A stretch of 64,000 nucleotides of DNA from an uncultured Flavobacteriales bacterium (GTDB lineage Bacteria; Bacteroidota; Bacteroidia; Flavobacteriales; BACL11). The position numbers and the translations under genes are program-made. The notes beneath the pieces were generated by a model that saw only the letters and a program-made list of their open reading frames with translations, searched no databases and was not told the origin of the DNA. Below are positions 1 to 64,000 of this stretch, in pieces (within the stretch, counting starts at the first letter, position 1; each line of letters starts with the position of its first letter). Location: contig CAJQJY010000004.1 of assembly GCA_905478765.1 (NCBI GenBank), forward strand, positions 1-64,000, given 5' to 3'.

Positions 1-2
1 AT

Positions 3-146
3 TTAGATTGTGAAAATGGATGGGATGGTAAGCATCAATCAACAGGAAATGAATTGCCAATGGGCGTATATATTTACAAAATGTACTACCAAGATTATGA
101 AGGTTGGAAACATCAAGAAATTAAAGAGTTAATCTTAATTAGGTAA
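3..146 (+). CDS. C-terminal end of a T9SS-exported protein (gliding motility-associated C-terminal domain), 5' partial
   Basis: An open frame enters from the left edge and ends at TAA 144-146, giving the last 47 residues of a larger protein. The segment GVYIYKMYYQDYEGWK, preceded by WDGKHQSTGNELPMG, matches the end of the type B (gliding motility-associated, CHU-type) C-terminal sorting domain, where a W-D-G...P.GVY.Y pattern precedes a short final strand. Such domains direct proteins through the type IX secretion system to the cell surface. The cargo part lies outside the window, so its function cannot be stated. It is transcribed in the same direction as ileS but is separated from it by 69 bp holding a promoter. 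Confidence 0.75.
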   Translation, partial: LDCENGWDGKHQSTGNELPMGVYIYKMYYQDYEGWKHQEIKELILIR

Positions 147-160
147 AAGTTCTTTTACTA

Positions 161-191
161 TTGATTATATAAATTGCAAAAACTATATTTG
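161..191 (+). promoter_or_regulatory. Bacteroidota-type promoter of ileS
   Basis: TTG at 161-163 and TATATTTG at 184-191 are separated by 20 nt, which fits the -33 TTG / -7 TAnnTTTG consensus of this phylum. Transcription should start about 5 nt after the G, leaving a leader of roughly 20 nt before the ATG at 216. Confidence 0.7.
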
Positions 192-215
192 CAGGCATTT
201 TATTTAGCATAACAA

Positions 216-3200
216 ATGGGTAAATTCAAGCAATACAAAAAATTAAGTTTATCTAACATTCATAAAGAGGTGTTAGAGAAGTGGAGTGCTTCTGATGTTT
301 TTGATAAGAGTATTCAAAGGAGAAAGGGCAATCCAACTTTTACATTTTATGAAGGGCCACCATCAGCAAATGGTATGCCAGGAATTCATCATGTAATTGC
401 TCGTACAATTAAAGATTTAGTTTGCAGATATAAAACACTACAAGGATTTCAGGTTAATAGGAAAGCAGGATGGGATACTCATGGTCTGCCAGTAGAGCTT
501 GGGGTGGAAAAAGAATTAGGAATTACTAAAGAAGATATTGGATCAACTATCTCAATTGGAAATTACAATAAAGCTTGTCGTACTAATGTGATGAAGTATA
601 AAGGAAGTTGGGAGGACATCACTGAAAAAATGGGATATTGGGTAGATATGCAAAACCCGTATGTAACTTATGATAATAAATATATTGAAAGCGTATGGTG
701 GTTATTAGGCAAAATGCACTCAAAAGGCTTGCTTTATAAAGGGCACACAATTCAACCGTTTTCACCAAAAGCAGGAACTGGTTTAAGCACACATGAACTC
801 AATCAACCAGGCTGCTATCGTGATGTGAAAGATACTTCAGCAGTTGCTCAATTTAAGGTTGTAAATAATTCTGATTCTAAATTTTTATTTGACCAAGCTA
901 ATAATGATATTTATTTTCTAGCTTGGACTACTACACCATGGACTTTGCCTTCTAATACGGCCTTAGCAGTAGGGAAAAAAATTAACTATTTATTAGTAAA
1001 AACGCTAAATCAATACACAGGAAAAGCTATTTCTGTAGTAGTTGCTAAGGATTTGGTGAATAAGTATTTTATTCCAGAAAATGCTGAACTTAAATTTGAA
1101 GATTATGAAATTGGAAAGAAAAATCTACCATTCAATATTATCACAGAATTTAAAGGTAGTGATTTAGAAAACTTAAGATATGAACAGATTTTAGCTTATG
1201 CTAAACCTGTAGATGGAGATGCATTTAAAGTTTTATTAGCAGATTTTGTCACAACAGAAGATGGTACAGGAATTGTTCATTTAGCGCCAAGTTTTGGGGC
1301 GGATGATAATCGTGTTTGTAAGCAAAATGGCATTGGAAGTTTAACACTAGTAAATAAGCAAGGTAAGTTTGTAGATGAGGTAACTGATTTTGCAGGAATG
1401 TATGTGAAAGATGAATTTTACACTGACTCTGATGAAAAGCCACAGCTTTCAGTTGACGTCCAAATTGTTATCAAATTGAAAGGAGAAAACCTCTGTTTCA
1501 AATCAGAAAAATATGAGCACTCATACCCTCATTGTTGGAGAACTGACAAGCCAATTTTGTACTACCCTATGGATAGTTGGTTTGTAAAAACTACTGACTA
1601 TAAAGACAGAATGATAGAGCTTAATAGCACTATCAACTGGAAACCAAAGTCAACTGGAGAAGGAAGATTTGGTAAATGGCTTGAAAACTTAGTTGATTGG
1701 AATTTATCTCGTTCAAGATTTTGGGGGATTCCTATTCCAATCTGGAGAACAGAAGATGGAGAAAATGAAATTTGTATCAGCTCAGTAGAACAATTAAAAT
1801 CTGAAATTGAAAAATCAATTTCAGCTGGAATTATGAAATTTAATCCTTTGGCGGATTTTGTTGTTGGAGATATGTCAGATGAAAATTATAATTCTTTTGA
1901 TTTGCACAGACCTTATGTTGATGATATTATTTTAATATCAAAAGATGGAAGTCCAATGACAAGGGAATTAGATTTAATTGATGTTTGGTTTGATTCTGGA
2001 TCAATGCCTTACGCTCAATTGCATTATCCATTTGAAAATAAGGACATTTTTGAAAAAAATTATCCTGCTGATTTTATTGCAGAGGGAGTTGATCAGACAA
2101 GAGGTTGGTTTTTTACTTTGCATGCAATTTCTACTATGCTTTTTGATTCTGTTGCGTATAAAAATGTAATCTCAAACGGATTAGTTCTAGATAAGAACGG
2201 AAATAAAATGTCAAAAAGATTAGGAAATGCAGCAGATCCTTTTATGGCAATTTCCAAATACGGAGCTGATGCTACAAGGTGGTATATGATTTCTAACGCA
2301 CAGCCTTGGGATAATTTAAAGTTTGATGAAGCTGGAATTATTGAAGTTCAAAGAAAGTTCTTTGGAACACTTTATAACACTTATTCTTTCTTTGTGCTTT
2401 ATGCCAACATTGATGGCTTTAACTACTCGGAAGATGATATCCCTATAAGTGAAAGAACAGAATTGGACAGATGGATATTATCAGAATTAAACACTTTAAT
2501 AAAAGAAGTTGAAAAAAATTATGAAAGCTATGAGCCAACAAGAGTCGCTCGTTTAATTCAAGATTTTGTAATGGATAAATTGAGTAACTGGCACGTTCGT
2601 TTAAGCAGAAGGCGCTTTTGGAAGGGAGAATATAATGCTGAGAAAGTTGCGGCATACCAAACACTATTTGAATGTTTAGAAAAAGTAGCGTTACTTGCTT
2701 CACCTATCGCACCATTTTTTATGGACAGATTGTTTCAAGATTTAAATACTGTAAGCGGAAAACACTCTGTATCATCAATTCATTTATCAGATTTTCCAAA
2801 GTCAAACGCAAATCTAATAGATAAAGATTTAGAGCGAAAAATGCAAATGGCACAAAATGTAACTTCACTTGCCTTATCCTTAAGAAAAAAGGAAAGATTA
2901 AGAGTTCGTCAACCTCTCCAAAAAATAATGATCCCTATTTTAAATGCAAAAATGCAAAAAGATATTGAGGGGGTTTCTAATATTATTTTAAGTGAAATAA
3001 ATGTAAAAGAAATTGACTTTTTAGGAAAAAGTTCTGATGTATTGACTAAACAAATTAAACCAAACTTTAAAACACTAGGGCCTAAATTTGGAAAAAAAAT
3101 GAAATTAATTTCTGGGTTAATAAATAAATTTTCAGCAGATGATATTAAGAAAATTGAGAAGGATAAAAAATATCTAATAAATGAAAGTATTACGATTGAT

Positions 3201-3563
3201 ATTTCTGATGTTGAAATTACATCCAAAGACATTCCTGGCTGTATAGTTGCAACAAGTAACGGCTTAACAGTTGCATTGGATATTACCCTTTCTAATAAAT
3301 TGAGAGAGGAGGGTTTGGCAAGAGAATTTATAAATCGTATACAAAACTTAAGAAAGGATCGTGGTTTTGAAGTTACAGATAAGGTAAAAATACAGGTTGA
3401 AAAAAATGATAGTTTAACAGCTGCTATTAAGAATAATTTCACTTATATTTGTGATGAAACTTTAGCTGAGCAACTAGATTTTGAAGTGCATACAATATTT
3501 AATGGCACTGAGATTGAGTTAATTGACAATATCTCAACTAAAGTTCTGATTATTAAAAATTAA
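216..3563 (+). CDS. ileS: Isoleucyl-tRNA synthetase, type 2, with GIHH in place of the HIGH motif
   Basis: Class I aminoacyl-tRNA synthetase that charges tRNA-Ile in the cytoplasm. At 1115 residues it has the length of the eukaryote-like type 2 IleRS, which is naturally tolerant of mupirocin. The nucleotide-binding signature at residues 56-59 reads GIHH (bases 381-392) instead of HxGH. The second signature is KMSKR at about residues 664-668. The editing domain is intact: a threonine-rich TWTTTPWTLPSNTA stretch, and GTGIVHLAPSFGADD with the conserved aspartates. A long C-terminal anticodon-binding extension follows. The ATG at 216 gives the usual N-terminus, and a promoter lies 25 bp upstream. 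The DksA-like gene and lspA follow at 5 and 9 bp, a common flavobacterial operon. Confidence 0.97.
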   Translation: MGKFKQYKKLSLSNIHKEVLEKWSASDVFDKSIQRRKGNPTFTFYEGPPSANGMPGIHHVIARTIKDLVCRYKTLQGFQVNRKAGWDTHGLPVELGVEKELGITKEDIGSTISIGNYNKACRTNVMKYKGSWEDITEKMGYWVDMQNPYVTYDNKYIESVWWLLGKMHSKGLLYKGHTIQPFSPKAGTGLSTHELNQPGCYRDVKDTSAVAQFKVVNNSDSKFLFDQANNDIYFLAWTTTPWTLPSNTALAVGKKINYLLVKTLNQYTGKAISVVVAKDLVNKYFIPENAELKFEDYEIGKKNLPFNIITEFKGSDLENLRYEQILAYAKPVDGDAFKVLLADFVTTEDGTGIVHLAPSFGADDNRVCKQNGIGSLTLVNKQGKFVDEVTDFAGMYVKDEFYTDSDEKPQLSVDVQIVIKLKGENLCFKSEKYEHSYPHCWRTDKPILYYPMDSWFVKTTDYKDRMIELNSTINWKPKSTGEGRFGKWLENLVDWNLSRSRFWGIPIPIWRTEDGENEICISSVEQLKSEIEKSISAGIMKFNPLADFVVGDMSDENYNSFDLHRPYVDDIILISKDGSPMTRELDLIDVWFDSGSMPYAQLHYPFENKDIFEKNYPADFIAEGVDQTRGWFFTLHAISTMLFDSVAYKNVISNGLVLDKNGNKMSKRLGNAADPFMAISKYGADATRWYMISNAQPWDNLKFDEAGIIEVQRKFFGTLYNTYSFFVLYANIDGFNYSEDDIPISERTELDRWILSELNTLIKEVEKNYESYEPTRVARLIQDFVMDKLSNWHVRLSRRRFWKGEYNAEKVAAYQTLFECLEKVALLASPIAPFFMDRLFQDLNTVSGKHSVSSIHLSDFPKSNANLIDKDLERKMQMAQNVTSLALSLRKKERLRVRQPLQKIMIPILNAKMQKDIEGVSNIILSEINVKEIDFLGKSSDVLTKQIKPNFKTLGPKFGKKMKLISGLINKFSADDIKKIEKDKKYLINESITIDISDVEITSKDIPGCIVATSNGLTVALDITLSNKLREEGLAREFINRIQNLRKDRGFEVTDKVKIQVEKNDSLTAAIKNNFTYICDETLAEQLDFEVHTIFNGTEIELIDNISTKVLIIKN

Positions 3564-3568
3564 AAATT

Positions 3569-3943
3569 ATGGCGGAAAAAACAGCATACTCAGCAGATGA
3601 ATTAGAAGAATTCCAAAAAATAATACTCGCAAAAATTGAAAGTGCAGAAGATGACTTAAAAGTGTTAAGAGCTGCAACAGCAAACGATTCTGATAATGGA
3701 ACAGAAGATACCTCACCAACATTTAAACAGTTTGAGGAGGGCTCATCTACTTTATCCAAAGAAGAAAATATTAAATTAGCTGAAAGACAAGCAAAGTTCA
3801 TTTTACATCTTAATAATGCTTTATTAAGAATCAAAAACAAGTCTTATGGCATATGTCGTATTACAGGTAAATTAATTGCAAAAGAAAGATTGAACTTGGT
3901 TCCTCATGCCACATTAAGTATTGAGGCAAAAAAAGCTCAATAA
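3569..3943 (+). CDS. DksA/TraR-family protein lacking a full zinc finger
   Basis: A 124-residue protein of the DksA/TraR type: an acidic alpha-helical coiled-coil N-terminal part (about residues 9-85) followed by the C-terminal YGICRITGKLIAKERL segment. Family members bind RNA polymerase through the secondary channel and modulate transcription. The classical C4 zinc finger is reduced to a single cysteine, as I recall for the Bacteroidota homologues found between ileS and lspA, so the fold is probably held without zinc. The gene starts 5 bp after ileS and is followed at 9 bp by lspA, so all three should be co-transcribed. The family assignment is good, but the regulatory role is inferred. Confidence 0.85.
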   Translation: MAEKTAYSADELEEFQKIILAKIESAEDDLKVLRAATANDSDNGTEDTSPTFKQFEEGSSTLSKEENIKLAERQAKFILHLNNALLRIKNKSYGICRITGKLIAKERLNLVPHATLSIEAKKAQ

Positions 3944-3952
3944 ATCACTGCT

Positions 3953-4543
3953 TTGAAAAAAATATTTTTCACCACATTTCTTTTAGTATTATTTGATCAA
4001 ATTCTTAAATTTTGGATAAAAACATCTATGTTTTTAGGTCAAGAATTTCAAATTTTTGATTGGTTTATAATACACTTTACTGAAAATAACGGAATGGCTT
4101 TTGGTATGGAGTTTGGAGGCTATTCAGGCAAAAAAATGCTAACATTATTTCGAATTATAGTAGTTGGTTTTGGAATTAAATATGTAATTGGTATTGTAAG
4201 GGAAAATCAAATTTCTAACGGTTCATTAATTGCTTTAGGCTTAATTATTGGTGGGGCAATAGGAAATATAATAGATAGCTGTTTCTATGGGATAATATTT
4301 AATGAAAGCTATAACGAAGTGGCTGCTTTTTTACCTGAAACTGGAGGATACGCTCCTCTGCTTCATGGGAGGGTTGTAGATATGTTTTATTTTCCTCTGA
4401 TAAATTCCCATTTCCCTGCTTGGATGCCAATATGGGGAGGTGATCATTTTATATTTTTCCGACCTGTTTTTAATATTGCTGACGCTGGAATTTCTGTTGG
4501 AATTTTTATGATTCTAATTTTTTATAGAAAAGAATTTAATTAA
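3953..4543 (+). CDS. lspA: Lipoprotein signal peptidase II (TTG start)
   Basis: Inner-membrane aspartic protease that removes signal peptides from prolipoproteins. The 196-residue protein has four hydrophobic segments and the two catalytic aspartate blocks: VVDMFYFP at about residues 144-151 and FNIADAGIS at about 179-187. NNGMAFG near residue 45 matches the conserved N-terminal block. An insertion between membrane segments (ETGGYAPLLHG region) is usual in Bacteroidota LspA. TTG at 3953 is the only start that keeps the first membrane segment, and it lies 9 bp after the DksA-like gene. The 3' end overlaps the convergent sulfotransferase-like gene by 8 bp. The window encodes several lipoproteins with clear lipoboxes that would be substrates. 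Confidence 0.95.
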   Translation: MKKIFFTTFLLVLFDQILKFWIKTSMFLGQEFQIFDWFIIHFTENNGMAFGMEFGGYSGKKMLTLFRIIVVGFGIKYVIGIVRENQISNGSLIALGLIIGGAIGNIIDSCFYGIIFNESYNEVAAFLPETGGYAPLLHGRVVDMFYFPLINSHFPAWMPIWGGDHFIFFRPVFNIADAGISVGIFMILIFYRKEFN

Positions 4544-5318
4544 GTTTTCCTCTTTGCATATCACCATAAATTGTACCTTTAATCTCTGCGGTACGCGGAA
4601 GTTTCTTAAAGTATTTTTGATTTAACTTTCTTAAAAACCCTAAAATCATAAATTGTAATTTACTACTTAAAGAAACTTTAACTTCACCCCAGCATTCAAG
4701 AAAAGGGTAATTATATTTAGATAAAAATGGGCCGAATACTTTAACTGTTCTTTCTTTAATATCATGAGTATAATATAACGAAAGGTCTCTCTTTTTACCT
4801 ACGGTTTTGTTAGCTACAGGCAAAGGTTTTGGGCTTGAAACACCGGATTTTTCAAGTGCTAAGATATAATCTTCATCGATGTTTTCATACCTTATCACAA
4901 AATCACATTTATCTAAAGTCAAAGATGAAAAATTATCAAATGGCTTCATAAAAAAATTTAAAAAGTATTCTTGAAAGCTTGCTTTATTATCATGAATAAA
5001 ATTAAATTTTTCTCTAAGCTTCTTGGTGATATGCCCACCATTTTCTGAAAATAAATCAGGGTTAGTGAAATTCCCTTTTGAATTTGCCTTCATCTTTTCA
5101 TAAGCAGTCACAACTATTTCCATTGGATTTCTAAGTACAGCAAAAACAAAATAATCTTTCTCAATTTTAGTAGCTACTTTTTCAAATTCATGATGGAGCG
5201 AGTGTTTTCTTAAATATGGGATTCCTTCATATTGCAAGTACAATTCTTTTGAAATTGCTGATGAAGCAGAGAATGGTAAACCTATAAAAACAAACTTGTA
5301 TTTATGGCTAATGATCAT
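4536..5318 (-). CDS. Sulfotransferase-family protein with an atypical 5'-phosphosulfate loop
   Basis: A 260-residue protein resembling the Sulfotransfer_2 type, which moves sulfate from PAPS to sugar or other acceptors. The N-terminal strand-loop KYKFVFIGLPFSASSAI occupies the place of the 5'-phosphosulfate loop. FAVLRNPMEIVVTAYEKM at about residues 58-75 matches the 3'-phosphate-binding RNP..R..S.Y block, and FVIRYENIDEDYILALE (about 137-153) matches the usual later ENL..D motif. The lysine normally found in the first loop (PKTGGT-like) is replaced by phenylalanine in PFSAS, so PAPS binding or catalysis may be altered. The ATG at 5318 directly abuts the asd stop codon, so the two are probably co-transcribed. 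The acceptor is unknown. Confidence 0.6.
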   Translation of the reverse strand: MIISHKYKFVFIGLPFSASSAISKELYLQYEGIPYLRKHSLHHEFEKVATKIEKDYFVFAVLRNPMEIVVTAYEKMKANSKGNFTNPDLFSENGGHITKKLREKFNFIHDNKASFQEYFLNFFMKPFDNFSSLTLDKCDFVIRYENIDEDYILALEKSGVSSPKPLPVANKTVGKKRDLSLYYTHDIKERTVKVFGPFLSKYNYPFLECWGEVKVSLSSKLQFMILGFLRKLNQKYFKKLPRTAEIKGTIYGDMQRGKLN

Positions 5319-6305
5319 TTAAAGGAGATTGTTTTTAACTAAATAATTAGCAATTTGCACTGTATTTGTAGCGGCTCCTTTTCTTAAATTATCAGCCACT
5401 ATCCACATGTTTAAAGTGTTCTTTTGAGTAAAATCTCTTCTAATTCTCCCAACAAATACTTGATCTTTTTTGTGAGAATTTATTGGCATTGGATAGTTGT
5501 TTTGTTGAGGATTATCCATCACAACTACACCTACCATTTCATTTAATGCAAATCTAATTGTATCTAACTCAAAATCATTTTCAAAAGTTATATTTACGCT
5601 TTCGGAATGCCCTCTAACTACTGCAATACGAACAGCAGTTGCAACAACATCAATATATTCATCTAAAATTTTCTTAGTTTCATTTGTGAGTTTCATTTCC
5701 TCCTTAGTGTAGCCATTATCTTCAAAAACATCACAATGTGGCAAAGCATTTTGGTAAATTTGATGAGGATAAACCAAGTCTCCGATCACTCCTTTCTCTT
5801 CATTTTCTAGCTGCTCAACTGCTTTTTTGCCTGTTCCGCTAATGGATTGATAAGTAGAAACAACTACTCTTTTAACACCAAATTTTTTATGAAGAGGCGC
5901 AAGAGCCATTACCAGCTGTATAGTAGAGCAATTCGGATTAGCTATAATCATATCCTCATTGGTTAGTTCTTTCCCATTAATTTCTGGAACTATCAATTTA
6001 TGATTTTCTGACATTCTCCAAGCTGAAGAGTTATCAATAACTTTAATCCCTCTTGCAGCTAATTTTGGCGCCCATTCTTTTGAAATTTTACTACCGGCAG
6101 AAAATAATGCTAAATCAACTTTTCTAGCAAGTAAGTCATTTAATGAAATAATTGCATACTTTTTCCCTAGATAATTTATAGTCTTTCCACATGAATTTTT
6201 AGAAGCTACAGGTATCAATTCTGTTAATGGAAAATCCCTTTCAGAAAGAACCTCTAACATCTCCTTTCCAACCATTCCTGTTACTCCAACTATTGCTAAT
6301 CTCAT
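5319..6305 (-). CDS. asd: Aspartate-semialdehyde dehydrogenase
   Basis: NADP-dependent enzyme that reduces aspartyl phosphate to aspartate semialdehyde, the branch point to lysine, threonine, methionine and diaminopimelate. The N-terminal GVTGMVGKEM is the dinucleotide-binding loop and PNCSTIQLV carries the catalytic cysteine. The later VRGHSESV block holds the substrate-binding His and Arg. I place the start at ATG 6305 (MRLAIVG), which gives 328 residues and the standard N-terminus. An upstream in-frame ATG at 6326 would add seven residues with no family counterpart. The sulfotransferase-like gene follows with no gap, and the gene is divergent from the remnant at 6347. Confidence 0.95.
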   Translation of the reverse strand: MRLAIVGVTGMVGKEMLEVLSERDFPLTELIPVASKNSCGKTINYLGKKYAIISLNDLLARKVDLALFSAGSKISKEWAPKLAARGIKVIDNSSAWRMSENHKLIVPEINGKELTNEDMIIANPNCSTIQLVMALAPLHKKFGVKRVVVSTYQSISGTGKKAVEQLENEEKGVIGDLVYPHQIYQNALPHCDVFEDNGYTKEEMKLTNETKKILDEYIDVVATAVRIAVVRGHSESVNITFENDFELDTIRFALNEMVGVVVMDNPQQNNYPMPINSHKKDQVFVGRIRRDFTQKNTLNMWIVADNLRKGAATNTVQIANYLVKNNLL

Positions 6306-6346
6306 TTTTACTTTTAAACTCTGCAAAAATAGTATATTTACGGACT

Positions 6347-6785
6347 ATGAAGATGCCGTTACTTAAATTTCTATTTTTATCTCAATCTCTACTAAGATTC
6401 TCGCAATTTTATGATAATTTTTCAGATAGAGATTTTACATATAGCCCCTCATGTTTTGGAGATTCTTTAAGGTATGAAATTGATTCATTAGGCTTTTTAC
6501 ATTATAAAACAGATACGTTAAATGGAGAATCTATGCTGTTTACAGAAAGCATAGTAAGCCAAAATTCAATGTGGCAATTTAAAACACATTATAATTTTTC
6601 GCCATCGACATCTATATTATGCAAAAGCATATTTTATGTCTGATATAAAAGATATTAGTAGTGCTGTAAATGGTTACTTTATTAAAATTGAGGGGGCAAG
6701 TGGCTCAATTGATGACATTAGCTTATTTCTTGAAGAGGATGGTAAAACTGAAAGGTTTAAAAAAAATGTAGCTCTAAGCAGCTAA
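6347..6785 (+). pseudogene. Frameshifted remnant of a large secreted (T9SS-type) protein
   Basis: The first frame, from ATG 6347, has a signal peptide (MKMPLLKFLFLSQSLLRFSQ) and then FYDNFSDRDFTYSPS, which resembles the opening module of large Bacteroidota surface proteins that begin NDNFSDGDFT. It ends at TGA 6641-6643. The expected continuation, YYAKAYFMSD then AVNGYFIKIEG and LFLEEDG, lies in a different frame from about 6615 to TAA 6783-6785. The break is therefore one indel at about 6611-6620. Even when rejoined, the product is only about 145 residues, whereas relatives of this type are several hundred residues or more, so the 3' part is also lost. The final TAA overlaps the uvrC ATG by one base. 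Assembly error at the indel is possible but would not explain the short length. Confidence 0.6.
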
Positions 6786-8572
6786 TGCCCGCAACTGATC
6801 ACATAAAAGGTTTATTAAAACTTATGCCTGAAAAAACAGGAGTCTATCGTTACTATGATAAAAATGAAACTTTATTATATGTTGGAAAAGCAAAAAACCT
6901 AAAAAAACGAGTAAGTTCCTATTTTAACAAAAAGCAAGAACACGGAAAAACAAAGGTACTTGTCAGTAAGATTCACGACATACAATATGTAGTTGTTCCT
7001 AATGAAATTGATGCCCTTTTATTAGAAAATAATATGATAAAAAAGCATCAGCCCAAATACAATGTTGCCTTAAAGGATGGTAAAACTTACCCTTGGATTT
7101 GTATAAAAAATGAACCCTTCCCAAGAATTTTCCAAACAAGAAATGTAATTAAAGATGGCTCAGCATATTTTGGACCATACACTTCTGTTCGTTTGGTAAA
7201 AACTCTTTTAGATTTCTTTCACCAACTATACCCTTTAAGAAGCTGCAGCCTAAGCTTAACGGATAAAAATATCAATGCAAAGAAATTCAAAGTATGCTTG
7301 GAGTACCATATAGGAAACTGTTTAGGTCCTTGTGAGGACAAACAAACTAATGAAGAATATCAATTAGGAATTGAGCATATCCAACAAATTATAAAGGGAG
7401 ATGTTAAATCTGTAACGCAACATTTAAAAAGAGCTATGCTTCATTTTTCTGAAAAAATGGAATTTGAAAAAGCTCAATCAATAAAAGATAAAATTGATTT
7501 ACTAAATAACTATCAAGCAAAATCAACCATTGTAAACCCTAAGATTAATGATGTAGATGTGTTTACAATTCTTTCGGATGAAGACACTGCTTTTGTAAAT
7601 TATCTAAAGATAAGTTCAGGCGCTATTATTCAAGCACACACTATGGAGTTGAATAAAAAAATGAATGAAACAGATGAGAAATTATTGCAGTTGGCAATTA
7701 TTGAGATCAGGCAAAGATTCAAAAGTTCTTCTAAAACTATTTATTGTTCTCATTACTTGCAAAATGTTTGGGGAAATTTAAGTATTACTATTCCTAAAAT
7801 TGGGGATAAGAAAAAACTAATTGAACTAAGTTTGAGGAACGCAAAATACATGCAGTTGGATAAACAAAAGCGCAAAATTAACAAAATTGACAAGCAAGAT
7901 AATATGCGTATTTTAGAACAGTTGCGAAAAGACCTACGCCTTATAAATCTCCCAAGGCACATTGAGTGTTTTGATAATTCCAACACACAAGGCACAAACC
8001 CTGTGGCAGCTTGTGTAGTTTTTAAAAATGCTCGGCCAAGTAAAAAAGATTATCGCCATTATAATATTAAAACGGTTGTTGGCCCTGATGATTTTGCAAG
8101 TATGGAAGAAGTGGTTTATAGAAGATACAGGCGCCTTTTAGAAGAAGTAGAGCCTTTGCCAGAATTGATTGTTGTTGATGGGGGAAAAGGACAATTAAGT
8201 TCGGCAGTAAAAAGTTTGGAAAAATTAAAGTTGAGAGGAAAAGTAGCTATTATTGGAATAGCAAAACGCTTGGAAGAAATCTATTTTCCTGGCGATAGTA
8301 TTCCGTTATATTTAGACAAACGATCAGAAAGTTTGAAGTTGATACAGCAATTAAGAGATGAAGCCCATCGCTTTGGGATTAGACACCATCGCAAGAAAAG
8401 AGAAAAAGATATCCTTGGTATTTCATTGGATAAAATTGAAGGAATAGGCCCAAAAACTGTGGAGTTACTAATCTCTCATTTTGGTTCAGTTAAAAAGGTA
8501 ATGGAAGCTAAAAAAGAAGAATTAGAAAAGTTGATTGGTAAGGCAAAAGCAAAAAATATTTATGAAAAATAA
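6785..8572 (+). CDS. uvrC: UvrABC excinuclease subunit C
   Basis: Makes both incisions in nucleotide excision repair after UvrB loading. The 595-residue protein has the family architecture. The GIY-YIG nuclease is at residues 12-100 (GVYRYYD, then LLYVGKAKNLKKRV, with the catalytic Glu in LLLENNMIKKHQPKYN). Four cysteine-type residues occur around C-EYHIGNCLGPCE, and a UVR domain lies near residues 205-240. The RNase H-like 3' nuclease has IECFDNSNTQG and IVVDGGKGQL, and a C-terminal helix-hairpin-helix reads GIGPKTVELL. The ATG overlaps the stop of the upstream remnant. A perfect 10-bp inverted repeat (8563-8572 with 8575-8584) covers the stop codon and may act as a weak terminator. Confidence 0.97.
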   Translation: MPATDHIKGLLKLMPEKTGVYRYYDKNETLLYVGKAKNLKKRVSSYFNKKQEHGKTKVLVSKIHDIQYVVVPNEIDALLLENNMIKKHQPKYNVALKDGKTYPWICIKNEPFPRIFQTRNVIKDGSAYFGPYTSVRLVKTLLDFFHQLYPLRSCSLSLTDKNINAKKFKVCLEYHIGNCLGPCEDKQTNEEYQLGIEHIQQIIKGDVKSVTQHLKRAMLHFSEKMEFEKAQSIKDKIDLLNNYQAKSTIVNPKINDVDVFTILSDEDTAFVNYLKISSGAIIQAHTMELNKKMNETDEKLLQLAIIEIRQRFKSSSKTIYCSHYLQNVWGNLSITIPKIGDKKKLIELSLRNAKYMQLDKQKRKINKIDKQDNMRILEQLRKDLRLINLPRHIECFDNSNTQGTNPVAACVVFKNARPSKKDYRHYNIKTVVGPDDFASMEEVVYRRYRRLLEEVEPLPELIVVDGGKGQLSSAVKSLEKLKLRGKVAIIGIAKRLEEIYFPGDSIPLYLDKRSESLKLIQQLRDEAHRFGIRHHRKKREKDILGISLDKIEGIGPKTVELLISHFGSVKKVMEAKKEELEKLIGKAKAKNIYEK

Positions 8573-8623
8573 ACTTATTTTTCACGTCTTACATTTCAGC
8601 TAGCAGTTATGAGAAATTTAGCC

Positions 8624-8631
8624 TACTTTTG
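8624..8631 (+). promoter_or_regulatory. Probable -7 element of the small gene at 8674
   Basis: TACTTTTG at 8624-8631, followed by C, matches the phylum's -7 box exactly. No clean TTG is present at the -33 distance. It would give a leader of about 35 nt before the ATG at 8674, and it argues against translation from the TTG at 8629, which lies inside the box. Confidence 0.5.
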
Positions 8632-8673
8632 CAAGCTATAACTTATCAACAAACTCTCATCAAAAACGCAAAC

Positions 8674-9000
8674 ATGAAACAATCACAATTTTTAGAAAAA
8701 AATATATTTATAGATTTAAAAAGCCTAAATGAGGGATTTTCTGAAGATGGAATTCAATATTTTTCTGAAAAAGATTTTGGAATTTTTTTAGATAGAGCAG
8801 AATACTATGGATTGAGTGTTTATACTATTAAACCATGGTCCAAAGATGAAAAATATGAAGCATCTTCACACGTAGATCATAAAAAGAAAGCAACTAACCC
8901 CAATTGGTACAAAAAAGAATTTAAGACACTTAAAACTCGCCAAGAAGGTCTATTATATTCCGCAAAATATAAAGTTTCAAAAAAACTTTTAGAAAGATAA
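8674..9000 (+). CDS. Small conserved-type hypothetical protein
   Basis: A 108-residue soluble, charged protein that I do not recognise. It starts MKQSQFLEKNIFIDLKSLNE and ends in a lysine-rich segment. I see no signal peptide, membrane segment, cysteine cluster or nucleotide-binding motif. The middle has an aromatic patch (EYYGLSVYTIKPWSKDEKYE). The start is set at ATG 8674 because the longer frame would begin inside a -7 promoter box. It lies between uvrC (+) and convergent lysS (-), with its own promoter. Codon use and base composition are like those of its neighbours, so it looks like a real gene of unknown role. Confidence 0.6.
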   Translation: MKQSQFLEKNIFIDLKSLNEGFSEDGIQYFSEKDFGIFLDRAEYYGLSVYTIKPWSKDEKYEASSHVDHKKKATNPNWYKKEFKTLKTRQEGLLYSAKYKVSKKLLER

Positions 9001-9022
9001 TTTGCATTAAGTAAGCTTTTTC

Positions 9023-10543
9023 TTACTCTTCAGCTCCTCTTTTTTCGGCTTTCATTTGTGGAAAGAACAATACATCTTGGATAGAGTTAGAGTTGGTCAT
9101 AATCATGCTCAACCTATCAATTCCAATACCCAATCCTGCAGTTGGTGGCATTCCGTATTCAATCGCTCTTAAGAAATCTTCATCCAATAACATGGCTTCA
9201 TCATCTCCTCTTTTTCCTAATTCCAATTGTTCTTCAAATCGTGCTCTTTGGTCAATAGGATCATTCAATTCCGAAAAGGCATTACAGATTTCTTTACGAT
9301 TACAAAACCCCTCAAAGCGCTCTGCCAAACCTTCATGTCCTCTGTGTTTTTTAGCCAATGGCGACATCTCAACAGGATAGTCCGTAATGAAAGTAGGTTG
9401 TATTAATTGCTCTTCACATTTTTCTCCAAAAATCTCATCAATTAATTTTCCTCTTCCCATACTTTTATCTACATCAACTCCTAATTTTTTAGCAGTTTCA
9501 GCAATAGTATGCTCACTCATTTTTGAGATATCAATTCCTGTAAAATGCTCAATTGCTTCATACATAGTATAACGCCTCCAAGGTCTTTGGAAATTGATTA
9601 AATTATCCCCTACCTGAACTTCAGTTGTTCCGTGTAAGTCCATAGCAATTTTCTCAACCATTTCTTCCACCAAATCCATCATCCAAGCATAATCCTTGTA
9701 GGCAACATACAATTCCATTTGTGTAAATTCAGGGTTATGAAAACGACTCATTCCCTCATTTCTAAAATCTTTTGAAAACTCATACACTCCATCAAAACCA
9801 CCAACAACTAATCTTTTCAAATACAATTCGTTTGCAATCCTAAGGTATAAATCCATATCCAAAGTATTGTGATGTGTTTTAAATGGACGAGCTGCAGCCC
9901 CACCATAAAGTGGTTGTAAAATTGGCGTTTCCACTTCTATATATTCTTTCTTATTCAAAAATTCACGCATAGAATTAGTCAATTTTGTACGCTTAATAAA
10001 TGCGTCTTTTACTTCAGGGTTTACTACTAAATCCACATATCTCTGCCTGTATCTTTTTTCAGGATCAGTAAAGGCATCATGTACTGTTCCGTCAGCATCT
10101 ACTTTTGGTAAAGGCAATGGGCGTAAGGATTTTGTAAGCACTTTTAGTTCTTTTACTTTTACTGATATCTCCCCAACCTTAGTAATAAAAACAGTTCCTG
10201 TAACTCCTATAATATCACCAATATCCAATAGTTTTTTGAAAACTGTATTGTACATAGTTTTATCTTCCCCTTCACATATTTCATCTCTATTTACATAAAT
10301 CTGAATTTTTCCATCTGAATCTTGCAACTCAGCAAAAGAGGCTTTACCCATAATTCTTCTGCTCATCAATCTTCCTGCAAGCACTACATTTAACTCGTCT
10401 CCCTCTTTGTACTTTCCCTTAATCTGTTTGGATGTTGTATTTACATCAAATAGGGCTGCTGGATAAGGATCAACTCCTAAATCTCTTAATTTTTGTAAGG
10501 ATTCTCTTCTCACTAGTTCTTGCTCGGAAAGTACTATTGTCAT
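9023..10543 (-). CDS. lysS: Lysyl-tRNA synthetase, class II
   Basis: Charges tRNA-Lys in the cytoplasm. The 506-residue protein has an N-terminal OB-fold anticodon-binding domain (about residues 50-160, with [18 protein letters not shown]). The class II catalytic domain has motif 1 ([15 protein letters not shown]), motif 2 ([20 protein letters not shown]) and motif 3 ([13 protein letters not shown] near the C-terminus). A -7 box TATCTTTG lies on the minus strand at 10566-10559, 15 nt before the ATG, so the leader is short. It is convergent with the small unknown at 8674 and divergent from the phosphosugar isomerase gene. Confidence 0.98.
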
Positions 10544-10558
10544 CTGTTAAATTTTTTG

Positions 10559-10566
10559 CAAAGATA
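10559..10566 (-). promoter_or_regulatory. -7 element of lysS
   Basis: On the minus strand this reads TATCTTTG followed by C, an exact TAnnTTTG match. The predicted start of transcription is about 10 nt before the lysS ATG at 10543. Confidence 0.5.
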
Positions 10567-10649
10567 GGAATTCTATTATCCTATTATTTCGTATTTTCGA
10601 CTTCTTTTAACAAGTCAATTTTAATGTCAGATTATAAAAAATATTGAAG

Positions 10650-11639
10650 ATGAAAATGAACGATTACATTGATGATTTTAGCAATCATTTAAGAGATGCA
10701 ATTGAGATTGCAAATAATACAAGTTTAACTTCCTGTACTAAAGAAATCAGAAATATTTTGATCTGTGGTTTGGGTGGTTCTGGAATTGGAGGAGCAATTG
10801 TAAGTGATATTATTTCGCCAAAAGTAAATATTCCTATCACTGCAACAAAAGACTACAGTATCCCTAATTTTGTAAATGAGCATACACTTGTTATTGCAAA
10901 TTCTTACTCAGGAAACACGGAAGAAACACTTTACGCTTTAGAAAAATGCCAATTAAGAGGGGCGGAAATTGCAGTAATTACTTCAGGAGGGAAATTAAAA
11001 GCCATTGCTGAAGAAAACAAATATAACAAAATAATTATTCCAGGAAACCAGCCTCCAAGGGCTATGTTTGGCTATGCATTTACGGAGTTATTTTTTATGC
11101 TAAACCATTACGGAATTATTGATGATTCTTTTAAATCTGATTTTACGAAAGCAATAGAATTACTTGATACTGAAAAAAATAATATCCAAGAGCAAGCAAT
11201 GAGTTTGGCTAAAAAAATGTACAAACAAACTCCTGTTATTTATGTTGCGAATGGCTTTGAAGGGGTGGCTGTTCGTTTTCGTCAGCAGATTAATGAAAAC
11301 AGTAAAATGCTTTGTTGGCACAATGTTGTCCCGGAAATGAATCATAATGAACTTTTAGGATGGAGAACAAATGTTAATGATTTAGCAGTAGTTTATTTGC
11401 GAAACAAATCTGATTATGATAGAAATCAAATTCGTATAGATATCAATAAAAAAGTAATTGCTAAGTTCACTGAAAATATTACTGAAATTTGGAGTATCGG
11501 AAATTCTTTAATTGAAAATTCGCTTTACCACATAAATCTTGGTGATTGGGTAAGTTGGTATTTGTCAGAAATGAATAATGTGGATGCAATTGAAATTGAT
11601 GTGATTGACTTTTTGAAAGGGGAATTGGCTAAAGTTTAA
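10650..11639 (+). CDS. SIS-domain phosphosugar isomerase (bifunctional phosphoglucose/phosphomannose isomerase type)
   Basis: A 329-residue protein with two SIS (sugar isomerase) folds. The first has the phosphate-binding GLGGSGIGGAI loop, and SYSGNTEETLYALE is the typical S-x-S-G-x-T-x-E motif. The second half carries WHNVVPEMNHNEL, the catalytic Glu/His region of the archaeal-type PGI/PMI family. It should interconvert fructose-6-phosphate with glucose-6- or mannose-6-phosphate. I prefer ATG 10650 (MKMNDYID) over the upstream TTG at 10644. It heads a tight + strand run; lipB overlaps its stop by one base (TAATG). Which substrate dominates cannot be read from the sequence. Confidence 0.88.
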   Translation: MKMNDYIDDFSNHLRDAIEIANNTSLTSCTKEIRNILICGLGGSGIGGAIVSDIISPKVNIPITATKDYSIPNFVNEHTLVIANSYSGNTEETLYALEKCQLRGAEIAVITSGGKLKAIAEENKYNKIIIPGNQPPRAMFGYAFTELFFMLNHYGIIDDSFKSDFTKAIELLDTEKNNIQEQAMSLAKKMYKQTPVIYVANGFEGVAVRFRQQINENSKMLCWHNVVPEMNHNELLGWRTNVNDLAVVYLRNKSDYDRNQIRIDINKKVIAKFTENITEIWSIGNSLIENSLYHINLGDWVSWYLSEMNNVDAIEIDVIDFLKGELAKV

Positions 11640-12334
11640 TGAATAAACAAGTATCATTTAAAGATTTAGGGCTCATTGATTACAAAAAATGTTGGGATTT
11701 TCAAGAAGAACTTTTTGCAGAAATATTAACGGTAAAATCATCCAATCGAAAAGAGGGTAAAACAGTTGCCACCAAAAATCATTTAATTTTCTGTGAACAC
11801 CCTCATGTCTATACGTTAGGTAAAAGTGGTGATGAAAAAAACCTTTTGGTAAATGAAGATTATCTAAAAAGCAGGGGCGCAACTTTTCATAAAATTAATA
11901 GAGGTGGTGATATTACCTATCATGGTCCTGGACAAATTGTTGGCTATCCAATTTTGGATTTGGACAACTTTTTTACGGATATCCACAAGTACTTACGCTT
12001 TTTGGAAGAGGCGGTAATCCTTACCTTAAAAGAGTACGGTTTGGAGTCCGAACGATCTCCAGGAGAAACTGGAGTTTGGTTTGATGTGGGGACGCCAAAA
12101 GCCAGAAAAATATGTGCCTTTGGGGTAAAAAGCAGTAGATGGGTAACTATGCACGGATTTGCTTTTAATATAAATTCAGATTTATCCTATTTTGGAAACA
12201 TTATACCTTGTGGAATTGTAGATAAAAAAGTCACTTCATTAGAAAAAGAATTAGAAAGAGAAATAGATTTTGAAGAAGTAAAAAACAAAGTAAAAACTCA
12301 TTTAATTGAGCTTTTTGCAATGGAAGTAATTTAA
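11639..12334 (+). CDS. lipB: Octanoyl-ACP:protein octanoyltransferase
   Basis: Transfers octanoate from acyl carrier protein to lipoyl domains, the first step of lipoate synthesis. The 231-residue protein shows FCEHPHVYTLGKSG, the signature RGGDITYHGPGQIVGYP, and ICAFGVK with the catalytic lysine. The conserved cysteine is in IIPCGI. The length and order match LipB. The start codon overlaps the preceding stop by one base, which suggests translational coupling. No lipA lies nearby in this window. Confidence 0.97.
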   Translation: MNKQVSFKDLGLIDYKKCWDFQEELFAEILTVKSSNRKEGKTVATKNHLIFCEHPHVYTLGKSGDEKNLLVNEDYLKSRGATFHKINRGGDITYHGPGQIVGYPILDLDNFFTDIHKYLRFLEEAVILTLKEYGLESERSPGETGVWFDVGTPKARKICAFGVKSSRWVTMHGFAFNINSDLSYFGNIIPCGIVDKKVTSLEKELEREIDFEEVKNKVKTHLIELFAMEVI

Positions 12335-12335
12335 C

Positions 12336-13487
12336 ATGAAAAAAGCATTGAAATATATATTAGCAATTTTTGTAATTCTTAATTTCATCATCATATTAAG
12401 TGGTAAATCTTGGCTTTATAAGGCAGTTTCTGTTACGTATTTAAAGGGACATACATCTTCATATATTGATGATTATATTCATTTTCCATCAAATAGTATT
12501 AAAGAGGGGAATTATCAAGAATGGTTAGTTTCAAAAGAATACAATAAAGCACAACTTCCTGAATTTATAAAACCCATAAACCATAAGTTAGGTACGGTTG
12601 CTTATGTGGTAATAAAAAATGACAGTATCATTTTTGAAGAGTATTGGAATGGATATTCTGCAGACAGTTCTTCAAACTCCTTTTCTATGGCAAAAAGCTG
12701 GATATCTACTTTGGTTGGAATTGCTATTAAAGAAGGAAAGATTGAGAGTATTAATCAAAAGGCTTGTGATTTTCTGCCAGAATTTTGTGAAGGAGATAAT
12801 TCTAAAATTACAATAAAGCACTTACTCACAATGAGCTCAGGTCTTGATTGGGATGAGGATTATCAGGACCCACTAGGGCAAACTGCAGAGGCCTATTTTG
12901 CGCCAAACCTTAAAAAGCAAATGATGAGACTAAAAGCTGTTAAAACTCCAGGAGAAATCTTTAAATATCATAGCTCATGTTCACAGCTATTAGCATTTAT
13001 TGTAGAAAGTGCTACAGGACAAAGTGTAAATGAATATACTTCTGAAAAATTATGGAAACCAATGGGCGCAAAACATCCTGCTCTTTGGAATACAGACACA
13101 GAAAGAGGTGATGAAAAGGCCTTTTGTTGCATCAATTCTAACGCTAGAGATTTTGCAAGACTTGGTAAATTATACATGAATCAAGGAAATTGGAATGGCG
13201 CACAACTTTTGGATAGCAACTATGTAAAGGAAGCAACTTCAGCTGCTAATTTATTAGATGAAGATGGAAATAAAAATATAAATTATGGCTATCAATTTTG
13301 GATTGCAAATAGGAAAGGTTTAGATGTATATTACACAAGAGGTTTGTGGGGACAATATGTAATTTGTATGCCTGAAAAAGATATGATTATTGTTAGGTTG
13401 GGCAGAAATTATGGTTTTCATTTGGCAGATGGACATTCGGAAGATTTCTATCAATTTATTGATGCTGCTTTAGAAATGTACCCCTAA
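12336..13487 (+). CDS. Membrane-anchored serine hydrolase of the beta-lactamase/penicillin-binding protein C family
   Basis: A 383-residue protein with an N-terminal membrane anchor or signal (residues 4-22, KALKYILAIFVILNFIIIL). It is followed by a class C beta-lactamase-like domain. The nucleophile motif is S117-M-A-K120 within FSMAKSW. A YHS motif (KYHSSCSQLL) occupies the second active-site position, and the C-terminal region GLWGQYVICMPEKDMIIV resembles the third block of these esterase-type members. The family includes peptidases, esterases and true lactamases, so the substrate is open, and I would not call it a resistance gene. It starts 1 bp after lipB and overlaps the exonuclease gene by one base. 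Confidence 0.85.
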   Translation: MKKALKYILAIFVILNFIIILSGKSWLYKAVSVTYLKGHTSSYIDDYIHFPSNSIKEGNYQEWLVSKEYNKAQLPEFIKPINHKLGTVAYVVIKNDSIIFEEYWNGYSADSSSNSFSMAKSWISTLVGIAIKEGKIESINQKACDFLPEFCEGDNSKITIKHLLTMSSGLDWDEDYQDPLGQTAEAYFAPNLKKQMMRLKAVKTPGEIFKYHSSCSQLLAFIVESATGQSVNEYTSEKLWKPMGAKHPALWNTDTERGDEKAFCCINSNARDFARLGKLYMNQGNWNGAQLLDSNYVKEATSAANLLDEDGNKNINYGYQFWIANRKGLDVYYTRGLWGQYVICMPEKDMIIVRLGRNYGFHLADGHSEDFYQFIDAALEMYP

Positions 13488-14206
13488 TGTTAAGTCAGAC
13501 AAAAACACAAAACATCTTATTTCTAGACATTGAAACTGTTCCGATAAAAGAAAATTTTGAAGATTTAGATACTACATTCCAAACGCTATGGGCTGAAAAA
13601 ACTATTTGGCAAAGAAAAGATGAATTTACTCCCTCTGAATTTTATAAAATGAAAGCTGGGGTAATGGCAGAATTTGCTAAAATTATCTGCATTTCAGTCG
13701 GTTATTTATTTACAGAAAAAGATGAAAATCATTTCAGAATAAAATCATTTTATGGTGATAATGAGAAGCTGATTATCTCAGAGTTTAATGATTTACTAAA
13801 TTCAGAATTCAACAAAAATCAACATCAGCTTTGTGCACATAATGGCAAAGAATTTGACTTTCCTTTTATAGCAAGAAGAACACTTATAAATAGCTTAAAA
13901 CTTCCAAAAATTTTAGATATAGCAGGCAAAAAACCTTGGGAAGTAAGTCATTTAGACACTATGGAGCTTTGGCGTTTTGGAGATTACAAACATTATACAT
14001 CAATAAAATTATTGGCAGCACTTTTTGGGATTCCAACCCCAAAAGACGATATTGACGGAAGTCAAGTGGCGAGTGTTTATTACAAAGAAAAAGATTTGGA
14101 ACGCATCAAAATATATTGCCAAAAAGATACACTTACTGTGGCACAATTACTATTACGCTACAAGGGGGAGGTATTAATAAAAGAAGAAAACATTGAGTTT
14201 GCATAA
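13487..14206 (+). CDS. DEDD-type 3'-5' exonuclease (predicted PolB-like exonuclease)
   Basis: A 239-residue stand-alone exonuclease. ExoI motif LFLDIETVP carries the first Asp-Glu pair. ExoII is in CAHNGKEFDFPFIARR, and the last acidic block is KIYCQKDTLTVAQLL. This matches the predicted PolB-like 3'-5' exonuclease family (Pfam DNA_pol_B_exo2), which is widespread in Bacteroidota. Its DNA-repair or RNA role is not established. The ATG overlaps the stop of the upstream serine hydrolase by one base, and the ABC ATPase follows after 40 bp. Confidence 0.85.
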   Translation: MLSQTKTQNILFLDIETVPIKENFEDLDTTFQTLWAEKTIWQRKDEFTPSEFYKMKAGVMAEFAKIICISVGYLFTEKDENHFRIKSFYGDNEKLIISEFNDLLNSEFNKNQHQLCAHNGKEFDFPFIARRTLINSLKLPKILDIAGKKPWEVSHLDTMELWRFGDYKHYTSIKLLAALFGIPTPKDDIDGSQVASVYYKEKDLERIKIYCQKDTLTVAQLLLRYKGEVLIKEENIEFA

Positions 14207-14246
14207 AAATAGTTATTTTTAGCAACCTAAAAAAACAGAATAAGAG

Positions 14247-16046
14247 ATGGTAAATACATTGTTAGAATTTAAGAATCTGGTAACAGAATTTCATACAGAA
14301 GGGACAACTGTAAAGGCTGTAAATGGCGTGAGTTTCACTTTAAATAAAGGGGAAACGATTGGTATTGTTGGGGAGTCTGGTTCAGGGAAGTCGGTTACTT
14401 CACTTTCTGCAATGCGATTAATCCCTTCACCTCCTGGAAAAATTAGTGAAGGTGAAATTATTTTTCATCAAAATGACGGAAGAGCTACTGACTTATTAAA
14501 GATTTCAGAAGAAGAAATGAGGAAGTTCAGAGGAAATGATATTGCTATGATTTTTCAAGAACCAATGACATCTTTAAATCCTGTTTTTACTTGCGGTGAT
14601 CAAGTGATGGAAGCTATTATATTGCATCAAAAGTTAAATAAAAAAGATGCAAAAAACCTTACAATAAAGCTGTTTGAAGAAGTTCAACTTCCTACTCCTG
14701 AAAGAATTTTCAACACTTATCCCCATCAAATTTCTGGAGGACAAAAACAAAGAGTAATGATTGCTATGGCTATGAGTTGTCAGCCCTCAGTTTTAATTGC
14801 TGATGAGCCAACTACAGCACTTGATGTTACTGTACAAAAAACTATTTTGCAACTGATGCAAAACCTGCAAAAAGAACACGATATGGGAATCATGTTTATT
14901 ACACATGATTTAGGGGTAATTGCAGAATTAGCGGATAAAGTTGTTGTGATGTACAAAGGAAATATTGTGGAGCAAGGTAATGTTTGGGATATCTTTACTA
15001 ACCCAAAACACCCGTATACAAAAGGGCTTTTGGCTTGCAGGCCTCCACTGGATAAACGCTATACTTTCTTGCCAACTGTTTCTGATTTTATGAAAATTGA
15101 TGAAAATGGTGAGATCATTGATAACGGAATTTCTGTAGCTGATTTTACAAAAGATTTAGCAATTCCTGAAAGTGAAAGAACAGCACGACAAAAAGAACTT
15201 TTTGCTAAAGAACCCATTTTACAAATAAAGAATTTGAAAACTTTTTTTCCAATTAAAAACGGGTTTTTTGGAGGAGTAAGCGACCATGTAAAAGCAGTTG
15301 ATAATATAACTTTTGACGTTTACCCTGGAGAAACTTTAGGGCTTGTTGGGGAAAGTGGATGTGGAAAAACAACTTGCGGAAGAACAATTATTCGCCTTGA
15401 AGAACCAACTGAAGGAGAAATGATTTACAAAGGAAAAGACATTGCAAAAATGAATGCAGATGAGTTGAGAGTTTTCCGTAAAGATGTTCAGATTATTTTC
15501 CAAGACCCTTATTCCTCATTAAACCCAAGAATGACAATTGGAAATGCAATTATGGAACCTATGCAAGTGCATGGAATTTTAGAAAATGATGAGCAAAGAA
15601 AAAAGAGAGTGGAAGAGTTGTTAGCTAGAGTAAGTTTAGATCCTGCACATTTTTACAGATACCCACATGAATTTTCTGGAGGACAAAGACAAAGAATAGG
15701 TATTGCCAGAGCATTAGCTGTAAATCCTAAATTTATCATTTGTGATGAGTCGGTTTCGGCACTAGATGTTTCTGTACAAGCACAGGTATTAAATTTACTT
15801 AATGAGCTGAAAGAAGAATTTGGATTAACTTACATCTTCATCTCACACGATTTATCTGTTGTAAAATACATGAGTGACAGAATGGTCGTAATGCAAGAGG
15901 GGAAAATTGAAGAAATGGGAGATGCGGACCAGATTTATAACAAACCTAGAACAGAATATACTCAAAAATTAATTGATGCTATCCCTGAGGGGAAACTAGA
16001 GGATATTAAAAGACACCTGGAAAGTAAGGGGGTTACAGTTGAGTAG
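14247..16046 (+). CDS. Fused double ATPase of a peptide-type ABC transporter
   Basis: A 599-residue protein with two complete ABC domains. The first has Walker A GESGSGKS, signature SGGQKQRVMIAMAM and Walker B VLIADEPTTALD. The second has Walker A GESGCGKT, signature SGGQRQRIGIARAL and FIICDESVSALD. Each is followed by the oligopeptide/dipeptide C-terminal extension (KHPYTKGLLACRPP after the first). This is the layout of the DppD-DppF type fused as in YejF, which energises import of oligopeptides or related solutes. No permease or binding protein is adjacent, so it is an orphan here and its partners must lie elsewhere. It ends the + strand run that starts at 10650. Confidence 0.92.
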   Translation: MVNTLLEFKNLVTEFHTEGTTVKAVNGVSFTLNKGETIGIVGESGSGKSVTSLSAMRLIPSPPGKISEGEIIFHQNDGRATDLLKISEEEMRKFRGNDIAMIFQEPMTSLNPVFTCGDQVMEAIILHQKLNKKDAKNLTIKLFEEVQLPTPERIFNTYPHQISGGQKQRVMIAMAMSCQPSVLIADEPTTALDVTVQKTILQLMQNLQKEHDMGIMFITHDLGVIAELADKVVVMYKGNIVEQGNVWDIFTNPKHPYTKGLLACRPPLDKRYTFLPTVSDFMKIDENGEIIDNGISVADFTKDLAIPESERTARQKELFAKEPILQIKNLKTFFPIKNGFFGGVSDHVKAVDNITFDVYPGETLGLVGESGCGKTTCGRTIIRLEEPTEGEMIYKGKDIAKMNADELRVFRKDVQIIFQDPYSSLNPRMTIGNAIMEPMQVHGILENDEQRKKRVEELLARVSLDPAHFYRYPHEFSGGQRQRIGIARALAVNPKFIICDESVSALDVSVQAQVLNLLNELKEEFGLTYIFISHDLSVVKYMSDRMVVMQEGKIEEMGDADQIYNKPRTEYTQKLIDAIPEGKLEDIKRHLESKGVTVE

Positions 16047-16078
16047 AAAATTATAATGGTAAAAATAAGAAATCATAA

Positions 16079-16348
16079 ACAAAACTAAATTATCGTCAGA
16101 ACAAGAAAAAGCAGGCTTTAAAAGCTTTTGTTGGCTTATTAATTCTTGGAGTATGTAATTTCTTGCTTGCCGTTATTATGTAGCGAGGGGGGGGTAAGCC
16201 AGACCCTTGTGATTGCACAATTTTATATATGTCTAGAGCTTATTCTGAAGTTAAAGAATTATGGGATGATTGTAAATACTATTATAATAATACTGCAAAA
16301 GTTGAGTTGGAGTTTGGAAAGCAAGAAGGCAGATTCAAGTCAAATTAA
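16079..16348 (+). pseudogene. Decayed small secreted-protein ORF with in-frame TAG and a G8 tract
   Basis: The 314-bp gap between the ABC ATPase and scoB holds an open frame running from 16079 to TAA 16346-16348. Its only interruption is TAG at 16181-16183. Before the TAG it reads NKKKQALKAFVGLLILGV and a further hydrophobic stretch, like a signal peptide. After the TAG it reads RGGGKPDPCDC and then KELWDDCKYYYNN, a cysteine pattern typical of small exported Bacteroidota proteins. The frame has no ATG/GTG/TTG before the hydrophobic part. The run of eight G at 16187-16194 is striking in such an AT-rich genome. I read it as a broken gene, though a sequence error at the G-run or at the TAG cannot be excluded. 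Confidence 0.45.
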
Positions 16349-16360
16349 TAAAATTATATA

Positions 16361-17017
16361 TTAAAATACCATCTCTGGAATATCTCCTTCAATAATTAGG
16401 GTTGCTTCAGTTGCATTTTTAATTTCTTCTAAACTTATGCCTGGCGCTCTTTCCAACAATTTAAAGCCATTTTCTGTAACTTCTAAAACAGCTAAATTAG
16501 TTACTACTTTTTTTACGCAATTTACTCCTGTAATGGGTAAAGTACATTTTTTCAGAATTTTACTTTCCCCTGCACGATTGGTATGCATCATAGCCACAAT
16601 AATATTGTCAGCAGAAGCTACCAAGTCCATAGCACCACCCATACCTTTTACCATCTTTCCTGGTATTTTCCAGTTGGCAATATCTCCATTTTCAGACACC
16701 TCCATAGCACCCAAAACAGTAAGTTGAACATGTTGCCCTCTAATCATTGCAAAAGAAGTGGCAGAATCAAAAAGTACCGCCCCATCCAAAGTAGTTATGG
16801 TTTGTTTCCCAGCATTTATCAAGTCTGGATCTTCTTCTCCTTCAAAAGGAAATGCCCCCATGCCTAACACTCCATTCTCTGATTGAAATTCAATATCAAT
16901 ACCTTTGGGAATATAATTAGCAACCAATGTTGGAATTCCAATTCCTAAATTTACATAAGTATTGTGCTCTAATTCTTGAGCAATTCTTTGTGCTATTTGA
17001 TTTTTATCTAAAGCCAT
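16361..17017 (-). CDS. scoB: 3-oxoacid (acetoacetyl/succinyl) CoA-transferase subunit B
   Basis: The beta subunit, 218 residues, carries the catalytic glutamate in QSENGVLGMG (about residues 50-59), with the conserved NLGIGIPTLVANY upstream. Together with subunit A it moves CoA between succinate and an acetoacetate-type acid, feeding ketone bodies, branched-chain or ketogenic amino-acid products into central metabolism. Its ATG overlaps the subunit A stop by one base, so the subunits are translationally coupled. It is the last gene of the minus-strand run that begins with holB. Confidence 0.93.
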   Translation of the reverse strand: MALDKNQIAQRIAQELEHNTYVNLGIGIPTLVANYIPKGIDIEFQSENGVLGMGAFPFEGEEDPDLINAGKQTITTLDGAVLFDSATSFAMIRGQHVQLTVLGAMEVSENGDIANWKIPGKMVKGMGGAMDLVASADNIIVAMMHTNRAGESKILKKCTLPITGVNCVKKVVTNLAVLEVTENGFKLLERAPGISLEEIKNATEATLIIEGDIPEMVF

Positions 17018-17718
17018 TAGTCTCTTTTTCTAGTTGTTTTTTGCTCAATTCGTTTTTCATATTTTTCACCTTGAAAAATTCTTTGTACAAAAATTCCTGG
17101 CGTATGAATTTGATTTGGATCAAGTTCTCCTGCTGGCACTAATTCCTCTACCTCAGCAACCGTAATTTTCCCTGCCATTGCCATAAGTGGATTAAAATTT
17201 CTTGCAGTTCCCTTAAAAATAAGATTCCCTGCCGTATCGCCTTTCCAAGCTTTTACAAATGCAAAATCGGCAGTAAGTGCTGATTCTAAAATATGCGGTT
17301 TCCCATTATATTCGCGTACTTCTTTTCCTTCTGCTACTTCAGTTCCATATCCTGCTGGAGTAAAAAATGCAGGGATTCCAGCACCTCCTGCTCTACATCT
17401 TTCAGCCAAAGATCCTTGAGGAATTAAATCAACTTCTAACTCTCCTGAAAGCATTTGTCTTTCAAACTCTGCATTCTCACCTACATAAGAGGAAATCATT
17501 TTTTTGACTTGTTTTCTCTGCAATAAAAGCCCTAATCCAAAGTCATCAACTCCAGCATTATTAGAAATACAAGTCAATCCAAAAACATCCTTTTTGGAAA
17601 GTGCTTCTATAGCATTTTCTGGAATTCCAGAAAGTCCAAAACCTCCAACCATAAAGGTCATATTATTTTCAACTCCTTCAAGAGCTTCATCAATATTACT
17701 TACAACTTTATTTAACAT
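17017..17718 (-). CDS. scoA: 3-oxoacid CoA-transferase subunit A
   Basis: The alpha subunit, 233 residues. The N-terminal block [17 protein letters not shown] is the CoA-binding G-G-F-G-x-x-G-x-P motif, and [19 protein letters not shown] is the typical mid-domain signature. It starts 3 bp after the PBP1A stop on the minus strand and overlaps subunit B by one base. The exact acid substrate (succinyl-CoA:acetoacetate versus related acids) cannot be decided from the sequence. Confidence 0.93.
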
Positions 17719-17721
17719 ATC

Positions 17722-19977
17722 TTAAAATTCTTCTTCATATTCATCATTATTTCCTCCTTGAATTGATTCGCCACAATCAAGTCTATCATCAACTGATTGA
17801 GGAATATCAAAATCAATTGGATAAATTCCCGTCTCCAAAGTGTCAGCATAAACTCTCTGCATATATTCTGCAAAAACTGGTAATGCCATATTTGCTCCCT
17901 GCCCATATTGTATAGTTCTAAAATGTGCAGCTCTATCTTCACAACCACTCCAAACGCCCGTTACTAAATTGGGAGTAATGCCCATAAAATAACCATCAGA
18001 TTGATTTTGAGTAGTTCCTGTTTTACCACCCATTTCATTTTTAAACTCATACTTATAACGTAACCTAACTCCTGTTCCTAAAGTTTTATTTGCAGCAGGA
18101 CTATAAACTCCATCAACTACTCCTTGTAACATTCGAACCATTAAATCAGCTGTTTCCTTGCTCATTGCTTCTTGAGTTTTGGGAGTAAAATCTTCTAAGA
18201 TAACTCCATTTTTATCTTCAATTCTTGTTATAAAAATCGGCTCAGTCCAAACGCCTTTATTTACAAATGTAGAGTAAGCCCCAACCATTTCATAAACCGA
18301 TAAATCAAACGTTCCTAAACACAAAGATGGTACCGCTAATATCTTTGATTGAATTCCAATTTTCTTTGCTAAATCTACCACAGCATGAGGTCCGAATTGT
18401 TTCATGATATATGCTGTAACCGTATTGATAGAGTTTGCTAATCCAAATTTTAAAGTAATATTCATTTCGTCAAAATCATTACCAGAATTTTTTGGAGCCC
18501 AATCCTTTTCCAATCCCCACCTTGCTTTATCAAATACTACAGGAACATTTGGCATTTCATAACATGGAGAGTAGCCCTCTTGTATTGCTAGAGAATATAA
18601 AAATGGCTTAAAAGTTGACCCCACTTGTCTTTTTCCAATTTTTACATGGTCGTATTTAAAATACTTATAACTTATTCCGCCAACATATGCTTTTACAAAG
18701 CCCGTTTTAGGGTCCATACTCATCATTCCAGAATGAATAAAAAACTTGTTATACTTTATAGAATCTCTTGGAGATAAAACAGTATCTATTTCGCCACCCC
18801 AAGAAAACAAAGACATTGGAACTTTTATTTTGAAAATTTGCTTAATCTCACTTTCTGTTTTTCCAGCTTTTTTGAGCTTTCTATACCTTTCAGAACGTTT
18901 CATTCCTGCGTCAATAATAGCATTGATTTGCTCCCATTCAAAATCTTTAGGATATGGTGCTTTACTATACCCTTTCCAGTGTTTGTAAAAGTCCTTTTGA
19001 AGTGATGAAATGTGAGATTTAAGCCCTTCCTCTGCGAAAGTTTGGAGGCGAGAATTAATGGTTGTGTAAACTTTTAATCCATCAGTATAAGCATTATAGT
19101 TTGTTCCATCTGGCTTGGTATGATTGGAACACCATTCTTTTAATTGCCCCCTTAAATATTCTCTAAAATATGGAGCTAAGCCGTCATTATGACTAGCCTT
19201 TTTAAAATCTAAAACAATGGGCTGATTCTTTAGAATATCAAATAATGAATCAGAAATAAACTTATATTTATTCATTTGAGAAAGCACAACATTTCTTCTT
19301 CCTTCAGTTAATTCTAATCTTCTATTTGGATTATATAAAGCGGGGTTTTTTAACATTCCTACTAGCATTGCTGATTCTTCAATATCTAAATCAATTGGTT
19401 TTTTATTAAAGTAAACTCCAGCTGCAGACTTAATTCCAACTGCATTATTTACCCAGTCAAATCGGTTTAGATACATTGCAAGAATCTCATCTTTTGTATA
19501 TCTTTTCTCGAGCTGTGCAGCAATAATCCATTCTTTGAGCTTTTGCATTACTCTATCAATACCCGAGCTAGGTTTTTCTGTAAACAACATTTTTGCTAAT
19601 TGCTGGCTAATTGTACTTGCCCCACCTGAACTGCTTTTTCCTGTAACTGCACCAAAAATTGCTCTTAGTAAAGCGCGTCCGTCTATGCCTGAATGTTCTC
19701 TAAAACGAATATCCTCAGTTGCTATTAAGGCTGTGATTAAATTTTTTGGTATCTCATTGTATCTTGCTCTACTTCTGTTTTCAAAAAAGTATTTTCCCAA
19801 AACAACACCATCTTCAGATATGATTTCAGTTGCTAAATTATTCTTAGGATTCTCTAATTGATCAAAAGTTGGTAAAATACCAAAAAGCCCTAATGAAGTA
19901 AGCCAAACTAATGAGAAAAGTCCAATAAAAGGCCCCAAAACAACAAGCCATAATATGATTTTTTTTGCTCTAGTCAT
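17722..19977 (-). CDS. Class A penicillin-binding protein (PBP1A type)
   Basis: A bifunctional peptidoglycan synthase of 751 residues, anchored by one N-terminal membrane helix (about residues 7-32) with its enzymatic part in the periplasm. The GT51 glycosyltransferase shows ATEDIRFREHSGID with the catalytic Glu and GGASTISQQLAKMLF. The transpeptidase has the SxxK nucleophile in GSTFKPFLYSLA, the SxN motif in GLANSINTVTAY, and KTGTTQNQSDGYF. It overlaps gldH by 8 bp upstream and precedes scoA by 3 bp. The gldH-PBP1A pairing ties a gliding/secretion lipoprotein to cell-wall growth by position only. Confidence 0.96.
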   Translation of the reverse strand: MTRAKKIILWLVVLGPFIGLFSLVWLTSLGLFGILPTFDQLENPKNNLATEIISEDGVVLGKYFFENRSRARYNEIPKNLITALIATEDIRFREHSGIDGRALLRAIFGAVTGKSSSGGASTISQQLAKMLFTEKPSSGIDRVMQKLKEWIIAAQLEKRYTKDEILAMYLNRFDWVNNAVGIKSAAGVYFNKKPIDLDIEESAMLVGMLKNPALYNPNRRLELTEGRRNVVLSQMNKYKFISDSLFDILKNQPIVLDFKKASHNDGLAPYFREYLRGQLKEWCSNHTKPDGTNYNAYTDGLKVYTTINSRLQTFAEEGLKSHISSLQKDFYKHWKGYSKAPYPKDFEWEQINAIIDAGMKRSERYRKLKKAGKTESEIKQIFKIKVPMSLFSWGGEIDTVLSPRDSIKYNKFFIHSGMMSMDPKTGFVKAYVGGISYKYFKYDHVKIGKRQVGSTFKPFLYSLAIQEGYSPCYEMPNVPVVFDKARWGLEKDWAPKNSGNDFDEMNITLKFGLANSINTVTAYIMKQFGPHAVVDLAKKIGIQSKILAVPSLCLGTFDLSVYEMVGAYSTFVNKGVWTEPIFITRIEDKNGVILEDFTPKTQEAMSKETADLMVRMLQGVVDGVYSPAANKTLGTGVRLRYKYEFKNEMGGKTGTTQNQSDGYFMGITPNLVTGVWSGCEDRAAHFRTIQYGQGANMALPVFAEYMQRVYADTLETGIYPIDFDIPQSVDDRLDCGESIQGGNNDEYEEEF

Positions 19978-20428
19978 TTTGCTTTCTGATTATTAATCCA
20001 ATATCACTAACATGCTCCAAATTTTGTATTTTTTCTTCAGCACCAAATCGCATTGCTTGTTCAATATTTATTGAGTGATTTCCTTTTTTTGAGAATACTT
20101 TATTGTTTGCAAACAGATATTCAAACTCTCTGATGTCGCTAAGACCACTTCCTTTCCATTTTCCAATTTTATCAGCTAATTCAAGCTCAATAGTATCGTT
20201 CAAATCTCCTGATAGAAAAAGGAATAAGTTTTGGTATTCGTAATCAACAGTATGACGAACTAAAATACTCATTTCATATGAGCTTAAAGTATCTGAAATA
20301 TTGTAATTAAAAGTTATAACACTATCAGTGTTCCATGATTTTTCTTCAAAAGAATTATGACTTTCATAAACTGTTTTATCACAAGAAAAAAAAACAAATA
20401 ACAAAAAAATGCAGATCGTATTACGCAT
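19970..20428 (-). CDS. gldH: Gliding motility lipoprotein GldH
   Basis: A 152-residue lipoprotein starting at ATG 20428 (MRNTICIFLLFVFFSCDK), with a signal peptide and a lipobox ending in FFSC. The mature part is beta-rich and resembles GldH of gliding flavobacteria (YESHNSFEEKSWNTDS, then LVRHTVDYEYQNLFLFLS). The longer frame back to 20581 runs through ricT coding sequence and adds a lysine-rich stretch with no signal, so I reject that start. GldH is needed for gliding in Flavobacterium, but homologues also occur in non-gliding Bacteroidota. It overlaps ricT and PBP1A by 8 bp each, so it is part of a tightly coupled operon. Confidence 0.87.
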   Translation of the reverse strand: MRNTICIFLLFVFFSCDKTVYESHNSFEEKSWNTDSVITFNYNISDTLSSYEMSILVRHTVDYEYQNLFLFLSGDLNDTIELELADKIGKWKGSGLSDIREFEYLFANNKVFSKKGNHSINIEQAMRFGAEEKIQNLEHVSDIGLIIRKQND

Positions 20429-21599
20429 TCTTATTTGGTTTATTTTCTTGCCTTCTTTGTTGTGCTTTGGCTTTGTTTTTTTTATAATTTTCTCTTCTTT
20501 CTGGTCGTTTTCTTTTTTTGCTTTTCTTAGGATTTTTCTTATCAAATCTATTGATATTATCTTGGCCCATAGCGTCTTCAAAACTCACTTCAACAACTTC
20601 TTCTTCTGCAGTAAAATCATCAAAACTTACAGGAATGTTTCCTTTTTTATTTAACTCAATAAGCTGTTTTACACCATCAACTGGAAGTGCAATAAAATCT
20701 CCTGGACTTTCAGCATTATAATAAAACATTAGTCTTTTAAATACATCCATCTTTACAAATTTCCCAATTCCTTTTTGGGTTTTCAATTGCACTTTATTAC
20801 TTGGAAAGTCTTTAAGCGCCTCGACATAACCATCAAGCTCAAAGTTCAAACAACACTTTAACCTACCACATTGCCCTGAAATTTTTTGAGGATTTATTGA
20901 AAGTTGTTGATACCTAGCTGCACTAGTTGAAACTGAAGGAAACTCTGTCATCCAAGTAGAGCAACAAAGCTCTCTACCGCAGCTCCCAATTCCTCCAATT
21001 TTAGCAGCCTCTTGCCTTACTCCAATTTGCCTCATATCTACACGAACACCAAATTGCCTAGAATATTCTCTAATTAATTCTCTGAAATCAACTCTTTTAT
21101 CAGCAGTGTAGTAAAAAGTAGCTTTTGAATTATCTCCTTGAAATTCCACATCAGCCAACTTCATCTCAAGCTTAAAATCTTCAATAATTCTTTTTGCCTT
21201 TTCAAGTATGCTATCCTCTCTTTCAATGGCTCCTTTTTGTTTTTCAATATCTGTTTCTGAGGCTAAGCGATATAATTTTTTAAGAGGGTCCTTTTTAGTA
21301 TCTCTATTTTTTCTAGTAATTTGAAGTGCCACTAATTCTCCAATCATAGTTACTTTTCCAATATCATGCCCAGATTTATCTCCCTGAACAGCCACAATGT
21401 CTCCATGTTTTATGTGAATATTTTCTGTATTTGTATAAAAATCTTTTCTGTCTCCTTTAAATTGTACTTCAATTAGGTTAGAGTTATCAGTTTTGGGCCC
21501 ATCAATTTGGTAAAGCCAATCAAATACTGAACTTACTCCACATCCTCTAGATTCTGAAACTTCACATGTATCACAGCCTCCTCCGCTTCCACAACTCAT
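20421..21599 (-). CDS. ricT: RicT/YaaT-like protein with PSP1 C-terminal domain and cysteine-rich N-terminus
   Basis: A 392-residue protein with a PSP1 core: GSCGRELCCSTWM and SGQCGRLKCCLNFE are the two conserved cysteine blocks near residues 200-255. In Bacillus, RicT works with RicA and RicF as an Fe-S-containing complex that affects RNase Y-dependent mRNA processing. Bacteroidota homologues carry the same core. The first 20 residues here add a second cluster, MSCGSGGGCDTCEVSESRGC, plausible for metal binding. The C-terminal tail is lysine-rich and probably disordered. It sits 11 bp after holB and overlaps gldH by 8 bp. The Bacillus partners are not seen in the window, so the process it serves here is unknown. 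Confidence 0.85.
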   Translation of the reverse strand: MSCGSGGGCDTCEVSESRGCGVSSVFDWLYQIDGPKTDNSNLIEVQFKGDRKDFYTNTENIHIKHGDIVAVQGDKSGHDIGKVTMIGELVALQITRKNRDTKKDPLKKLYRLASETDIEKQKGAIEREDSILEKAKRIIEDFKLEMKLADVEFQGDNSKATFYYTADKRVDFRELIREYSRQFGVRVDMRQIGVRQEAAKIGGIGSCGRELCCSTWMTEFPSVSTSAARYQQLSINPQKISGQCGRLKCCLNFELDGYVEALKDFPSNKVQLKTQKGIGKFVKMDVFKRLMFYYNAESPGDFIALPVDGVKQLIELNKKGNIPVSFDDFTAEEEVVEVSFEDAMGQDNINRFDKKNPKKSKKRKRPERRENYKKNKAKAQQRRQENKPNKNA

Positions 21600-21610
21600 A
21601 TTTTATAATT

Positions 21611-22756
21611 TTATTTAAGTGCAAATTTACGCTTAACTTTTAAGAATTTTACCATTTTTAATGATAGCTCAAAAAATAAAATTTTTGCATTTGCATTTCT
21701 GTTAATTGATTTTATTGATTTTTCTAATTCTTCCACAATCATAACACTATTTTCTTCATGTATGAAGGGTGAAAATTTACTTATAAAAGCATGCTCTTTT
21801 TCGTTTGTTTTTGAAAGTGATGAGTTTGCAAAGTTCAAAATTAAACACTCTCTGATCATTTTTATAGCATAAGATGAAAACAAATTTTGGTGCTTTCTAC
21901 CCATTGTTGAGATTTTATCCACCCATTTTGAGATTCCACCAACATCCATTTTGTATGCAAGCCTCATCCATACTGAGAACTCCTCAAATAAATCTAAAAT
22001 CCCTTCGGTACCCTTGTGAATTTTAATCATTTTCCCTAAGTCAGCATCTGAAATATTTTTAAGCTGTTTTGCTTTTTCAAGAGTAATCCCTCCAAAATAA
22101 TGGACAATATCTTCATTAGTGAAATCAGGGATTTTTAAAGTTTGTAAGCGTGAGATGATTGTTGGTAATAAATTATTTGCATCTTCAGAGACCAAAATAA
22201 AAATTGTCCCTTTTGGGGGTTCTTCAAGTAGTTTTAACAATTTATTAGCAACTGTAAGATTCATTCTTTCTGGCATCCATATAAGAACAACTCTATATTT
22301 AGCTTCATAGTTTTTAAGACTCAATTTTCTTTGAATAGATGCTGCCTCATCAATATAAATAGACCCTTGTTGACCCGTTTTATTCTCGGTGCCAAAAGAA
22401 TCAATCCAATCATTTATGCTAATATACTGATTTGATAAAATTAACTCTCTCCACTGATTTACAAAACTATCACTAGTTGGGTTTTTTGCCCCATTCACTT
22501 TTAAAACAGGAAAAATTAAATGCAAATCTGGGTGAGATAAATTAGAAAATTTCAGACATGATGAACAAGATCCGCAAGAATCATTCACAGTTTTCTTTTC
22601 ACAATTTAAATATTGAGAATACGCAATGGCAAGAGCTAATTTTGCACTACCACTTTTTCCTGAAAAAAGTTGTGCATGACTTATTCGATTGTTCTTAACC
22701 GCCTCAATCAGTTCCTTTTTTACAGCATTATTACCTATTATATGCTTAAATAACAT
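21611..22756 (-). CDS. holB: DNA polymerase III clamp-loader subunit delta'
   Basis: A 381-residue AAA+ ATPase-like clamp-loader subunit. The P-loop region SGKSGSAKLALAIA is degenerate, as usual for delta'. The zinc module follows with cysteines in NDSCGSCSSCLKF and an upstream Cys in YLNCEKK. HPDLHLIFP, LLKLLEEPPKGTIFIL and IISRLQTLKIP match the sensor and SRC-type regions. It is the promoter-proximal gene of the minus-strand operon holB-ricT-gldH-PBP1A-scoAB. A -7 box TACATTTG on the minus strand at 22781-22774 lies 17 nt before the ATG. Confidence 0.93.
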   Translation of the reverse strand: MLFKHIIGNNAVKKELIEAVKNNRISHAQLFSGKSGSAKLALAIAYSQYLNCEKKTVNDSCGSCSSCLKFSNLSHPDLHLIFPVLKVNGAKNPTSDSFVNQWRELILSNQYISINDWIDSFGTENKTGQQGSIYIDEAASIQRKLSLKNYEAKYRVVLIWMPERMNLTVANKLLKLLEEPPKGTIFILVSEDANNLLPTIISRLQTLKIPDFTNEDIVHYFGGITLEKAKQLKNISDADLGKMIKIHKGTEGILDLFEEFSVWMRLAYKMDVGGISKWVDKISTMGRKHQNLFSSYAIKMIRECLILNFANSSLSKTNEKEHAFISKFSPFIHEENSVMIVEELEKSIKSINRNANAKILFFELSLKMVKFLKVKRKFALK

Positions 22757-22773
22757 TTAAAATTTCTTTCTGT

Positions 22774-22781
22774 CAAATGTA
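22774..22781 (-). promoter_or_regulatory. -7 element of holB operon
   Basis: It reads TACATTTG on the minus strand, an exact TAnnTTTG match 17 nt before the holB ATG. It faces away from the pgk box at 22813-22820, so the 68-bp spacer holds two divergent promoters. Confidence 0.5.
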
Positions 22782-22812
22782 AAAAAAATGTACTGATTTA
22801 TAGCATTTATTT

Positions 22813-22820
22813 TACTTTTG
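22813..22820 (+). promoter_or_regulatory. -7 element of pgk, four bases before the start codon
   Basis: TACTTTTG is followed by CAAA and then the pgk ATG at 22825. With transcription starting about 5 nt after the G, the transcript would begin at or next to the A of the ATG. No good TTG is seen at -33. Confidence 0.55.
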
Positions 22821-22824
22821 CAAA

Positions 22825-24018
22825 ATGAAAAACATACAAGACATCTCACTAGATGGCAAAAGAGTTTTAATACGTGTAGATTTTAATGTTCCTTTGGATG
22901 AACATTTTAATATTACTGATAACAGTAGAATACTTGCTGCACTACCAACAATTAAAAAAGTTATTTCCTGTGGGGGTAAGGCAATAATAATGTCCCATCT
23001 TGGTAGGCCAAAAGATGGGTTTGAGGAAAAGTTTTCATTAAAACACATTGTAAATCAGTTATCAAAATTATTAGATAGAACTGTAGCTTTTAGTAACGAT
23101 TGCATTGGAGAAAGCGCTACTGCAGATATTTCTAAATTGGAGAATGGAGATGTGTTGGTTTTAGAAAACTTAAGGTTTTATAAAGAAGAAAAATTAGGAG
23201 ATATCAAATTTGCTGAACAGCTTTCTGAACTTGCTGATATTTATATCAATGATGCATTCGGAACTGCTCATAGGGCTCATGCTTCTACCGCAATTATTGC
23301 AGATTTTTTTCCAAACAATAAATATTTTGGTTTCTTACTGAGTGGTGAAATTGAATCATTAGAAAAGTCACTTACTACGCCAAAAAGGCCGTTTACTGCA
23401 ATTATTGGTGGAGCTAAAATTACAGGTAAAATTGATGTTATAAAGTCCCTTTTTGATAAGGTTGATAGTTTAATTATTGGAGGGGGTATGGCTTATACTT
23501 TTGCCAAAGCGTGTGGTGGTAATATCGGTAATTCTTTGATTGAAGAAGAGAAAATTGCCCTTGCAAAGCAGCTTATTGAAGACGCAAAAAACAAAGGTGT
23601 AAAATTACTTTTACCAACTGATTCGGTAAATGCTGATGATTTTAATAATAATGCTAATATCAATATTACTGACATCAAAAATATTACTAATGAATACATG
23701 GGGCTAGACATAGGACCAGATAGTATTGCTAGTTTTTCGGGTATAATTAAAAACTCTAAAACAATAATTTGGAACGGGCCAATGGGGGTTTTTGAAATGG
23801 AAAATTTCTCTAAAGGAACCAAAGAAATTTGTGAGGCAATTTGTGAGGCAACAGAAAATGGAGCGTTCTCATTAATAGGTGGAGGTGATTCAGTATCTGC
23901 AGTAAAGAAATTTGGGTTTGCAGATAAAGTATCTTATATTTCAACCGGTGGTGGGGCGATGCTAGAATACTTAGAGGGTAAAGAGCTTCCCGGTGTTGTT
24001 GCTATTCAGAAGATTTAG
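22825..24018 (+). CDS. pgk: Phosphoglycerate kinase
   Basis: Glycolytic enzyme that transfers the acyl phosphate of 1,3-bisphosphoglycerate to ADP. The 397-residue protein begins with the substrate-binding signature RVLIRVDFNVPLDE. It has MSHLGRPKDGFEEKFSL and LENLRFYKEEK, the hinge block FTAIIGGAKITGKI, and the nucleotide-binding NGPMGVFEMENF plus SLIGGGDSVSAV near the end. The promoter box lies 4 nt before the ATG, so the mRNA may be leaderless. The last 17 bp overlap the convergent cvpA gene. Confidence 0.98.
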   Translation: MKNIQDISLDGKRVLIRVDFNVPLDEHFNITDNSRILAALPTIKKVISCGGKAIIMSHLGRPKDGFEEKFSLKHIVNQLSKLLDRTVAFSNDCIGESATADISKLENGDVLVLENLRFYKEEKLGDIKFAEQLSELADIYINDAFGTAHRAHASTAIIADFFPNNKYFGFLLSGEIESLEKSLTTPKRPFTAIIGGAKITGKIDVIKSLFDKVDSLIIGGGMAYTFAKACGGNIGNSLIEEEKIALAKQLIEDAKNKGVKLLLPTDSVNADDFNNNANINITDIKNITNEYMGLDIGPDSIASFSGIIKNSKTIIWNGPMGVFEMENFSKGTKEICEAICEATENGAFSLIGGGDSVSAVKKFGFADKVSYISTGGGAMLEYLEGKELPGVVAIQKI

Positions 24019-24550
24019 CGTTATTTAGCTTGTTCTTAACTTCATCTGCACTTTTTTCTACTTTATCTAAAATTGTAGCTTTATACTTGTTAATTTCTGG
24101 TGTTATCAAAAGTGATACTTTTTGGATGGTTTTTAACAGAGCTGACTCGTCTTGCGTTTTTTTATCTATCAAATCATAATCCGTGACCATTACAAAAAGA
24201 AAACTGAAAATCACTACAACTTTTAAAAACCCAAAAATAGCTCCTAAAATCCTACTAACAAAACCTAATCCTAAAGCTTTTGTTGATTTATCAATAATAT
24301 AACCTAACGTTTTTATCATCAACACGCTTACAATAAACAAGGTTGCAAATGATATTATTGGTATAAACTGCTCATATCTTGCTAAAAATTCTTCAAATTT
24401 TGGATGGAGATAATAAGAAAAATTAAGAGCTATATAAACCCCAATAATTAAACCTAACAAACCAGTAATCTCCTTTATAAGTCCATTAGTAAATCCTTTA
24501 ATTAAACCATAAAGCAAGGGGATTGCGATAACAATATCTAATGAATTCAT
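24002..24550 (-). CDS. CvpA-family inner-membrane protein
   Basis: A 182-residue membrane protein with four hydrophobic segments. MNSLDIVIAIPLLYGLIKGF, then NGLIKEITGLLGLIIGVYIA, is the typical CvpA/colicin V production family opening, with the conserved G-x-x-x-G pattern. A charged C-terminal tail (residues 150-182) is probably cytoplasmic. The biochemical role of the family is unclear; it has been linked to colicin V export and envelope homeostasis in other bacteria. The 3' end overlaps pgk by 17 bp. The start codon lies only 32 bp from that of the divergent gene at 24583, and the two appear to share a nested promoter region. Confidence 0.85.
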   Translation of the reverse strand: MNSLDIVIAIPLLYGLIKGFTNGLIKEITGLLGLIIGVYIALNFSYYLHPKFEEFLARYEQFIPIISFATLFIVSVLMIKTLGYIIDKSTKALGLGFVSRILGAIFGFLKVVVIFSFLFVMVTDYDLIDKKTQDESALLKTIQKVSLLITPEINKYKATILDKVEKSADEVKNKLNNAKSSE

Positions 24551-24582
24551 TTGGTAAAGATATTAAAACTTACTTTTGCAAA
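24551..24582. promoter_or_regulatory. Bidirectional promoter with both -7 boxes four bases from a start codon
   Basis: Plus strand: TTG 24551-24553, 17-nt spacer, TACTTTTG 24571-24578, CAAA, ATG 24583. Minus strand: TTG 24581-24579, 16-nt spacer, TATCTTTA 24562-24555 (one mismatch to TAnnTTTG), CCAA, ATG 24550. The two promoters occupy the same 32 bp and both predict leaderless mRNAs. Confidence 0.6.
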
Positions 24583-24906
24583 ATGGAAGATATAAATAAA
24601 AAGTGGGATGCTTTAATTAAAAAGCTAGAAAAACAGTTTGATGATGAAATGACTCTTAAGGGAATTCTATACTTAATTGGAATTCAAGAGTTAAATTTTG
24701 AAAGCTATCGTTTTAGTAGAGAAGAAAAATTAGATGTATTACATGTCGCAACATGTAGGGTTTTGTGTTCGTTTGGATATTATAAATTTGATAGTATTGA
24801 TGAGGATGGTTGGCCACATTTTACTGAATTAAAAGCAGTAAAAAACCTAACAGAAAACCAACAGGGTTTATTAATGCAAGAGGCTATTTTAAAATACCTT
24901 GCTTAG
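24583..24906 (+). CDS. Small hypothetical protein, probably leaderless
   Basis: A 107-residue acidic, soluble protein beginning MEDINKKWDALIKKLEKQF. I do not recognise a named family. It appears all-alpha, with a conserved-looking core (LYLIGIQELNFESYRFSREEK and LHVATCRVLCSFGYYKFD), and has no signal peptide or membrane segment. The upstream in-frame ATG at 24541 is rejected because it lies inside cvpA and ahead of the promoter. A strong TTG/TACTTTTG promoter ends 4 nt before ATG 24583. The 3' end overlaps the convergent lipoprotein gene by 4 bp. From memory, similar small proteins occur in many flavobacteria, but no function can be assigned. Confidence 0.7.
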   Translation: MEDINKKWDALIKKLEKQFDDEMTLKGILYLIGIQELNFESYRFSREEKLDVLHVATCRVLCSFGYYKFDSIDEDGWPHFTELKAVKNLTENQQGLLMQEAILKYLA

Positions 24907-25358
24907 TTTCTAATTTCTACAACTTGAGTTGTAATCTCTCCTTCTTTTATATTAATAATATTAGCTCCCATGCGCTCAATATTATTGTCAACTTTCCATA
25001 AAGCAGAAATATTCAGTATCATCCCTAGGGGTAAAGTAAATTCTGCTCTCCCGTTATCATCAGTCCAATCAGCAACAAAAATATCTGAAATTTGACCTTG
25101 TGTGCTATACACCGTATCTAAATTAGACTTAACCATATAGTCAAAGGTGTCATAATTATCAGGGTTATATGTGTAAAGTGAGTTTTTTAAAGGCATGGCG
25201 TGTAGCACAATTCTTGCATTTGAAATTGGAAGACCTGCATCATTTTTAACAACAATTGCTGCTATAGTTTCTTTTTCTTTTTTACAAGAACTAAAGTTTG
25301 TTACAATCACTAGGGCAAAAAACCCTAATAATACTGACTTTAAAATTTTATTTAGCAT
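24903..25358 (-). CDS. Lipoprotein with Ig-like/carboxypeptidase-regulatory-like fold
   Basis: A 151-residue predicted lipoprotein. The signal peptide runs to about residue 24, with the lipobox cysteine in NFSSCKKEK. The mature domain starts AAIVVKNDAGLPISNARIVL and later has TDDNGRAEFTLPLG. This is the pattern of a CarboxypepD_reg/Ig-like beta sandwich used for surface or periplasmic binding modules. No catalytic residues are evident. A minus-strand -7 box TATCTTTG lies at 25394-25387. It is convergent with the small gene at 24583 and divergent from pheS. Its ligand is unknown. Confidence 0.72.
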   Translation of the reverse strand: MLNKILKSVLLGFFALVIVTNFSSCKKEKETIAAIVVKNDAGLPISNARIVLHAMPLKNSLYTYNPDNYDTFDYMVKSNLDTVYSTQGQISDIFVADWTDDNGRAEFTLPLGMILNISALWKVDNNIERMGANIINIKEGEITTQVVEIRN

Positions 25359-25408
25359 AATTATTGTTTCTTTGTGTTTAGATAAGCAAAGATATACAAT
25401 TTATTACA

Positions 25409-26425
25409 ATGTTAGAAACAGTTAAAGAATTACTACAAGAGGTTAATAGTTTTAATCCAAAATCTGAAAAGGAAGTAGACTTTTTTCGTCTGAAATTTTT
25501 AGGAAAAAAAGGAAAACTGAACGAGCTTTTTGCTGATTTTAAAAGCGTTCCTAATGAAAGTAAAAAAGAATTCGGACAGGTAATAAATATGCTTAAACAA
25601 AATGCTCAAGCGAAAGTTGACACTTACAAAGGAACTTTTGAAACAGAAAGTAATGATAGTGAAATTGACCTTACAAGGCCTGTTTCTTTGGATAATTTAG
25701 GTAGCAGACATCCTATTTCACTAGCAAGAAACCAAATTGTAGATATTTTTAACAGAATTGGATTTACAGTAAGTGAAGGGCCAGAAATAGAAGATGATTG
25801 GCATAATTTTACTGCTTTAAATCTACCAGAAGAACACCCGGCAAGAGATATGCAGGACACATTTTTTATACAAACTAGTCCTGATGTATTGCTAAGAACC
25901 CATACCTCATCCGTTCAAGTGAGATATATGCAAGAAAACAAACCTCCAATCAGAACTCTTTCTGCTGGTAGGGTTTATAGAAATGAAGCAATTTCAGCAA
26001 GGGCTCATTGTATTTTCCATCAAATAGAAGGTTTGTATATTAATAAAAATGTAAGTTTTGCAGACTTAAAACAAGCACTATTGTATTTTGCAAAAGAAAT
26101 GTTTGGAGAAAAAACAAAAATAAGATTACGACCTTCTTTTTTTCCGTTTACAGAACCAAGCGCTGAGGTAGATGTAAGTTGTAATATTTGCAACAGTAAA
26201 GGTTGCAATGTTTGTAAATACACGGGTTATTTAGAAATTTTAGGATGCGGAATGGTAGACCCTAATGTATTGGAAAACTGTGGAATTGACTCTAAAAAAT
26301 ATACAGGTTATGCCTTTGGAATGGGAGTTGAAAGAATTGCCATGCTAAAATATGGAGTAAAAGATTTGCGCCTGTTTTTTGAAAATGATGTGCGTTTCTT
26401 AAAGCAGTTTGATAAAAGCATTTAG
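25409..26425 (+). CDS. pheS: Phenylalanyl-tRNA synthetase alpha subunit
   Basis: Catalytic subunit of the heterotetrameric PheRS, 338 residues. The N-terminal coiled-coil (about residues 1-85) binds tRNA. The class II core has motif 2 in RVYRNEAISARAHCIFHQIEG-like form, FTEPSAEVDVSC, and motif 3 with GMGVERIAMLKYGV. The cysteine pattern CNICNSKGCNVC followed by YTGYLEILGCGM is the usual form in bacteria with a zinc-ribbon-like insertion. pheT is not adjacent. It is divergent from the lipoprotein gene, with a 50-bp spacer. Confidence 0.97.
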   Translation: MLETVKELLQEVNSFNPKSEKEVDFFRLKFLGKKGKLNELFADFKSVPNESKKEFGQVINMLKQNAQAKVDTYKGTFETESNDSEIDLTRPVSLDNLGSRHPISLARNQIVDIFNRIGFTVSEGPEIEDDWHNFTALNLPEEHPARDMQDTFFIQTSPDVLLRTHTSSVQVRYMQENKPPIRTLSAGRVYRNEAISARAHCIFHQIEGLYINKNVSFADLKQALLYFAKEMFGEKTKIRLRPSFFPFTEPSAEVDVSCNICNSKGCNVCKYTGYLEILGCGMVDPNVLENCGIDSKKYTGYAFGMGVERIAMLKYGVKDLRLFFENDVRFLKQFDKSI

Positions 26426-26565
26426 CCTTTAAATCGTAAAAAGAATCAAAACTTCATATGCACATCAAGATGCATTAATCAAGTAACTTTATATTAACAA
26501 AATCAATAAGTAAATGTGGAAATTATTTTATTCTTCTTAGCCAGTTTTGTTTTATCTTTTTTTCT

Positions 26566-27612
26566 CTATCTAAAACTCCAATCGTAAGTGTGTAAGTTTT
26601 CTGCTGAGTGTCTTAGTAAATCAATTGCTCCTCTTACATCCTCTTTGTGTACCATTTCAATAGATTGATGTATGTGTCTTGTTGGTATAGAAACTGCGCC
26701 CGCAATACATCCTCCTGGATTCATTCTTTGTATTCCTGCTGTATCTGTTCCTCCTGCAGGTAATATTTCTAATTGTGTTTTCATCTTCTTCTTTTTAGAT
26801 AGCTCCTTCATGTATTTTACCATTCTATAATCACAAACAGTAGCAGAGTCCATCACTTTAATACAAGCCCCCCCACCCAAAGCAGAAACTTGTTCTTGTT
26901 TTGTGCTCCCTGGAGTGTCCCAAGCAATAGTTGTATCTAAACCAAAACCAAAATCAGGGTTTATGTCCATAGAAGAAACATTTGCCCCTCTAATTCCAAT
27001 CTCCTCTTGCACAGTAAACACTCCATACACATCATAAGGGGGTGTTTCTTTCATTTCACGGAACATCTCAATTAAAATAAAAACAGATACTCTATTATCT
27101 AGCGATTTACAATTTATACAGTCGCCCATTTCAATTAATTCACTACTTCTAGTAATGGTGTCACCAACTGAAATGATTTTATCTAATTCTTTTTTTGATC
27201 TTCCTGTGTCAATAAAATAATCTTTAATAGTAGGTGTTTTTGCTCTATCTGCAGCATTCATTAAATGGATTGGCTTACCTCCCATCACTCCAATTATATC
27301 TTCTTTACCGTGTATAATTACTCTTTGGGCAGTTAAAGTTTTTGGATCAAAACCACCTAAAGTATGAAAATAAACAAATCCTTTATCATCAACATGAGTA
27401 ACAATAAAGCCAATCTCATCCATGTGAGCGCCAATCATTACTCGTTTTCCTTCTTTTCCTTTTTTTATTGCCACAACATTTCCCATGTTGTCTATTCTTA
27501 TCTCGTCTACTAAGGGCTCTACCTCTCTTAGTACAATTTCTCTTACTCTTTGTTCGTGTCCTGGCGCTCCTGCAACCTTACAAATTTCTGCTAATAATTC
27601 TGTATTTATCAT
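26566..27612 (-). CDS. M42-family metallo-aminopeptidase
   Basis: A 348-residue cytosolic peptidase of the glutamyl/deblocking aminopeptidase family (M42, sometimes mislabelled endoglucanase). The di-metal ligands are in GAHMDEIGFIV, in FTVQEEIGIRGA with the catalytic Glu pair, in LDTTIAWDTPG, and in the C-terminal TRHIHQSIEMVH. Such enzymes form large tetrahedral complexes that trim peptides. It is the last gene of the acpP-fabF-rnc-IPExxxVDY-pyk run, 9 bp after pyk. Confidence 0.93.
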   Translation of the reverse strand: MINTELLAEICKVAGAPGHEQRVREIVLREVEPLVDEIRIDNMGNVVAIKKGKEGKRVMIGAHMDEIGFIVTHVDDKGFVYFHTLGGFDPKTLTAQRVIIHGKEDIIGVMGGKPIHLMNAADRAKTPTIKDYFIDTGRSKKELDKIISVGDTITRSSELIEMGDCINCKSLDNRVSVFILIEMFREMKETPPYDVYGVFTVQEEIGIRGANVSSMDINPDFGFGLDTTIAWDTPGSTKQEQVSALGGGACIKVMDSATVCDYRMVKYMKELSKKKKMKTQLEILPAGGTDTAGIQRMNPGGCIAGAVSIPTRHIHQSIEMVHKEDVRGAIDLLRHSAENLHTYDWSFR

Positions 27613-27621
27613 TTTTGGTGT

Positions 27622-29037
27622 TTATTTAACCTTACTAATTTTCATCATGTTTGTCATGCCCATATCTTTAGCGGGCATACTCGCCAAATTTACAACTAAA
27701 TCACCTTTTTTAAGGTATTTACCTCCTTTTAATATTTCTTTTGTTTCTCTAATGGTTTGATCAGTTGTTGTTCCTCTGTCATAATAGAACCCCTGAACTC
27801 CCCAAACTAAACTAAGTGTATTTAAAATCGTATGATTATTGGTGAAAGCATAAATAAAAGCTTGGGGCCTAAAACTTGAAGTTTTAATGCTATTAAAGCC
27901 AGAATAAGTAATTGAAATTATTGCTTTAGCGTTTGTGTTTTCCGCAATATCACAAGCATGAGAGCAGATAGCATTGCTCAACAATCTACTGTTATTTATC
28001 AATGGCCTAACTACTTTATTCTGAGAAATACTATGCTCACTCGCTTCGATATCCCTAATAATTTCCCTCATTGTATCTACTGCTTTCAACGGATGTTTCC
28101 CTATCGATGTTTCTCCAGAAAGCATTACCGCGTCGGCCCCGTCAATTACTGAGTTAGCAACATCATTAACTTCTGCTCGTGTAGCTGTTGGACTTTCAAG
28201 CATGCTTTCGAGCATTTGTGTTGCAATAACGACTGGCCTAGCATTTATAATGCATTTGTTTACTATCATCTTTTGATATACAGGAACTTTCTGAGGAGGG
28301 ACTTCAACGCCCAAATCACCTCTAGCAACCATTATTGCGTCGGCTACATTAATAATTTCATCTATATTTTTTATTGCTTCAGGTTTTTCAATCTTAGCAA
28401 TTACCTTGTGGGGTAAGTTTCTTTTTGCAATTATCTCCTTCAGAATACGAATATCATCAGCCTTTCTTACAAATGAAAGTCCAACCCATTCAATTTTTTC
28501 TGACAACACAAACTCTAAATCTTCTTTGTCTTTTTTGGTAAGACAAGGAAGAGAGATTGGCGTATTGGGTAAGTTTACGCCTTTTCTTGATTGCAAGGAC
28601 CCTCCAAAAACTACTTTTAAAACTACCGTGTCTTTTTTATTTGTACTAACTACCTTAAGTGTTAATTTTCCGTCATCTAACAATACTTTATCTTCTACAT
28701 TAACATCTTTTGCAAAATTCTGGTAGTTGATGTAAATGCAGTCTTTTTTATCTTTAGTGCTAAAAATCACTTGATTCCCTTTGACAAGATTTATTGGATT
28801 TTTAAATTCTCCAACTCTGATTTTTGGTCCTTGTAGGTCCGCTAAAATTGCAGTATGAACATGCAATTCTTGGTTAATTTCTTTAATATTTGAAATTATC
28901 TCTATTGCGTCATCATGGGTTAAATGAGAGAAATTTAACCTACAAACATTCACCCCTTTACTAATAATTTTCTTCAGGATTGCTTTTGAAGAAGTCGCTG
29001 GACCAATTGTTGCTATTATTTTAGTTTTTCTTATCAT
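27622..29037 (-). CDS. pyk: Pyruvate kinase
   Basis: Final step of glycolysis, phosphoenolpyruvate plus ADP to pyruvate plus ATP. The 471-residue protein starts MIRKTKIIATIGPAT and has CRLNFSHLTHDDA. The catalytic lysine signature is VIAKIEKPEAIKNID, the metal/PEP site is MVARGDLGVEVP, and VMLSGETSIGKHPL is also present. It overlaps the upstream IPExxxVDY-family gene by 17 bp, and the M42 peptidase follows. With pgk it gives the window two lower-glycolysis enzymes. Confidence 0.98.
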   Translation of the reverse strand: MIRKTKIIATIGPATSSKAILKKIISKGVNVCRLNFSHLTHDDAIEIISNIKEINQELHVHTAILADLQGPKIRVGEFKNPINLVKGNQVIFSTKDKKDCIYINYQNFAKDVNVEDKVLLDDGKLTLKVVSTNKKDTVVLKVVFGGSLQSRKGVNLPNTPISLPCLTKKDKEDLEFVLSEKIEWVGLSFVRKADDIRILKEIIAKRNLPHKVIAKIEKPEAIKNIDEIINVADAIMVARGDLGVEVPPQKVPVYQKMIVNKCIINARPVVIATQMLESMLESPTATRAEVNDVANSVIDGADAVMLSGETSIGKHPLKAVDTMREIIRDIEASEHSISQNKVVRPLINNSRLLSNAICSHACDIAENTNAKAIISITYSGFNSIKTSSFRPQAFIYAFTNNHTILNTLSLVWGVQGFYYDRGTTTDQTIRETKEILKGGKYLKKGDLVVNLASMPAKDMGMTNMMKISKVK

Positions 29038-29440
29038 GTATTATAAATCTATCACTATTTTTAATTTTTTCTAAGTCTAGTTCAAACACCAAAAGTATGT
29101 CATTTATTGCTCTTAATTTGATTAAAAATGACTCTTTTTTATCACACCAAAAGTCATCTTTAATCACTAAAAAGTAATTTACACTTTTTTGTGATGGAAT
29201 TAAGTAACCCCTCTTAGTTCTGTTAGCGAGAAGGTTAATCTGTGCTCCGCTTTCAGTTATAGTTTTATATCTAGGAAATAATAATTCATCTGTGATCGAG
29301 TGCTCATCAGTCATTTCAAAATTTAATAAAAGTGCGTCATTTAAATTCCAGCACAGTTTATACGCTTTGCAATGGCTGTTTATTGCTAAAACAACAAATT
29401 CAAATTCTTGATCACATTCTAATGTGTAGTGCATTTTCAT
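29021..29440 (-). CDS. IPExxxVDY-family protein
   Basis: A 139-residue protein found in Bacteroidota between rnc and pyk. The family name motif appears here as IPSQKSVNYFLVI at about residues 84-96, a variant of IPExxxVDY. The composition is mixed alpha/beta, with no signal peptide or membrane segment. Function is unknown. Its fixed position in the fatty-acid/RNase III/pyruvate kinase operon suggests a housekeeping role, but that is inference. It overlaps pyk by 17 bp and starts 5 bp after the rnc stop. Confidence 0.8.
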   Translation of the reverse strand: MKMHYTLECDQEFEFVVLAINSHCKAYKLCWNLNDALLLNFEMTDEHSITDELLFPRYKTITESGAQINLLANRTKRGYLIPSQKSVNYFLVIKDDFWCDKKESFLIKLRAINDILLVFELDLEKIKNSDRFIIHDKKN

Positions 29441-29445
29441 TAGGG

Positions 29446-30135
29446 CTAAAATACAATTTTATAAGCTTTTTTGGCTGCTTTTTGTTCGGCTTCCTTTTTT
29501 GATGATCCCCCTGCTTCTGCAATTTTATTTTTATTAAAATAAATTGCAATTAAAAATTCTTTCTTATGATCAGGCCCTTCTTGTTTTTCCACCTTATACT
29601 CCATATTTATATTCTTCTTTTGGGAATATTTTAACAGTTTACTCTTAAAATCTGTATCTGATAATTCATTTAAAAACTCTGAGGTATAAATATGCTTTTG
29701 AACAAATAAGTTTGTTTTACCAAAACCTTTATCTATATAGATTGCGCCTAAAATTGCCTCCAAAGTATTTCCAAAAACACTAAGAGGTATTTTATTCAAT
29801 TTACTTTTAATCTCTTGAGCTGGAATTAACTTTTTACCAACCAGGTTCAAGTGTCTTCTTCCTACAATTATTGCTCTTTTTTGAGACAAAAAACCCTCTG
29901 CTTCATTTGGATAATCATTAAACAATGCTTCTGAAACTATAGAGGATAGAATCGCATCACCTAGGAATTCTAATCTCTCGTTATGATTGTTCTTATTGGA
30001 AGATTTATGAATAAATGCTTGTTTATAAATTTCATTTTCAGAATTATAACCTAGTAATTCGGATAAAAAAAGCTCACCTTTATTTTTAAAAGTGAGCTTT
30101 GATATTATTGTTTTAAATAAGCTTATGATTCGTAT
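29446..30135 (-). CDS. rnc: Ribonuclease III with no canonical start codon (ATA proposed)
   Basis: Double-strand RNA endonuclease. The frame contains the catalytic signature NERLEFLGDAILSSIV, preceded by LFLSELLGYN and YKQAFIHKSS. The C-terminal double-stranded RNA-binding domain has KKEFLIAIYFNKNKIAEAGG and KKEAEQKAAKKAY. The first in-frame ATG/GTG/TTG is TTG 29925, which would delete the catalytic signature. Upstream the frame stays open only to TAA 30141-30139 and offers ATA 30135, ATC 30129 and ATA 30126. ATA 30135 gives 229 residues, normal for the family, and overlaps the fabF stop. A terminator-like hairpin lies in codons 12-24. The exact start is uncertain, and an undetected indel is possible. 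Confidence 0.82.
   Translation of the reverse strand: MRIISLFKTIISKLTFKNKGELFLSELLGYNSENEIYKQAFIHKSSNKNNHNERLEFLGDAILSSIVSEALFNDYPNEAEGFLSQKRAIIVGRRHLNLVGKKLIPAQEIKSKLNKIPLSVFGNTLEAILGAIYIDKGFGKTNLFVQKHIYTSEFLNELSDTDFKSKLLKYSQKKNINMEYKVEKQEGPDHKKEFLIAIYFNKNKIAEAGGSSKKEAEQKAAKKAYKIVF
30065..30100 (-). terminator. Intrinsic-terminator-like hairpin inside the 5' coding region of rnc
   Basis: On the minus strand AAAGCTCACTTTT pairs with AAAGGTGAGCTTT (13 bp, one G-U) around a 6-nt AAAAAT loop. It is followed by seven T in all (bases 30071-30065). It sits 23 nt after the fabF stop and overlaps codons 12-24 of rnc. It could attenuate transcription after acpP-fabF, or be an RNase III site for autoregulation. 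Confidence 0.65.
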
Positions 30136-31376
30136 TTTTTAAATAGCAAAGAGGCGTTATGTCCTCCAAATCCAAAAGTATTAGTAAGCGCATAATTAAT
30201 TTTTCTTTTTTGTGCTGTATTAAGTGTTAAATTCAACTTATTGTCAATATTTGAATCATATGTTTTATGATTTATTGTAGGAGGAATGGTGTTGTTTTTT
30301 ACGGCCATTATACAAGCAATAGACTCAATTACTCCAGCAGCACCCAAAAGATGACCTGTCATTGATTTAGTTGAGCTAATATTTAAATTATATGCATGCT
30401 GTCCAAATAAATCCTTAATTGCCTTTGTTTCCGCAATATCTCCAAGGGGCGTAGATGTTCCATGAACATTTACATAATCAATATCTGTAACATCAACACC
30501 AGCGTCTTCAATAGCTATTTTCATTACGTTTCTTGCACCTAATCCTTCTGGGTGTGGAGCTGTAATATGATGTGCATCTGCTGTTAATCCTCCCCCAACT
30601 ACTTCTGCATAAATTGTTGCTCCCCTTTTTATTGCATGCTCATATTCCTCCAGCACAATTGCTCCAGCCCCTTCTCCCATTACAAAGCCATCCCTATCTT
30701 TATCAAATGGGCGAGACGCTGATTGTGGGTCATCATTACGTGTTGATAGAGCCATCATTGCGTTAAAACCTCCCATTCCTGTTTCAAAAATACAAGCCTC
30801 AGAACCACCAGCAATAAAAATATCTGCCTTATTCCATTTAATATAATTAAATGCGTCAATTAATGCATTTGTTGATGAGGCGCAAGCTGAAACAGTAGTA
30901 AAGTTTGGACCTCTAAAACCATATTTTATTGAAATATGACCAGCAGGAATATCAGAGATTAATTTTGGAATAAAAAATGGACTATATCTAGGAATTCCAC
31001 TCCCCTTTGCAAAATCAGAAGCTTCTTGTTGAAATGTTTTCATTCCTCCAATCCCAGAACCCCAAATAACTCCAGCTCTATCTAAATCTATACCCTCAAT
31101 ATTTAAATGCGAATCATTTATTGCCTCATCGGCTACAACCATAGCATACTGGCAAAAAGGATCCATTTTTCTTGCTACTTTTTTGTGTAAAAAATTAGTA
31201 ACTTCAAAATCTTTTAGCTCGCAAGCAAATTGTGTTTTAAAATTTGAGGCATCAAAATTTGTGATTGGTGCGGCACCACTCACTCCATCAACTAATGATT
31301 TCCAATAATCTTGTAAATTGTTACCTATAGGAGTTAGGGCTCCTATTCCTGTAACAACTACTCTTCTGCTTTTCAT
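30123..31376 (-). CDS. fabF: Beta-ketoacyl-ACP synthase II
   Basis: Condensing enzyme of type II fatty-acid synthesis that extends acyl-ACP with malonyl-ACP. The 417-residue protein has the nucleophile C165 in TVSACASSTNALIDAF, the first histidine in NVHGTSTPLGD, the lysine/histidine block SSTKSMTGHLLGAAGV, and the final GFGGHNASLLF. It starts 6 bp after acpP on the minus strand, the classical pairing. Its stop codon overlaps the presumed 5' end of rnc. Confidence 0.97.
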   Translation of the reverse strand: MKSRRVVVTGIGALTPIGNNLQDYWKSLVDGVSGAAPITNFDASNFKTQFACELKDFEVTNFLHKKVARKMDPFCQYAMVVADEAINDSHLNIEGIDLDRAGVIWGSGIGGMKTFQQEASDFAKGSGIPRYSPFFIPKLISDIPAGHISIKYGFRGPNFTTVSACASSTNALIDAFNYIKWNKADIFIAGGSEACIFETGMGGFNAMMALSTRNDDPQSASRPFDKDRDGFVMGEGAGAIVLEEYEHAIKRGATIYAEVVGGGLTADAHHITAPHPEGLGARNVMKIAIEDAGVDVTDIDYVNVHGTSTPLGDIAETKAIKDLFGQHAYNLNISSTKSMTGHLLGAAGVIESIACIMAVKNNTIPPTINHKTYDSNIDNKLNLTLNTAQKRKINYALTNTFGFGGHNASLLFKKYES

Positions 31377-31382
31377 GTTTAG

Positions 31383-31619
31383 TTAGGCTTTCGCTTCTTC
31401 AATAAAAGAAACGGCATCACCAACTGTTGCAATTGCTTCAGCCTTATCGTCTGGAATTTGAATGTCAAATTCTTTTTCGAACTCCATAATAAGTTCTACT
31501 GTATCTAAAGAATCTGCTCCTAAATCATTTGTAAAACTTGCGGTAGCTGTTACCTCACTAGCATCAACTCCTAGGTTATCAATAATAATTGCTTTTACTG
31601 TTTCTGCTATATCTGACAT
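31383..31619 (-). CDS. acpP: Acyl carrier protein
   Basis: A 78-residue acidic protein that carries growing acyl chains on a 4'-phosphopantetheine arm. The attachment serine is S37 in [15 protein letters not shown]. It leads the operon acpP-fabF-rnc-IPExxxVDY-pyk-M42 peptidase and is divergent from purN across 121 bp. It also supplies the octanoyl-ACP used by LipB in this window. Confidence 0.97.
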
Positions 31620-31740
31620 GTTAATATTTTTTTAGTTAATAAGGTGCAAATAAAACTATAATATAAAGAATTTGCAAACTTTCTTATTTTCTATTTTAAC
31701 ATCTGTTTGTTTATACTATTTTTGATAAAAATTTTAAGCA

Positions 31741-32310
31741 GTGAAAAAGTTAGCAATTTTTGGTTCTGGAGCGGGAAGTAATGCTGAGAATATTTGTGAT
31801 TATTTCAACAAATCATCTGATATTAAGGTGGTGATGATGTGTACAAATAGAAAAAATGCGTTTATTATAGAAAGAGCTAAAAAATTGAATATTCCAATGG
31901 TAATTATATCAAAAACTGAGCTTGAAAATTTTGATGATTTAGCTAAAATACTGGAAAAATATAAGGTTGATTATATTATTTTAGCTGGGTTTTTATTAAA
32001 AATACCTTCAAAAATGCTTGAAAAGTACCAAAATAAGATTATTAATATTCACCCCTCTTTACTACCTAAATATGGCGGAAAGGGGATGTATGGGAAAAAT
32101 ATTTATAAAGCAGTTTTAGAAAACAAAGAAGTTGAAAGTGGAATTAGTATCCATTTTGTAAATCAAAATTATGATGAGGGGGAGATTATTTTCCAAGAAA
32201 GTTTTATTCTTTCTCCTGATGAAAGCTTAAATAGTTTAACTACTAAGGTTCACGAATTAGAACAATCTTTATTTCCTAAAATTATTGAAAAAACATTATT
32301 TTCCTTATGA
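31741..32310 (+). CDS. purN: Phosphoribosylglycinamide formyltransferase (GTG start)
   Basis: Third step of purine synthesis, formyl transfer from 10-formyl-THF to GAR. The 189-residue protein has IFGSGAGSNAENI at the N-terminus, the catalytic block INIHPSLLPKYGGKGMYG with the conserved Asn/His, and SGISIHFVNQNYDEGEII with the catalytic Asp. GTG 31741 is the only start giving the full first strand. It overlaps rnhA by 4 bp (ATGA). A TATTTTTG box at 31717-31724 lies 16 nt before the start. Confidence 0.94.
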   Translation: MKKLAIFGSGAGSNAENICDYFNKSSDIKVVMMCTNRKNAFIIERAKKLNIPMVIISKTELENFDDLAKILEKYKVDYIILAGFLLKIPSKMLEKYQNKIINIHPSLLPKYGGKGMYGKNIYKAVLENKEVESGISIHFVNQNYDEGEIIFQESFILSPDESLNSLTTKVHELEQSLFPKIIEKTLFSL

Positions 32311-32786
32311 GTATAATTATTTATACTGATGGCTCTGCTAAAGGAAATCCTGGAAATGGTGGTTATGGAATTGTAATGTTGAGTGGTAGTTTCCGTAAAG
32401 AATTAAAGCAAGGGTTTAAGTTGACCACCAACAATAGAATGGAGTTATTGGCTGTGATAATTGCTCTTGAAAGTGTAAAAAAAGAAGATTCTGAAATTAC
32501 AATTTACTCTGACTCAAAATATGTTATTGATTCAGTAGAAAAAAAATGGGTGTTTGGTTGGGAGAAAAAGAACTTCAATAAAAAGAAAAATCCTGATTTA
32601 TGGATTAGATTTCTTAAAGTATATAGAATGCAAAAAGTTTCTTTTATCTGGGTAAAGGGTCATGCTAATGATAAGGAAAATGAAAGGTGTGATTTTTTAG
32701 CGGTTGAAGCTGCTGATAGCCAAATCCTATTAACCGATCACTGGTATGAAAATAATGTGGCTAATAAAGGTAATTCTTTATTTTAA
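32307..32786 (+). CDS. rnhA: Ribonuclease HI
   Basis: Degrades RNA in RNA-DNA hybrids. The 159-residue protein has the DEDD active site: Asp in IYTDGSAKGNPGNGG, Glu in NNRMELLAVI, Asp in TIYSDSKYVID, and the last Asp in CDFLAVEAAD. WVKGHANDKENERCD is the typical late loop. It overlaps purN by 4 bp, and its last 9 bp overlap the convergent PfkB kinase gene. Confidence 0.96.
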   Translation: MSIIIYTDGSAKGNPGNGGYGIVMLSGSFRKELKQGFKLTTNNRMELLAVIIALESVKKEDSEITIYSDSKYVIDSVEKKWVFGWEKKNFNKKKNPDLWIRFLKVYRMQKVSFIWVKGHANDKENERCDFLAVEAADSQILLTDHWYENNVANKGNSLF

Positions 32787-33701
32787 AGGAATATCAAACT
32801 TAACCAAATTAACAAACTCTTTAATTCTTGCGTTAACATCATCCTGATGAATTTCAGTTAACTTCTGTGTTCCAAATTTCTCCACACAAAATGATGCCAT
32901 TGCTGAGCCGTTAATTACTGCCCTCTTCATGTTTTCAAACGAAACATCATTAGTTTGAGCTAAATAACCAATAAATCCTCCCGCAAAAGAGTCTCCTGCT
33001 CCTGTTGGATCAAAAACTTCTTCTAAAGGTAATGCTGGGGCAAAAAACACTTCCTTATTGTTAAATAATAATGCACCATGCTCACCTTTTTTAATTATTA
33101 AATATTTAGGTCCCATTGCTAATATTACTTTTGCTGCTTTAACTAACGAATATTCACCAGAAAGCTGACGCGCCTCTTCATCATTAATAGTAAGAACATC
33201 AACTTCTTTTAGTGCTTCTTTGAGGTCATCCATAAAAAGATCCATCCAAAAATTCATAGTATCCAAAACAATTAATTTTGGCCTTTTTTTCATTTGATCT
33301 AAAACCTTCTTTTGAACTGAAGGCATCAAGTTGCCTAACATTAAAAATTCTGAATCTTTAAATTCTTCTGGCACAATTGGTTCAAAATTTTCTAAAACAT
33401 TAAGCTGAGTGTCAATTGTGTCTCTATTGTTCATGTTATTATGATACTTACCCGACCAGAAAAAAGTTTTCTCACCTTCTTTTATTTGAAGACCTTTAGT
33501 GTTTACATTTTTTTTATTTAACATTTGAATAGTATCTTTAGGAAAATCTTCTCCAACCACAGATACTAAATTTAATTTATTTGTAAAAAAAGATGATGAC
33601 AAGCAAATATATGTTGCTGCCCCTCCAACTATTTTTTCTGTTTTTCCAAAAGGTGTTTCAATCGCGTCGAAAGCTACTGTACCAACTACTAAAATACTCA
33701 T
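32778..33701 (-). CDS. PfkB/ribokinase-family sugar kinase
   Basis: A 307-residue kinase of the ribokinase superfamily. The N-terminal block has IVGGAATYICLSSSFF. The C-terminal signature DPTGAGDSFAGGFIGYL holds the catalytic Asp and the anion hole, and LIIKKGEHGALLFNNKEVF precedes it. Members phosphorylate sugars, nucleosides or adenosine-like substrates, and the specificity cannot be read here. A minus-strand -7 box TATATTTG (33722-33715) lies 13 nt before the ATG. It is convergent with rnhA and divergent from tRNA-Asn. Confidence 0.88.
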   Translation of the reverse strand: MSILVVGTVAFDAIETPFGKTEKIVGGAATYICLSSSFFTNKLNLVSVVGEDFPKDTIQMLNKKNVNTKGLQIKEGEKTFFWSGKYHNNMNNRDTIDTQLNVLENFEPIVPEEFKDSEFLMLGNLMPSVQKKVLDQMKKRPKLIVLDTMNFWMDLFMDDLKEALKEVDVLTINDEEARQLSGEYSLVKAAKVILAMGPKYLIIKKGEHGALLFNNKEVFFAPALPLEEVFDPTGAGDSFAGGFIGYLAQTNDVSFENMKRAVINGSAMASFCVEKFGTQKLTEIHQDDVNARIKEFVNLVKFDIPLK

Positions 33702-33714
33702 AAAAATTTTTTTG

Positions 33715-33722
33715 CAAATATA
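33715..33722 (-). promoter_or_regulatory. -7 element of the PfkB kinase gene
   Basis: It reads TATATTTG then C on the minus strand, 13 nt before the ATG at 33701. It is adjacent to the -33 TTG of the divergent tRNA promoter, so the two promoters are back to back. Confidence 0.5.
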
Positions 33723-33753
33723 TTGTATTATTTAATCCTTTCTTATACTTTTG
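33723..33753 (+). promoter_or_regulatory. Promoter of tRNA-Asn
   Basis: TTG 33723-33725, a 20-nt spacer and TACTTTTG 33746-33753 form a full phylum-type promoter. Initiation is expected about 15 nt before the mature tRNA. Confidence 0.7.
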
Positions 33754-33773
33754 CTGCCGTTTTTAACAAACAC

Positions 33774-33847
33774 TCCTCCTTAGCTCAGCTGGTTAGAGCA
33801 TCTGACTGTTAATCAGAGGGTCCTAGGTTCGAGTCCTAGAGGGGGAG
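33774..33847 (+). tRNA. tRNA-Asn (anticodon GTT)
   Basis: The 74-nt sequence folds as a standard cloverleaf. The acceptor stem pairs TCCTCCT (33774-33780) with AGGGGGA (33840-33846), including one G-U pair. The D stem is GCTC/GAGC, the anticodon stem TCTGA/TCAGA with loop CTGTTAA and anticodon GTT at 33808-33810, and the T arm CTAGG-TTCGAGT-CCTAG. The discriminator base is G33847, and CCA is not encoded. A promoter lies upstream and a terminator hairpin downstream, so it is a single-gene unit. Confidence 0.97.
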
Positions 33848-33862
33848 CAACATATAATGATA

Positions 33863-33896
33863 AAACGGTTATACTTTTATGGTGTAGCCGTTTTTT
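33863..33896 (+). terminator. Intrinsic terminator after tRNA-Asn
   Basis: AAACGGTTATAC (33863-33874) pairs with GTGTAGCCGTTT (33882-33893), 12 bp with two G-U pairs and a 7-nt loop. It runs into six T from 33891. It lies 15 nt after the tRNA. The rest of the gap to 34018 shows nothing recognisable. Confidence 0.75.
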
Positions 33897-34018
33897 AATT
33901 AAAACACTTCGTTCAAACACCCTATGTTATATAGTAGGAGATATTCTTGTGATTATAGGGGGATTAAAAAACCAAAAACAACTAAAAAAATTCTTTCCAT
34001 CTAAAATAAATTTTAAAC

Positions 34019-34050
34019 AAAAAATCCAACTATAAAAGTTGGACTTTTTG
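34019..34050 (-). terminator. Terminator of the beta-propeller gene (possibly bidirectional)
   Basis: TCCAACT (34025-34031) and AGTTGGA (34037-34043) form a 7-bp stem with a 5-nt loop. T-runs follow in both orientations: six A before the stem on the + strand and CTTTTT after it. It lies 40 bp downstream of the minus-strand gene ending at 34089. Confidence 0.7.
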
Positions 34051-34088
34051 CATATTAACCAAAAAATGTGTTTCACTCTTTGATTTTT

Positions 34089-35072
34089 TTATCTACTTAC
34101 AATAACGCTGTTTTGCGCAGTAATATTGTTCTTAAACTCCACGCCATCAATATTATATACAATTATCTCTTTTATGGTACACACCCATTTGTTATCAAAA
34201 TCATCAATAAATAATGAGTTTACAAGCGTTTTTTTGTCGCTTATTCTATGTTTTTTCCAATCTACTCCATCAAAAGATACAACGCCCTTATCAGTTCCCA
34301 CCCAAATTTGATCGTAATCATCATAAACCAAGGATTTAATTGTATTTGTTTTAAGTGGTGTATTTTTTTTATTGAACAAAACCCATTGGTCACCTAGTAT
34401 CGTAATGATACCTCTTTTTGTTGCTATCCATTTTTTTCCTTCCCCATCAATTACTATATCCCAAATATTATTATTTGGTAGCTGTGAGTTTTTTGTGTTA
34501 TAAATTCTCCATATATTATTTGAAAAACTATATAAGCCGCTATTTGTTCCAAGCCAAACGACATCATTATAATCTACATTCATTGATATAAAATCGTCAT
34601 CAGTTATTCCGTTTTTATCACTTGACAAAATCACTTCAAAATCATTATTATATTTCACCAACCCATTTGATGTTGCTATTAAAATATTATCTTTTATTTT
34701 TATGATTTTCCTGATTTTATCAGATGGGAGTTTGCTGTTTTTTGAAGTATAAACATCCCAAGCGTTATTGTCTATTACTAGCAACCCTTCGGTTGTACCA
34801 ATGTATTTTATGTTACCAATTATTTTTATTGATAAAATCTTGTTAGAAGGTAGTTCGCTGTTTTTAGATGTGATTGTATGCCACCTTTTTCCATTGTAAC
34901 AAATTAAACCCTCAAGTGTTCCTATCCAATTTAATCCAGTATCATCAGTTGCAATTGCAGTAATATTTTGATCAGGAATAGGGGTGTTTGAGAAATTTTT
35001 TATTTTTTTTCTTTCTGTTTGTGCAAAAAGTAAAAGTGGTAAAGTAATAGTTATTAGTAAAAATTGTTTCAT
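34089..35072 (-). CDS. Secreted beta-propeller protein (two-component regulator propeller repeats)
   Basis: A 327-residue protein with a signal peptide (MKQFLLITITLPLLLFAQ) and about seven repeats of roughly 40 residues. The repeats resemble the sensor propellers of hybrid two-component systems: NWIGTLEGLICYNGKRW, VWLGTNSGLYSFSNNIW, QIWVGTDKGVVSFDGVDW. Linkers such as SKNSELPSNKI recur between blades. Unlike the sensor kinases it resembles, it has no membrane helix, histidine kinase or DNA-binding domain, so it is a free-standing propeller, probably periplasmic or extracellular. Its partner is unknown. A terminator lies 40 bp downstream, and a small lipoprotein gene lies 54 bp upstream on the same strand. 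Confidence 0.8.
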   Translation of the reverse strand: MKQFLLITITLPLLLFAQTERKKIKNFSNTPIPDQNITAIATDDTGLNWIGTLEGLICYNGKRWHTITSKNSELPSNKILSIKIIGNIKYIGTTEGLLVIDNNAWDVYTSKNSKLPSDKIRKIIKIKDNILIATSNGLVKYNNDFEVILSSDKNGITDDDFISMNVDYNDVVWLGTNSGLYSFSNNIWRIYNTKNSQLPNNNIWDIVIDGEGKKWIATKRGIITILGDQWVLFNKKNTPLKTNTIKSLVYDDYDQIWVGTDKGVVSFDGVDWKKHRISDKKTLVNSLFIDDFDNKWVCTIKEIIVYNIDGVEFKNNITAQNSVIVSR

Positions 35073-35126
35073 AGTCGTTTCCCGTTACTTTGATTAACGA
35101 CTATATTTTAGGAAGGTTACGAAACA

Positions 35127-35372
35127 CTATTTTTTCTTTTTAAAAAGTCTACTTTTTCCTTTTTTAGTTTTTCCTCCAACCCTATCTCCATCTTTATAAA
35201 GCACTAAATTCCATTTTGTTTTTTTCTTTTCTTTTGTTTTAGTAGACGACACATCATAATCAGCACATTTTAGAGTTGAAGTACCGTTAAATGTTTTCTT
35301 TTTCGTTCTGCATGACGACAAAATCAAAAAACTTAACACCAAAATAATGATATGTTTACTTTTTATTAGCAC
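35127..35372 (-). CDS. Small lysine-rich lipoprotein
   Basis: An 81-residue predicted lipoprotein. The signal peptide IIILVLSFLILSSCR ends in a good lipobox (LSSC at residues 18-21). The remainder is highly basic, with lysine runs (TKEKKKTKWNLVLY and KGKSRLFKKKK) and a single further cysteine. I do not recognise a family. It could bind anionic envelope material, but that is inference from charge only. It is divergent from rnr across 37 bp and upstream of the propeller gene. Confidence 0.65.
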   Translation of the reverse strand: MLIKSKHIIILVLSFLILSSCRTKKKTFNGTSTLKCADYDVSSTKTKEKKKTKWNLVLYKDGDRVGGKTKKGKSRLFKKKK

Positions 35373-35399
35373 TTGATGGTAAAATTACTATTATTTTTG
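35373..35399 (+). promoter_or_regulatory. Promoter of rnr
   Basis: TTG 35373-35375 and TATTTTTG 35392-35399 are separated by 16 nt, slightly short for the consensus. The start codon at 35410 is 10 nt after the box, so the leader would be only about 5 nt. Confidence 0.5.
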
Positions 35400-35409
35400 C
35401 TACAATAAT

Positions 35410-37542
35410 ATGAAGAAAAAGAAAAAGTCGAAGAAAAATAGAAAAGGTGAGTTTTCAAACACTCGTCTATATGATTTGTTATTAGTGATTTTTAGAGAAA
35501 ATTCTAAAAAGAAGCTAAATTACAAACAGGTTGGTAAAATTTTAAAAATTAAAGAAATGGGTGTGAAAATCCAGATAATTGATGTGATGAAAGATATGGT
35601 TTTATCAGGTGTTTTAGAGGAAACTCAAAGGGGTGCGTTTAGGTTGACGGAAAAAACATCAAAAATTATTACCACTATAAAAAACACTAATCAAAGAGGT
35701 GTTTATGCAAATATTGATGATGAAAATGAGGTTTTCATCCCAAAAGAATACAGTCAATTTGCTTTGGTTGGTGATGAAGTGGAGGTGTTACTTTTTATAA
35801 AAAGAAAGAAAAAACAAGAGGGAGAGGTTGTAAGTGTTATTAAAAGAAAAAAGACCGAATTTGTTGGTGTAATAGACAATTCGTTATCAAATTATTTTTT
35901 AATAATTGATGATAGAAGGGTTTATTTTGATGTTTTTATACCACCAAAATCAGTTAGAAAAGAATACTTAAACAAAAAAGTATTGGTACAAGTAGAGGAT
36001 TGGAATGAAAATTATAAAAACCCTATTGGTAAGGTTATTCAAATAATTGGAGAAATTGATGACCATAATACTGAAATAAACTCAATTCTTTATAATTATG
36101 GTTTTTCACCAAAATTCCCAAAAGAAGTTGAAAAATCAGCAAATAGTATAACTAAAAAAATTTCAGCTGAAGAAATTAAGAATCGTTTAGATATTAGAAC
36201 AACAACTACTTTTACTATTGATCCAGAGGATGCAAAAGACTTTGATGATGCATTATCAGTAAAAAAACTAACTAATGGAAATTGGGAAGTAGGAGTGCAT
36301 ATTGCTGATGTATCACATTATGTAAAAAAAGGGAGTGTTATTGACAAAGAAGCTGTTGAAAGGGCTACTTCTGTTTATTTGGTAGATAGAGTTGTTCCAA
36401 TGCTTCCTGAAATACTATCTAATAATATATGTTCATTAAAACCAAATGTTGATCGTTTAGCCTACTCGGTTTTGTTTGAAATGGATGAAAAAGCAAGTTT
36501 GGTTGATTACAAAATAGCAAAAACCGTTATTCATTCTGATATTCGTTTTACTTACCAAACAGCACAGGATGTTATTGATAATAAAAAAGGAGATCTTTCG
36601 GTTGAGTTGCTTTTGTTAGATAAATTATCTAAAGTACTAAGAATAAAAAGACAAAAAAAAGGGTCAATAAATTTTGAAAGCACTGAGGTTAAATTTATTT
36701 TAGATAAAAAAAATAATCCTATAGATGTTTATTTTAAAGAGAGTTTATCAACCAATCATTTGATTGAGGAGTTTATGCTTTTAGCAAACAAAACAGTTGC
36801 TAAACATATTGATTTTCCAAAAAAAGACGCTAAATCATTTGTGTATAGAATTCATGATTTACCAGATAAAGATAGAATTTCAACTTTAAATAATATTGTA
36901 AAAAAGTTTGGGCACTCTATAGATAATGAAAATTCAAATAAACTTTCACAGTCATTAAATGATTTACTTAAAAAAGTGAAAGGTAAAAAAGAACAACAGA
37001 TGGTTGAAACATTAACTATTCGCTCAATGGCAAAAGCTGTTTATTCAACCAATAATATTGGTCATTTTGGGTTGGCTTTTGATTATTACTCTCATTTTAC
37101 TTCTCCAATTAGAAGATACCCTGATTTAATAGTTCATAGGTTACTAGAAGATTATACTAATGGTGCTATTTCAGTAGTTAAAGAAAATTTAGAGAAGGTT
37201 TGTAAGCACTGTTCTGAAATGGAAAAAATAGCATCAACAGCTGAACGTGATTCTATTAAGTTTATGCAGGTTAAGTTTTTAAAAAATAAAATTAGTTTTG
37301 TTTATGATGGTGTGATTTCAGGAGTTACAGAATGGGGATTATATGTTGAAATTACTGAAAACAAATGTGAAGGTTTGGTAAAAGTAAGTAGTATTAAGGA
37401 TGATCATTATATTTTTGATGAAAAAAAATATGCCCTAATTGGATACCGAACAAAGTCCAGTTACCAAATAGGGCAAAAAGTAAAAATTCAAATTCAAAGA
37501 GCCGACTTAGAAAGAAGGCAAATGGATTTTATTTTAGTTTAA
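35410..37542 (+). CDS. rnr: Ribonuclease R
   Basis: A processive 3'-5' exoribonuclease of 710 residues that degrades structured RNA. The N-terminal winged-helix region is residues 15-75, with cold-shock domains at about 90-210. The RNB catalytic domain has TIDPEDAKDFDDALS with the metal-binding aspartates, followed by HIADVSHYVKKGS and the FTSPIRRYPDLIVHRLL motif. The C-terminal S1 domain has GVISGVTEWGLYVEI. It is shorter than the E. coli enzyme because it lacks a long basic tail. It is convergent with the T9SS protein gene at a 0-bp gap. Confidence 0.96.
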   Translation: MKKKKKSKKNRKGEFSNTRLYDLLLVIFRENSKKKLNYKQVGKILKIKEMGVKIQIIDVMKDMVLSGVLEETQRGAFRLTEKTSKIITTIKNTNQRGVYANIDDENEVFIPKEYSQFALVGDEVEVLLFIKRKKKQEGEVVSVIKRKKTEFVGVIDNSLSNYFLIIDDRRVYFDVFIPPKSVRKEYLNKKVLVQVEDWNENYKNPIGKVIQIIGEIDDHNTEINSILYNYGFSPKFPKEVEKSANSITKKISAEEIKNRLDIRTTTTFTIDPEDAKDFDDALSVKKLTNGNWEVGVHIADVSHYVKKGSVIDKEAVERATSVYLVDRVVPMLPEILSNNICSLKPNVDRLAYSVLFEMDEKASLVDYKIAKTVIHSDIRFTYQTAQDVIDNKKGDLSVELLLLDKLSKVLRIKRQKKGSINFESTEVKFILDKKNNPIDVYFKESLSTNHLIEEFMLLANKTVAKHIDFPKKDAKSFVYRIHDLPDKDRISTLNNIVKKFGHSIDNENSNKLSQSLNDLLKKVKGKKEQQMVETLTIRSMAKAVYSTNNIGHFGLAFDYYSHFTSPIRRYPDLIVHRLLEDYTNGAISVVKENLEKVCKHCSEMEKIASTAERDSIKFMQVKFLKNKISFVYDGVISGVTEWGLYVEITENKCEGLVKVSSIKDDHYIFDEKKYALIGYRTKSSYQIGQKVKIQIQRADLERRQMDFILV

Positions 37543-39738
37543 TTAATTTTTAATTAATTTTCTTGTTTCATTCAGTTTTTTTCCTTCAAACTTAATTTGG
37601 TATACTCCTTTTGCAAGGCTTGAAATATCTAAATATTCTTTATTTGAAATTCTATTTTCCAATACTAAACCTGCCTTAATATCATATATTTTTATAGAAG
37701 TGTTTTCTTCTGTTAAGTTTGAAATGTAAATTTTATCATTAGATGGGTTGGGATAAATATTTACTATATCCGGACCATTTAATTCCGTTCCAATACTAGT
37801 TGTTGCACAAGAAGGATTTAATCCTGTGCTAATTGAATTTGTAATATTTGTTGATGATGCATTATCAATTTCATTGTTATCATTAATAAACATTCCTACT
37901 ATATGAATTTGTGATTGATCCCAAGAAGGATCTAAAGTAAATTCAAAACAAATAGTTTCACTATCTCCCGTAATATATGAATTTGAGGTTAATGGTTCTC
38001 CCATAAATCCTGGAGCAACACTTCTAGCTACATGGCGATAAATCATTTGCGAAGCAGGTACATTTGATGGCATATTAGCCCAATCTGTTCCATCCACATC
38101 TATTAAAGAACCATTAGCTCCTCCACTGTATGAATTTGATTGATAGTAAGAAGTAGCGGTTCCTGTAACAGAATCTTCAACCAATACACATGCTAATTTA
38201 TAATTACCATTTATGTTATTTTGAATATCAACAGTTAGAGAAACTTTTAAAGTATTTCCATTTAATTCTGCTCCGTTTGTAATAATTCCATTTGGTTCAA
38301 CAATAATTCTTTGAAGAAAGTCTTGCTTAAAGTTTCCTGGATCTATATCTACTCCTCTATCTACTAATCCACTTGGGTAACCAGAAATATAAGGGGCCAT
38401 GCCATTATCATAATCTGGATCAGTCATAGGATCTCCGTTATGTACTGCTATTCCTTGCCAATATCCTTCATAATCTTTATCCATCCAATTTAATGCTACT
38501 GCTCCCCTTGGACACCAACCACACCATGTACCTGTAGCTTCCTCTCCAATAACTAATTTACCTTCTGCTGGAATTATAGCCTCTATTTGAATTGACATAA
38601 TATCATCTGAACTATCATCATCAGGTCCTAAATTATTAACATTATAAACAGTAGCGGTTCCTATATTAAAACCACCTCCTAATATTATTGAATTACTCAT
38701 ATTTACTGTGTAAATATCTTGAGTTGACATATTTACTCCGGTTATATTTTCTGTTATTGTAGTTCCATTATATTCAAAATCAACATCAAAAGACGTAATA
38801 TTAGATATACCTAAATTTCTAACATCAACAGATGGATTTCTATCTTGTCCTTGTATTCCTGTTATTGGGTTAACTAATATAACTTGAGCATTCAAATCTT
38901 CTAAATTTGGTTCTATATATGACCAACAAACATCATCTATATAAAATTGGTGACCTATAATAGGATATAAATCTAAGGAAGCAATCTTATTTACAGAGTT
39001 AGTAAAACTTCCTTGACTTTGGTTATCTATAAATAATTCCCAATTATTATTAGTTAAATCACAAACTAGTTTTAACTCAAACCAAACTTCTTCTGGATAT
39101 GTAGTAGTTAAATAATTAAAACCATTTCCTGTGTTTTCTAAAATTAAAGAACCTAAATCCATTTTACAATCTAAAGACCATACATTTCCTGGAATATTCT
39201 CTGCTTGAAAATTAAAATATGCTCCTGTTCCTGTATTAACATAAAACATTGAAGAATATTCAAAAACACCAATATCATAAGGGGCCGCAGTTCCAAAAGG
39301 TAATACTATATCTTGAGCTCCTTGAGTAGCACCAGAGAATAAATATAAAGAATTTGAACCACTATAACTTAGATTACTATTTATATTAGCATCATCTGCA
39401 AAAGGTGCAGTTGTTCCACTCATTAATTCCCCCCAAGTATTCCAATTAGATAAAGTTTGAGCAACTGGATCTCCATTTTGATATGAATCAAAATTTTCAC
39501 ATATACTTGCTTGAGGTGAAGTAGAAGAACAAGGTCCATATATCCATGAAGTTACTCCTCCAAAATTTTCAGCTACACAATCATTACTATATTCTACACC
39601 ATTGCATCCACAAACTGGGTCATATATCATAGTACATATAGCAGTAAGATCAATTAAGCTACTATCCACACATGTTGTTTGAGAATTTGAATTGAAAAAA
39701 AAGAATATTCCAATTAATAAAGTAATTATTTTTTTCAT
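37543..39738 (-). CDS. T9SS-exported protein with Kazal-like and Omp28/thioredoxin-like domains
   Basis: A 731-residue secreted protein. The signal peptide is residues 1-19. A cysteine module at 34-70 (YDPVCGCNGVEYSNDC) resembles a Kazal-type protease-inhibitor repeat. Next comes a beta-rich, lectin/LamG-like region (about 80-275) and an Ig-like stretch (280-390). An Omp28-type domain follows with a thioredoxin-like CGWC at 406-409 in EEATGTWCGWCPRGAV. The C-terminus has a type A T9SS sorting domain (IYPNPSNDKIYISNL, ending KLIKN). The last two parts are confident; the Kazal match rests on cysteine spacing. Function is unknown, but redox or adhesive roles are plausible. The 555 bp upstream are extremely AT-rich. 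Confidence 0.85.
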   Translation of the reverse strand: MKKIITLLIGIFFFFNSNSQTTCVDSSLIDLTAICTMIYDPVCGCNGVEYSNDCVAENFGGVTSWIYGPCSSTSPQASICENFDSYQNGDPVAQTLSNWNTWGELMSGTTAPFADDANINSNLSYSGSNSLYLFSGATQGAQDIVLPFGTAAPYDIGVFEYSSMFYVNTGTGAYFNFQAENIPGNVWSLDCKMDLGSLILENTGNGFNYLTTTYPEEVWFELKLVCDLTNNNWELFIDNQSQGSFTNSVNKIASLDLYPIIGHQFYIDDVCWSYIEPNLEDLNAQVILVNPITGIQGQDRNPSVDVRNLGISNITSFDVDFEYNGTTITENITGVNMSTQDIYTVNMSNSIILGGGFNIGTATVYNVNNLGPDDDSSDDIMSIQIEAIIPAEGKLVIGEEATGTWCGWCPRGAVALNWMDKDYEGYWQGIAVHNGDPMTDPDYDNGMAPYISGYPSGLVDRGVDIDPGNFKQDFLQRIIVEPNGIITNGAELNGNTLKVSLTVDIQNNINGNYKLACVLVEDSVTGTATSYYQSNSYSGGANGSLIDVDGTDWANMPSNVPASQMIYRHVARSVAPGFMGEPLTSNSYITGDSETICFEFTLDPSWDQSQIHIVGMFINDNNEIDNASSTNITNSISTGLNPSCATTSIGTELNGPDIVNIYPNPSNDKIYISNLTEENTSIKIYDIKAGLVLENRISNKEYLDISSLAKGVYQIKFEGKKLNETRKLIKN

Positions 39739-40293
39739 AGTTTTAAATTTATTAGTGAGTTGTAAAAGTACAATAATTTTATAAAAATTAAAAATTGAGT
39801 TTAGTTTTAGATTATATTATATATATAGTTTATTTTTAAAATAAAAAAGAAAGATAATTTATATATATAAATGTTAAGTCAGTTAATAAATTTAGTTGTA
39901 ATTTTTAGTTTATATTATCTATTAAAACAAACTCACATATTTTTTTAATAATTGTTAATTTTTAAATTATAATAATCAACTACTTAAACATTATATTAAC
40001 ATTTATTAATAGTTGTTAATAAGCTAAACCAACAGCTTTATTTTAATAAATAAAACTATTTTTACAATTAAATAAAGTTAATAAATGAGTTTAAAAGTAA
40101 AATATAAAAAACAATAATTTTTATTGACTTTAAAAATTTATAAAAGCTTAGTTTTTATAATTATAAATAAAAGAGAAGTTGTTTTATTTGGTTACTTATT
40201 TATTAACATATTTTTAAAATAAATATTAATAAGTAAAATAAACCTACTAGCTTAAATTTTAAAATTACTAACACACTGTTAAAATAATAAATT
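39739..40293. other. 555-bp extremely AT-rich intergenic region
   Basis: No ORF, RNA gene or stable hairpin is visible. GC content is very low even for this genome, with long runs of A/T and repeated short words such as GTTAATAA, TTATTAACA and TATATATA. The region should contain the promoters of both divergent neighbours (the T9SS protein gene and rpiB). There is no cluster of TTATCCACA-type DnaA boxes. Nothing further can be supported. Confidence 0.6.
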
Positions 40294-40725
40294 ATGAAAA
40301 TAGGGATAGCTTGTGATCATGCAGGATTTGAATATAAAGAAAAACTAAAAAAACTTTTATCTAGTAAAGGTAATGAAATAAATGATTATGGATGTTATTC
40401 TTTAGAAAGTGTGGATTACCCAGATTTTGCACATAAATTGGCAGAAAGCATTGAAAATAATGATAATGAATTAGGTATACAATTTTGTGGAACGGGTAAT
40501 GGAATTAATATGTCGGCTAATAAACACCAACGAATTCGGGCTGCACTTTGTTGGAATATTCACATTGCAGAACAAGCGAGATTACATAATAATGCTAATA
40601 TTCTTACTATGCCAGCCAGACATTTAGAATGGCAAGAAGTAGAAAAAATTGTAGATACTTTTTTAAATACAGATTTTGAAGGAGGAAGACATGAAAATAG
40701 AGTGAATAAAATATCTTGTTGTTAA
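40294..40725 (+). CDS. rpiB: Ribose-5-phosphate isomerase B
   Basis: Interconverts ribose-5-phosphate and ribulose-5-phosphate in the pentose phosphate pathway. The 143-residue RpiB/LacAB-family protein has the N-terminal IACDHAGFEYKEKL, DYGCYSLESVDYPDFAH, and the active-site cysteine loop CGTGNGINMSANKHQRIR. The late NILTMPARHLEW block is conserved. It is followed after 1 bp by an M28 peptidase gene, so the two are co-transcribed. Confidence 0.96.
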   Translation: MKIGIACDHAGFEYKEKLKKLLSSKGNEINDYGCYSLESVDYPDFAHKLAESIENNDNELGIQFCGTGNGINMSANKHQRIRAALCWNIHIAEQARLHNNANILTMPARHLEWQEVEKIVDTFLNTDFEGGRHENRVNKISCC

Positions 40726-40726
40726 T

Positions 40727-41761
40727 ATGAAAAAATATATATTTATACTTTTTATAGCAATATCAATTTCTTCTTTTTCTCAAGACAATATAAAATACTC
40801 AGAAACAATTATTGCTTCAGATTTAAAAAAACACCTTACAATACTTGCATCTGATTCTTTAGAAGGTAGAGAAACAGGTAAGCCAGGACAAAAAATGGCT
40901 GCTGATTATATAATGAATCATTTTAAAAACATAGGTATACCTCCTTATAAAAAAAAAACCTACTATCAGAAATTTAAAGTTAAATCAGGCAGGCATCTTT
41001 GCAAGTGTGATGATTGTGATCAGAGTTTAGTAAAAAAAATATTGGGGAGTAAAAAGAAAATAAAAGGCGAAAATGTGTTGGGTTATATTGAAGGAACAGA
41101 CCTAAAAGAGGAGCTTATTATTATTACCGCTCACTATGATCATTTAGGAAAACATGATAGTTTAATTTTTAATGGGGCTGATGATGATGGAAGCGGAACG
41201 GTTGCAGCAATGGAAATAGCAGAAGCCTTTATGCTTGCTAAAAAAGTAGGGAAAGGACCAAGAAGATCTGTTTTAGTAATGGCTGTTTCAGGAGAAGAAA
41301 AAGGACTTTTAGGTAGTAAATATTATGCAGACCACCCTATTTTTCCTCTTGAAAAAACGGTTGCTAACTTGAATATTGATATGATTGGTAGAATAGGAGA
41401 TTTTAAAGGCAATCCTAATTATGTGTACCTCATAGGGGCAGACAGGCTAAGTCAAGAACTACACTATTTAAGCGAACAAATAAATAAAGAGTATATAGGT
41501 TTAGAATTAGACTATACTTTTAATGAAGAGGATGATCCAAATAGATATTATTACCGATCTGATCATTATAATTTTGCTAAAAATAATATTCCTGTAATTT
41601 TCTATTTTAATGGGATTCATGAAGATTATCATAAAACAACTGATACAGTAGAAAAAATTAATTTTGATAAAATTCAGAAAATAACAAGATTGATATTTTT
41701 AACTGCATGGGAACTTGCAAATAGAGATAAGAGAATTGAGTTGGATAAAAAAGAAAACTAA
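40727..41761 (+). CDS. Secreted M28-family zinc aminopeptidase
   Basis: A 344-residue peptidase with a signal peptide (MKKYIFILFIAISISSFSQ). The di-zinc site is complete: His in ITAHYDHLGK, the bridging Asp in NGADDDGSGTVA, the catalytic Glu pair in SGEEKGLLG, Asp in NLNIDMIGRIG, and the final His in the DYHKTTDTVEKI region. The DSLEGRETGKPGQ N-terminal block is typical of this subfamily. An insertion with HLCKCDDCDQS (about residues 92-102) is a cysteine cluster I do not associate with the family. It follows rpiB by 1 bp and overlaps the convergent PET-hydrolase-like gene by 4 bp. Confidence 0.92.
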   Translation: MKKYIFILFIAISISSFSQDNIKYSETIIASDLKKHLTILASDSLEGRETGKPGQKMAADYIMNHFKNIGIPPYKKKTYYQKFKVKSGRHLCKCDDCDQSLVKKILGSKKKIKGENVLGYIEGTDLKEELIIITAHYDHLGKHDSLIFNGADDDGSGTVAAMEIAEAFMLAKKVGKGPRRSVLVMAVSGEEKGLLGSKYYADHPIFPLEKTVANLNIDMIGRIGDFKGNPNYVYLIGADRLSQELHYLSEQINKEYIGLELDYTFNEEDDPNRYYYRSDHYNFAKNNIPVIFYFNGIHEDYHKTTDTVEKINFDKIQKITRLIFLTAWELANRDKRIELDKKEN

Positions 41762-42864
41762 TCTTTAATTATTTTTATTTTACTATTTTTGTAGTATATA
41801 AAATAGATGCCTTTTTTTAAAAAAGAAACATCAATTTTAGAGGTTTTTAATACTTCACTCTTCAAAACCTTACCATCTATATTTATAATTTTATAAAGTT
41901 TGTTTTTAGCTAACATCCCTTTCAAAATAATTGTATTATTTACTGGATTAGGATAAATAATTAAATCATTTTTATAATCAAGAACACTATTGGGAATGGA
42001 GCAGTCTATGTTAGTTTCATAATCAGAGGCAGTAGTAGGTATATCTAACAATAAAGGGCAGTAGCAACTGTCATTAACAAGGTATTTTTTTAACCAAGAA
42101 AGACCCATTCTTCCCACCTCACCAAACCCACCTAAAGGTGTGTTTGCAATTGTGTGTTCACCACCAAACACTTCATATTTAAGTTTTTTTGTAGAACTTG
42201 GGGTGTAGTTGTACTGTATATCAGCATGAGAGCCTGGCGGGGCTACAACATCAATTTGTCCACTAAAAATAAGAATTGGAGAGTCGTGGTTTAACAATGC
42301 AGGAGAAACAACTGATGGGTCGATCCAGGGACAGAAAGCAAGAACAGCTTTTATATTAGGATCTTCAGCTGCAACTAATTGAGCACCCCCACCTCCCATT
42401 GACCACCCACCAAGGGCAATAAGGTTAGTGTCTAACTTATTAAATAAAGAAGAGTTTGTTCGGTTATTTTCAGCTTTCAAACTAATTAAAGCATCTTGTA
42501 GGGCTTTTTTTCTATCAATTACCTCATCCCAAATACTATTAGTACCAATAGTCATACACACAATACCATGAGAAGCTAAAAAAGAACCCCAAGCCTGAAT
42601 ACTTAATTCTGGGTTAGCATACCCCGGAATAATAATAATACTTGGCAATAAACCACTTGTGTTTTCTGGATAATATATAGTAGAGCCATAATAATCATTA
42701 CCATCTCTTATTCCATCACTTTCTAAATAAGAACTTACAGTATAACTACCATTAAAAGTTGCTGATGATGTAGTCACATCATTGCAATCTGAATTAGTTT
42801 GACAAAAAGATATAAAAGGAAGTAATAATAAAAAATAAATTAGTATTGTTTGAAGTTTTTTCAT
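41758..42864 (-). CDS. PET-hydrolase/cutinase-like serine hydrolase with T9SS sorting tail
   Basis: A 368-residue secreted alpha/beta hydrolase starting at ATG 42864. The signal peptide ends near FISFCQ. The catalytic core resembles bacterial cutinases and PET hydrolases. The nucleophile elbow GWSMGGGG contains S155, with W154 before it. D205 is in SGQIDVVAP and H237 in GGEHTIAN. The oxyanion Tyr is Y82 in PGYAN, and the flexible Trp is W180 in CPWIDP. A terminal Cys pair (region SCYC to IDCS) fits the conserved C-terminal disulfide. The extra disulfide of Ideonella PETase is absent. A type A T9SS domain (IYPNPVNNTIIL, ending IIKD) closes the protein. Polyester activity is not proven; it may be a general esterase. 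Confidence 0.85.
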   Translation of the reverse strand: MKKLQTILIYFLLLLPFISFCQTNSDCNDVTTSSATFNGSYTVSSYLESDGIRDGNDYYGSTIYYPENTSGLLPSIIIIPGYANPELSIQAWGSFLASHGIVCMTIGTNSIWDEVIDRKKALQDALISLKAENNRTNSSLFNKLDTNLIALGGWSMGGGGAQLVAAEDPNIKAVLAFCPWIDPSVVSPALLNHDSPILIFSGQIDVVAPPGSHADIQYNYTPSSTKKLKYEVFGGEHTIANTPLGGFGEVGRMGLSWLKKYLVNDSCYCPLLLDIPTTASDYETNIDCSIPNSVLDYKNDLIIYPNPVNNTIILKGMLAKNKLYKIINIDGKVLKSEVLKTSKIDVSFLKKGIYFIYYKNSKIKIIKD

Positions 42865-42867
42865 TTT

Positions 42868-42897
42868 CAAAAATACAAAAAATAAAACCCCAATCAA
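42868..42897 (-). promoter_or_regulatory. Promoter of the PET-hydrolase-like gene, three bases from its ATG
   Basis: On the minus strand: TTG 42897-42895, 19-nt spacer, TATTTTTG 42875-42868, AAA, ATG 42864. Both elements match the consensus, and the transcript should be leaderless or nearly so. This also argues against the upstream in-frame ATG at 42897. Confidence 0.6.
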
Positions 42898-42941
42898 AAA
42901 CAGCAGGTTTTATAATTATATTACGGCAACCAACAATTGTT

Positions 42942-44474
42942 TTACAAATCAAACTTGATTCCTTGTGCTAAAGGTAATTCTTCGGTATAATTAATTGTGT
43001 TAGTTTGTCTTCTCATGTAAATTTTCCAAGCATCAGAGCCACTTTCTCTTCCTCCACCCGTTTCTTTTTCTCCACCAAAAGCACCACCAATTTCAGCACC
43101 TGAAGTACCAATATTTACATTTGCTATACCACAATCAGAACCCGCAACTGATAAGAATTTTTCAGCCTCACGCAAGTTAGTTGTCATGATAGCAGAAGAC
43201 AATCCTTGTTTTACTCCATTTTGCATTTCCACAGCCTCTTCTAACTCAGTATATTTCATGATGTATAAAATAGGCGCAAAAGTTTCATCTTGTACAATTT
43301 GGAAATCATTTTCAGCTTCAATAATTACTGGCTTTACATAACAACCACTTTCATAACCTACACCCTCTAACACGCCACCCTCAACCAACACATTCCCACC
43401 CTCTTCTTTTGCTTTTTCAATAGCATTTAAATACATATTTACAGCATCTTTATCTATAAGCGGTCCAACATGATTACTTTCATCTAAAGGATTACCAATA
43501 GATAGCTGAGTATAAGCTTTCGCTAATTTATTCTTAACCTCATCATAAACGGATTCGTGAATAATTAATCTTCTTGTAGAGGTGCATCTTTGTCCGCAAG
43601 TACCAACAGCGCCAAATAATGCACCAATAATTGTAATTTCTAAATCAGCATTGGGGGTAATAATAATTGCATTATTACCTCCTAATTCTAATAATGACGT
43701 TCCAAATCTTTTAGCCACCTCAGCACCCACAATTCTACCCATTCTTGTTGATCCGGTAGCAGAAATTAAAGGTAATCTATCATCAGAAGTCATCATTTCA
43801 CCCACCTTATAATCTCCATTTATGATACAAGAAATCCCCTCTGGTAAATCATTTTCTTTCACTACTTCATTCCAGATGTTTTGACAAGCAACTGCACATA
43901 AAGGCGCTTTTTCTGAAGCCTTCCAAACACAAGTATCTCCTGAAATCCAGGCTAATGCTGTATTCCAGTTCCAAACAGCAACCGGAAAATTAAATGCAGA
44001 AATAATTCCAACCACACCAAGCGGATGATATTGTTCGTACATTCTATGTCCTGGACGTTCAGAGTGCATAGTTAAACCATGCAGTTGACGGGAAAGACCA
44101 ACTGCAAAATCACATATATCAATCATTTCTTGCACCTCTCCTAAACCTTCTTGTAAAGATTTCCCCATTTCATAAGAAACAAGTTCTCCCAACTCTTGCT
44201 TATAAGCCCTTAATTTTTCCCCATACTGACGAACAATATCCCCCCTAAGTGGAGCAGGTTTTAGTCTCCAATCTTTAAATGCTGCTGTTGCGGCCTGCAT
44301 TACTTTTTCATATTCTTCTGGAGTAGTTGCAGTAACTTTTCCAATCAAACTTCCATCTACCGGAGAATAAGATTCAATTTCAGCACCACTACCAAAAGAC
44401 TTAGACCCTGTTGAAGTTCCATTATTAGATGCTTTAATTCCTAAAACGCCTAGTGTTTTTTTTATATCAATCAT
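42942..44474 (-). CDS. Aldehyde dehydrogenase, ALDH7 type (aminoadipate-semialdehyde dehydrogenase-like)
   Basis: A 510-residue NAD(P)-dependent aldehyde dehydrogenase. The cofactor loop is in ISATGSTRMGRIVGAEVAK, and the catalytic Glu in LLELGGNNAIII. The nucleophilic Cys is in GTCGQRCTSTRRLI, and the C-terminal motif is NIGTSGAEIGGAFGGEKETGG. That last block and the CGQRCTSTRR context are typical of ALDH7/antiquitin, which oxidises alpha-aminoadipate semialdehyde in lysine breakdown. A minus-strand TACTTTTG box lies about 30 nt upstream of the ATG. The exact substrate is inferred from the family only. Confidence 0.9.
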   Translation of the reverse strand: MIDIKKTLGVLGIKASNNGTSTGSKSFGSGAEIESYSPVDGSLIGKVTATTPEEYEKVMQAATAAFKDWRLKPAPLRGDIVRQYGEKLRAYKQELGELVSYEMGKSLQEGLGEVQEMIDICDFAVGLSRQLHGLTMHSERPGHRMYEQYHPLGVVGIISAFNFPVAVWNWNTALAWISGDTCVWKASEKAPLCAVACQNIWNEVVKENDLPEGISCIINGDYKVGEMMTSDDRLPLISATGSTRMGRIVGAEVAKRFGTSLLELGGNNAIIITPNADLEITIIGALFGAVGTCGQRCTSTRRLIIHESVYDEVKNKLAKAYTQLSIGNPLDESNHVGPLIDKDAVNMYLNAIEKAKEEGGNVLVEGGVLEGVGYESGCYVKPVIIEAENDFQIVQDETFAPILYIMKYTELEEAVEMQNGVKQGLSSAIMTTNLREAEKFLSVAGSDCGIANVNIGTSGAEIGGAFGGEKETGGGRESGSDAWKIYMRRQTNTINYTEELPLAQGIKFDL

Positions 44475-44544
44475 TGTAATTTGTTTTTATAAAATGAGAG
44501 TGCAAAAGTAGAAAAAAAGATGAGTTATGATTTGATATGCCTTG

Positions 44545-45813
44545 TTATTCCTTGGCTTCACTTTCTTTCTCAAAAAATTCTTTTTCCACCAACAACTCCT
44601 CATCTTCATATTCCCCAATTTGAGCGATTTTGTTTTTATAGGAAATTAAGGACCATGTCATCACAAGGCAACTTACCAAAATCACAAACAGTAACACTCC
44701 TTGAAACTCAGGCCCAACTGACAACTCTTTAGGAATGGCAAAAAACAGGAGTATGGTTATCAATCCTCTTGGAGCTAAAAAAAGTTGAGTAACAATGTTT
44801 TTTCCGTTAAAAATAAAGAGTGTTATAGCCCTAACTAAATAGATTATAAACAAAATAACTAAGCCAATTCCAATAACCTTTAAGCTTAAAAGGGAGCCCA
44901 AATATACCGACCAACCAAAGATAATAAAAAAGAAAGTCCTTACCACAAAAGCAGTTTCGGCGGTTACCACCTTCATGTCATCCAGCACCTCCTCTACTTT
45001 TTCTTCATTCAATAACCTCATTAAACCTCCTCTGAAAAACACTTTGTAGTTGTTTAGTATCATACCAAAAATAAGAATGATAATTAAAGAAGATAAGTGG
45101 AACATTTTACCAACAGCATAAAGCAGAAGTAGGATTGCAATTAGTAAAAACAACTTTACATGTCCTTTTATGTTTTGGAACACGTATATAAGCATGTAAG
45201 AAATAATAATTGAGAAAACTACAGTTAAAGCTAAGTTGCCAAAAACCTCACCATACACACTTTCGTTAGAACCAGAACCTACCATAGTCAATACGCTATA
45301 AAAACCAATTATACCAACAATATCTGAAAAAGTGCTTTCATATATCATGAATTCACGCTTATCCTCATCCAAATCATCAATGCTAGGCAATATGATTGCA
45401 GAGCTTAAAATTGATAAAGGAATGGTGTACAAAAGGGCAATTAACACCTCAACCCCCATGATATGGTTAAGCACTAAAGCAGCCAAATAAGCAGTCCCAG
45501 CCAAACCGATAAGAGCAACTAAAAATGATTTAATTATGAGTCCAAATTTTTCCCTTAAAAGCTGTAAATCTAAAGCGGCCTCCAACACAATTAAGATTAA
45601 TCCAACCACACCTAAAACCTCTAAAACAGGAAGTAAATTTGGTTTTGGAAAGCCAGAAAAACGCAGAAGATAATTTATTCCAATTCCCAATCCTATTAGT
45701 AGTAAAACAGCAGGTATTCCTGATTTTTTAGCAGACAAATTAAAGAAATAAGAAATAATAATCGTTATCGAAAAAATGATTATTAAATGATATGTAGTTA
45801 GCGCCTCAAACAA
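44545..45813 (-). CDS. Cation:proton antiporter (CPA family)
   Basis: A 422-residue polytopic membrane protein with about 11-12 hydrophobic segments. The opening SAKKSGIPAVLLLIGLGIG and the LIVLEAALDL block match Na+(K+)/H+ antiporters of the CPA superfamily. The second half has LAPRGLITILLFFAIP, the conserved late re-entrant region, and the C-terminus is short and acidic. No TrkA-N or UspA domain is attached. It is the last gene of the M23-GH3-dxr-rseP run, 1 bp after rseP. The transported cation cannot be determined. Confidence 0.87.
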   Translation of the reverse strand: MFEALTTYHLIIIFSITIIISYFFNLSAKKSGIPAVLLLIGLGIGINYLLRFSGFPKPNLLPVLEVLGVVGLILIVLEAALDLQLLREKFGLIIKSFLVALIGLAGTAYLAALVLNHIMGVEVLIALLYTIPLSILSSAIILPSIDDLDEDKREFMIYESTFSDIVGIIGFYSVLTMVGSGSNESVYGEVFGNLALTVVFSIIISYMLIYVFQNIKGHVKLFLLIAILLLLYAVGKMFHLSSLIIILIFGMILNNYKVFFRGGLMRLLNEEKVEEVLDDMKVVTAETAFVVRTFFFIIFGWSVYLGSLLSLKVIGIGLVILFIIYLVRAITLFIFNGKNIVTQLFLAPRGLITILLFFAIPKELSVGPEFQGVLLFVILVSCLVMTWSLISYKNKIAQIGEYEDEELLVEKEFFEKESEAKE

Positions 45814-45814
45814 T

Positions 45815-47152
45815 TTAAAAGAGTCTTAAAATATCATTACCATTAGCAAAAACAAGTAAACTTAACAGCAGTATCATTCCAAACACTTGAGCAGATTCCA
45901 TTACTTTTTCAGGTGCGGGCTTACCCACGATAATTTCGTAAACCAAGAACACAACATGACCACCATCTAGGGCGGGAATAGGTAACACATTCATAAATGC
46001 TAACATTAAAGATAAGAAAGCTGTTAAATTCCAAAACACCTCCCAATTCCATGTTGCCGGGAACATAGAGCCAATTGCTCCAAAACCACCCATTCCTTTA
46101 TAAGCCCCTGTGCTTGGGGATAAAATCAATATAAATTGATCGATATATGAGCTTAGTTTTTTTATTGCTTTATTATATCCCGCAGGAAAAGAGGCGGCAA
46201 ATCCATATTTATGAGAAGCTAGAGTATAGAGATCTAACTCTTCAAGTTGTTTTAGCGAAATGTTGGCAGGAGAAAATCCAAGAGTTCCTTCATTAGAAAC
46301 AGGTGCGGAAATAATTAATTTTTTGTTATTTCTATTTACTATAAGATCAACATTCTTACCCTTATGTTTTGATAACTCTGATTTAAACTCGTCAAAATAT
46401 TGAATTAACCCCCCATTGATTCCTAAAAGGATATCTTTTTTCATTAAACCTGCTTTTTTGGCATTCGAACCTTCAGGAAAACCACTAATAATAGTTGGGA
46501 TTCTTGGGTAAAACAATTGTTTATTTTCATTATTTAAAAATTGATCAACCACATCAACAGGCATGCTAATATCGGTTATCAACCCACTTCTTTCAACTGT
46601 TATTGTTTTCGAAATAATCACTTTTTCTACAACATCAGAGAAACGCTCTATTTTTTCTCCATCAGCAGCCAGAAACTTATCCCCATTTTCAAAACCAAGA
46701 TCGGCTGCCATATCACTAACCACCCAAACCCCATCAACCAAATTTTCGTTTGGTAAATACTTATCTCCATAAACAAATAAAGTCATTGAATAAATAAAAA
46801 CACCCAGCAATAAATTTACTGTAACGCCACCCAACATAATGATTAACCTTTGCCATGCAGGTTTTGCTCTAAACTCCCAAGGTTCAGCAGGCTTTCCCAT
46901 CTGCTCCTTATCCATACTTTCATCAATCATGCCTGATATTTTTACATATCCACCAAGAGGAAGCCAACCAATTCCATATTCAGTATCGCCAATTTTCTTT
47001 TTTACAACCGAAAACCAAGGGTCGAAAAACAAGTAGAACTTCTCCACTCTTGTTTTAAATAATTTTGCGGGTATAAAATGTCCTAGTTCGTGTAGTACTA
47101 CTAGTATTGATAAACTCATTAAGAGTTGAGTTGCTTTTATTAAAAATTCCAT
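45815..47152 (-). CDS. rseP: Site-2 protease RseP-type intramembrane zinc metalloprotease
   Basis: A 445-residue inner-membrane protease. The HExxH zinc motif is in the first membrane segment (VVLHELGHFIPAKLF) and the third ligand is in PIPALDGGHVVFLVYE. Two PDZ-like regions lie between (about residues 135-310), with KKAGLMKKDILLGING typical. It cleaves membrane-bound anti-sigma factors and signal-peptide remnants. It directly abuts the dxr stop, the dxr-rseP order seen in many bacteria. Confidence 0.95.
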   Translation of the reverse strand: MEFLIKATQLLMSLSILVVLHELGHFIPAKLFKTRVEKFYLFFDPWFSVVKKKIGDTEYGIGWLPLGGYVKISGMIDESMDKEQMGKPAEPWEFRAKPAWQRLIIMLGGVTVNLLLGVFIYSMTLFVYGDKYLPNENLVDGVWVVSDMAADLGFENGDKFLAADGEKIERFSDVVEKVIISKTITVERSGLITDISMPVDVVDQFLNNENKQLFYPRIPTIISGFPEGSNAKKAGLMKKDILLGINGGLIQYFDEFKSELSKHKGKNVDLIVNRNNKKLIISAPVSNEGTLGFSPANISLKQLEELDLYTLASHKYGFAASFPAGYNKAIKKLSSYIDQFILILSPSTGAYKGMGGFGAIGSMFPATWNWEVFWNLTAFLSLMLAFMNVLPIPALDGGHVVFLVYEIIVGKPAPEKVMESAQVFGMILLLSLLVFANGNDILRLF

Positions 47153-48310
47153 CTATAATAGTTCGTTAGCTAATTTTCTTGTCGCTTCATCAGTAGCGAT
47201 ATAATCTTCCAAAGTTGGATCGGAAACAAAAGTAATTTTTTCCATACAATCTGCAATTAATTCTGACATATTTAAAAAACCAATTTTATCTTGCAAAAAA
47301 GCAGCAACAGCAACTTCATTTGAAGCATTCAAAATACACGGCATATTTCCTCCTTTATGCATAGCGTCATAAGCTAGCTGAAGGTTTTTGAAGGTTTTGG
47401 CATCTGGTTTTTCAAAAGTTAAATTTGGGTAGTCCATAAAATTGAAACGCTTAAAAGTATTTTTCAATCTTTGAGGAAATCCAAGCGCATATTGTATTGG
47501 TAGTTTCATATCTGGTATCCCTAATTGTGCTTTTATAGAACCATCCTCAAATTGCACAGCCGAATGAATAATTGATTGAGGGTGAACCACAACTTCAATT
47601 TGATCGGCTTTTAAATCAAACAACCATTTTGCCTCGATAACCTCCAAACCTTTATTCATTAAGGTTGCACTATCAATTGTAATTTTTGCACCCATTTCCC
47701 AATTAGGATGCTTTAGTGCCTGCTCTTTTTTTATGTTTTGTAGTTTTTCTTTTTTCCAACCCCTAAAAGGGCCACCAGAAGCGGTTAAATATATTTTTTC
47801 AATAGGATTATAAGCCTCACCGACTAAACATTGAAATATTGCAGAATGTTCAGAGTCTACAGGATAAATTTGGACATTATATTCTTTGCATAGTTTTGTG
47901 ATTAAATCTCCAGCAACAACCAAAGTCTCCTTGTTTGCTAAAGCAATATTCTTCTTGGCTTTTATTGCTCTAATGGTTGGTTTTAATCCAGAATAACCCA
48001 CTAACGCAGTAAGCACAATATCAATATTTTCTCCCTCAACAACCTCCTCCAATGATTGGGTGCCAGCAAAAACTTTTATCCCCAAATCAAAAAGAGCATC
48101 ATCAACTTCTTTGTATTTATCTTCATTAGTAATTACTACAGTGTTTGGTTTGAATTTTTTTGCTTGCTCTATTAATAGAGCACTATTGTTATTTGCGGTT
48201 AAAACTTCCACTTCAAAAAAATCAGAATGTTTGTTTATAACCTCTAAAGCTTGAGTTCCTATTGAACCAGTTGAACCTAAAATTGCTATTTGTTTTTTCT
48301 TTTGTTCCAT
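47153..48310 (-). CDS. dxr: 1-deoxy-D-xylulose 5-phosphate reductoisomerase
   Basis: Second step of the MEP isoprenoid pathway, NADPH-dependent rearrangement of DXP to MEP. The 385-residue protein has the N-terminal NADPH loop ILGSTGSIGTQALEVI, and ALANKETLVVAGDLI. The metal/substrate motif is PVDSEHSAIFQCL, ASGGPFRGW is the flexible-loop region, and HPNWEMGAKITIDSATLMNKG is split over the usual positions. Its ATG overlaps the GH3 gene stop by one base, and rseP follows with no gap. Confidence 0.97.
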   Translation of the reverse strand: MEQKKKQIAILGSTGSIGTQALEVINKHSDFFEVEVLTANNNSALLIEQAKKFKPNTVVITNEDKYKEVDDALFDLGIKVFAGTQSLEEVVEGENIDIVLTALVGYSGLKPTIRAIKAKKNIALANKETLVVAGDLITKLCKEYNVQIYPVDSEHSAIFQCLVGEAYNPIEKIYLTASGGPFRGWKKEKLQNIKKEQALKHPNWEMGAKITIDSATLMNKGLEVIEAKWLFDLKADQIEVVVHPQSIIHSAVQFEDGSIKAQLGIPDMKLPIQYALGFPQRLKNTFKRFNFMDYPNLTFEKPDAKTFKNLQLAYDAMHKGGNMPCILNASNEVAVAAFLQDKIGFLNMSELIADCMEKITFVSDPTLEDYIATDEATRKLANELL

Positions 48311-49797
48311 TAAAATGCTGTTAATTTATCCGCAATTTTTCTATCATTTGCTAGTCTGGGTACTTTGTTTTGCCCCCCAAGTTTTCCTATTGATTTCATA
48401 TATTCTCTAAATCCATTTTTAGAAATACGTGTTATTTTTAAAGGATTGAGAATTCCACCAGTAATTAAATCTTTGTAGTAAGAATTATATTTTTGAAGCG
48501 TTTGATCTATTTCAACTCCAAACTGTTTTAAATCTTCTGGCTCTTTTTCAAATTCAATCAACCACTCATGATAAGGCAACCCCTCTTCAGGATTTACTTG
48601 AGGAGCAACATGAAATTCATTTACTTCTGAAGTTAGTAACTTTATCGTTTCTTTTAATGATTTTTCAACTTCCTCAGCTATAACATGCTCTCCAAAGGCT
48701 GAGGTGAAATGTTTTATCCTACCACTTACCATAATTCTATAAGGATCTATTGAAACAAACTTAATAGTGTCTCCAATATTATACCCCCAAAGTCCTGCGT
48801 TTGTATTTAAAATAATTACATAATTCACACCAACCTCCACATCTTCTAATGAGATTCTTGTAGGATTTTTATTAAAAAATTCTTCTGAGGGGATAAATTC
48901 ATAAAATATTCCATGATTTACACATAATAACATCCCTTCTTCTGTTTGCGAATCCTGATAAGCAATAAAACCTTCTGAAGCGGGATACAACTCTATGCCA
49001 TCAACTTGTTTTCCAATCAATTTCTCAAATGACATTCGGTAGGGCTCGTAATTTACGCCACCATAAATAAAAAGGTCAAACTTTGGAAAAATATGTTTTA
49101 TGAGTTTCCCTGTTTTTTTTTGTAATTTTTCAAAATACATTTGCACCCAAGGAGGAATTCCAGAGATTAAACTCATATTTTCAGGAAGGGTTTCATCAAC
49201 TATTGCATCAACTTTCTTCTCCCAATCTTCAATACAATTTGTTTCAAAAGAAGGTAAGCGGTTTTTTGTTAAATAAACAGGTATATGGTGCGCAACAATA
49301 CCAGAAAGTCTACCAGTTAAAATATCTCCCGTTTTTGTAAGCTCTGGACTTCCTTGTAAGAATATCATCTTCCCATTTACTATAGATGTATTTTTTGTTT
49401 CAGCAACATAACTAAGAATTGCATCACGAGCAGCTGTAATATGATTAGGCATGCTTTTCTTGGAAATTGGAATGTATTTTTCTCCTGATGTAGTTCCTGA
49501 TGTTTTACAAAAATAAAGTGGTTTTCCAGGCCAAAGAATGTCTTTTTCTCCGTCAATTATTTGGTCTACATACCCTTTTAAACCCTCATAATCTCTAATT
49601 GGGATTTGCATTTTAAAGCTAGTATAATTTCTAATTTCCGAGAAATTATGCTCCCTTCCGAATTTAGTTTTTTTGGCCTGTTTAACTAATTCAAACATTA
49701 GTTTTTGCTGAACTTTTACAGCATTTTCTTTCCATTTACTGTTCCTACTAACAATAAATTTAGCAAAAGGCAAACTTAATGATGATTTAATACCCAT
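48310..49797 (-). CDS. GH3-family acyl-adenylating enzyme
   Basis: A 495-residue protein of the GH3 family, named after plant auxin-amido synthetases, in the adenylate-forming superfamily. It has the FCKTSGTTSGEKYIPIS phosphate-binding motif (about residues 97-113). It also has ELYPASEGFIAYQD, GYNIGDTIKFVS, and the C-terminal hinge VSGRIKHFTSAFGEHV. Bacterial GH3 proteins are common in Bacteroidota, but their acyl and amine substrates are not known. It lies between the M23 peptidase gene (1-bp gap) and dxr (1-bp overlap), so it belongs to an envelope/isoprenoid operon. Confidence 0.92.
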   Translation of the reverse strand: MGIKSSLSLPFAKFIVSRNSKWKENAVKVQQKLMFELVKQAKKTKFGREHNFSEIRNYTSFKMQIPIRDYEGLKGYVDQIIDGEKDILWPGKPLYFCKTSGTTSGEKYIPISKKSMPNHITAARDAILSYVAETKNTSIVNGKMIFLQGSPELTKTGDILTGRLSGIVAHHIPVYLTKNRLPSFETNCIEDWEKKVDAIVDETLPENMSLISGIPPWVQMYFEKLQKKTGKLIKHIFPKFDLFIYGGVNYEPYRMSFEKLIGKQVDGIELYPASEGFIAYQDSQTEEGMLLCVNHGIFYEFIPSEEFFNKNPTRISLEDVEVGVNYVIILNTNAGLWGYNIGDTIKFVSIDPYRIMVSGRIKHFTSAFGEHVIAEEVEKSLKETIKLLTSEVNEFHVAPQVNPEEGLPYHEWLIEFEKEPEDLKQFGVEIDQTLQKYNSYYKDLITGGILNPLKITRISKNGFREYMKSIGKLGGQNKVPRLANDRKIADKLTAF

Positions 49798-49798
49798 C

Positions 49799-50653
49799 TT
49801 AAAATGAAATGTAATTTTCAGGATTTACAGCAATTCCTTTGTGCCAAAGTTCAAAATGTAAATGAGGCCCAGTTGAAAGCTCTCCAGAATTTCCAATTAT
49901 TGCAACATGATCACCAGCACTTACAAAATCACCAACCTCTTTCAATAAAACCGAATTATGCTTATAAAGTGAGATAAAATCATTTTTATGTTGCACTCCA
50001 ATGACATAACCAGTTTCTGAAGTCCAGTGGCTAATAATTATTGTGCCCTCTAAAACCGTTGCAATTCTTGATTTTTCCCTAGCCACTAGATCTACCCCAA
50101 AATGCCTAGTTCTATAGTTAAATTTATCTGTTATTGTTCCACTTAATGGAGGGTAAAACATTAGCAACTCATTGTTTTTTTCTTTATTAAAAGTAATAGA
50201 GCTTTTATCTTCAGTTTCTACCTTTATTCTTAAAAGAGAATCTTCAATTGATTTTTCAAAAAAAATCTCTTTTTCAGAATTTAAAATTTCTTCTGGATCT
50301 TCTGGAATAATTAACTCATCTCCATTTATAATATTAGTTATGTTCTGCAGATAAACCTCTTTGCTGTTTAAAGCTCTTGCTAATGAATCAGTTTTAATGT
50401 TTAATTCAATTAAACTATTTTGAACTTCAGTTGTAGATTTTCCTGGAACATATTCTTTTAAAGGTGTGTAGGTGATTAGTAATAATGTGCTAAAAAAACA
50501 GATAAAAACAAAAATACCTGCAAAAGCAAATATGTTTAACTTGTTTAATTTTACAGATAATTTCTCCTCAAAAGAATCATCTGTAATTATTACAAAACGA
50601 TATTTATGTAGTAGTTTTTTCCAGAAATTATTTAAACCTTCTTTATCTTGCAT
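49799..50653 (-). CDS. Membrane-anchored M23 (LytM-type) peptidoglycan peptidase
   Basis: A 284-residue protein starting at ATG 50653 (MQDKEGLNNFWKKLL). A cytoplasmic N-terminal part is followed by one membrane helix (FAFAGIFVFICFFSTLLLI, about residues 42-60), a linker with coiled-coil character, and a C-terminal LytM domain. Zinc ligands are in RHFGVDLVAR and GPHLHFELWHKG, so the fold appears active. The longer frame back to 50791 overlaps porW and has no matching N-terminus, so I reject it. It heads the minus-strand operon to the antiporter and is divergent from porW. Position near bactofilin suggests cell-shape work. Confidence 0.92.
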   Translation of the reverse strand: MQDKEGLNNFWKKLLHKYRFVIITDDSFEEKLSVKLNKLNIFAFAGIFVFICFFSTLLLITYTPLKEYVPGKSTTEVQNSLIELNIKTDSLARALNSKEVYLQNITNIINGDELIIPEDPEEILNSEKEIFFEKSIEDSLLRIKVETEDKSSITFNKEKNNELLMFYPPLSGTITDKFNYRTRHFGVDLVAREKSRIATVLEGTIIISHWTSETGYVIGVQHKNDFISLYKHNSVLLKEVGDFVSAGDHVAIIGNSGELSTGPHLHFELWHKGIAVNPENYISF

Positions 50654-50745
50654 AAGTTTGCAAATATCATAAAAATATAAGCATATTTGCGTGAATTTTA
50701 CAAATTGCCGTAAAATAAATTTAAACAAAAGAAGTTCATAAGTAG

Positions 50746-53340
50746 ATGAAGCTAATAACACATCATATAAAGATAGTAATTTTAATTTCAATTTTACTTG
50801 TAATTTCCTCTTGTTCTACAAAGAAAAAATCATGGGTCAACAGACAATATCATAATACAACTGCTAAATTTAACGGGTATTTTAATGGAAATGAAAGCAT
50901 GAGATTGGGTGTAAAAAAACTGCACGCAAAACACATAGACGATTTTACAGACCTTCTTTCTGTTTATCCTACAGGAGATTTGAAAAAATCAAAAAAAACC
51001 CATTCTTATATGGATAAGGCTATTAAAAAAGGATCAATTGTGATTCAAAGGCATTCCATGAAAATAAAAGGAAAAGAGTATTGCAAATGGATTGATGACA
51101 ACTATTTTATGGTTGGGAAATCATATTTTTATAAGGGTGAATTTGATGAAGCAATCAAAACATTTAGTTTTATAAATAACGAGTATAAAAAGAGTGAAAT
51201 AATTTATAAAGCAACTCTTTGGCTTATTCGTTCATATGTTGAAAAAGGTGATTTTTCTTCTGCTAAATCTGAGCTTGACGAACTCATGAGTAATAAAAGT
51301 TTTCCTGATAAGCTAGAAAAAAAGTTAGCAATTGTGGCTTCTGATTATTACATACAAACAGGCGATTATACTCAAGCAGTTACTGAGCTAACGAATGCTA
51401 CTCAACTAATTAAAAGAAAGCGTAAAAAAGCAAGGTACTATTATATATTAGCTCAGCTTTATCAGCAGGAAAAAAACCACAAACAAGCTCAAAAAAATTA
51501 CAAACTAGCATTAAAATCAAATCCTGAATACGTGATGACTTTTAATGCAAAAATGAACTTAGCAAGATCATTAGAAGTCGGAAACAAGGACAGCAAAAAG
51601 ATGAAGGAAAAACTGCTTAAAATGACTAAGGACGATAAAAATAAAGAGTATCTTGATCAGATCTATTTTACTTTAGCAGAAATGGACATGAATAAAAAGG
51701 ATACAATTTCTGCAATTGAAAACTATACACTATCTGCTGTAAATAGTATTCAAAATAATTCTCAAAAAGCAATATCTTTTTTAAAACTTGCAGTAATTGC
51801 TTTTGAAAGGTCGCTTTATAGGTCATCAAAAACATATTATGATAGCACCCTATTTTATATGAATTCTGATTTTAGAATGTATGAAGAAGCCAGCGGAAAG
51901 TATAGGATACTTTCCGAACTTATAAATAATTTAGATATTATTGAAATGCAAGATAGTTTGCAAATGATTGCAATGCTTCCAAAGGATGAGCAGAACCAAA
52001 TGATAACACAAATTATACAGGATGAAGTTGAAAAAGAACGAGAAGAAGCAGAAAACGAAAGGTTAAGACGGCAAATGTCCTATCAAAATGGTAGAAACGG
52101 CGGAAGAGAAGAGCAGTTTGGAAACAACACCTCTGGAGGTAAATGGTATTTTTATAACCCAGCAACATTAAGTTTTGGGATGTCAGAATTTAGAAAAAAA
52201 TGGGGCAAAAGAAAGTTAGAAGATGATTGGAGAAGAAAAGATAAAAAAATGACTTCCAGTTTTGAGGTAGATTCAACAGCAATTGACTCAACAGCAATAG
52301 CGACAAAAAACAAAAAAGATCCAAAATTTTATTTAGATCAACTACCATCTTCAATTGAAGATTTTGAATTTTCTAATACCCAAATTAAAGAAGCGTTATT
52401 ACAAGTAGGAACAATTTATAAAGAAGATTTAGAAGCAATTACTAAAAGCACTGAGGTTTTCTCAGAATTATACTCTAGGTTTTCTGATGACGAACAGTAC
52501 GCACCACTTTCTTGCTACAGTATTTATTTAAACCATTCAGATATTGACAATAAATTAGAAGCTCAACAATCAAAACAATTATTACTCAAAAGGTTTCCAA
52601 AAAGCATTTATGCTAAAATGCTTACAAATCCTGATTTTAAACTAGAGACAATCAATAAATTAGCTATTGAAGAATTTGAATATAGATCAGTTTTTGCAAA
52701 TTATTCTACAGAAGAATATCAAGAGGTAATAGACAAAACAACTGTAATTTTAGAAAACGAGTATCAATCAAAGTATTTGTTTTTAAGAGCATTGTCATTT
52801 TTAAATATAGATAACTTTGATAGGGGAATAGAAATATTAAATAAACTTATTTCTATTGATGTAGATGAGGAAATAGTAAAAGAAGCTCAGCATATTTTGG
52901 ACGCCCTTAAAGACCCCTCTAAAATGGAGAAAGCTAATGAGTTGGCTATTGCTGGCTCTCCTTATTTATACAAAAGCACCTTACCTCAAATGGTACTTAT
53001 TGTAATACCAAAAGGATTTGTTGATGTAAATTACTTGAAAACCCTTATTTCTGATTACCACTCACAGGATTTTGAAAATGAAGTCTTTGAAATAAGTGCA
53101 TTACTTTTAGGTATGGATAAACATTTACTAATGATAAAAACTTTTGACAACACTTCTGATGTAATGCATTATTATGAAATGTTCGTTTTGGAAGAAAGCA
53201 TCTTAAAAGAACTTAGCAAATCAGCACACAAGGTGATGGCAATTTCTATTGAGAATTTCCAAGAATTTTATAAAAATAAGGATGAGGATGGTTATCACAA
53301 CTTCTTTAAAAAGAATTATTTAACTATTGAAAAAGAATAA
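50746..53340 (+). CDS. porW: Type IX secretion system lipoprotein PorW/SprE
   Basis: An 864-residue outer-membrane-type lipoprotein. The signal peptide has lipobox LLVISSC. It is followed by WVNRQYHNTTAKFNGYFNGN, the strongly conserved opening of PorW/SprE, and by many tetratricopeptide repeats (about residues 100-360 and 540-720, for example DDNYFMVGKSYFYKGEFDEA). A basic, low-complexity linker (about 440-530) separates the halves. In Porphyromonas and Flavobacterium this protein links the periplasmic motor/ring parts to the translocon and is needed for secretion and gliding. Cargo with T9SS tails occurs at 3-146, 37543-39738 and 41758-42864. Bactofilin follows after 39 bp. Confidence 0.92.
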   Translation: MKLITHHIKIVILISILLVISSCSTKKKSWVNRQYHNTTAKFNGYFNGNESMRLGVKKLHAKHIDDFTDLLSVYPTGDLKKSKKTHSYMDKAIKKGSIVIQRHSMKIKGKEYCKWIDDNYFMVGKSYFYKGEFDEAIKTFSFINNEYKKSEIIYKATLWLIRSYVEKGDFSSAKSELDELMSNKSFPDKLEKKLAIVASDYYIQTGDYTQAVTELTNATQLIKRKRKKARYYYILAQLYQQEKNHKQAQKNYKLALKSNPEYVMTFNAKMNLARSLEVGNKDSKKMKEKLLKMTKDDKNKEYLDQIYFTLAEMDMNKKDTISAIENYTLSAVNSIQNNSQKAISFLKLAVIAFERSLYRSSKTYYDSTLFYMNSDFRMYEEASGKYRILSELINNLDIIEMQDSLQMIAMLPKDEQNQMITQIIQDEVEKEREEAENERLRRQMSYQNGRNGGREEQFGNNTSGGKWYFYNPATLSFGMSEFRKKWGKRKLEDDWRRKDKKMTSSFEVDSTAIDSTAIATKNKKDPKFYLDQLPSSIEDFEFSNTQIKEALLQVGTIYKEDLEAITKSTEVFSELYSRFSDDEQYAPLSCYSIYLNHSDIDNKLEAQQSKQLLLKRFPKSIYAKMLTNPDFKLETINKLAIEEFEYRSVFANYSTEEYQEVIDKTTVILENEYQSKYLFLRALSFLNIDNFDRGIEILNKLISIDVDEEIVKEAQHILDALKDPSKMEKANELAIAGSPYLYKSTLPQMVLIVIPKGFVDVNYLKTLISDYHSQDFENEVFEISALLLGMDKHLLMIKTFDNTSDVMHYYEMFVLEESILKELSKSAHKVMAISIENFQEFYKNKDEDGYHNFFKKNYLTIEKE

Positions 53341-53351
53341 AAAGAATTTGT

Positions 53352-53359
53352 TAATTTTG
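53352..53359 (+). promoter_or_regulatory. Possible -7 element for bactofilin/ATP synthase genes
   Basis: TAATTTTG matches TAnnTTTG and lies 21 nt before the bactofilin ATG. A TTG at 53327-53329 (22-nt spacer) lies inside the porW 3' end. This would allow bactofilin expression independent of porW. Confidence 0.4.
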
Positions 53360-53379
53360 CCATATTAAAATCTAGAAAT

Positions 53380-53793
53380 ATGTTTACAAGTAAAAATGAA
53401 ACTATGAAAAATACAGAAACAACTGCTGCAATAAATATGATTGGTGCAGGTACTGTAATTACAGGCGATATTCAATCAAAAGGCGACATTAGAGTTGATG
53501 GCACTTTAAAGGGGTCTATTAACACTTCTGGCAAGGTTGTTTTAGGTAAAGATGGTGTTATTGAGGGTGATGTTGTTTGTACTGATGCTGATGTTTCCGG
53601 AACAATTAAAGCAAAAATTTCAGTAACACAATTATTATCTTTAAAATCTACCGCTAAATTAAATGGTGATATTATCACTAACAAACTATCAATTGAGCCA
53701 GGTGCTTCCTTTACTGGGTCTTGTAGTATGGGGGCGGTTATTAAAGATATTAAACATGCTGAAAAACAAGAAAAAAAGGAAAAAACAGCTTAA
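53380..53793 (+). CDS. Bactofilin family polymer-forming protein
   Basis: A 137-residue cytoskeletal protein. The DUF583 beta-helix core (residues 22-115) has the repeating hydrophobic/glycine pattern: GAGTVITGDIQSKGDIRVDG, GVIEGDVVCTDADVSG, AKLNGDIITNKLSIEPG. Short charged tails flank it. Bactofilins polymerise without nucleotides and scaffold peptidoglycan enzymes. ATG 53380 or the in-frame ATG 53404 could be the start. The 3' end overlaps atpZ by 38 bp, so it may be coupled to the ATP synthase genes. Confidence 0.92.
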   Translation: MFTSKNETMKNTETTAAINMIGAGTVITGDIQSKGDIRVDGTLKGSINTSGKVVLGKDGVIEGDVVCTDADVSGTIKAKISVTQLLSLKSTAKLNGDIITNKLSIEPGASFTGSCSMGAVIKDIKHAEKQEKKEKTA

Positions 53794-53986
53794 CAAATAC
53801 CTTGTTTTAACATCCGCCTCTTTTCAGATTGGAATGACAATTTATTTAGGGTCTTATATAGGAAAATATTTGGACCTTAAATATACACTAGACAAAAGCT
53901 GGTTTACTGTATTGTTTGTTTTGTTAGCTCTAATAATTTCCATGTATAGTTTAATACATCAATTAAATAAACTTAATAATGAATAA
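53756..53986 (+). CDS. atpZ: AtpZ/AtpI-family small membrane protein
   Basis: A 76-residue protein starting at ATG 53756 (MLKNKKKRKKQLNKYL). It has a basic N-terminus, then two membrane segments (LTSASFQIGMTIYLGSYIG and WFTVLFVLLALIISMYSLI). This is the pattern of the AtpZ/AtpI family (formerly putative F0F1-ATPase subunit gene 1), which assists c-ring assembly or ion handling. The ORF could be read further upstream to 53663, but that part lies inside bactofilin. It overlaps the next gene by 8 bp. Confidence 0.85.
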   Translation: MLKNKKKRKKQLNKYLVLTSASFQIGMTIYLGSYIGKYLDLKYTLDKSWFTVLFVLLALIISMYSLIHQLNKLNNE

Positions 53987-54347
53987 ACAACTAATAAGTT
54001 TTCACTTATATCTTTTTATTGTTTTGGGGGGATCTTATTTTATTCACGATTATATTGTAAGTTTTGACCACCTAATTTTATTATACACTCTCAATTTATC
54101 TGTTGCTTGTTTTGTTTATTGGCTGATTTTTTTATTAAGAGATAAACAAAAAGAATATTTAGGATTTTATTTTTTAGCAGGAACCATAATAAAATTTATT
54201 GTTTTTTTTAAAATTGTGTTGCCAATTTTTAACGAGAATGATATTGTTACTAAAACAGAATTTTTGTCTTTTTTCATCCCTTATTTACTATCTTTATTTG
54301 TAGAAACTAAATCGTTAATTTCACTATTAAATACGTCTAGCAGATAA
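53979..54347 (+). CDS. Four-segment membrane protein in the atpI position (DUF6168 type)
   Basis: A 122-residue integral membrane protein with four hydrophobic segments (about residues 8-27, 33-53, 62-80 and 95-115). It sits between atpZ and atpB. I recall the Bacteroidota family at this position as DUF6168. Position and topology resemble AtpI, but the sequence is not clearly homologous, so an ATP-synthase assembly role is inference. It overlaps atpZ by 8 bp. The atpB promoter lies about 60 bp after its stop. Confidence 0.7.
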   Translation: MNKQLISFHLYLFIVLGGSYFIHDYIVSFDHLILLYTLNLSVACFVYWLIFLLRDKQKEYLGFYFLAGTIIKFIVFFKIVLPIFNENDIVTKTEFLSFFIPYLLSLFVETKSLISLLNTSSR

Positions 54348-54405
54348 CTTACTTGTAATAGAATAAAATTACTGCAAAAAAAATAGTTAGATTAACATAA
54401 ATATC

Positions 54406-54413
54406 TATTTTTG
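54406..54413 (+). promoter_or_regulatory. -7 element of the atpB operon
   Basis: TATTTTTG then C, 36 nt before the atpB ATG. A TTA at 54386-54388 with a 17-nt spacer is the best -33 candidate (one mismatch). It would drive atpBEFHAG separately from bactofilin-atpZ. Confidence 0.5.
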
Positions 54414-54449
54414 CACCGATTTTAAAAAATACAATCATAGTTCCGTAAG

Positions 54450-55454
54450 ATGAATACAAAAATTATAATTTTCACCATAGTAATTTCGGTTTTTTCAAGC
54501 CTTAATGTTTTAGCTGAAGAGCAGATGAATCATGCTGAAAAAGACATCAAAACTGAGATAAAAGAAACTATTGCGCATCACTTAATGGATTCTCATGATT
54601 TTATCTTAACACACGATATTTCATTTCCGCTGCCCATAATTTTGTATACAGATGGTAATTTAGATGTTTTTTCATCCTCTAATTTTCATCACGGAAAAAC
54701 ACCCTATACGGTAAATGGAAGGACCTATTCTTTGGATCACGGGCATATTATTGAGGCAAGCGGCCTACATCCTATTGATTTTTCTATTACTAAGAATGTA
54801 ACTTTCATCATGATTGTTTTTTTAATAATGTTAATCATGTTTACAAGAATGGCAAAATCATATAAAAAGAATGCTTTGCCAAATGGTATGGGCAGGCTGT
54901 TAGAACCAATAGTCCTATATATACGAGATGACATTGCTATTCCTAATATTGGAGAGAAGCACTATAAAAAATACATGAGCTACTTGCTTACGGTATTTTT
55001 CTTTATATGGATTATTAATTTATTTGGATTAACTCCGCTAGGTGTAAATGTTACTAACAATATTGCAGTAACCTTTTCCTTGGCATTGATTACGTATGTG
55101 TTAACGACAGTGACTGCTAACAAGAGTTACTGGGGACATATCTTTTGGATGCCAGGCGTACCAATTCCAATGAAATTTATTTTAGCTCCTATCGAGTTAT
55201 TAGGAACGATTATTAAGCCATTTTCTTTAATGATTCGTTTATATGCGAACATTACCGCCGGACATGTTGTGTTGATGAGTATTTTAGGAATGATATTCAT
55301 TTTCAAAGGATGGGTTGGAAGTTCTTTATCATTTGGATTGGCATTTGCATTATCATTATTAGAGCTGTTAGTAGCAGCCTTACAAGCATATATATTTACC
55401 ATGTTATCTGCACTTTATTTTGGCGCGGCAGTAGAAGAGCATCATCATGAATAA
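54450..55454 (+). CDS. atpB: ATP synthase F0 subunit a
   Basis: Membrane subunit forming the proton half-channels, 334 residues. The N-terminal signal-like segment and long hydrophilic stretch (residues 20-110) are usual in Bacteroidota AtpB. The key arginine is in SLMIRLYANITAGHVVL, and the last helices contain LLELLVAALQAYIFTMLSALYF. It ends in an acidic/histidine tail (EEHHHE). It has its own promoter and is followed by atpE after 46 bp. Confidence 0.96.
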   Translation: MNTKIIIFTIVISVFSSLNVLAEEQMNHAEKDIKTEIKETIAHHLMDSHDFILTHDISFPLPIILYTDGNLDVFSSSNFHHGKTPYTVNGRTYSLDHGHIIEASGLHPIDFSITKNVTFIMIVFLIMLIMFTRMAKSYKKNALPNGMGRLLEPIVLYIRDDIAIPNIGEKHYKKYMSYLLTVFFFIWIINLFGLTPLGVNVTNNIAVTFSLALITYVLTTVTANKSYWGHIFWMPGVPIPMKFILAPIELLGTIIKPFSLMIRLYANITAGHVVLMSILGMIFIFKGWVGSSLSFGLAFALSLLELLVAALQAYIFTMLSALYFGAAVEEHHHE

Positions 55455-55500
55455 AAAATATAAAATATTAACTAGAGTGTTTAATTTAAATTAATTAATT

Positions 55501-55692
55501 ATGGAAATTCCAGCAATTGTAGGTGGAGGTTTAGTTGTAATTGGAGCAGGTATTGGTATTGGTAGAATTGGTGGCTCGGCATTGGAAGCAATGGCGAGAC
55601 AACCAGAGCTTACTGGTAAAATACAAACTGTGATGCTTATTGCAGCTGCACTTATTGAGGGTATTGGTTTTGCAGCTTTATTTGCACTGTAA
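55501..55692 (+). CDS. atpE: ATP synthase F0 subunit c
   Basis: A 63-residue hairpin of two membrane helices. The first helix is glycine-rich (GGGLVVIGAGIGIGRIGGSA), the polar loop is ARQPELTGK, and the ion-binding carboxylate is E53 in AALIEGIGFAAL. The residues after E53 are G-I-G rather than S-T, so I infer proton rather than sodium coupling. It is at the short end for c subunits. A strong hairpin lies directly downstream, before atpF. Confidence 0.96.
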   Translation: MEIPAIVGGGLVVIGAGIGIGRIGGSALEAMARQPELTGKIQTVMLIAAALIEGIGFAALFAL

Positions 55693-55703
55693 AACAAACC
55701 AAT

Positions 55704-55740
55704 TAATCAAAACTGCAAGGGTTGCTTGTAGTTTTGATTA
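55704..55740 (+). promoter_or_regulatory. Long RNA hairpin between atpE and atpF
   Basis: Bases 55704-55719 pair with 55725-55740 (16 bp, one G-U) around a 5-nt GGTTG loop. Downstream is TATTTT rather than a full U-run, so it is a leaky terminator or an mRNA-stabilising element. Either would raise atpE mRNA over the rest, as c-ring stoichiometry requires. Confidence 0.7.
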
Positions 55741-55772
55741 TATTTTAAAAATTAAACATAAAAGAAACAAAA

Positions 55773-56273
55773 ATGGATAAATTAATAAACGACTTTTCAG
55801 TAGGATTATTTTTTTGGCAATCTTTGCTTTTTATTGCATTAATTCTTTTGCTAAAGAAATTTGCATGGGGACCAATTTTAAGTGCTGTTGAAGAGAGAGA
55901 AGAAGGGATTAAAGATGCATTAGAGGCAGCAGAAAAAGCAAAAGCAGAGATGCAGACATTAAATGCTGATAATGAAAGAATTTTAGCTGAAGCAAGGATT
56001 GAGAGAGATGCTTTATTAAAAGAGGCAAGAGAAATTAAAGACGGAATTGTTAATGATGCAAAAGAATTAGCAAATACCGAAGCTGAAAAAATCTTAACTA
56101 CTGCTAAGGATCAAATCAATAATGAAAAAATGAAAGCAATGACTGAACTTAAAAACACAGTAGCTACTTTATCAATTGATATTGCTGAAAAAGTTCTAAG
56201 ATCAGAATTAACAGATAAGAAAAAACAAGAAAATTTAGTGGCAAATGCTCTAAAAGAAACTGAACTTAATTAG
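55773..56273 (+). CDS. atpF: ATP synthase F0 subunit b
   Basis: A 166-residue peripheral-stalk protein. One N-terminal membrane helix (WQSLLFIALILLLKKFAW, about residues 14-32) is followed by a long charged coiled-coil (EEREEGIKDALEAAEKAKAE onward) that reaches F1. It has the usual length for bacterial b. It lies 80 bp after atpE, with the hairpin between, and 3 bp before atpH. Confidence 0.95.
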   Translation: MDKLINDFSVGLFFWQSLLFIALILLLKKFAWGPILSAVEEREEGIKDALEAAEKAKAEMQTLNADNERILAEARIERDALLKEAREIKDGIVNDAKELANTEAEKILTTAKDQINNEKMKAMTELKNTVATLSIDIAEKVLRSELTDKKKQENLVANALKETELN

Positions 56274-56276
56274 ATA

Positions 56277-56834
56277 ATGAAGCAATCAAGAGTAACCATA
56301 AGATACGCAAAGGCTTTATTGCAGTTATCTGTTGAGCAAAACTCATTAGAGGATGCTTATAATGACATGATGTTTATTAACTCCCTTTGTTCTGAGTGCA
56401 AGGACTTTTCAATATTACTTAAGAGTCCCATTGTAAAAACAGATCATAAATTAAGAATTTTTGGTGAAATTTTTGCATCTAAAATTAGCAAAGTAAGTAT
56501 GATGTTTGTGAGCATCATAACTTCTAAAAAGAGAGAGTCTTACTTAGCAGAAATTGCTAGAAGTTTTATTGCTTTATATAAGCAGTATAATAATATCGAA
56601 ACAGCTACAGTTACAACGGCTATTCCGTTAACTGAAGCATTAAAGAATGAAGTTATAGCTTATATTAAAGCTGATAGTGATAATGATGTAGAACTTTCTG
56701 AAGTAGTAGATAAAAGCATAATCGGAGGAGCAATCATCCGTATAGGAGATAAGCAGTTAGACACAAGTGTAGCTAGCGAGATCTCAGAATTAAGACAAAT
56801 GTTTAACAAAAACCTGTATTTACAGGACTTCTAA
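56277..56834 (+). CDS. atpH: ATP synthase F1 subunit delta
   Basis: A 185-residue stalk protein (OSCP type) that attaches the b dimer to the top of F1. The N-terminal helical domain begins VTIRYAKALLQLSVEQN. The C-terminal signature is VDKSIIGGAIIRIGDKQLD with the conserved G-G. It is placed between atpF and atpA as expected. Confidence 0.95.
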   Translation: MKQSRVTIRYAKALLQLSVEQNSLEDAYNDMMFINSLCSECKDFSILLKSPIVKTDHKLRIFGEIFASKISKVSMMFVSIITSKKRESYLAEIARSFIALYKQYNNIETATVTTAIPLTEALKNEVIAYIKADSDNDVELSEVVDKSIIGGAIIRIGDKQLDTSVASEISELRQMFNKNLYLQDF

Positions 56835-56846
56835 AAAATAAAAAAA

Positions 56847-58427
56847 ATGGCAGAAGTAAAACCAGCTGAAGTATCAGCAATTTTAAGACAACAGTTATCA
56901 GGATTTAAATCTGAGGCAGAACTGCAAGAAGTAGGAACTGTTTTGCAAGTTGGAGACGGTATTGCTCGTATTTACGGGCTTACTAATGTTCAATCAGGAG
57001 AGTTAGTTGAATTTGATAATGGAATTCAAGCTATTGTATTGAATCTTGAAGAGGATAATGTTGGGGCGGTATTATTAGGACCTTCAAAAGGTATTAAAGA
57101 AGGAGATACTGTAAAAAGAACTAAGAAAATCGCCTCACTAAAAGTAGGTGAAGGAATGTTAGGCAGAGTTGTTGATGGCATGGGCAATCCTATTGATGGA
57201 AAAGGACCTATTATAGGAGAAACTTATGCAATGCCTATTGAAAGAAAAGCACCAGGGGTAATTTATCGTCAACCTGTTGATGAGCCTTTACAAACAGGAG
57301 TAAAAGCAGTTGATGCTATGATTCCTGTAGGAAGAGGTCAAAGAGAGCTAATAATTGGGGATAGACAAACTGGAAAAACTGCTGTAGCTGTTGATACTAT
57401 TATCAATCAGAAAGAATTTTATGAAAAAGGTGAGCCTGTTTTTTGTATCTATGTAGCTATTGGGCAAAAAGCCTCTACTATTGCTGCTTTAGTTGATACT
57501 TTAGAAAAAGCGGGAGCATTACCTTATACTGTTATTGTTTCTGCAAGTGCTGCTGATCCTGCACCTATGCAAGTTTATGCACCATTAGCAGGTGCTGCAA
57601 TTGGTGAATTCTTTAGAGATACTGGTCGACCTGCACTTATTGTTTTTGATGATTTATCAAAACAAGCCGTTGCTTATCGCGAGGTATCTTTACTATTAAG
57701 AAGACCTCCAGGCCGTGAGGCTTACCCAGGAGATGTATTTTACTTACATTCTAGATTATTGGAACGTGCTGCAAAAGTAATTAATGATGATACTATTGCT
57801 GCTCAAATGAATGATTTACCTGATTCTTTAAAAGGAATTGTAAAGGGTGGTGGTTCATTAACTGCCCTACCAATTATTGAAACTCAAGCGGGTGATGTAT
57901 CTGCTTATATTCCGACTAATGTAATTTCTATTACTGACGGTCAGATTTTCTTAGAATCTAATCTTTTCTTATCAGGTGTTCGTCCTGCAATTAATGTTGG
58001 TATTTCGGTATCAAGAGTTGGTGGTGCTGCACAAATTAAGTCAATGAAAAAGATTTCAGGAACTTTAAAGCTGGATCAAGCACAGTACAGGGAGCTAGAG
58101 GCTTTTGCTAAGTTTGGTTCTGATTTAGACGCGGCAACTAATGCTGTTATTGAAAAAGGTAAGCGTAATGTTGAAATTTTAAAGCAAGGACAATATTCGC
58201 CATTACGAGTTGAAGAGCAAGCGTCTATTATTTACTGTGGTACAAATGGATTATTAATGGATGTTCCTGTTAATAAAATCAAAGAATTTGAAACAGAGTA
58301 TATTTCTTTCTTACATTCTAAACACCAAGACACTCTTGATGCTTTATCTGCAGGAAAATTAACTGATGAAATAAAATCAACTTTAGAGTCTGTAGCTGCT
58401 GATTTATCATCAAAATATGTAAAATAA
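56847..58427 (+). CDS. atpA: ATP synthase F1 subunit alpha
   Basis: A 526-residue non-catalytic nucleotide-binding subunit of F1. It has the Walker A GDRQTGKT (about residues 171-178), the Walker B-type [17 protein letters not shown], and the alpha-subunit signature [17 protein letters not shown]. It has the full family length. It lies between atpH and atpG. Its partner atpD is not in the window. Confidence 0.98.
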
Positions 58428-58430
58428 AAA

Positions 58431-59294
58431 ATGGCTAACTTAAAAGAAATAAGGTCAAGAATTACATCTGTTGGGTCAACTATGCAGATTACTTCTGCTA
58501 TGAAAATGGTCTCTGCCGCTAAACTTAAAAGAGCTCAGGATGCTATTACTCAAATGAGACCTTATGCCAATAAGTTGACTGAATTATTAGAGAATTTAAG
58601 TGCAAGTTTAGATGCTGATGATGGAGGAACATATTCAAAAGAAAGAGCTATAAAAAATGTTCTTCTAGTTACTATTACATCTAATAGAGGTCTTTGTGGA
58701 GGGTTTAATTCGTACATTATTAAAAGCGCAAAAGCTTTAATGAATAATGAGTATGAAAATGTTAATGTTGAAGTTTTATCTATTGGTAAAAAATCATCAG
58801 AGCATTTTACTAAAAATAATTTTAATGTAGCCTCTACTCATGATTCTTTGTTTAATGATTTAACATTTGAAAATGTGTCTAATGTTGCGGAGAATATTAT
58901 GAAGCAATTTGTTGATGGAAATTATGATAAAGTAGTATTGGTTTATAATCAGTTTAAAAATGCTGCAACTCAAATTATTATGAATGAAAATTATTTACCA
59001 ATTCAAACTACTTCTAGTGAAGGAAAGCAGATTGGTGACTATATATTTGAGCCGGGTAAAAAAGAAATTGTTGAGGAATTGATACCTAAATCATTAAAAA
59101 CTCAATTATTTAAAGCAATTTTAGATTCTCATGCCGCTGAACATGGAGCAAGAATGACTGCCATGCATAAAGCAACTGATAATGCTAGTGAATTAAAAAA
59201 AGACCTTACATTAACATATAACAAAGCGCGTCAAGCAGCAATTACTGGAGAAATTCTGGAAATTGTTGGTGGAGCTGAGGCTTTAAACGGGTAA
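58431..59294 (+). CDS. atpG: ATP synthase F1 subunit gamma
   Basis: The 287-residue rotor shaft. The N-terminal helix ANLKEIRSRITSVGSTMQIT and the C-terminal signature region (LTLYNKARQAAITGEILEIV-like, ending GGAEALNG) are conserved. LLVTITSNRGLCGGFNSYI is the Rossmann-like core. It is the last gene before a strong terminator. The beta and epsilon genes are absent, as is common in Bacteroidota, where atpDC lie elsewhere. Confidence 0.96.
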   Translation: MANLKEIRSRITSVGSTMQITSAMKMVSAAKLKRAQDAITQMRPYANKLTELLENLSASLDADDGGTYSKERAIKNVLLVTITSNRGLCGGFNSYIIKSAKALMNNEYENVNVEVLSIGKKSSEHFTKNNFNVASTHDSLFNDLTFENVSNVAENIMKQFVDGNYDKVVLVYNQFKNAATQIIMNENYLPIQTTSSEGKQIGDYIFEPGKKEIVEELIPKSLKTQLFKAILDSHAAEHGARMTAMHKATDNASELKKDLTLTYNKARQAAITGEILEIVGGAEALNG

Positions 59295-59316
59295 ATAATA
59301 TTTTAATATTATTGTT

Positions 59317-59347
59317 AAAAACCCTCTTCTTTGGAAGAGGGTTTTTT
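59317..59347 (+). terminator. Intrinsic terminator of the ATP synthase operon
   Basis: CCCTCTTC (59322-59329) pairs with GAAGAGGG (59334-59341), extended by A5/T5 flanks, with a 4-nt loop and six T after the stem. It lies about 25 nt after the atpG stop. Confidence 0.9.
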
Positions 59348-59378
59348 GGTTAAAGATAGTCGGATTCTTCTATATTTG
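59346..59378 (+). promoter_or_regulatory. Promoter of the enoyl-CoA hydratase operon
   Basis: TTG 59346-59348, a 22-nt spacer and TATATTTG 59371-59378 match the consensus. The TTG lies in the T-run of the preceding terminator. The ATG is at 59394, so the leader is about 10 nt. Confidence 0.6.
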
Positions 59379-59393
59379 TAAAAAACAATTACA

Positions 59394-60167
59394 ATGGATT
59401 ATGAAAATATATTAAGTGAGCATAAGAATGGTATCTGCTTCCTTACTATCAACCGCCCAAAACAACTCAATTCTTTAAATGCATCAACTATTTCTGAGCT
59501 GAATAAAGCAATTATTGCCGCCGAAGCAGATAAAGAAGTTAGATGTATTATCTTAACTGGATCGGCCACAAAAGCTTTTGTGGCTGGTGCTGACATTAAA
59601 GAATTTGCTTCTTTCAATAATTCTGAAGGAGAGGATTTAGCTAGAAAAGGCCAGGAATTATTGTTTGATTTATTAGAAAATATTGGAATACCTTCAATAG
59701 CGGCTATTAATGGGTTTGCCTTAGGAGGAGGATTAGAACTTGCTATGTCATGCCATATACGCATTGCATCAACAAATTCTAAAATGGGACTGCCAGAAGT
59801 TTCTTTAGGTGTAATTCCAGGTTATGGAGGAACTCAAAGGCTAGCCACCCTTGTTGGTAAAGGTAAGGCCATGGAGATGATTACTACTGCAGCAATGTTA
59901 TCTGCAAAAGACGCAAAACAATGGGGTTTGGTAAATCATGTCTGTGAGCAGGAAGAGTTGATTTCCTTTGCAGAAAAGATTGCTTCAAAAATTAAAAGAA
60001 ATTCACCTTTTGCAATTGCTAAGGCAATAAAGTCAGTTAATGCTGGTTTTATTGATGGAATTAACGGTTTTGAGGTGGAGAAAATAGAATTTGGAAACTG
60101 TTTTGGGACACCTGAGTTTATAGAAGGAACTAATGCATTTATGGAAAAAAGAAAAGCAAACTTTTAA
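59394..60167 (+). CDS. Enoyl-CoA hydratase/isomerase
   Basis: A 257-residue crotonase-fold protein that hydrates 2-enoyl-CoA in fatty-acid or amino-acid breakdown. The first oxyanion-hole loop is FVAGADIKEF and the second is INGFALGGGLELAMSC. Both catalytic glutamates are present: one in GGGLELAMSC and one in PEVSLGVIPGYGGTQRL. That pair marks a true hydratase rather than an isomerase. It heads a + strand run with the flippase, dut and TPR genes. The link between them is not obvious. Confidence 0.93.
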   Translation: MDYENILSEHKNGICFLTINRPKQLNSLNASTISELNKAIIAAEADKEVRCIILTGSATKAFVAGADIKEFASFNNSEGEDLARKGQELLFDLLENIGIPSIAAINGFALGGGLELAMSCHIRIASTNSKMGLPEVSLGVIPGYGGTQRLATLVGKGKAMEMITTAAMLSAKDAKQWGLVNHVCEQEELISFAEKIASKIKRNSPFAIAKAIKSVNAGFIDGINGFEVEKIEFGNCFGTPEFIEGTNAFMEKRKANF

Positions 60168-61571
60168 TTGAATCCACTTAAAAAATTAGCAAGTCAGACT
60201 GCTGTTTATGGTTTGAGTAGTGTTATAGGAAGGCTTTTAAATTACCTTTTAGTACCACTTTATACACGCTATTTTTTACCATCAGAATATGGAGTTGTTA
60301 CAGAAATGTATGCTTATGTTGCCTTTTTGGTAGTTGTACTTACTTATGGATTTGAGACTGCTTTTTTTAGGTTTTCTAAAAAGGATTATGATGTCAAAGT
60401 TGTATACAGTACCGCCTTAATATCCCTACTAATTTCTTCTACACTTTTTGTTTTGTTAGTTTTTTTATCTTCTGATTCAATTTCTAATTTAATGGGCTAT
60501 GGAATTGAAGCTAAATATATTGAATGGTTTGCAATTATTGTTGCTTTGGATGCAATTTCCTCTATTTCATTTGCTAGCTTAAGAGAAAAAAACAAAGCAT
60601 TAAGATTTGCCTCTATTCGCCTGCTTAACATTTTTGTAAATATTGGCTTTAATCTATATTTTATTGTTTACAAAGAATTTGGTATTGAATATATTTTTAT
60701 ATCAAATCTTATTTCATCAATAGTAAATATTCTTTTACTGATTCCTGAGATGGTAAAGTCAGTTTGGGTGTTTGATAATAAACTTTGGAATAAAATGAGA
60801 GTATACGCAACCCCTCTATTAATTGCCGGATTAGCAGGAATTACAAACGAAACAATTGATAGAATTCTATTAAAACATTTACTGCCTAATCCTGAATTAT
60901 CGGCAACAGAATTGGGTTTGTATGGCGCCTTTTATAAGCTTTCAATACTAATGACTTTGTTTATTCAGACTTTCAGATTTGCGGCAGAGCCATTCTTTTT
61001 TGCTCAAGCTAATAGTAAGAATAGCAAAACAGTATATGCTGATGTAATGAAATATTTTACTATAATTATGTCGGTTATATTTTTAGGCGTCACTATTTTA
61101 TATGATATTATAAAAGGCTTTTTAGGAAGTGAATATCATGATGAAAGGGGTTTTTTAGTCGTGTCAATTTTGTTATTAGCTAATCTTTTTTTAGGAATTT
61201 ATTACAACCTATCAATTTGGTATAAGCTTACTGAAAAGACAATTTATGGAGCTTATTTATCTTTTTTTGGGGCGATAATAACTCTTATTCTTAACTTTAT
61301 TTTAATTCCAAAAATTGGATTTGTTGGATCTGCATGGGCAACTTTAATTTGTTATTTTAGTATGACTGTTGCTTCTTATTATATTGGAAGCAAACACTTC
61401 CCTATTCCCTATCAACTTGAGAGAATTGGTCTTTACCTCTTTAATATGCTAGGAATTTATTTCTTCATCTATTTTATGCCAGAAAACTTTTTGTTTAATT
61501 CCTTATTATTACTTGGATTTATCATATTTGTATATATTTTAGAAAAACCAAAAACCATTCAAAAATCATGA
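60168..61571 (+). CDS. Polysaccharide flippase-like membrane protein (MOP/Wzx family, TTG start)
   Basis: A 467-residue protein with about 12-14 membrane segments. It begins [20 protein letters not shown] and [18 protein letters not shown], the usual start of oligosaccharide flippases of the MATE/MOP superfamily. TTG 60168 immediately follows the hydratase stop and gives a complete first helix; no ATG is nearby. It would move lipid-linked sugars across the inner membrane. No glycosyltransferases are adjacent, so the substrate is unknown; Bacteroidota often have such an isolated copy upstream of dut. It overlaps dut by 4 bp. Confidence 0.87.
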
Positions 61572-62002
61572 AAGTAAAAGTTGTAAATAAATCAAAACAT
61601 TCTCTTCCTCATTACTCAACAATTGCTTCAGCCGGAATGGATTTAAGAGCTAATATTGATAAGTCAATAACTTTAAAACCACTAGAAAGAGTAATTGTTC
61701 AAACAGGAATTTTTATTGAATTGCCTGTGGGGCTTGAAGCACAAGTTCGCCCAAGAAGTGGCTTGGCAATTAAAAATGGCATTTCTGTTTTAAATTCACC
61801 CGGAACAGTTGATGCTGATTATAGAGGAGAAGTTGGAGTGATTCTCGTAAATTTATCAGCGGAAGAGTTTGTAATTGAAGATGGTGAAAGAATTGCTCAA
61901 ATGGTAATTACAAAACATGAACAAGCTGATTGGGTTGAAGTAGATACTTTAGATGAAACAGAAAGGGGTGATAGAGGGTTTGGAAGTACTGGAGTCAAGT
62001 AG
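61568..62002 (+). CDS. dut: Deoxyuridine 5'-triphosphate nucleotidohydrolase
   Basis: A 144-residue trimeric dUTPase that removes dUTP and supplies dUMP for thymidylate. All five motifs are visible: [44 protein letters not shown], and the C-terminal [10 protein letters not shown]. Its ATG overlaps the flippase stop (ATGA), and the TPR gene begins at the base after its stop. Confidence 0.97.
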
Positions 62003-63745
62003 ATGAAAAAACTTTATTTCATATTATTTTATTTGATTAGTGCGCCGACCTTTGCCCAATGGAAATCATATTACCCTGAAACAAACGAAAGCAAAAAGAC
62101 ACTAAAAGAACAGAATCTAGAAAAAGACAACTTTCTTTTTAATCAATATTTGTTTAATGCATTAAAAGCGAAATCATTAGAGAATTTTGAGGAATCACTA
62201 AATTTTTTTCAAAAATGTATAAAGTTAGATGATAGCCAAGCAGTACCTTTTTATGAATCAGCCGTTATCAATAAAGAGAATGGAAATTTTGATTTAGCAA
62301 CTGAACAGATTAAAACGGCAGTCACAATTGAAAATGATAACAGATGGTATGTTATAGCTTATGCTGAGATTTTGTTTTCAAACCAAGATTTTAAAAATGC
62401 CGCAATAGAATACAAAAAATTAATTGCTTTGGAGCCTGGCAATGAGGAGTTTTATTTTATGCTTTCAGACACCTATATTTACGCAAATGATTTTGAGAAA
62501 GCAATTGCAGTATATGATGAGCTAGAAAAATATAAGGGAGTTGATAAAATAATTTCTATGCAAAAACATAAATTGTATAGGAAGATTAACAATATGAAGG
62601 GAGCTATTAAGGAGTTGCAAACTATACTTATTGCTTTTCCTGATGAAATTGAGGCAATGGAGATTTTATCTGAATTGTATTTACTTAATGATGAAAAAGA
62701 GAAGGCTTTTGAACTATTTAAGAAGATAGCAGTTTTAGCACCTGAAAATGGAAGAATCCACCTTACACTAGCTGATTACTATAGGCAAAATGGAGAAAAT
62801 GAAACGTCTTATAATGAGCTAAAACTTGCTTTTAAAAGCACAAAGTTAAATATAGATACCAAGGTTAGAATTTTGATTTCTTATTATCAATTAATACCAC
62901 TAAATCCTGAGATGAGTTTACAAGCTATTGAACTTTCTGAAATTATGATCTCTGTCCACCCTAATGATTTAAAAGCAAGATCAGTTTATGCTGATATAAT
63001 GTATACTGATAATCAGTTTCAAGAAGCAAAAGAGCAATATTTATATATATTAGAACAAGATAAAAGTAAGTCACAGATATGGAGTCAAGTTTTGTTTATT
63101 CAAGCAGAACAAAATGACTTTGAGGGATTGCTTAAAACTAGTAGTGAGGCACTAGAGTATTTTCCAACTGACCCACTTTTTTATTACTTTAATGGTGTTT
63201 CTAACAAGAGGTTTAAAAATTATGATGATGCTATTAATTCACTTGAAATGGGAGTTGAGTTTGTAATTGATAATCAGAATTTATTATTAGAATTTTACTC
63301 TTCATTAGCTGATACTTATCACGCAACTAAGGCTCATAAATTGTCAGATGCGTTTTATGAAAAAGTGTTGGCTGTTGATTCTAACAATATATTGGTCTTA
63401 AATAATTACGCATACTATCTTTCTGTTAGAAAAGTAAACCTTGAAAGGGCAAAAGCAATGTCATTTAAGTGCAATGAACTAGAGCAAAATAATGGAACAT
63501 ATCAAGATACTTACGCTTGGATTTTGTTCCGGATGGGAGATTATTCAGATGCAAAAAGATGGATGCAAAAATCGCTTAAAAATGGTGGTGATAAAAACGC
63601 AGTTGTTGTTGAACATTATGGTGATATTCTTTACAAATTAGGTGAAGTTAAGTTAGCAGTTGAGCAATGGAAAATTGCTAAGGTTTTAGGTGATGGATCT
63701 AAACAATTATCTAAAAAAATTACTGAAGGAAAGCTCTATGAATAA
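62003..63745 (+). CDS. Secreted tetratricopeptide-repeat protein
   Basis: A 580-residue protein with a signal peptide (MKKLYFILFYLISAPTFAQ) and TPR repeats over almost its whole length, for example AVPFYESAVINKENGNFDLA and NNYAYYLSVRKVNLERAKAM. It has no lipobox cysteine. It should be periplasmic and act as a protein-interaction scaffold. Its stop overlaps the start of a DUF4292 lipoprotein by 8 bp, a pairing that recurs in Bacteroidota and suggests the two products work together in the envelope, though the function is not known. Confidence 0.85.
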   Translation: MKKLYFILFYLISAPTFAQWKSYYPETNESKKTLKEQNLEKDNFLFNQYLFNALKAKSLENFEESLNFFQKCIKLDDSQAVPFYESAVINKENGNFDLATEQIKTAVTIENDNRWYVIAYAEILFSNQDFKNAAIEYKKLIALEPGNEEFYFMLSDTYIYANDFEKAIAVYDELEKYKGVDKIISMQKHKLYRKINNMKGAIKELQTILIAFPDEIEAMEILSELYLLNDEKEKAFELFKKIAVLAPENGRIHLTLADYYRQNGENETSYNELKLAFKSTKLNIDTKVRILISYYQLIPLNPEMSLQAIELSEIMISVHPNDLKARSVYADIMYTDNQFQEAKEQYLYILEQDKSKSQIWSQVLFIQAEQNDFEGLLKTSSEALEYFPTDPLFYYFNGVSNKRFKNYDDAINSLEMGVEFVIDNQNLLLEFYSSLADTYHATKAHKLSDAFYEKVLAVDSNNILVLNNYAYYLSVRKVNLERAKAMSFKCNELEQNNGTYQDTYAWILFRMGDYSDAKRWMQKSLKNGGDKNAVVVEHYGDILYKLGEVKLAVEQWKIAKVLGDGSKQLSKKITEGKLYE

Positions 63746-64000
63746 GATTTGCAAACTGTTAATTACTTCATTACTCCTTCATTCTTGTGGTTTAAAAAAG
63801 GTTGATAAAGTTGATTTTTCTGTTCTACCTCAAAATGATAAAGAGTTAATAGCTAGAGTAAATGCAAACAATAACTATCCTGAATGGCTGTACTTAAAAG
63901 GAAAAATTAATTTAAAAACTAAGGATCAAAATGTAACTCTTAATGTTTCTGTAAAAAATAGAAAAGACAGTATTATTTGTCTGAATATCAGTGCTCCTTT
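63738..64000 (+). CDS. DUF4292-type lipoprotein, 3' partial
   Basis: The first 87 residues of a lipoprotein that runs off the right edge. MNKICKLLITSLLLHSCGL is a signal peptide with lipobox cysteine at residue 17. VNANNNYPEWLYLKGKINLK and a following beta-rich segment (NVTLNVSVKNRKDSIICLNI) match the start of DUF4292 proteins, whose shape recalls outer-membrane lipoprotein carriers such as LolB. The ATG lies within the last codons of the TPR gene, so the two are coupled. Confidence 0.75.
   Translation, partial: MNKICKLLITSLLLHSCGLKKVDKVDFSVLPQNDKELIARVNANNNYPEWLYLKGKINLKTKDQNVTLNVSVKNRKDSIICLNISAP

Follow-up and report, generated by a model that had tools for sequence, protein, structure and literature searches.

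A PET30-like enzyme with a type IX sorting tail predicted in an uncultured marine Flavobacteriales bacterium

Introduction

The presence of PETase-like enzymes in seawater is commonly interpreted as an answer to plastic. In the type II enzyme IsPETase, the S214/I218 pair frees a tryptophan to wobble; in ordinary cutinases, the same positions are held by His/Phe.

The closest described systems are PET30 from Kaistella jeonii and PET27 from Aequorivita sp., in which a PETase domain is followed by a type IX secretion system (T9SS) sorting tail. Both are active on PCL, Impranil and PET, and the published assay gave a 38-fold higher terephthalate yield for PET27 than for PET30 (PMC8767016). Polycaprolactone, BHET and Impranil are hydrolysed by all of PET27–PET30, but PET28 and PET29 are inactive on PET despite having the same motif as PET27, and PET30 carrying F80Y and/or Y178W lost its activity on PET and BHET (PMC8767016). 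The clamp of the tail-bearing Bacteroidota enzymes described there takes the form Phe-Met-(Trp/Tyr/Ala), and a single bridge, C262-C285, was reported for PET30 crystallized as a tail-less construct (PMC8767016). PET93 (Maribacter) and PET94 (Arenibacter), also secreted Bacteroidota enzymes, act on PET with a Tyr-Met-Trp clamp, possess no PorC tail and are not part of the PET27/PET30 cluster (PMC13188925). Finally, none of the M1–M4 enzymes tested in a marine survey was active on PET, and Flavobacteriales-dominated clades were placed at M2–M4; the M5-PETases of marine Pseudomonadales carry a C-terminal DxDxR(Y)xxFxC element (PMC12224614).

Here, we analysed a window (the whole stretch of 64 000 nucleotides from an uncultured Flavobacteriales bacterium) in which a first-pass annotation had proposed a PET-hydrolase-like enzyme exported by the type IX system.

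The gene and its family

The coordinates given in that annotation (41758–42864) are right, and the strand, left unstated there, is the minus strand: an ORF for a 368-aa protein runs from the ATG at 42864 to a final sense codon ending at 41761, followed by the stop at 41758–41760 (table 1). The plus strand is full of stops across the same interval.

Table 1. Features of the PETase-like gene and its product (positions in the window).
Feature	Position	Strand	Basis
Whole coding sequence, 368 aa, stop included	41758..42864	-	sequence
Signal peptide, residues ~1-21, cleavage probably before Gln22	42802..42864	-	by eye; hydrophobic stretch then QTN in all genus members
Catalytic domain, residues 37-281, Pfam PETase PF12740	42022..42756	-	159.9 bits
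Nucleophile elbow GWSMGGGG, residues 153-160; Ser155 nucleophile, Met156 oxyanion/clamp	42385..42408	-	alignment
Tyr82, oxyanion/clamp; IsPETase Y87; Phe in PET27 and PET30 (PMC8767016 Table 3)	42619..42621	-	alignment
Trp180, clamp; IsPETase W185; Tyr in PET30	42325..42327	-	alignment
Asp205, triad acid	42250..42252	-	alignment
His237, triad base	42154..42156	-	alignment
Cys27, near mature N-terminus; predicted partner Cys267	42784..42786	-	co-occurrence with Cys267, 30/30 scorable sequences
Cys267, first Cys of C-Y-C; predicted partner Cys27	42064..42066	-	co-occurrence with Cys27
Cys269, second Cys of C-Y-C; pairs with Cys288 by homology (PET30 C262-C285)	42058..42060	-	alignment; PMC8767016
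Cys288, partner of Cys269 by homology	42001..42003	-	alignment; PMC8767016
T9SS type A sorting tail, residues 303-366	41767..41958	-	PF18962, TIGR04183

Upstream, the minus strand reads TTTG-N19-TATTTTTG at 42868–42898, just after a hairpin-like repeat and ending 3 bases before the ATG, a sequence which we take to resemble the Bacteroidota promoter consensus. Similar sequences stand at the same place in most relatives, and a promoter-like element so close to the start could mean a leaderless mRNA. Across the window, TAnnTTTG lies within 12 bases or less of the start in three of 56 ORFs, versus 0.5 expected.

The catalytic domain matches the Pfam PETase model far above its cut-off of 28 bits (E = 1e-46), whereas the dienelactone hydrolase model remains below cut-off (18.9 versus 21) and the NCBIfam model for bis(hydroxyethyl) terephthalate hydrolase is sub-threshold (116 bits versus 520). 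No other PF12740 match over cut-off was found in the genome (1.61 Mb, 98.6% complete). Among solved structures, PET30 (7pzj) is the best match, at 299 bits (E 3e-88) over residues 7–367, tail included, followed by a Burkholderiales cutinase at 163 bits. Catalytic-domain identity reaches 49% with PET30, compared with 37–40% for BbPETase, Ple628, Ple629, PET2 and 8otu, 35% for IsPETase and 33% for LCC and TfCut2 (sequences of the last three checked against PDB, TfCut2 as in 4cg1). Chance similarity is thus excluded by the two E-values and by features kept throughout the clade.

In the phylogenetic tree, the window protein and PET30, the sole named member of its clade, group with Bacteroidota and Marinimicrobia sequences apart from type I and II PETases (support 100/100 without outgroup, 96/93 with it); long Marinimicrobia and outgroup branches make the order within this clade less sure. 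The proposed PETase-like family and the link to the Kaistella enzyme are accordingly borne out, and the placement among unrelated dienelactone or peptidase-type hydrolases that would have spoken against them was not found.

Structure prediction was informative for the fold only. AlphaFold models based on six sequences were weak (pLDDT 49 and pTM 0.41 for the full protein; 55 and 0.63 for the catalytic domain). The catalytic-domain model, template-free and weak as it is, retrieved 7pzj first with Foldseek (TM approx. 0.68), then IsPETase entries, but such models do not settle cleft shape or disulfides. The fold is nevertheless secure by homology, owing to the 49% identity to a crystal structure.

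The protein shares with PET30 (7PZJ, PMC8767016) the PETase domain and T9SS type A tail, the triad, the GWSMGGGG elbow, a C-Y-C motif plus a later Cys, and an N-terminal Cys; the host, by contrast, is from a marine genus, and its genome is small (1.6 Mb). PET27 shows the same architecture (PMC8767016). Judged from its sequence, the product is a PETase-family enzyme much like the characterized PET30, hence of a kind already known. It very probably belongs to the secreted serine esterases (polyesterase-lipase-cutinase type), being exported by the T9SS and acting on natural substrates, with PET as a side activity at most. The analysis itself shows the family and clade, the residues of triad and clamp, the tail, the genes for the T9SS, the synteny and the purifying selection; localization, disulfide pairing, substrates and PET activity are what we infer.

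Active site and activity on PET

Alignment to the PDB-verified IsPETase sequence (6EQE) superimposes Ser155, Asp205 and His237 on S160, D206 and H237, and Trp154, Met156, Tyr82 and Trp180 on W159, M161, Y87 and W185. The elbow with Trp before the Ser, the matching contexts of D205 and H237 and the oxyanion Tyr, all noted in the first-pass annotation, are therefore confirmed. Its ‘wobbling Trp’ stands in part: Trp180 occupies the right position, but the wobble itself fails because the S214/I218 pair is replaced by His213/Gln217. Besides its T9SS tail and its 35% identity, the window protein also differs from IsPETase in lacking the C203-C239 bridge and C273.

The clamp, Tyr82-Met156-Trp180, departs from the Phe-Met-(Trp/Tyr/Ala) pattern of tail-bearing Bacteroidota enzymes, which is a regularity of the published set rather than a defining trait; PET30 has Phe-Met-Tyr and PET27 Phe-Met-Trp. 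Tyr-Met-Trp occurs in every copy of the genus in which these positions are present, as well as in one f15 sequence (L026). A Tyr-Met-Trp clamp read from the sequence of a tail-bearing Bacteroidota enzyme is a modest new point.

It may be asked whether this IsPETase-like clamp makes the protein a functional PET hydrolase, depolymerizing PET at least as well as PET27. The identity of Tyr82, Met156, Trp180 and Trp154 to their IsPETase counterparts is consistent with such an activity, as are the type II length of the loop from the catalytic His to the following Trp (His237 and Trp257 lie 20 residues apart, the IsPETase spacing; LCC shows a three-residue gap) and the PET activity of the Tyr-Met-Trp enzymes PET93 and PET94 (PMC13188925). 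However, clamp residues alone are not decisive, since single-residue logic fails within the clade: PET28 and PET29 are inactive with the motif of PET27, and F80Y or Y178W abolished the activity of PET30 (PMC8767016). Moreover, the window protein resembles M5-PETases in domain, triad and GWSMGGGG elbow, but reads VNDSCYCPLLL at residues 263–273 instead of containing the DxDxR(Y)xxFxC element, and no M1–M4 enzyme in the marine survey proved active (PMC12224614). The literature is in conflict on this last point, as the PET30 sequence also aligns without the M5 element, yet PET30 acts on PET. On balance, PET hydrolysis at the level of PET27 is possible but doubtful, and activity of the PET30-like esterase on plastic, if any, is probably incidental.

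Disulfide bridges

The active-site disulfide, a type II feature (IsPETase C203-C239), is absent from the window protein (Gly202, Ile239), as had been noted, and from PET30 too. The suggestion that its loss makes for a promiscuous, possibly cold-adapted enzyme found no support: PET27 and PET30, without it, act on PET, and PET28 and PET29 do not (PMC8767016). The C-terminal Cys pair also reported earlier does exist, though as Cys269-Cys288, the equivalent of PET30 C262-C285, and not at the IsPETase position, where C273 corresponds to Leu273.

A second bridge, C27-C267, is predicted because both cysteines are always present or absent together. Both were detected in 25 sequences of the clade and both are missing from L022 (Ser/Ser; a sequence containing ambiguous bases), the Marinimicrobia protein L010, LCC, IsPETase and TfCut2, and none of the 30 scorable sequences displayed only one of them. 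This pattern suggests a second disulfide in the window protein; it amounts to two or three independent contrasts, all concordant and too few for significance. The combination of a Tyr-Met-Trp clamp with C27-C267 is an arrangement not reported for PET30.

Homologues in sister genera

Six proteins from sister genera of the same family (L018, L020, L021, L037, L038 and L042) read GGFSKGGGG where the window protein reads GGWSMGGGG, and L022 shows a similar elbow with one ambiguous residue. The oxyanion Met is a Lys in all seven. In these PETase-like proteins, moreover, the triad His is followed by an Asp, and the C-terminal tail is short and of a different type. Such a change from Met to Lys in the elbow suggests, from sequence comparison, an altered substrate or chemistry.

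A more specific proposal can be made, which we put forward very tentatively and consider unlikely as a whole: the genus would hold a subtype of T9SS-exported PETase in which the Tyr-Met-Trp clamp is combined with a C27-C267 bridge anchoring the N-terminus at the end of the catalytic domain, maybe an efficient cold-water polyesterase, while in the sister genera a remodelled elbow (GFSKGGGG, His-Asp) would serve a different substrate or chemistry.

Export by the type IX secretion system

The sorting tail claimed in the first-pass annotation is found by both PF18962 (39.2 bits, Pfam) and TIGR04183 (35.5 bits versus a cut-off of 23, NCBIfam). The genome also encodes the PorU sortase (1316 bits), PorV (490 bits), whose gene adjoins that of PorU on contig C19, and SprA (2702 bits); 47 T9SS tail matches were retrieved from it, 42 of them over cut-off. 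Export by this route, predicted from the tail, is credible because the genome encodes this machinery and about 40 other T9SS cargos. Anchoring as a lipoprotein via Cys21 was rejected by eye, this residue being Gly in L007 and the surrounding sequence a misfit to the lipobox.

Two further sets of tail-bearing proteins were observed. The minus strand of the window encodes at 37543–39738 a 731-aa T9SS cargo that combines an Omp28 domain and a sorting tail with a Kazal-type inhibitor domain near its N-terminus. Elsewhere in the genome, contigs C2 and C6 encode three 162-aa proteins (L067:66-551, L069:295-780 and L069:4086-4571) that bear T9SS tails and closely resemble one another, with near-identical N-termini; two of them lie approximately 4 kb apart on one contig.

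Among 23 tail-bearing proteins scanned, we identified M43 peptidases in four, a C25 peptidase in one, and PNGase F-like, PLD-like, two sortilin-like and SprB-repeat proteins, but no other esterase. As the peptidases and the PNGase F-like and PLD-like cargos point to protein- and detritus-feeding, the enzyme might act on monomeric or lipid esters (e.g. algal or zooplankton acyl esters) as a lipase-like or short-chain esterase, without meaningful activity on insoluble polyesters. That no other polyester pathway gene was found agrees with this, as does the modified elbow of the sister genera, which implies that substrates shift easily. Yet we regard it as unlikely, given that PET27–PET30 all hydrolyse polycaprolactone, BHET and Impranil (PMC8767016) and that aromatic residues of the clamp are conserved throughout the genus.

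Distribution, selection and age

Copies were detected in 18 of 396 genomes of the order and, across the phylum, in one of 395, namely the window's own; 10 of the 11 genomes of one f3 genus carry the gene, and several genomes of the window's genus show no copy. L005, L006 and L009 share the order M28 peptidase, PETase-like gene, aldehyde dehydrogenase; in L007 and L008, where contigs end, one side of it is seen (all these loci come from metagenome-assembled genomes titled uncultured Flavobacteriales or Cryomorphaceae). At dS values of 0.2–0.8, dN/dS is 0.09–0.13 for the catalytic domain and mostly 0.2–0.4 for the tail. The PETase-like gene is under purifying selection and syntenic across the genus.

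A linked polyester pathway at the locus was ruled out by its neighbours: M28 peptidase, RpiB, aldehyde dehydrogenase, sodium/proton exchanger, M50 peptidase and Dxr (the last by eye). In another genome of the genus (L019:1-2111), the PETase domain runs into approximately 240 extra residues, fibronectin-like by eye, and then a T9SS-like tail; the neighbour genes of the window were not seen within that interval.

One copy (L007:143-1225, the same locus as L016; NIOZ-UU109 genome) contains two in-frame stops, TGG92 to TAG and CAA203 to TAA, with otherwise normal dN/dS, reflecting either recent loss or assembly error. Together with the genomes of the genus without a copy, these stops make the enzyme look dispensable.

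The patchy distribution in the order and phylum could be taken as a sign of recent adaptation to plastic pollution, e.g. through acquisition by transfer. This is extremely improbable: synteny across the genus, the dS range and strong purifying selection suggest a gene far older than plastics, and no relative was found in viral contigs. The ring-hydroxylating (Rieske) dioxygenase alpha subunit (PF00848) was not found in the genome by a search positive in four of 14 controls, and a tannase/MHETase search gave no match, which says little as the controls were silent too. Use of PET-derived terephthalate as food by the known route is unlikely, since no Rieske dioxygenase was found. The gene thus probably predates plastics and, being both old and under selection, would not have been kept by PET as its substrate.

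Proposed function and significance

Led across the inner membrane by its signal peptide, the PET30-like esterase would fold in the periplasm, where one or two disulfides would form at its C-terminal end. The T9SS would then carry it through the outer membrane and PorU would remove the tail, leaving the enzyme on the cell surface or outside. There, Ser155-His237-Asp205 would hydrolyse ester bonds in a cleft that would be open and lidless, while Tyr82 and Trp180 would hold the acyl or aromatic portion of the substrate as a clamp. Natural esters or polyesters derived from plankton or detritus are probably the substrates under selection, and a slow side activity is likely, as for PET30, on aliphatic polyesters, PET fragments in soluble form and perhaps amorphous PET.

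An old, syntenic and selected gene for a T9SS-exported enzyme, in a genome where no terephthalate dioxygenase was found, argues that counts of PETase-like genes measure natural esterases. In addition, the genus is a natural test case for two disputed predictors of PET activity among Bacteroidota enzymes, the M5 element and the Tyr-Met-Trp clamp.
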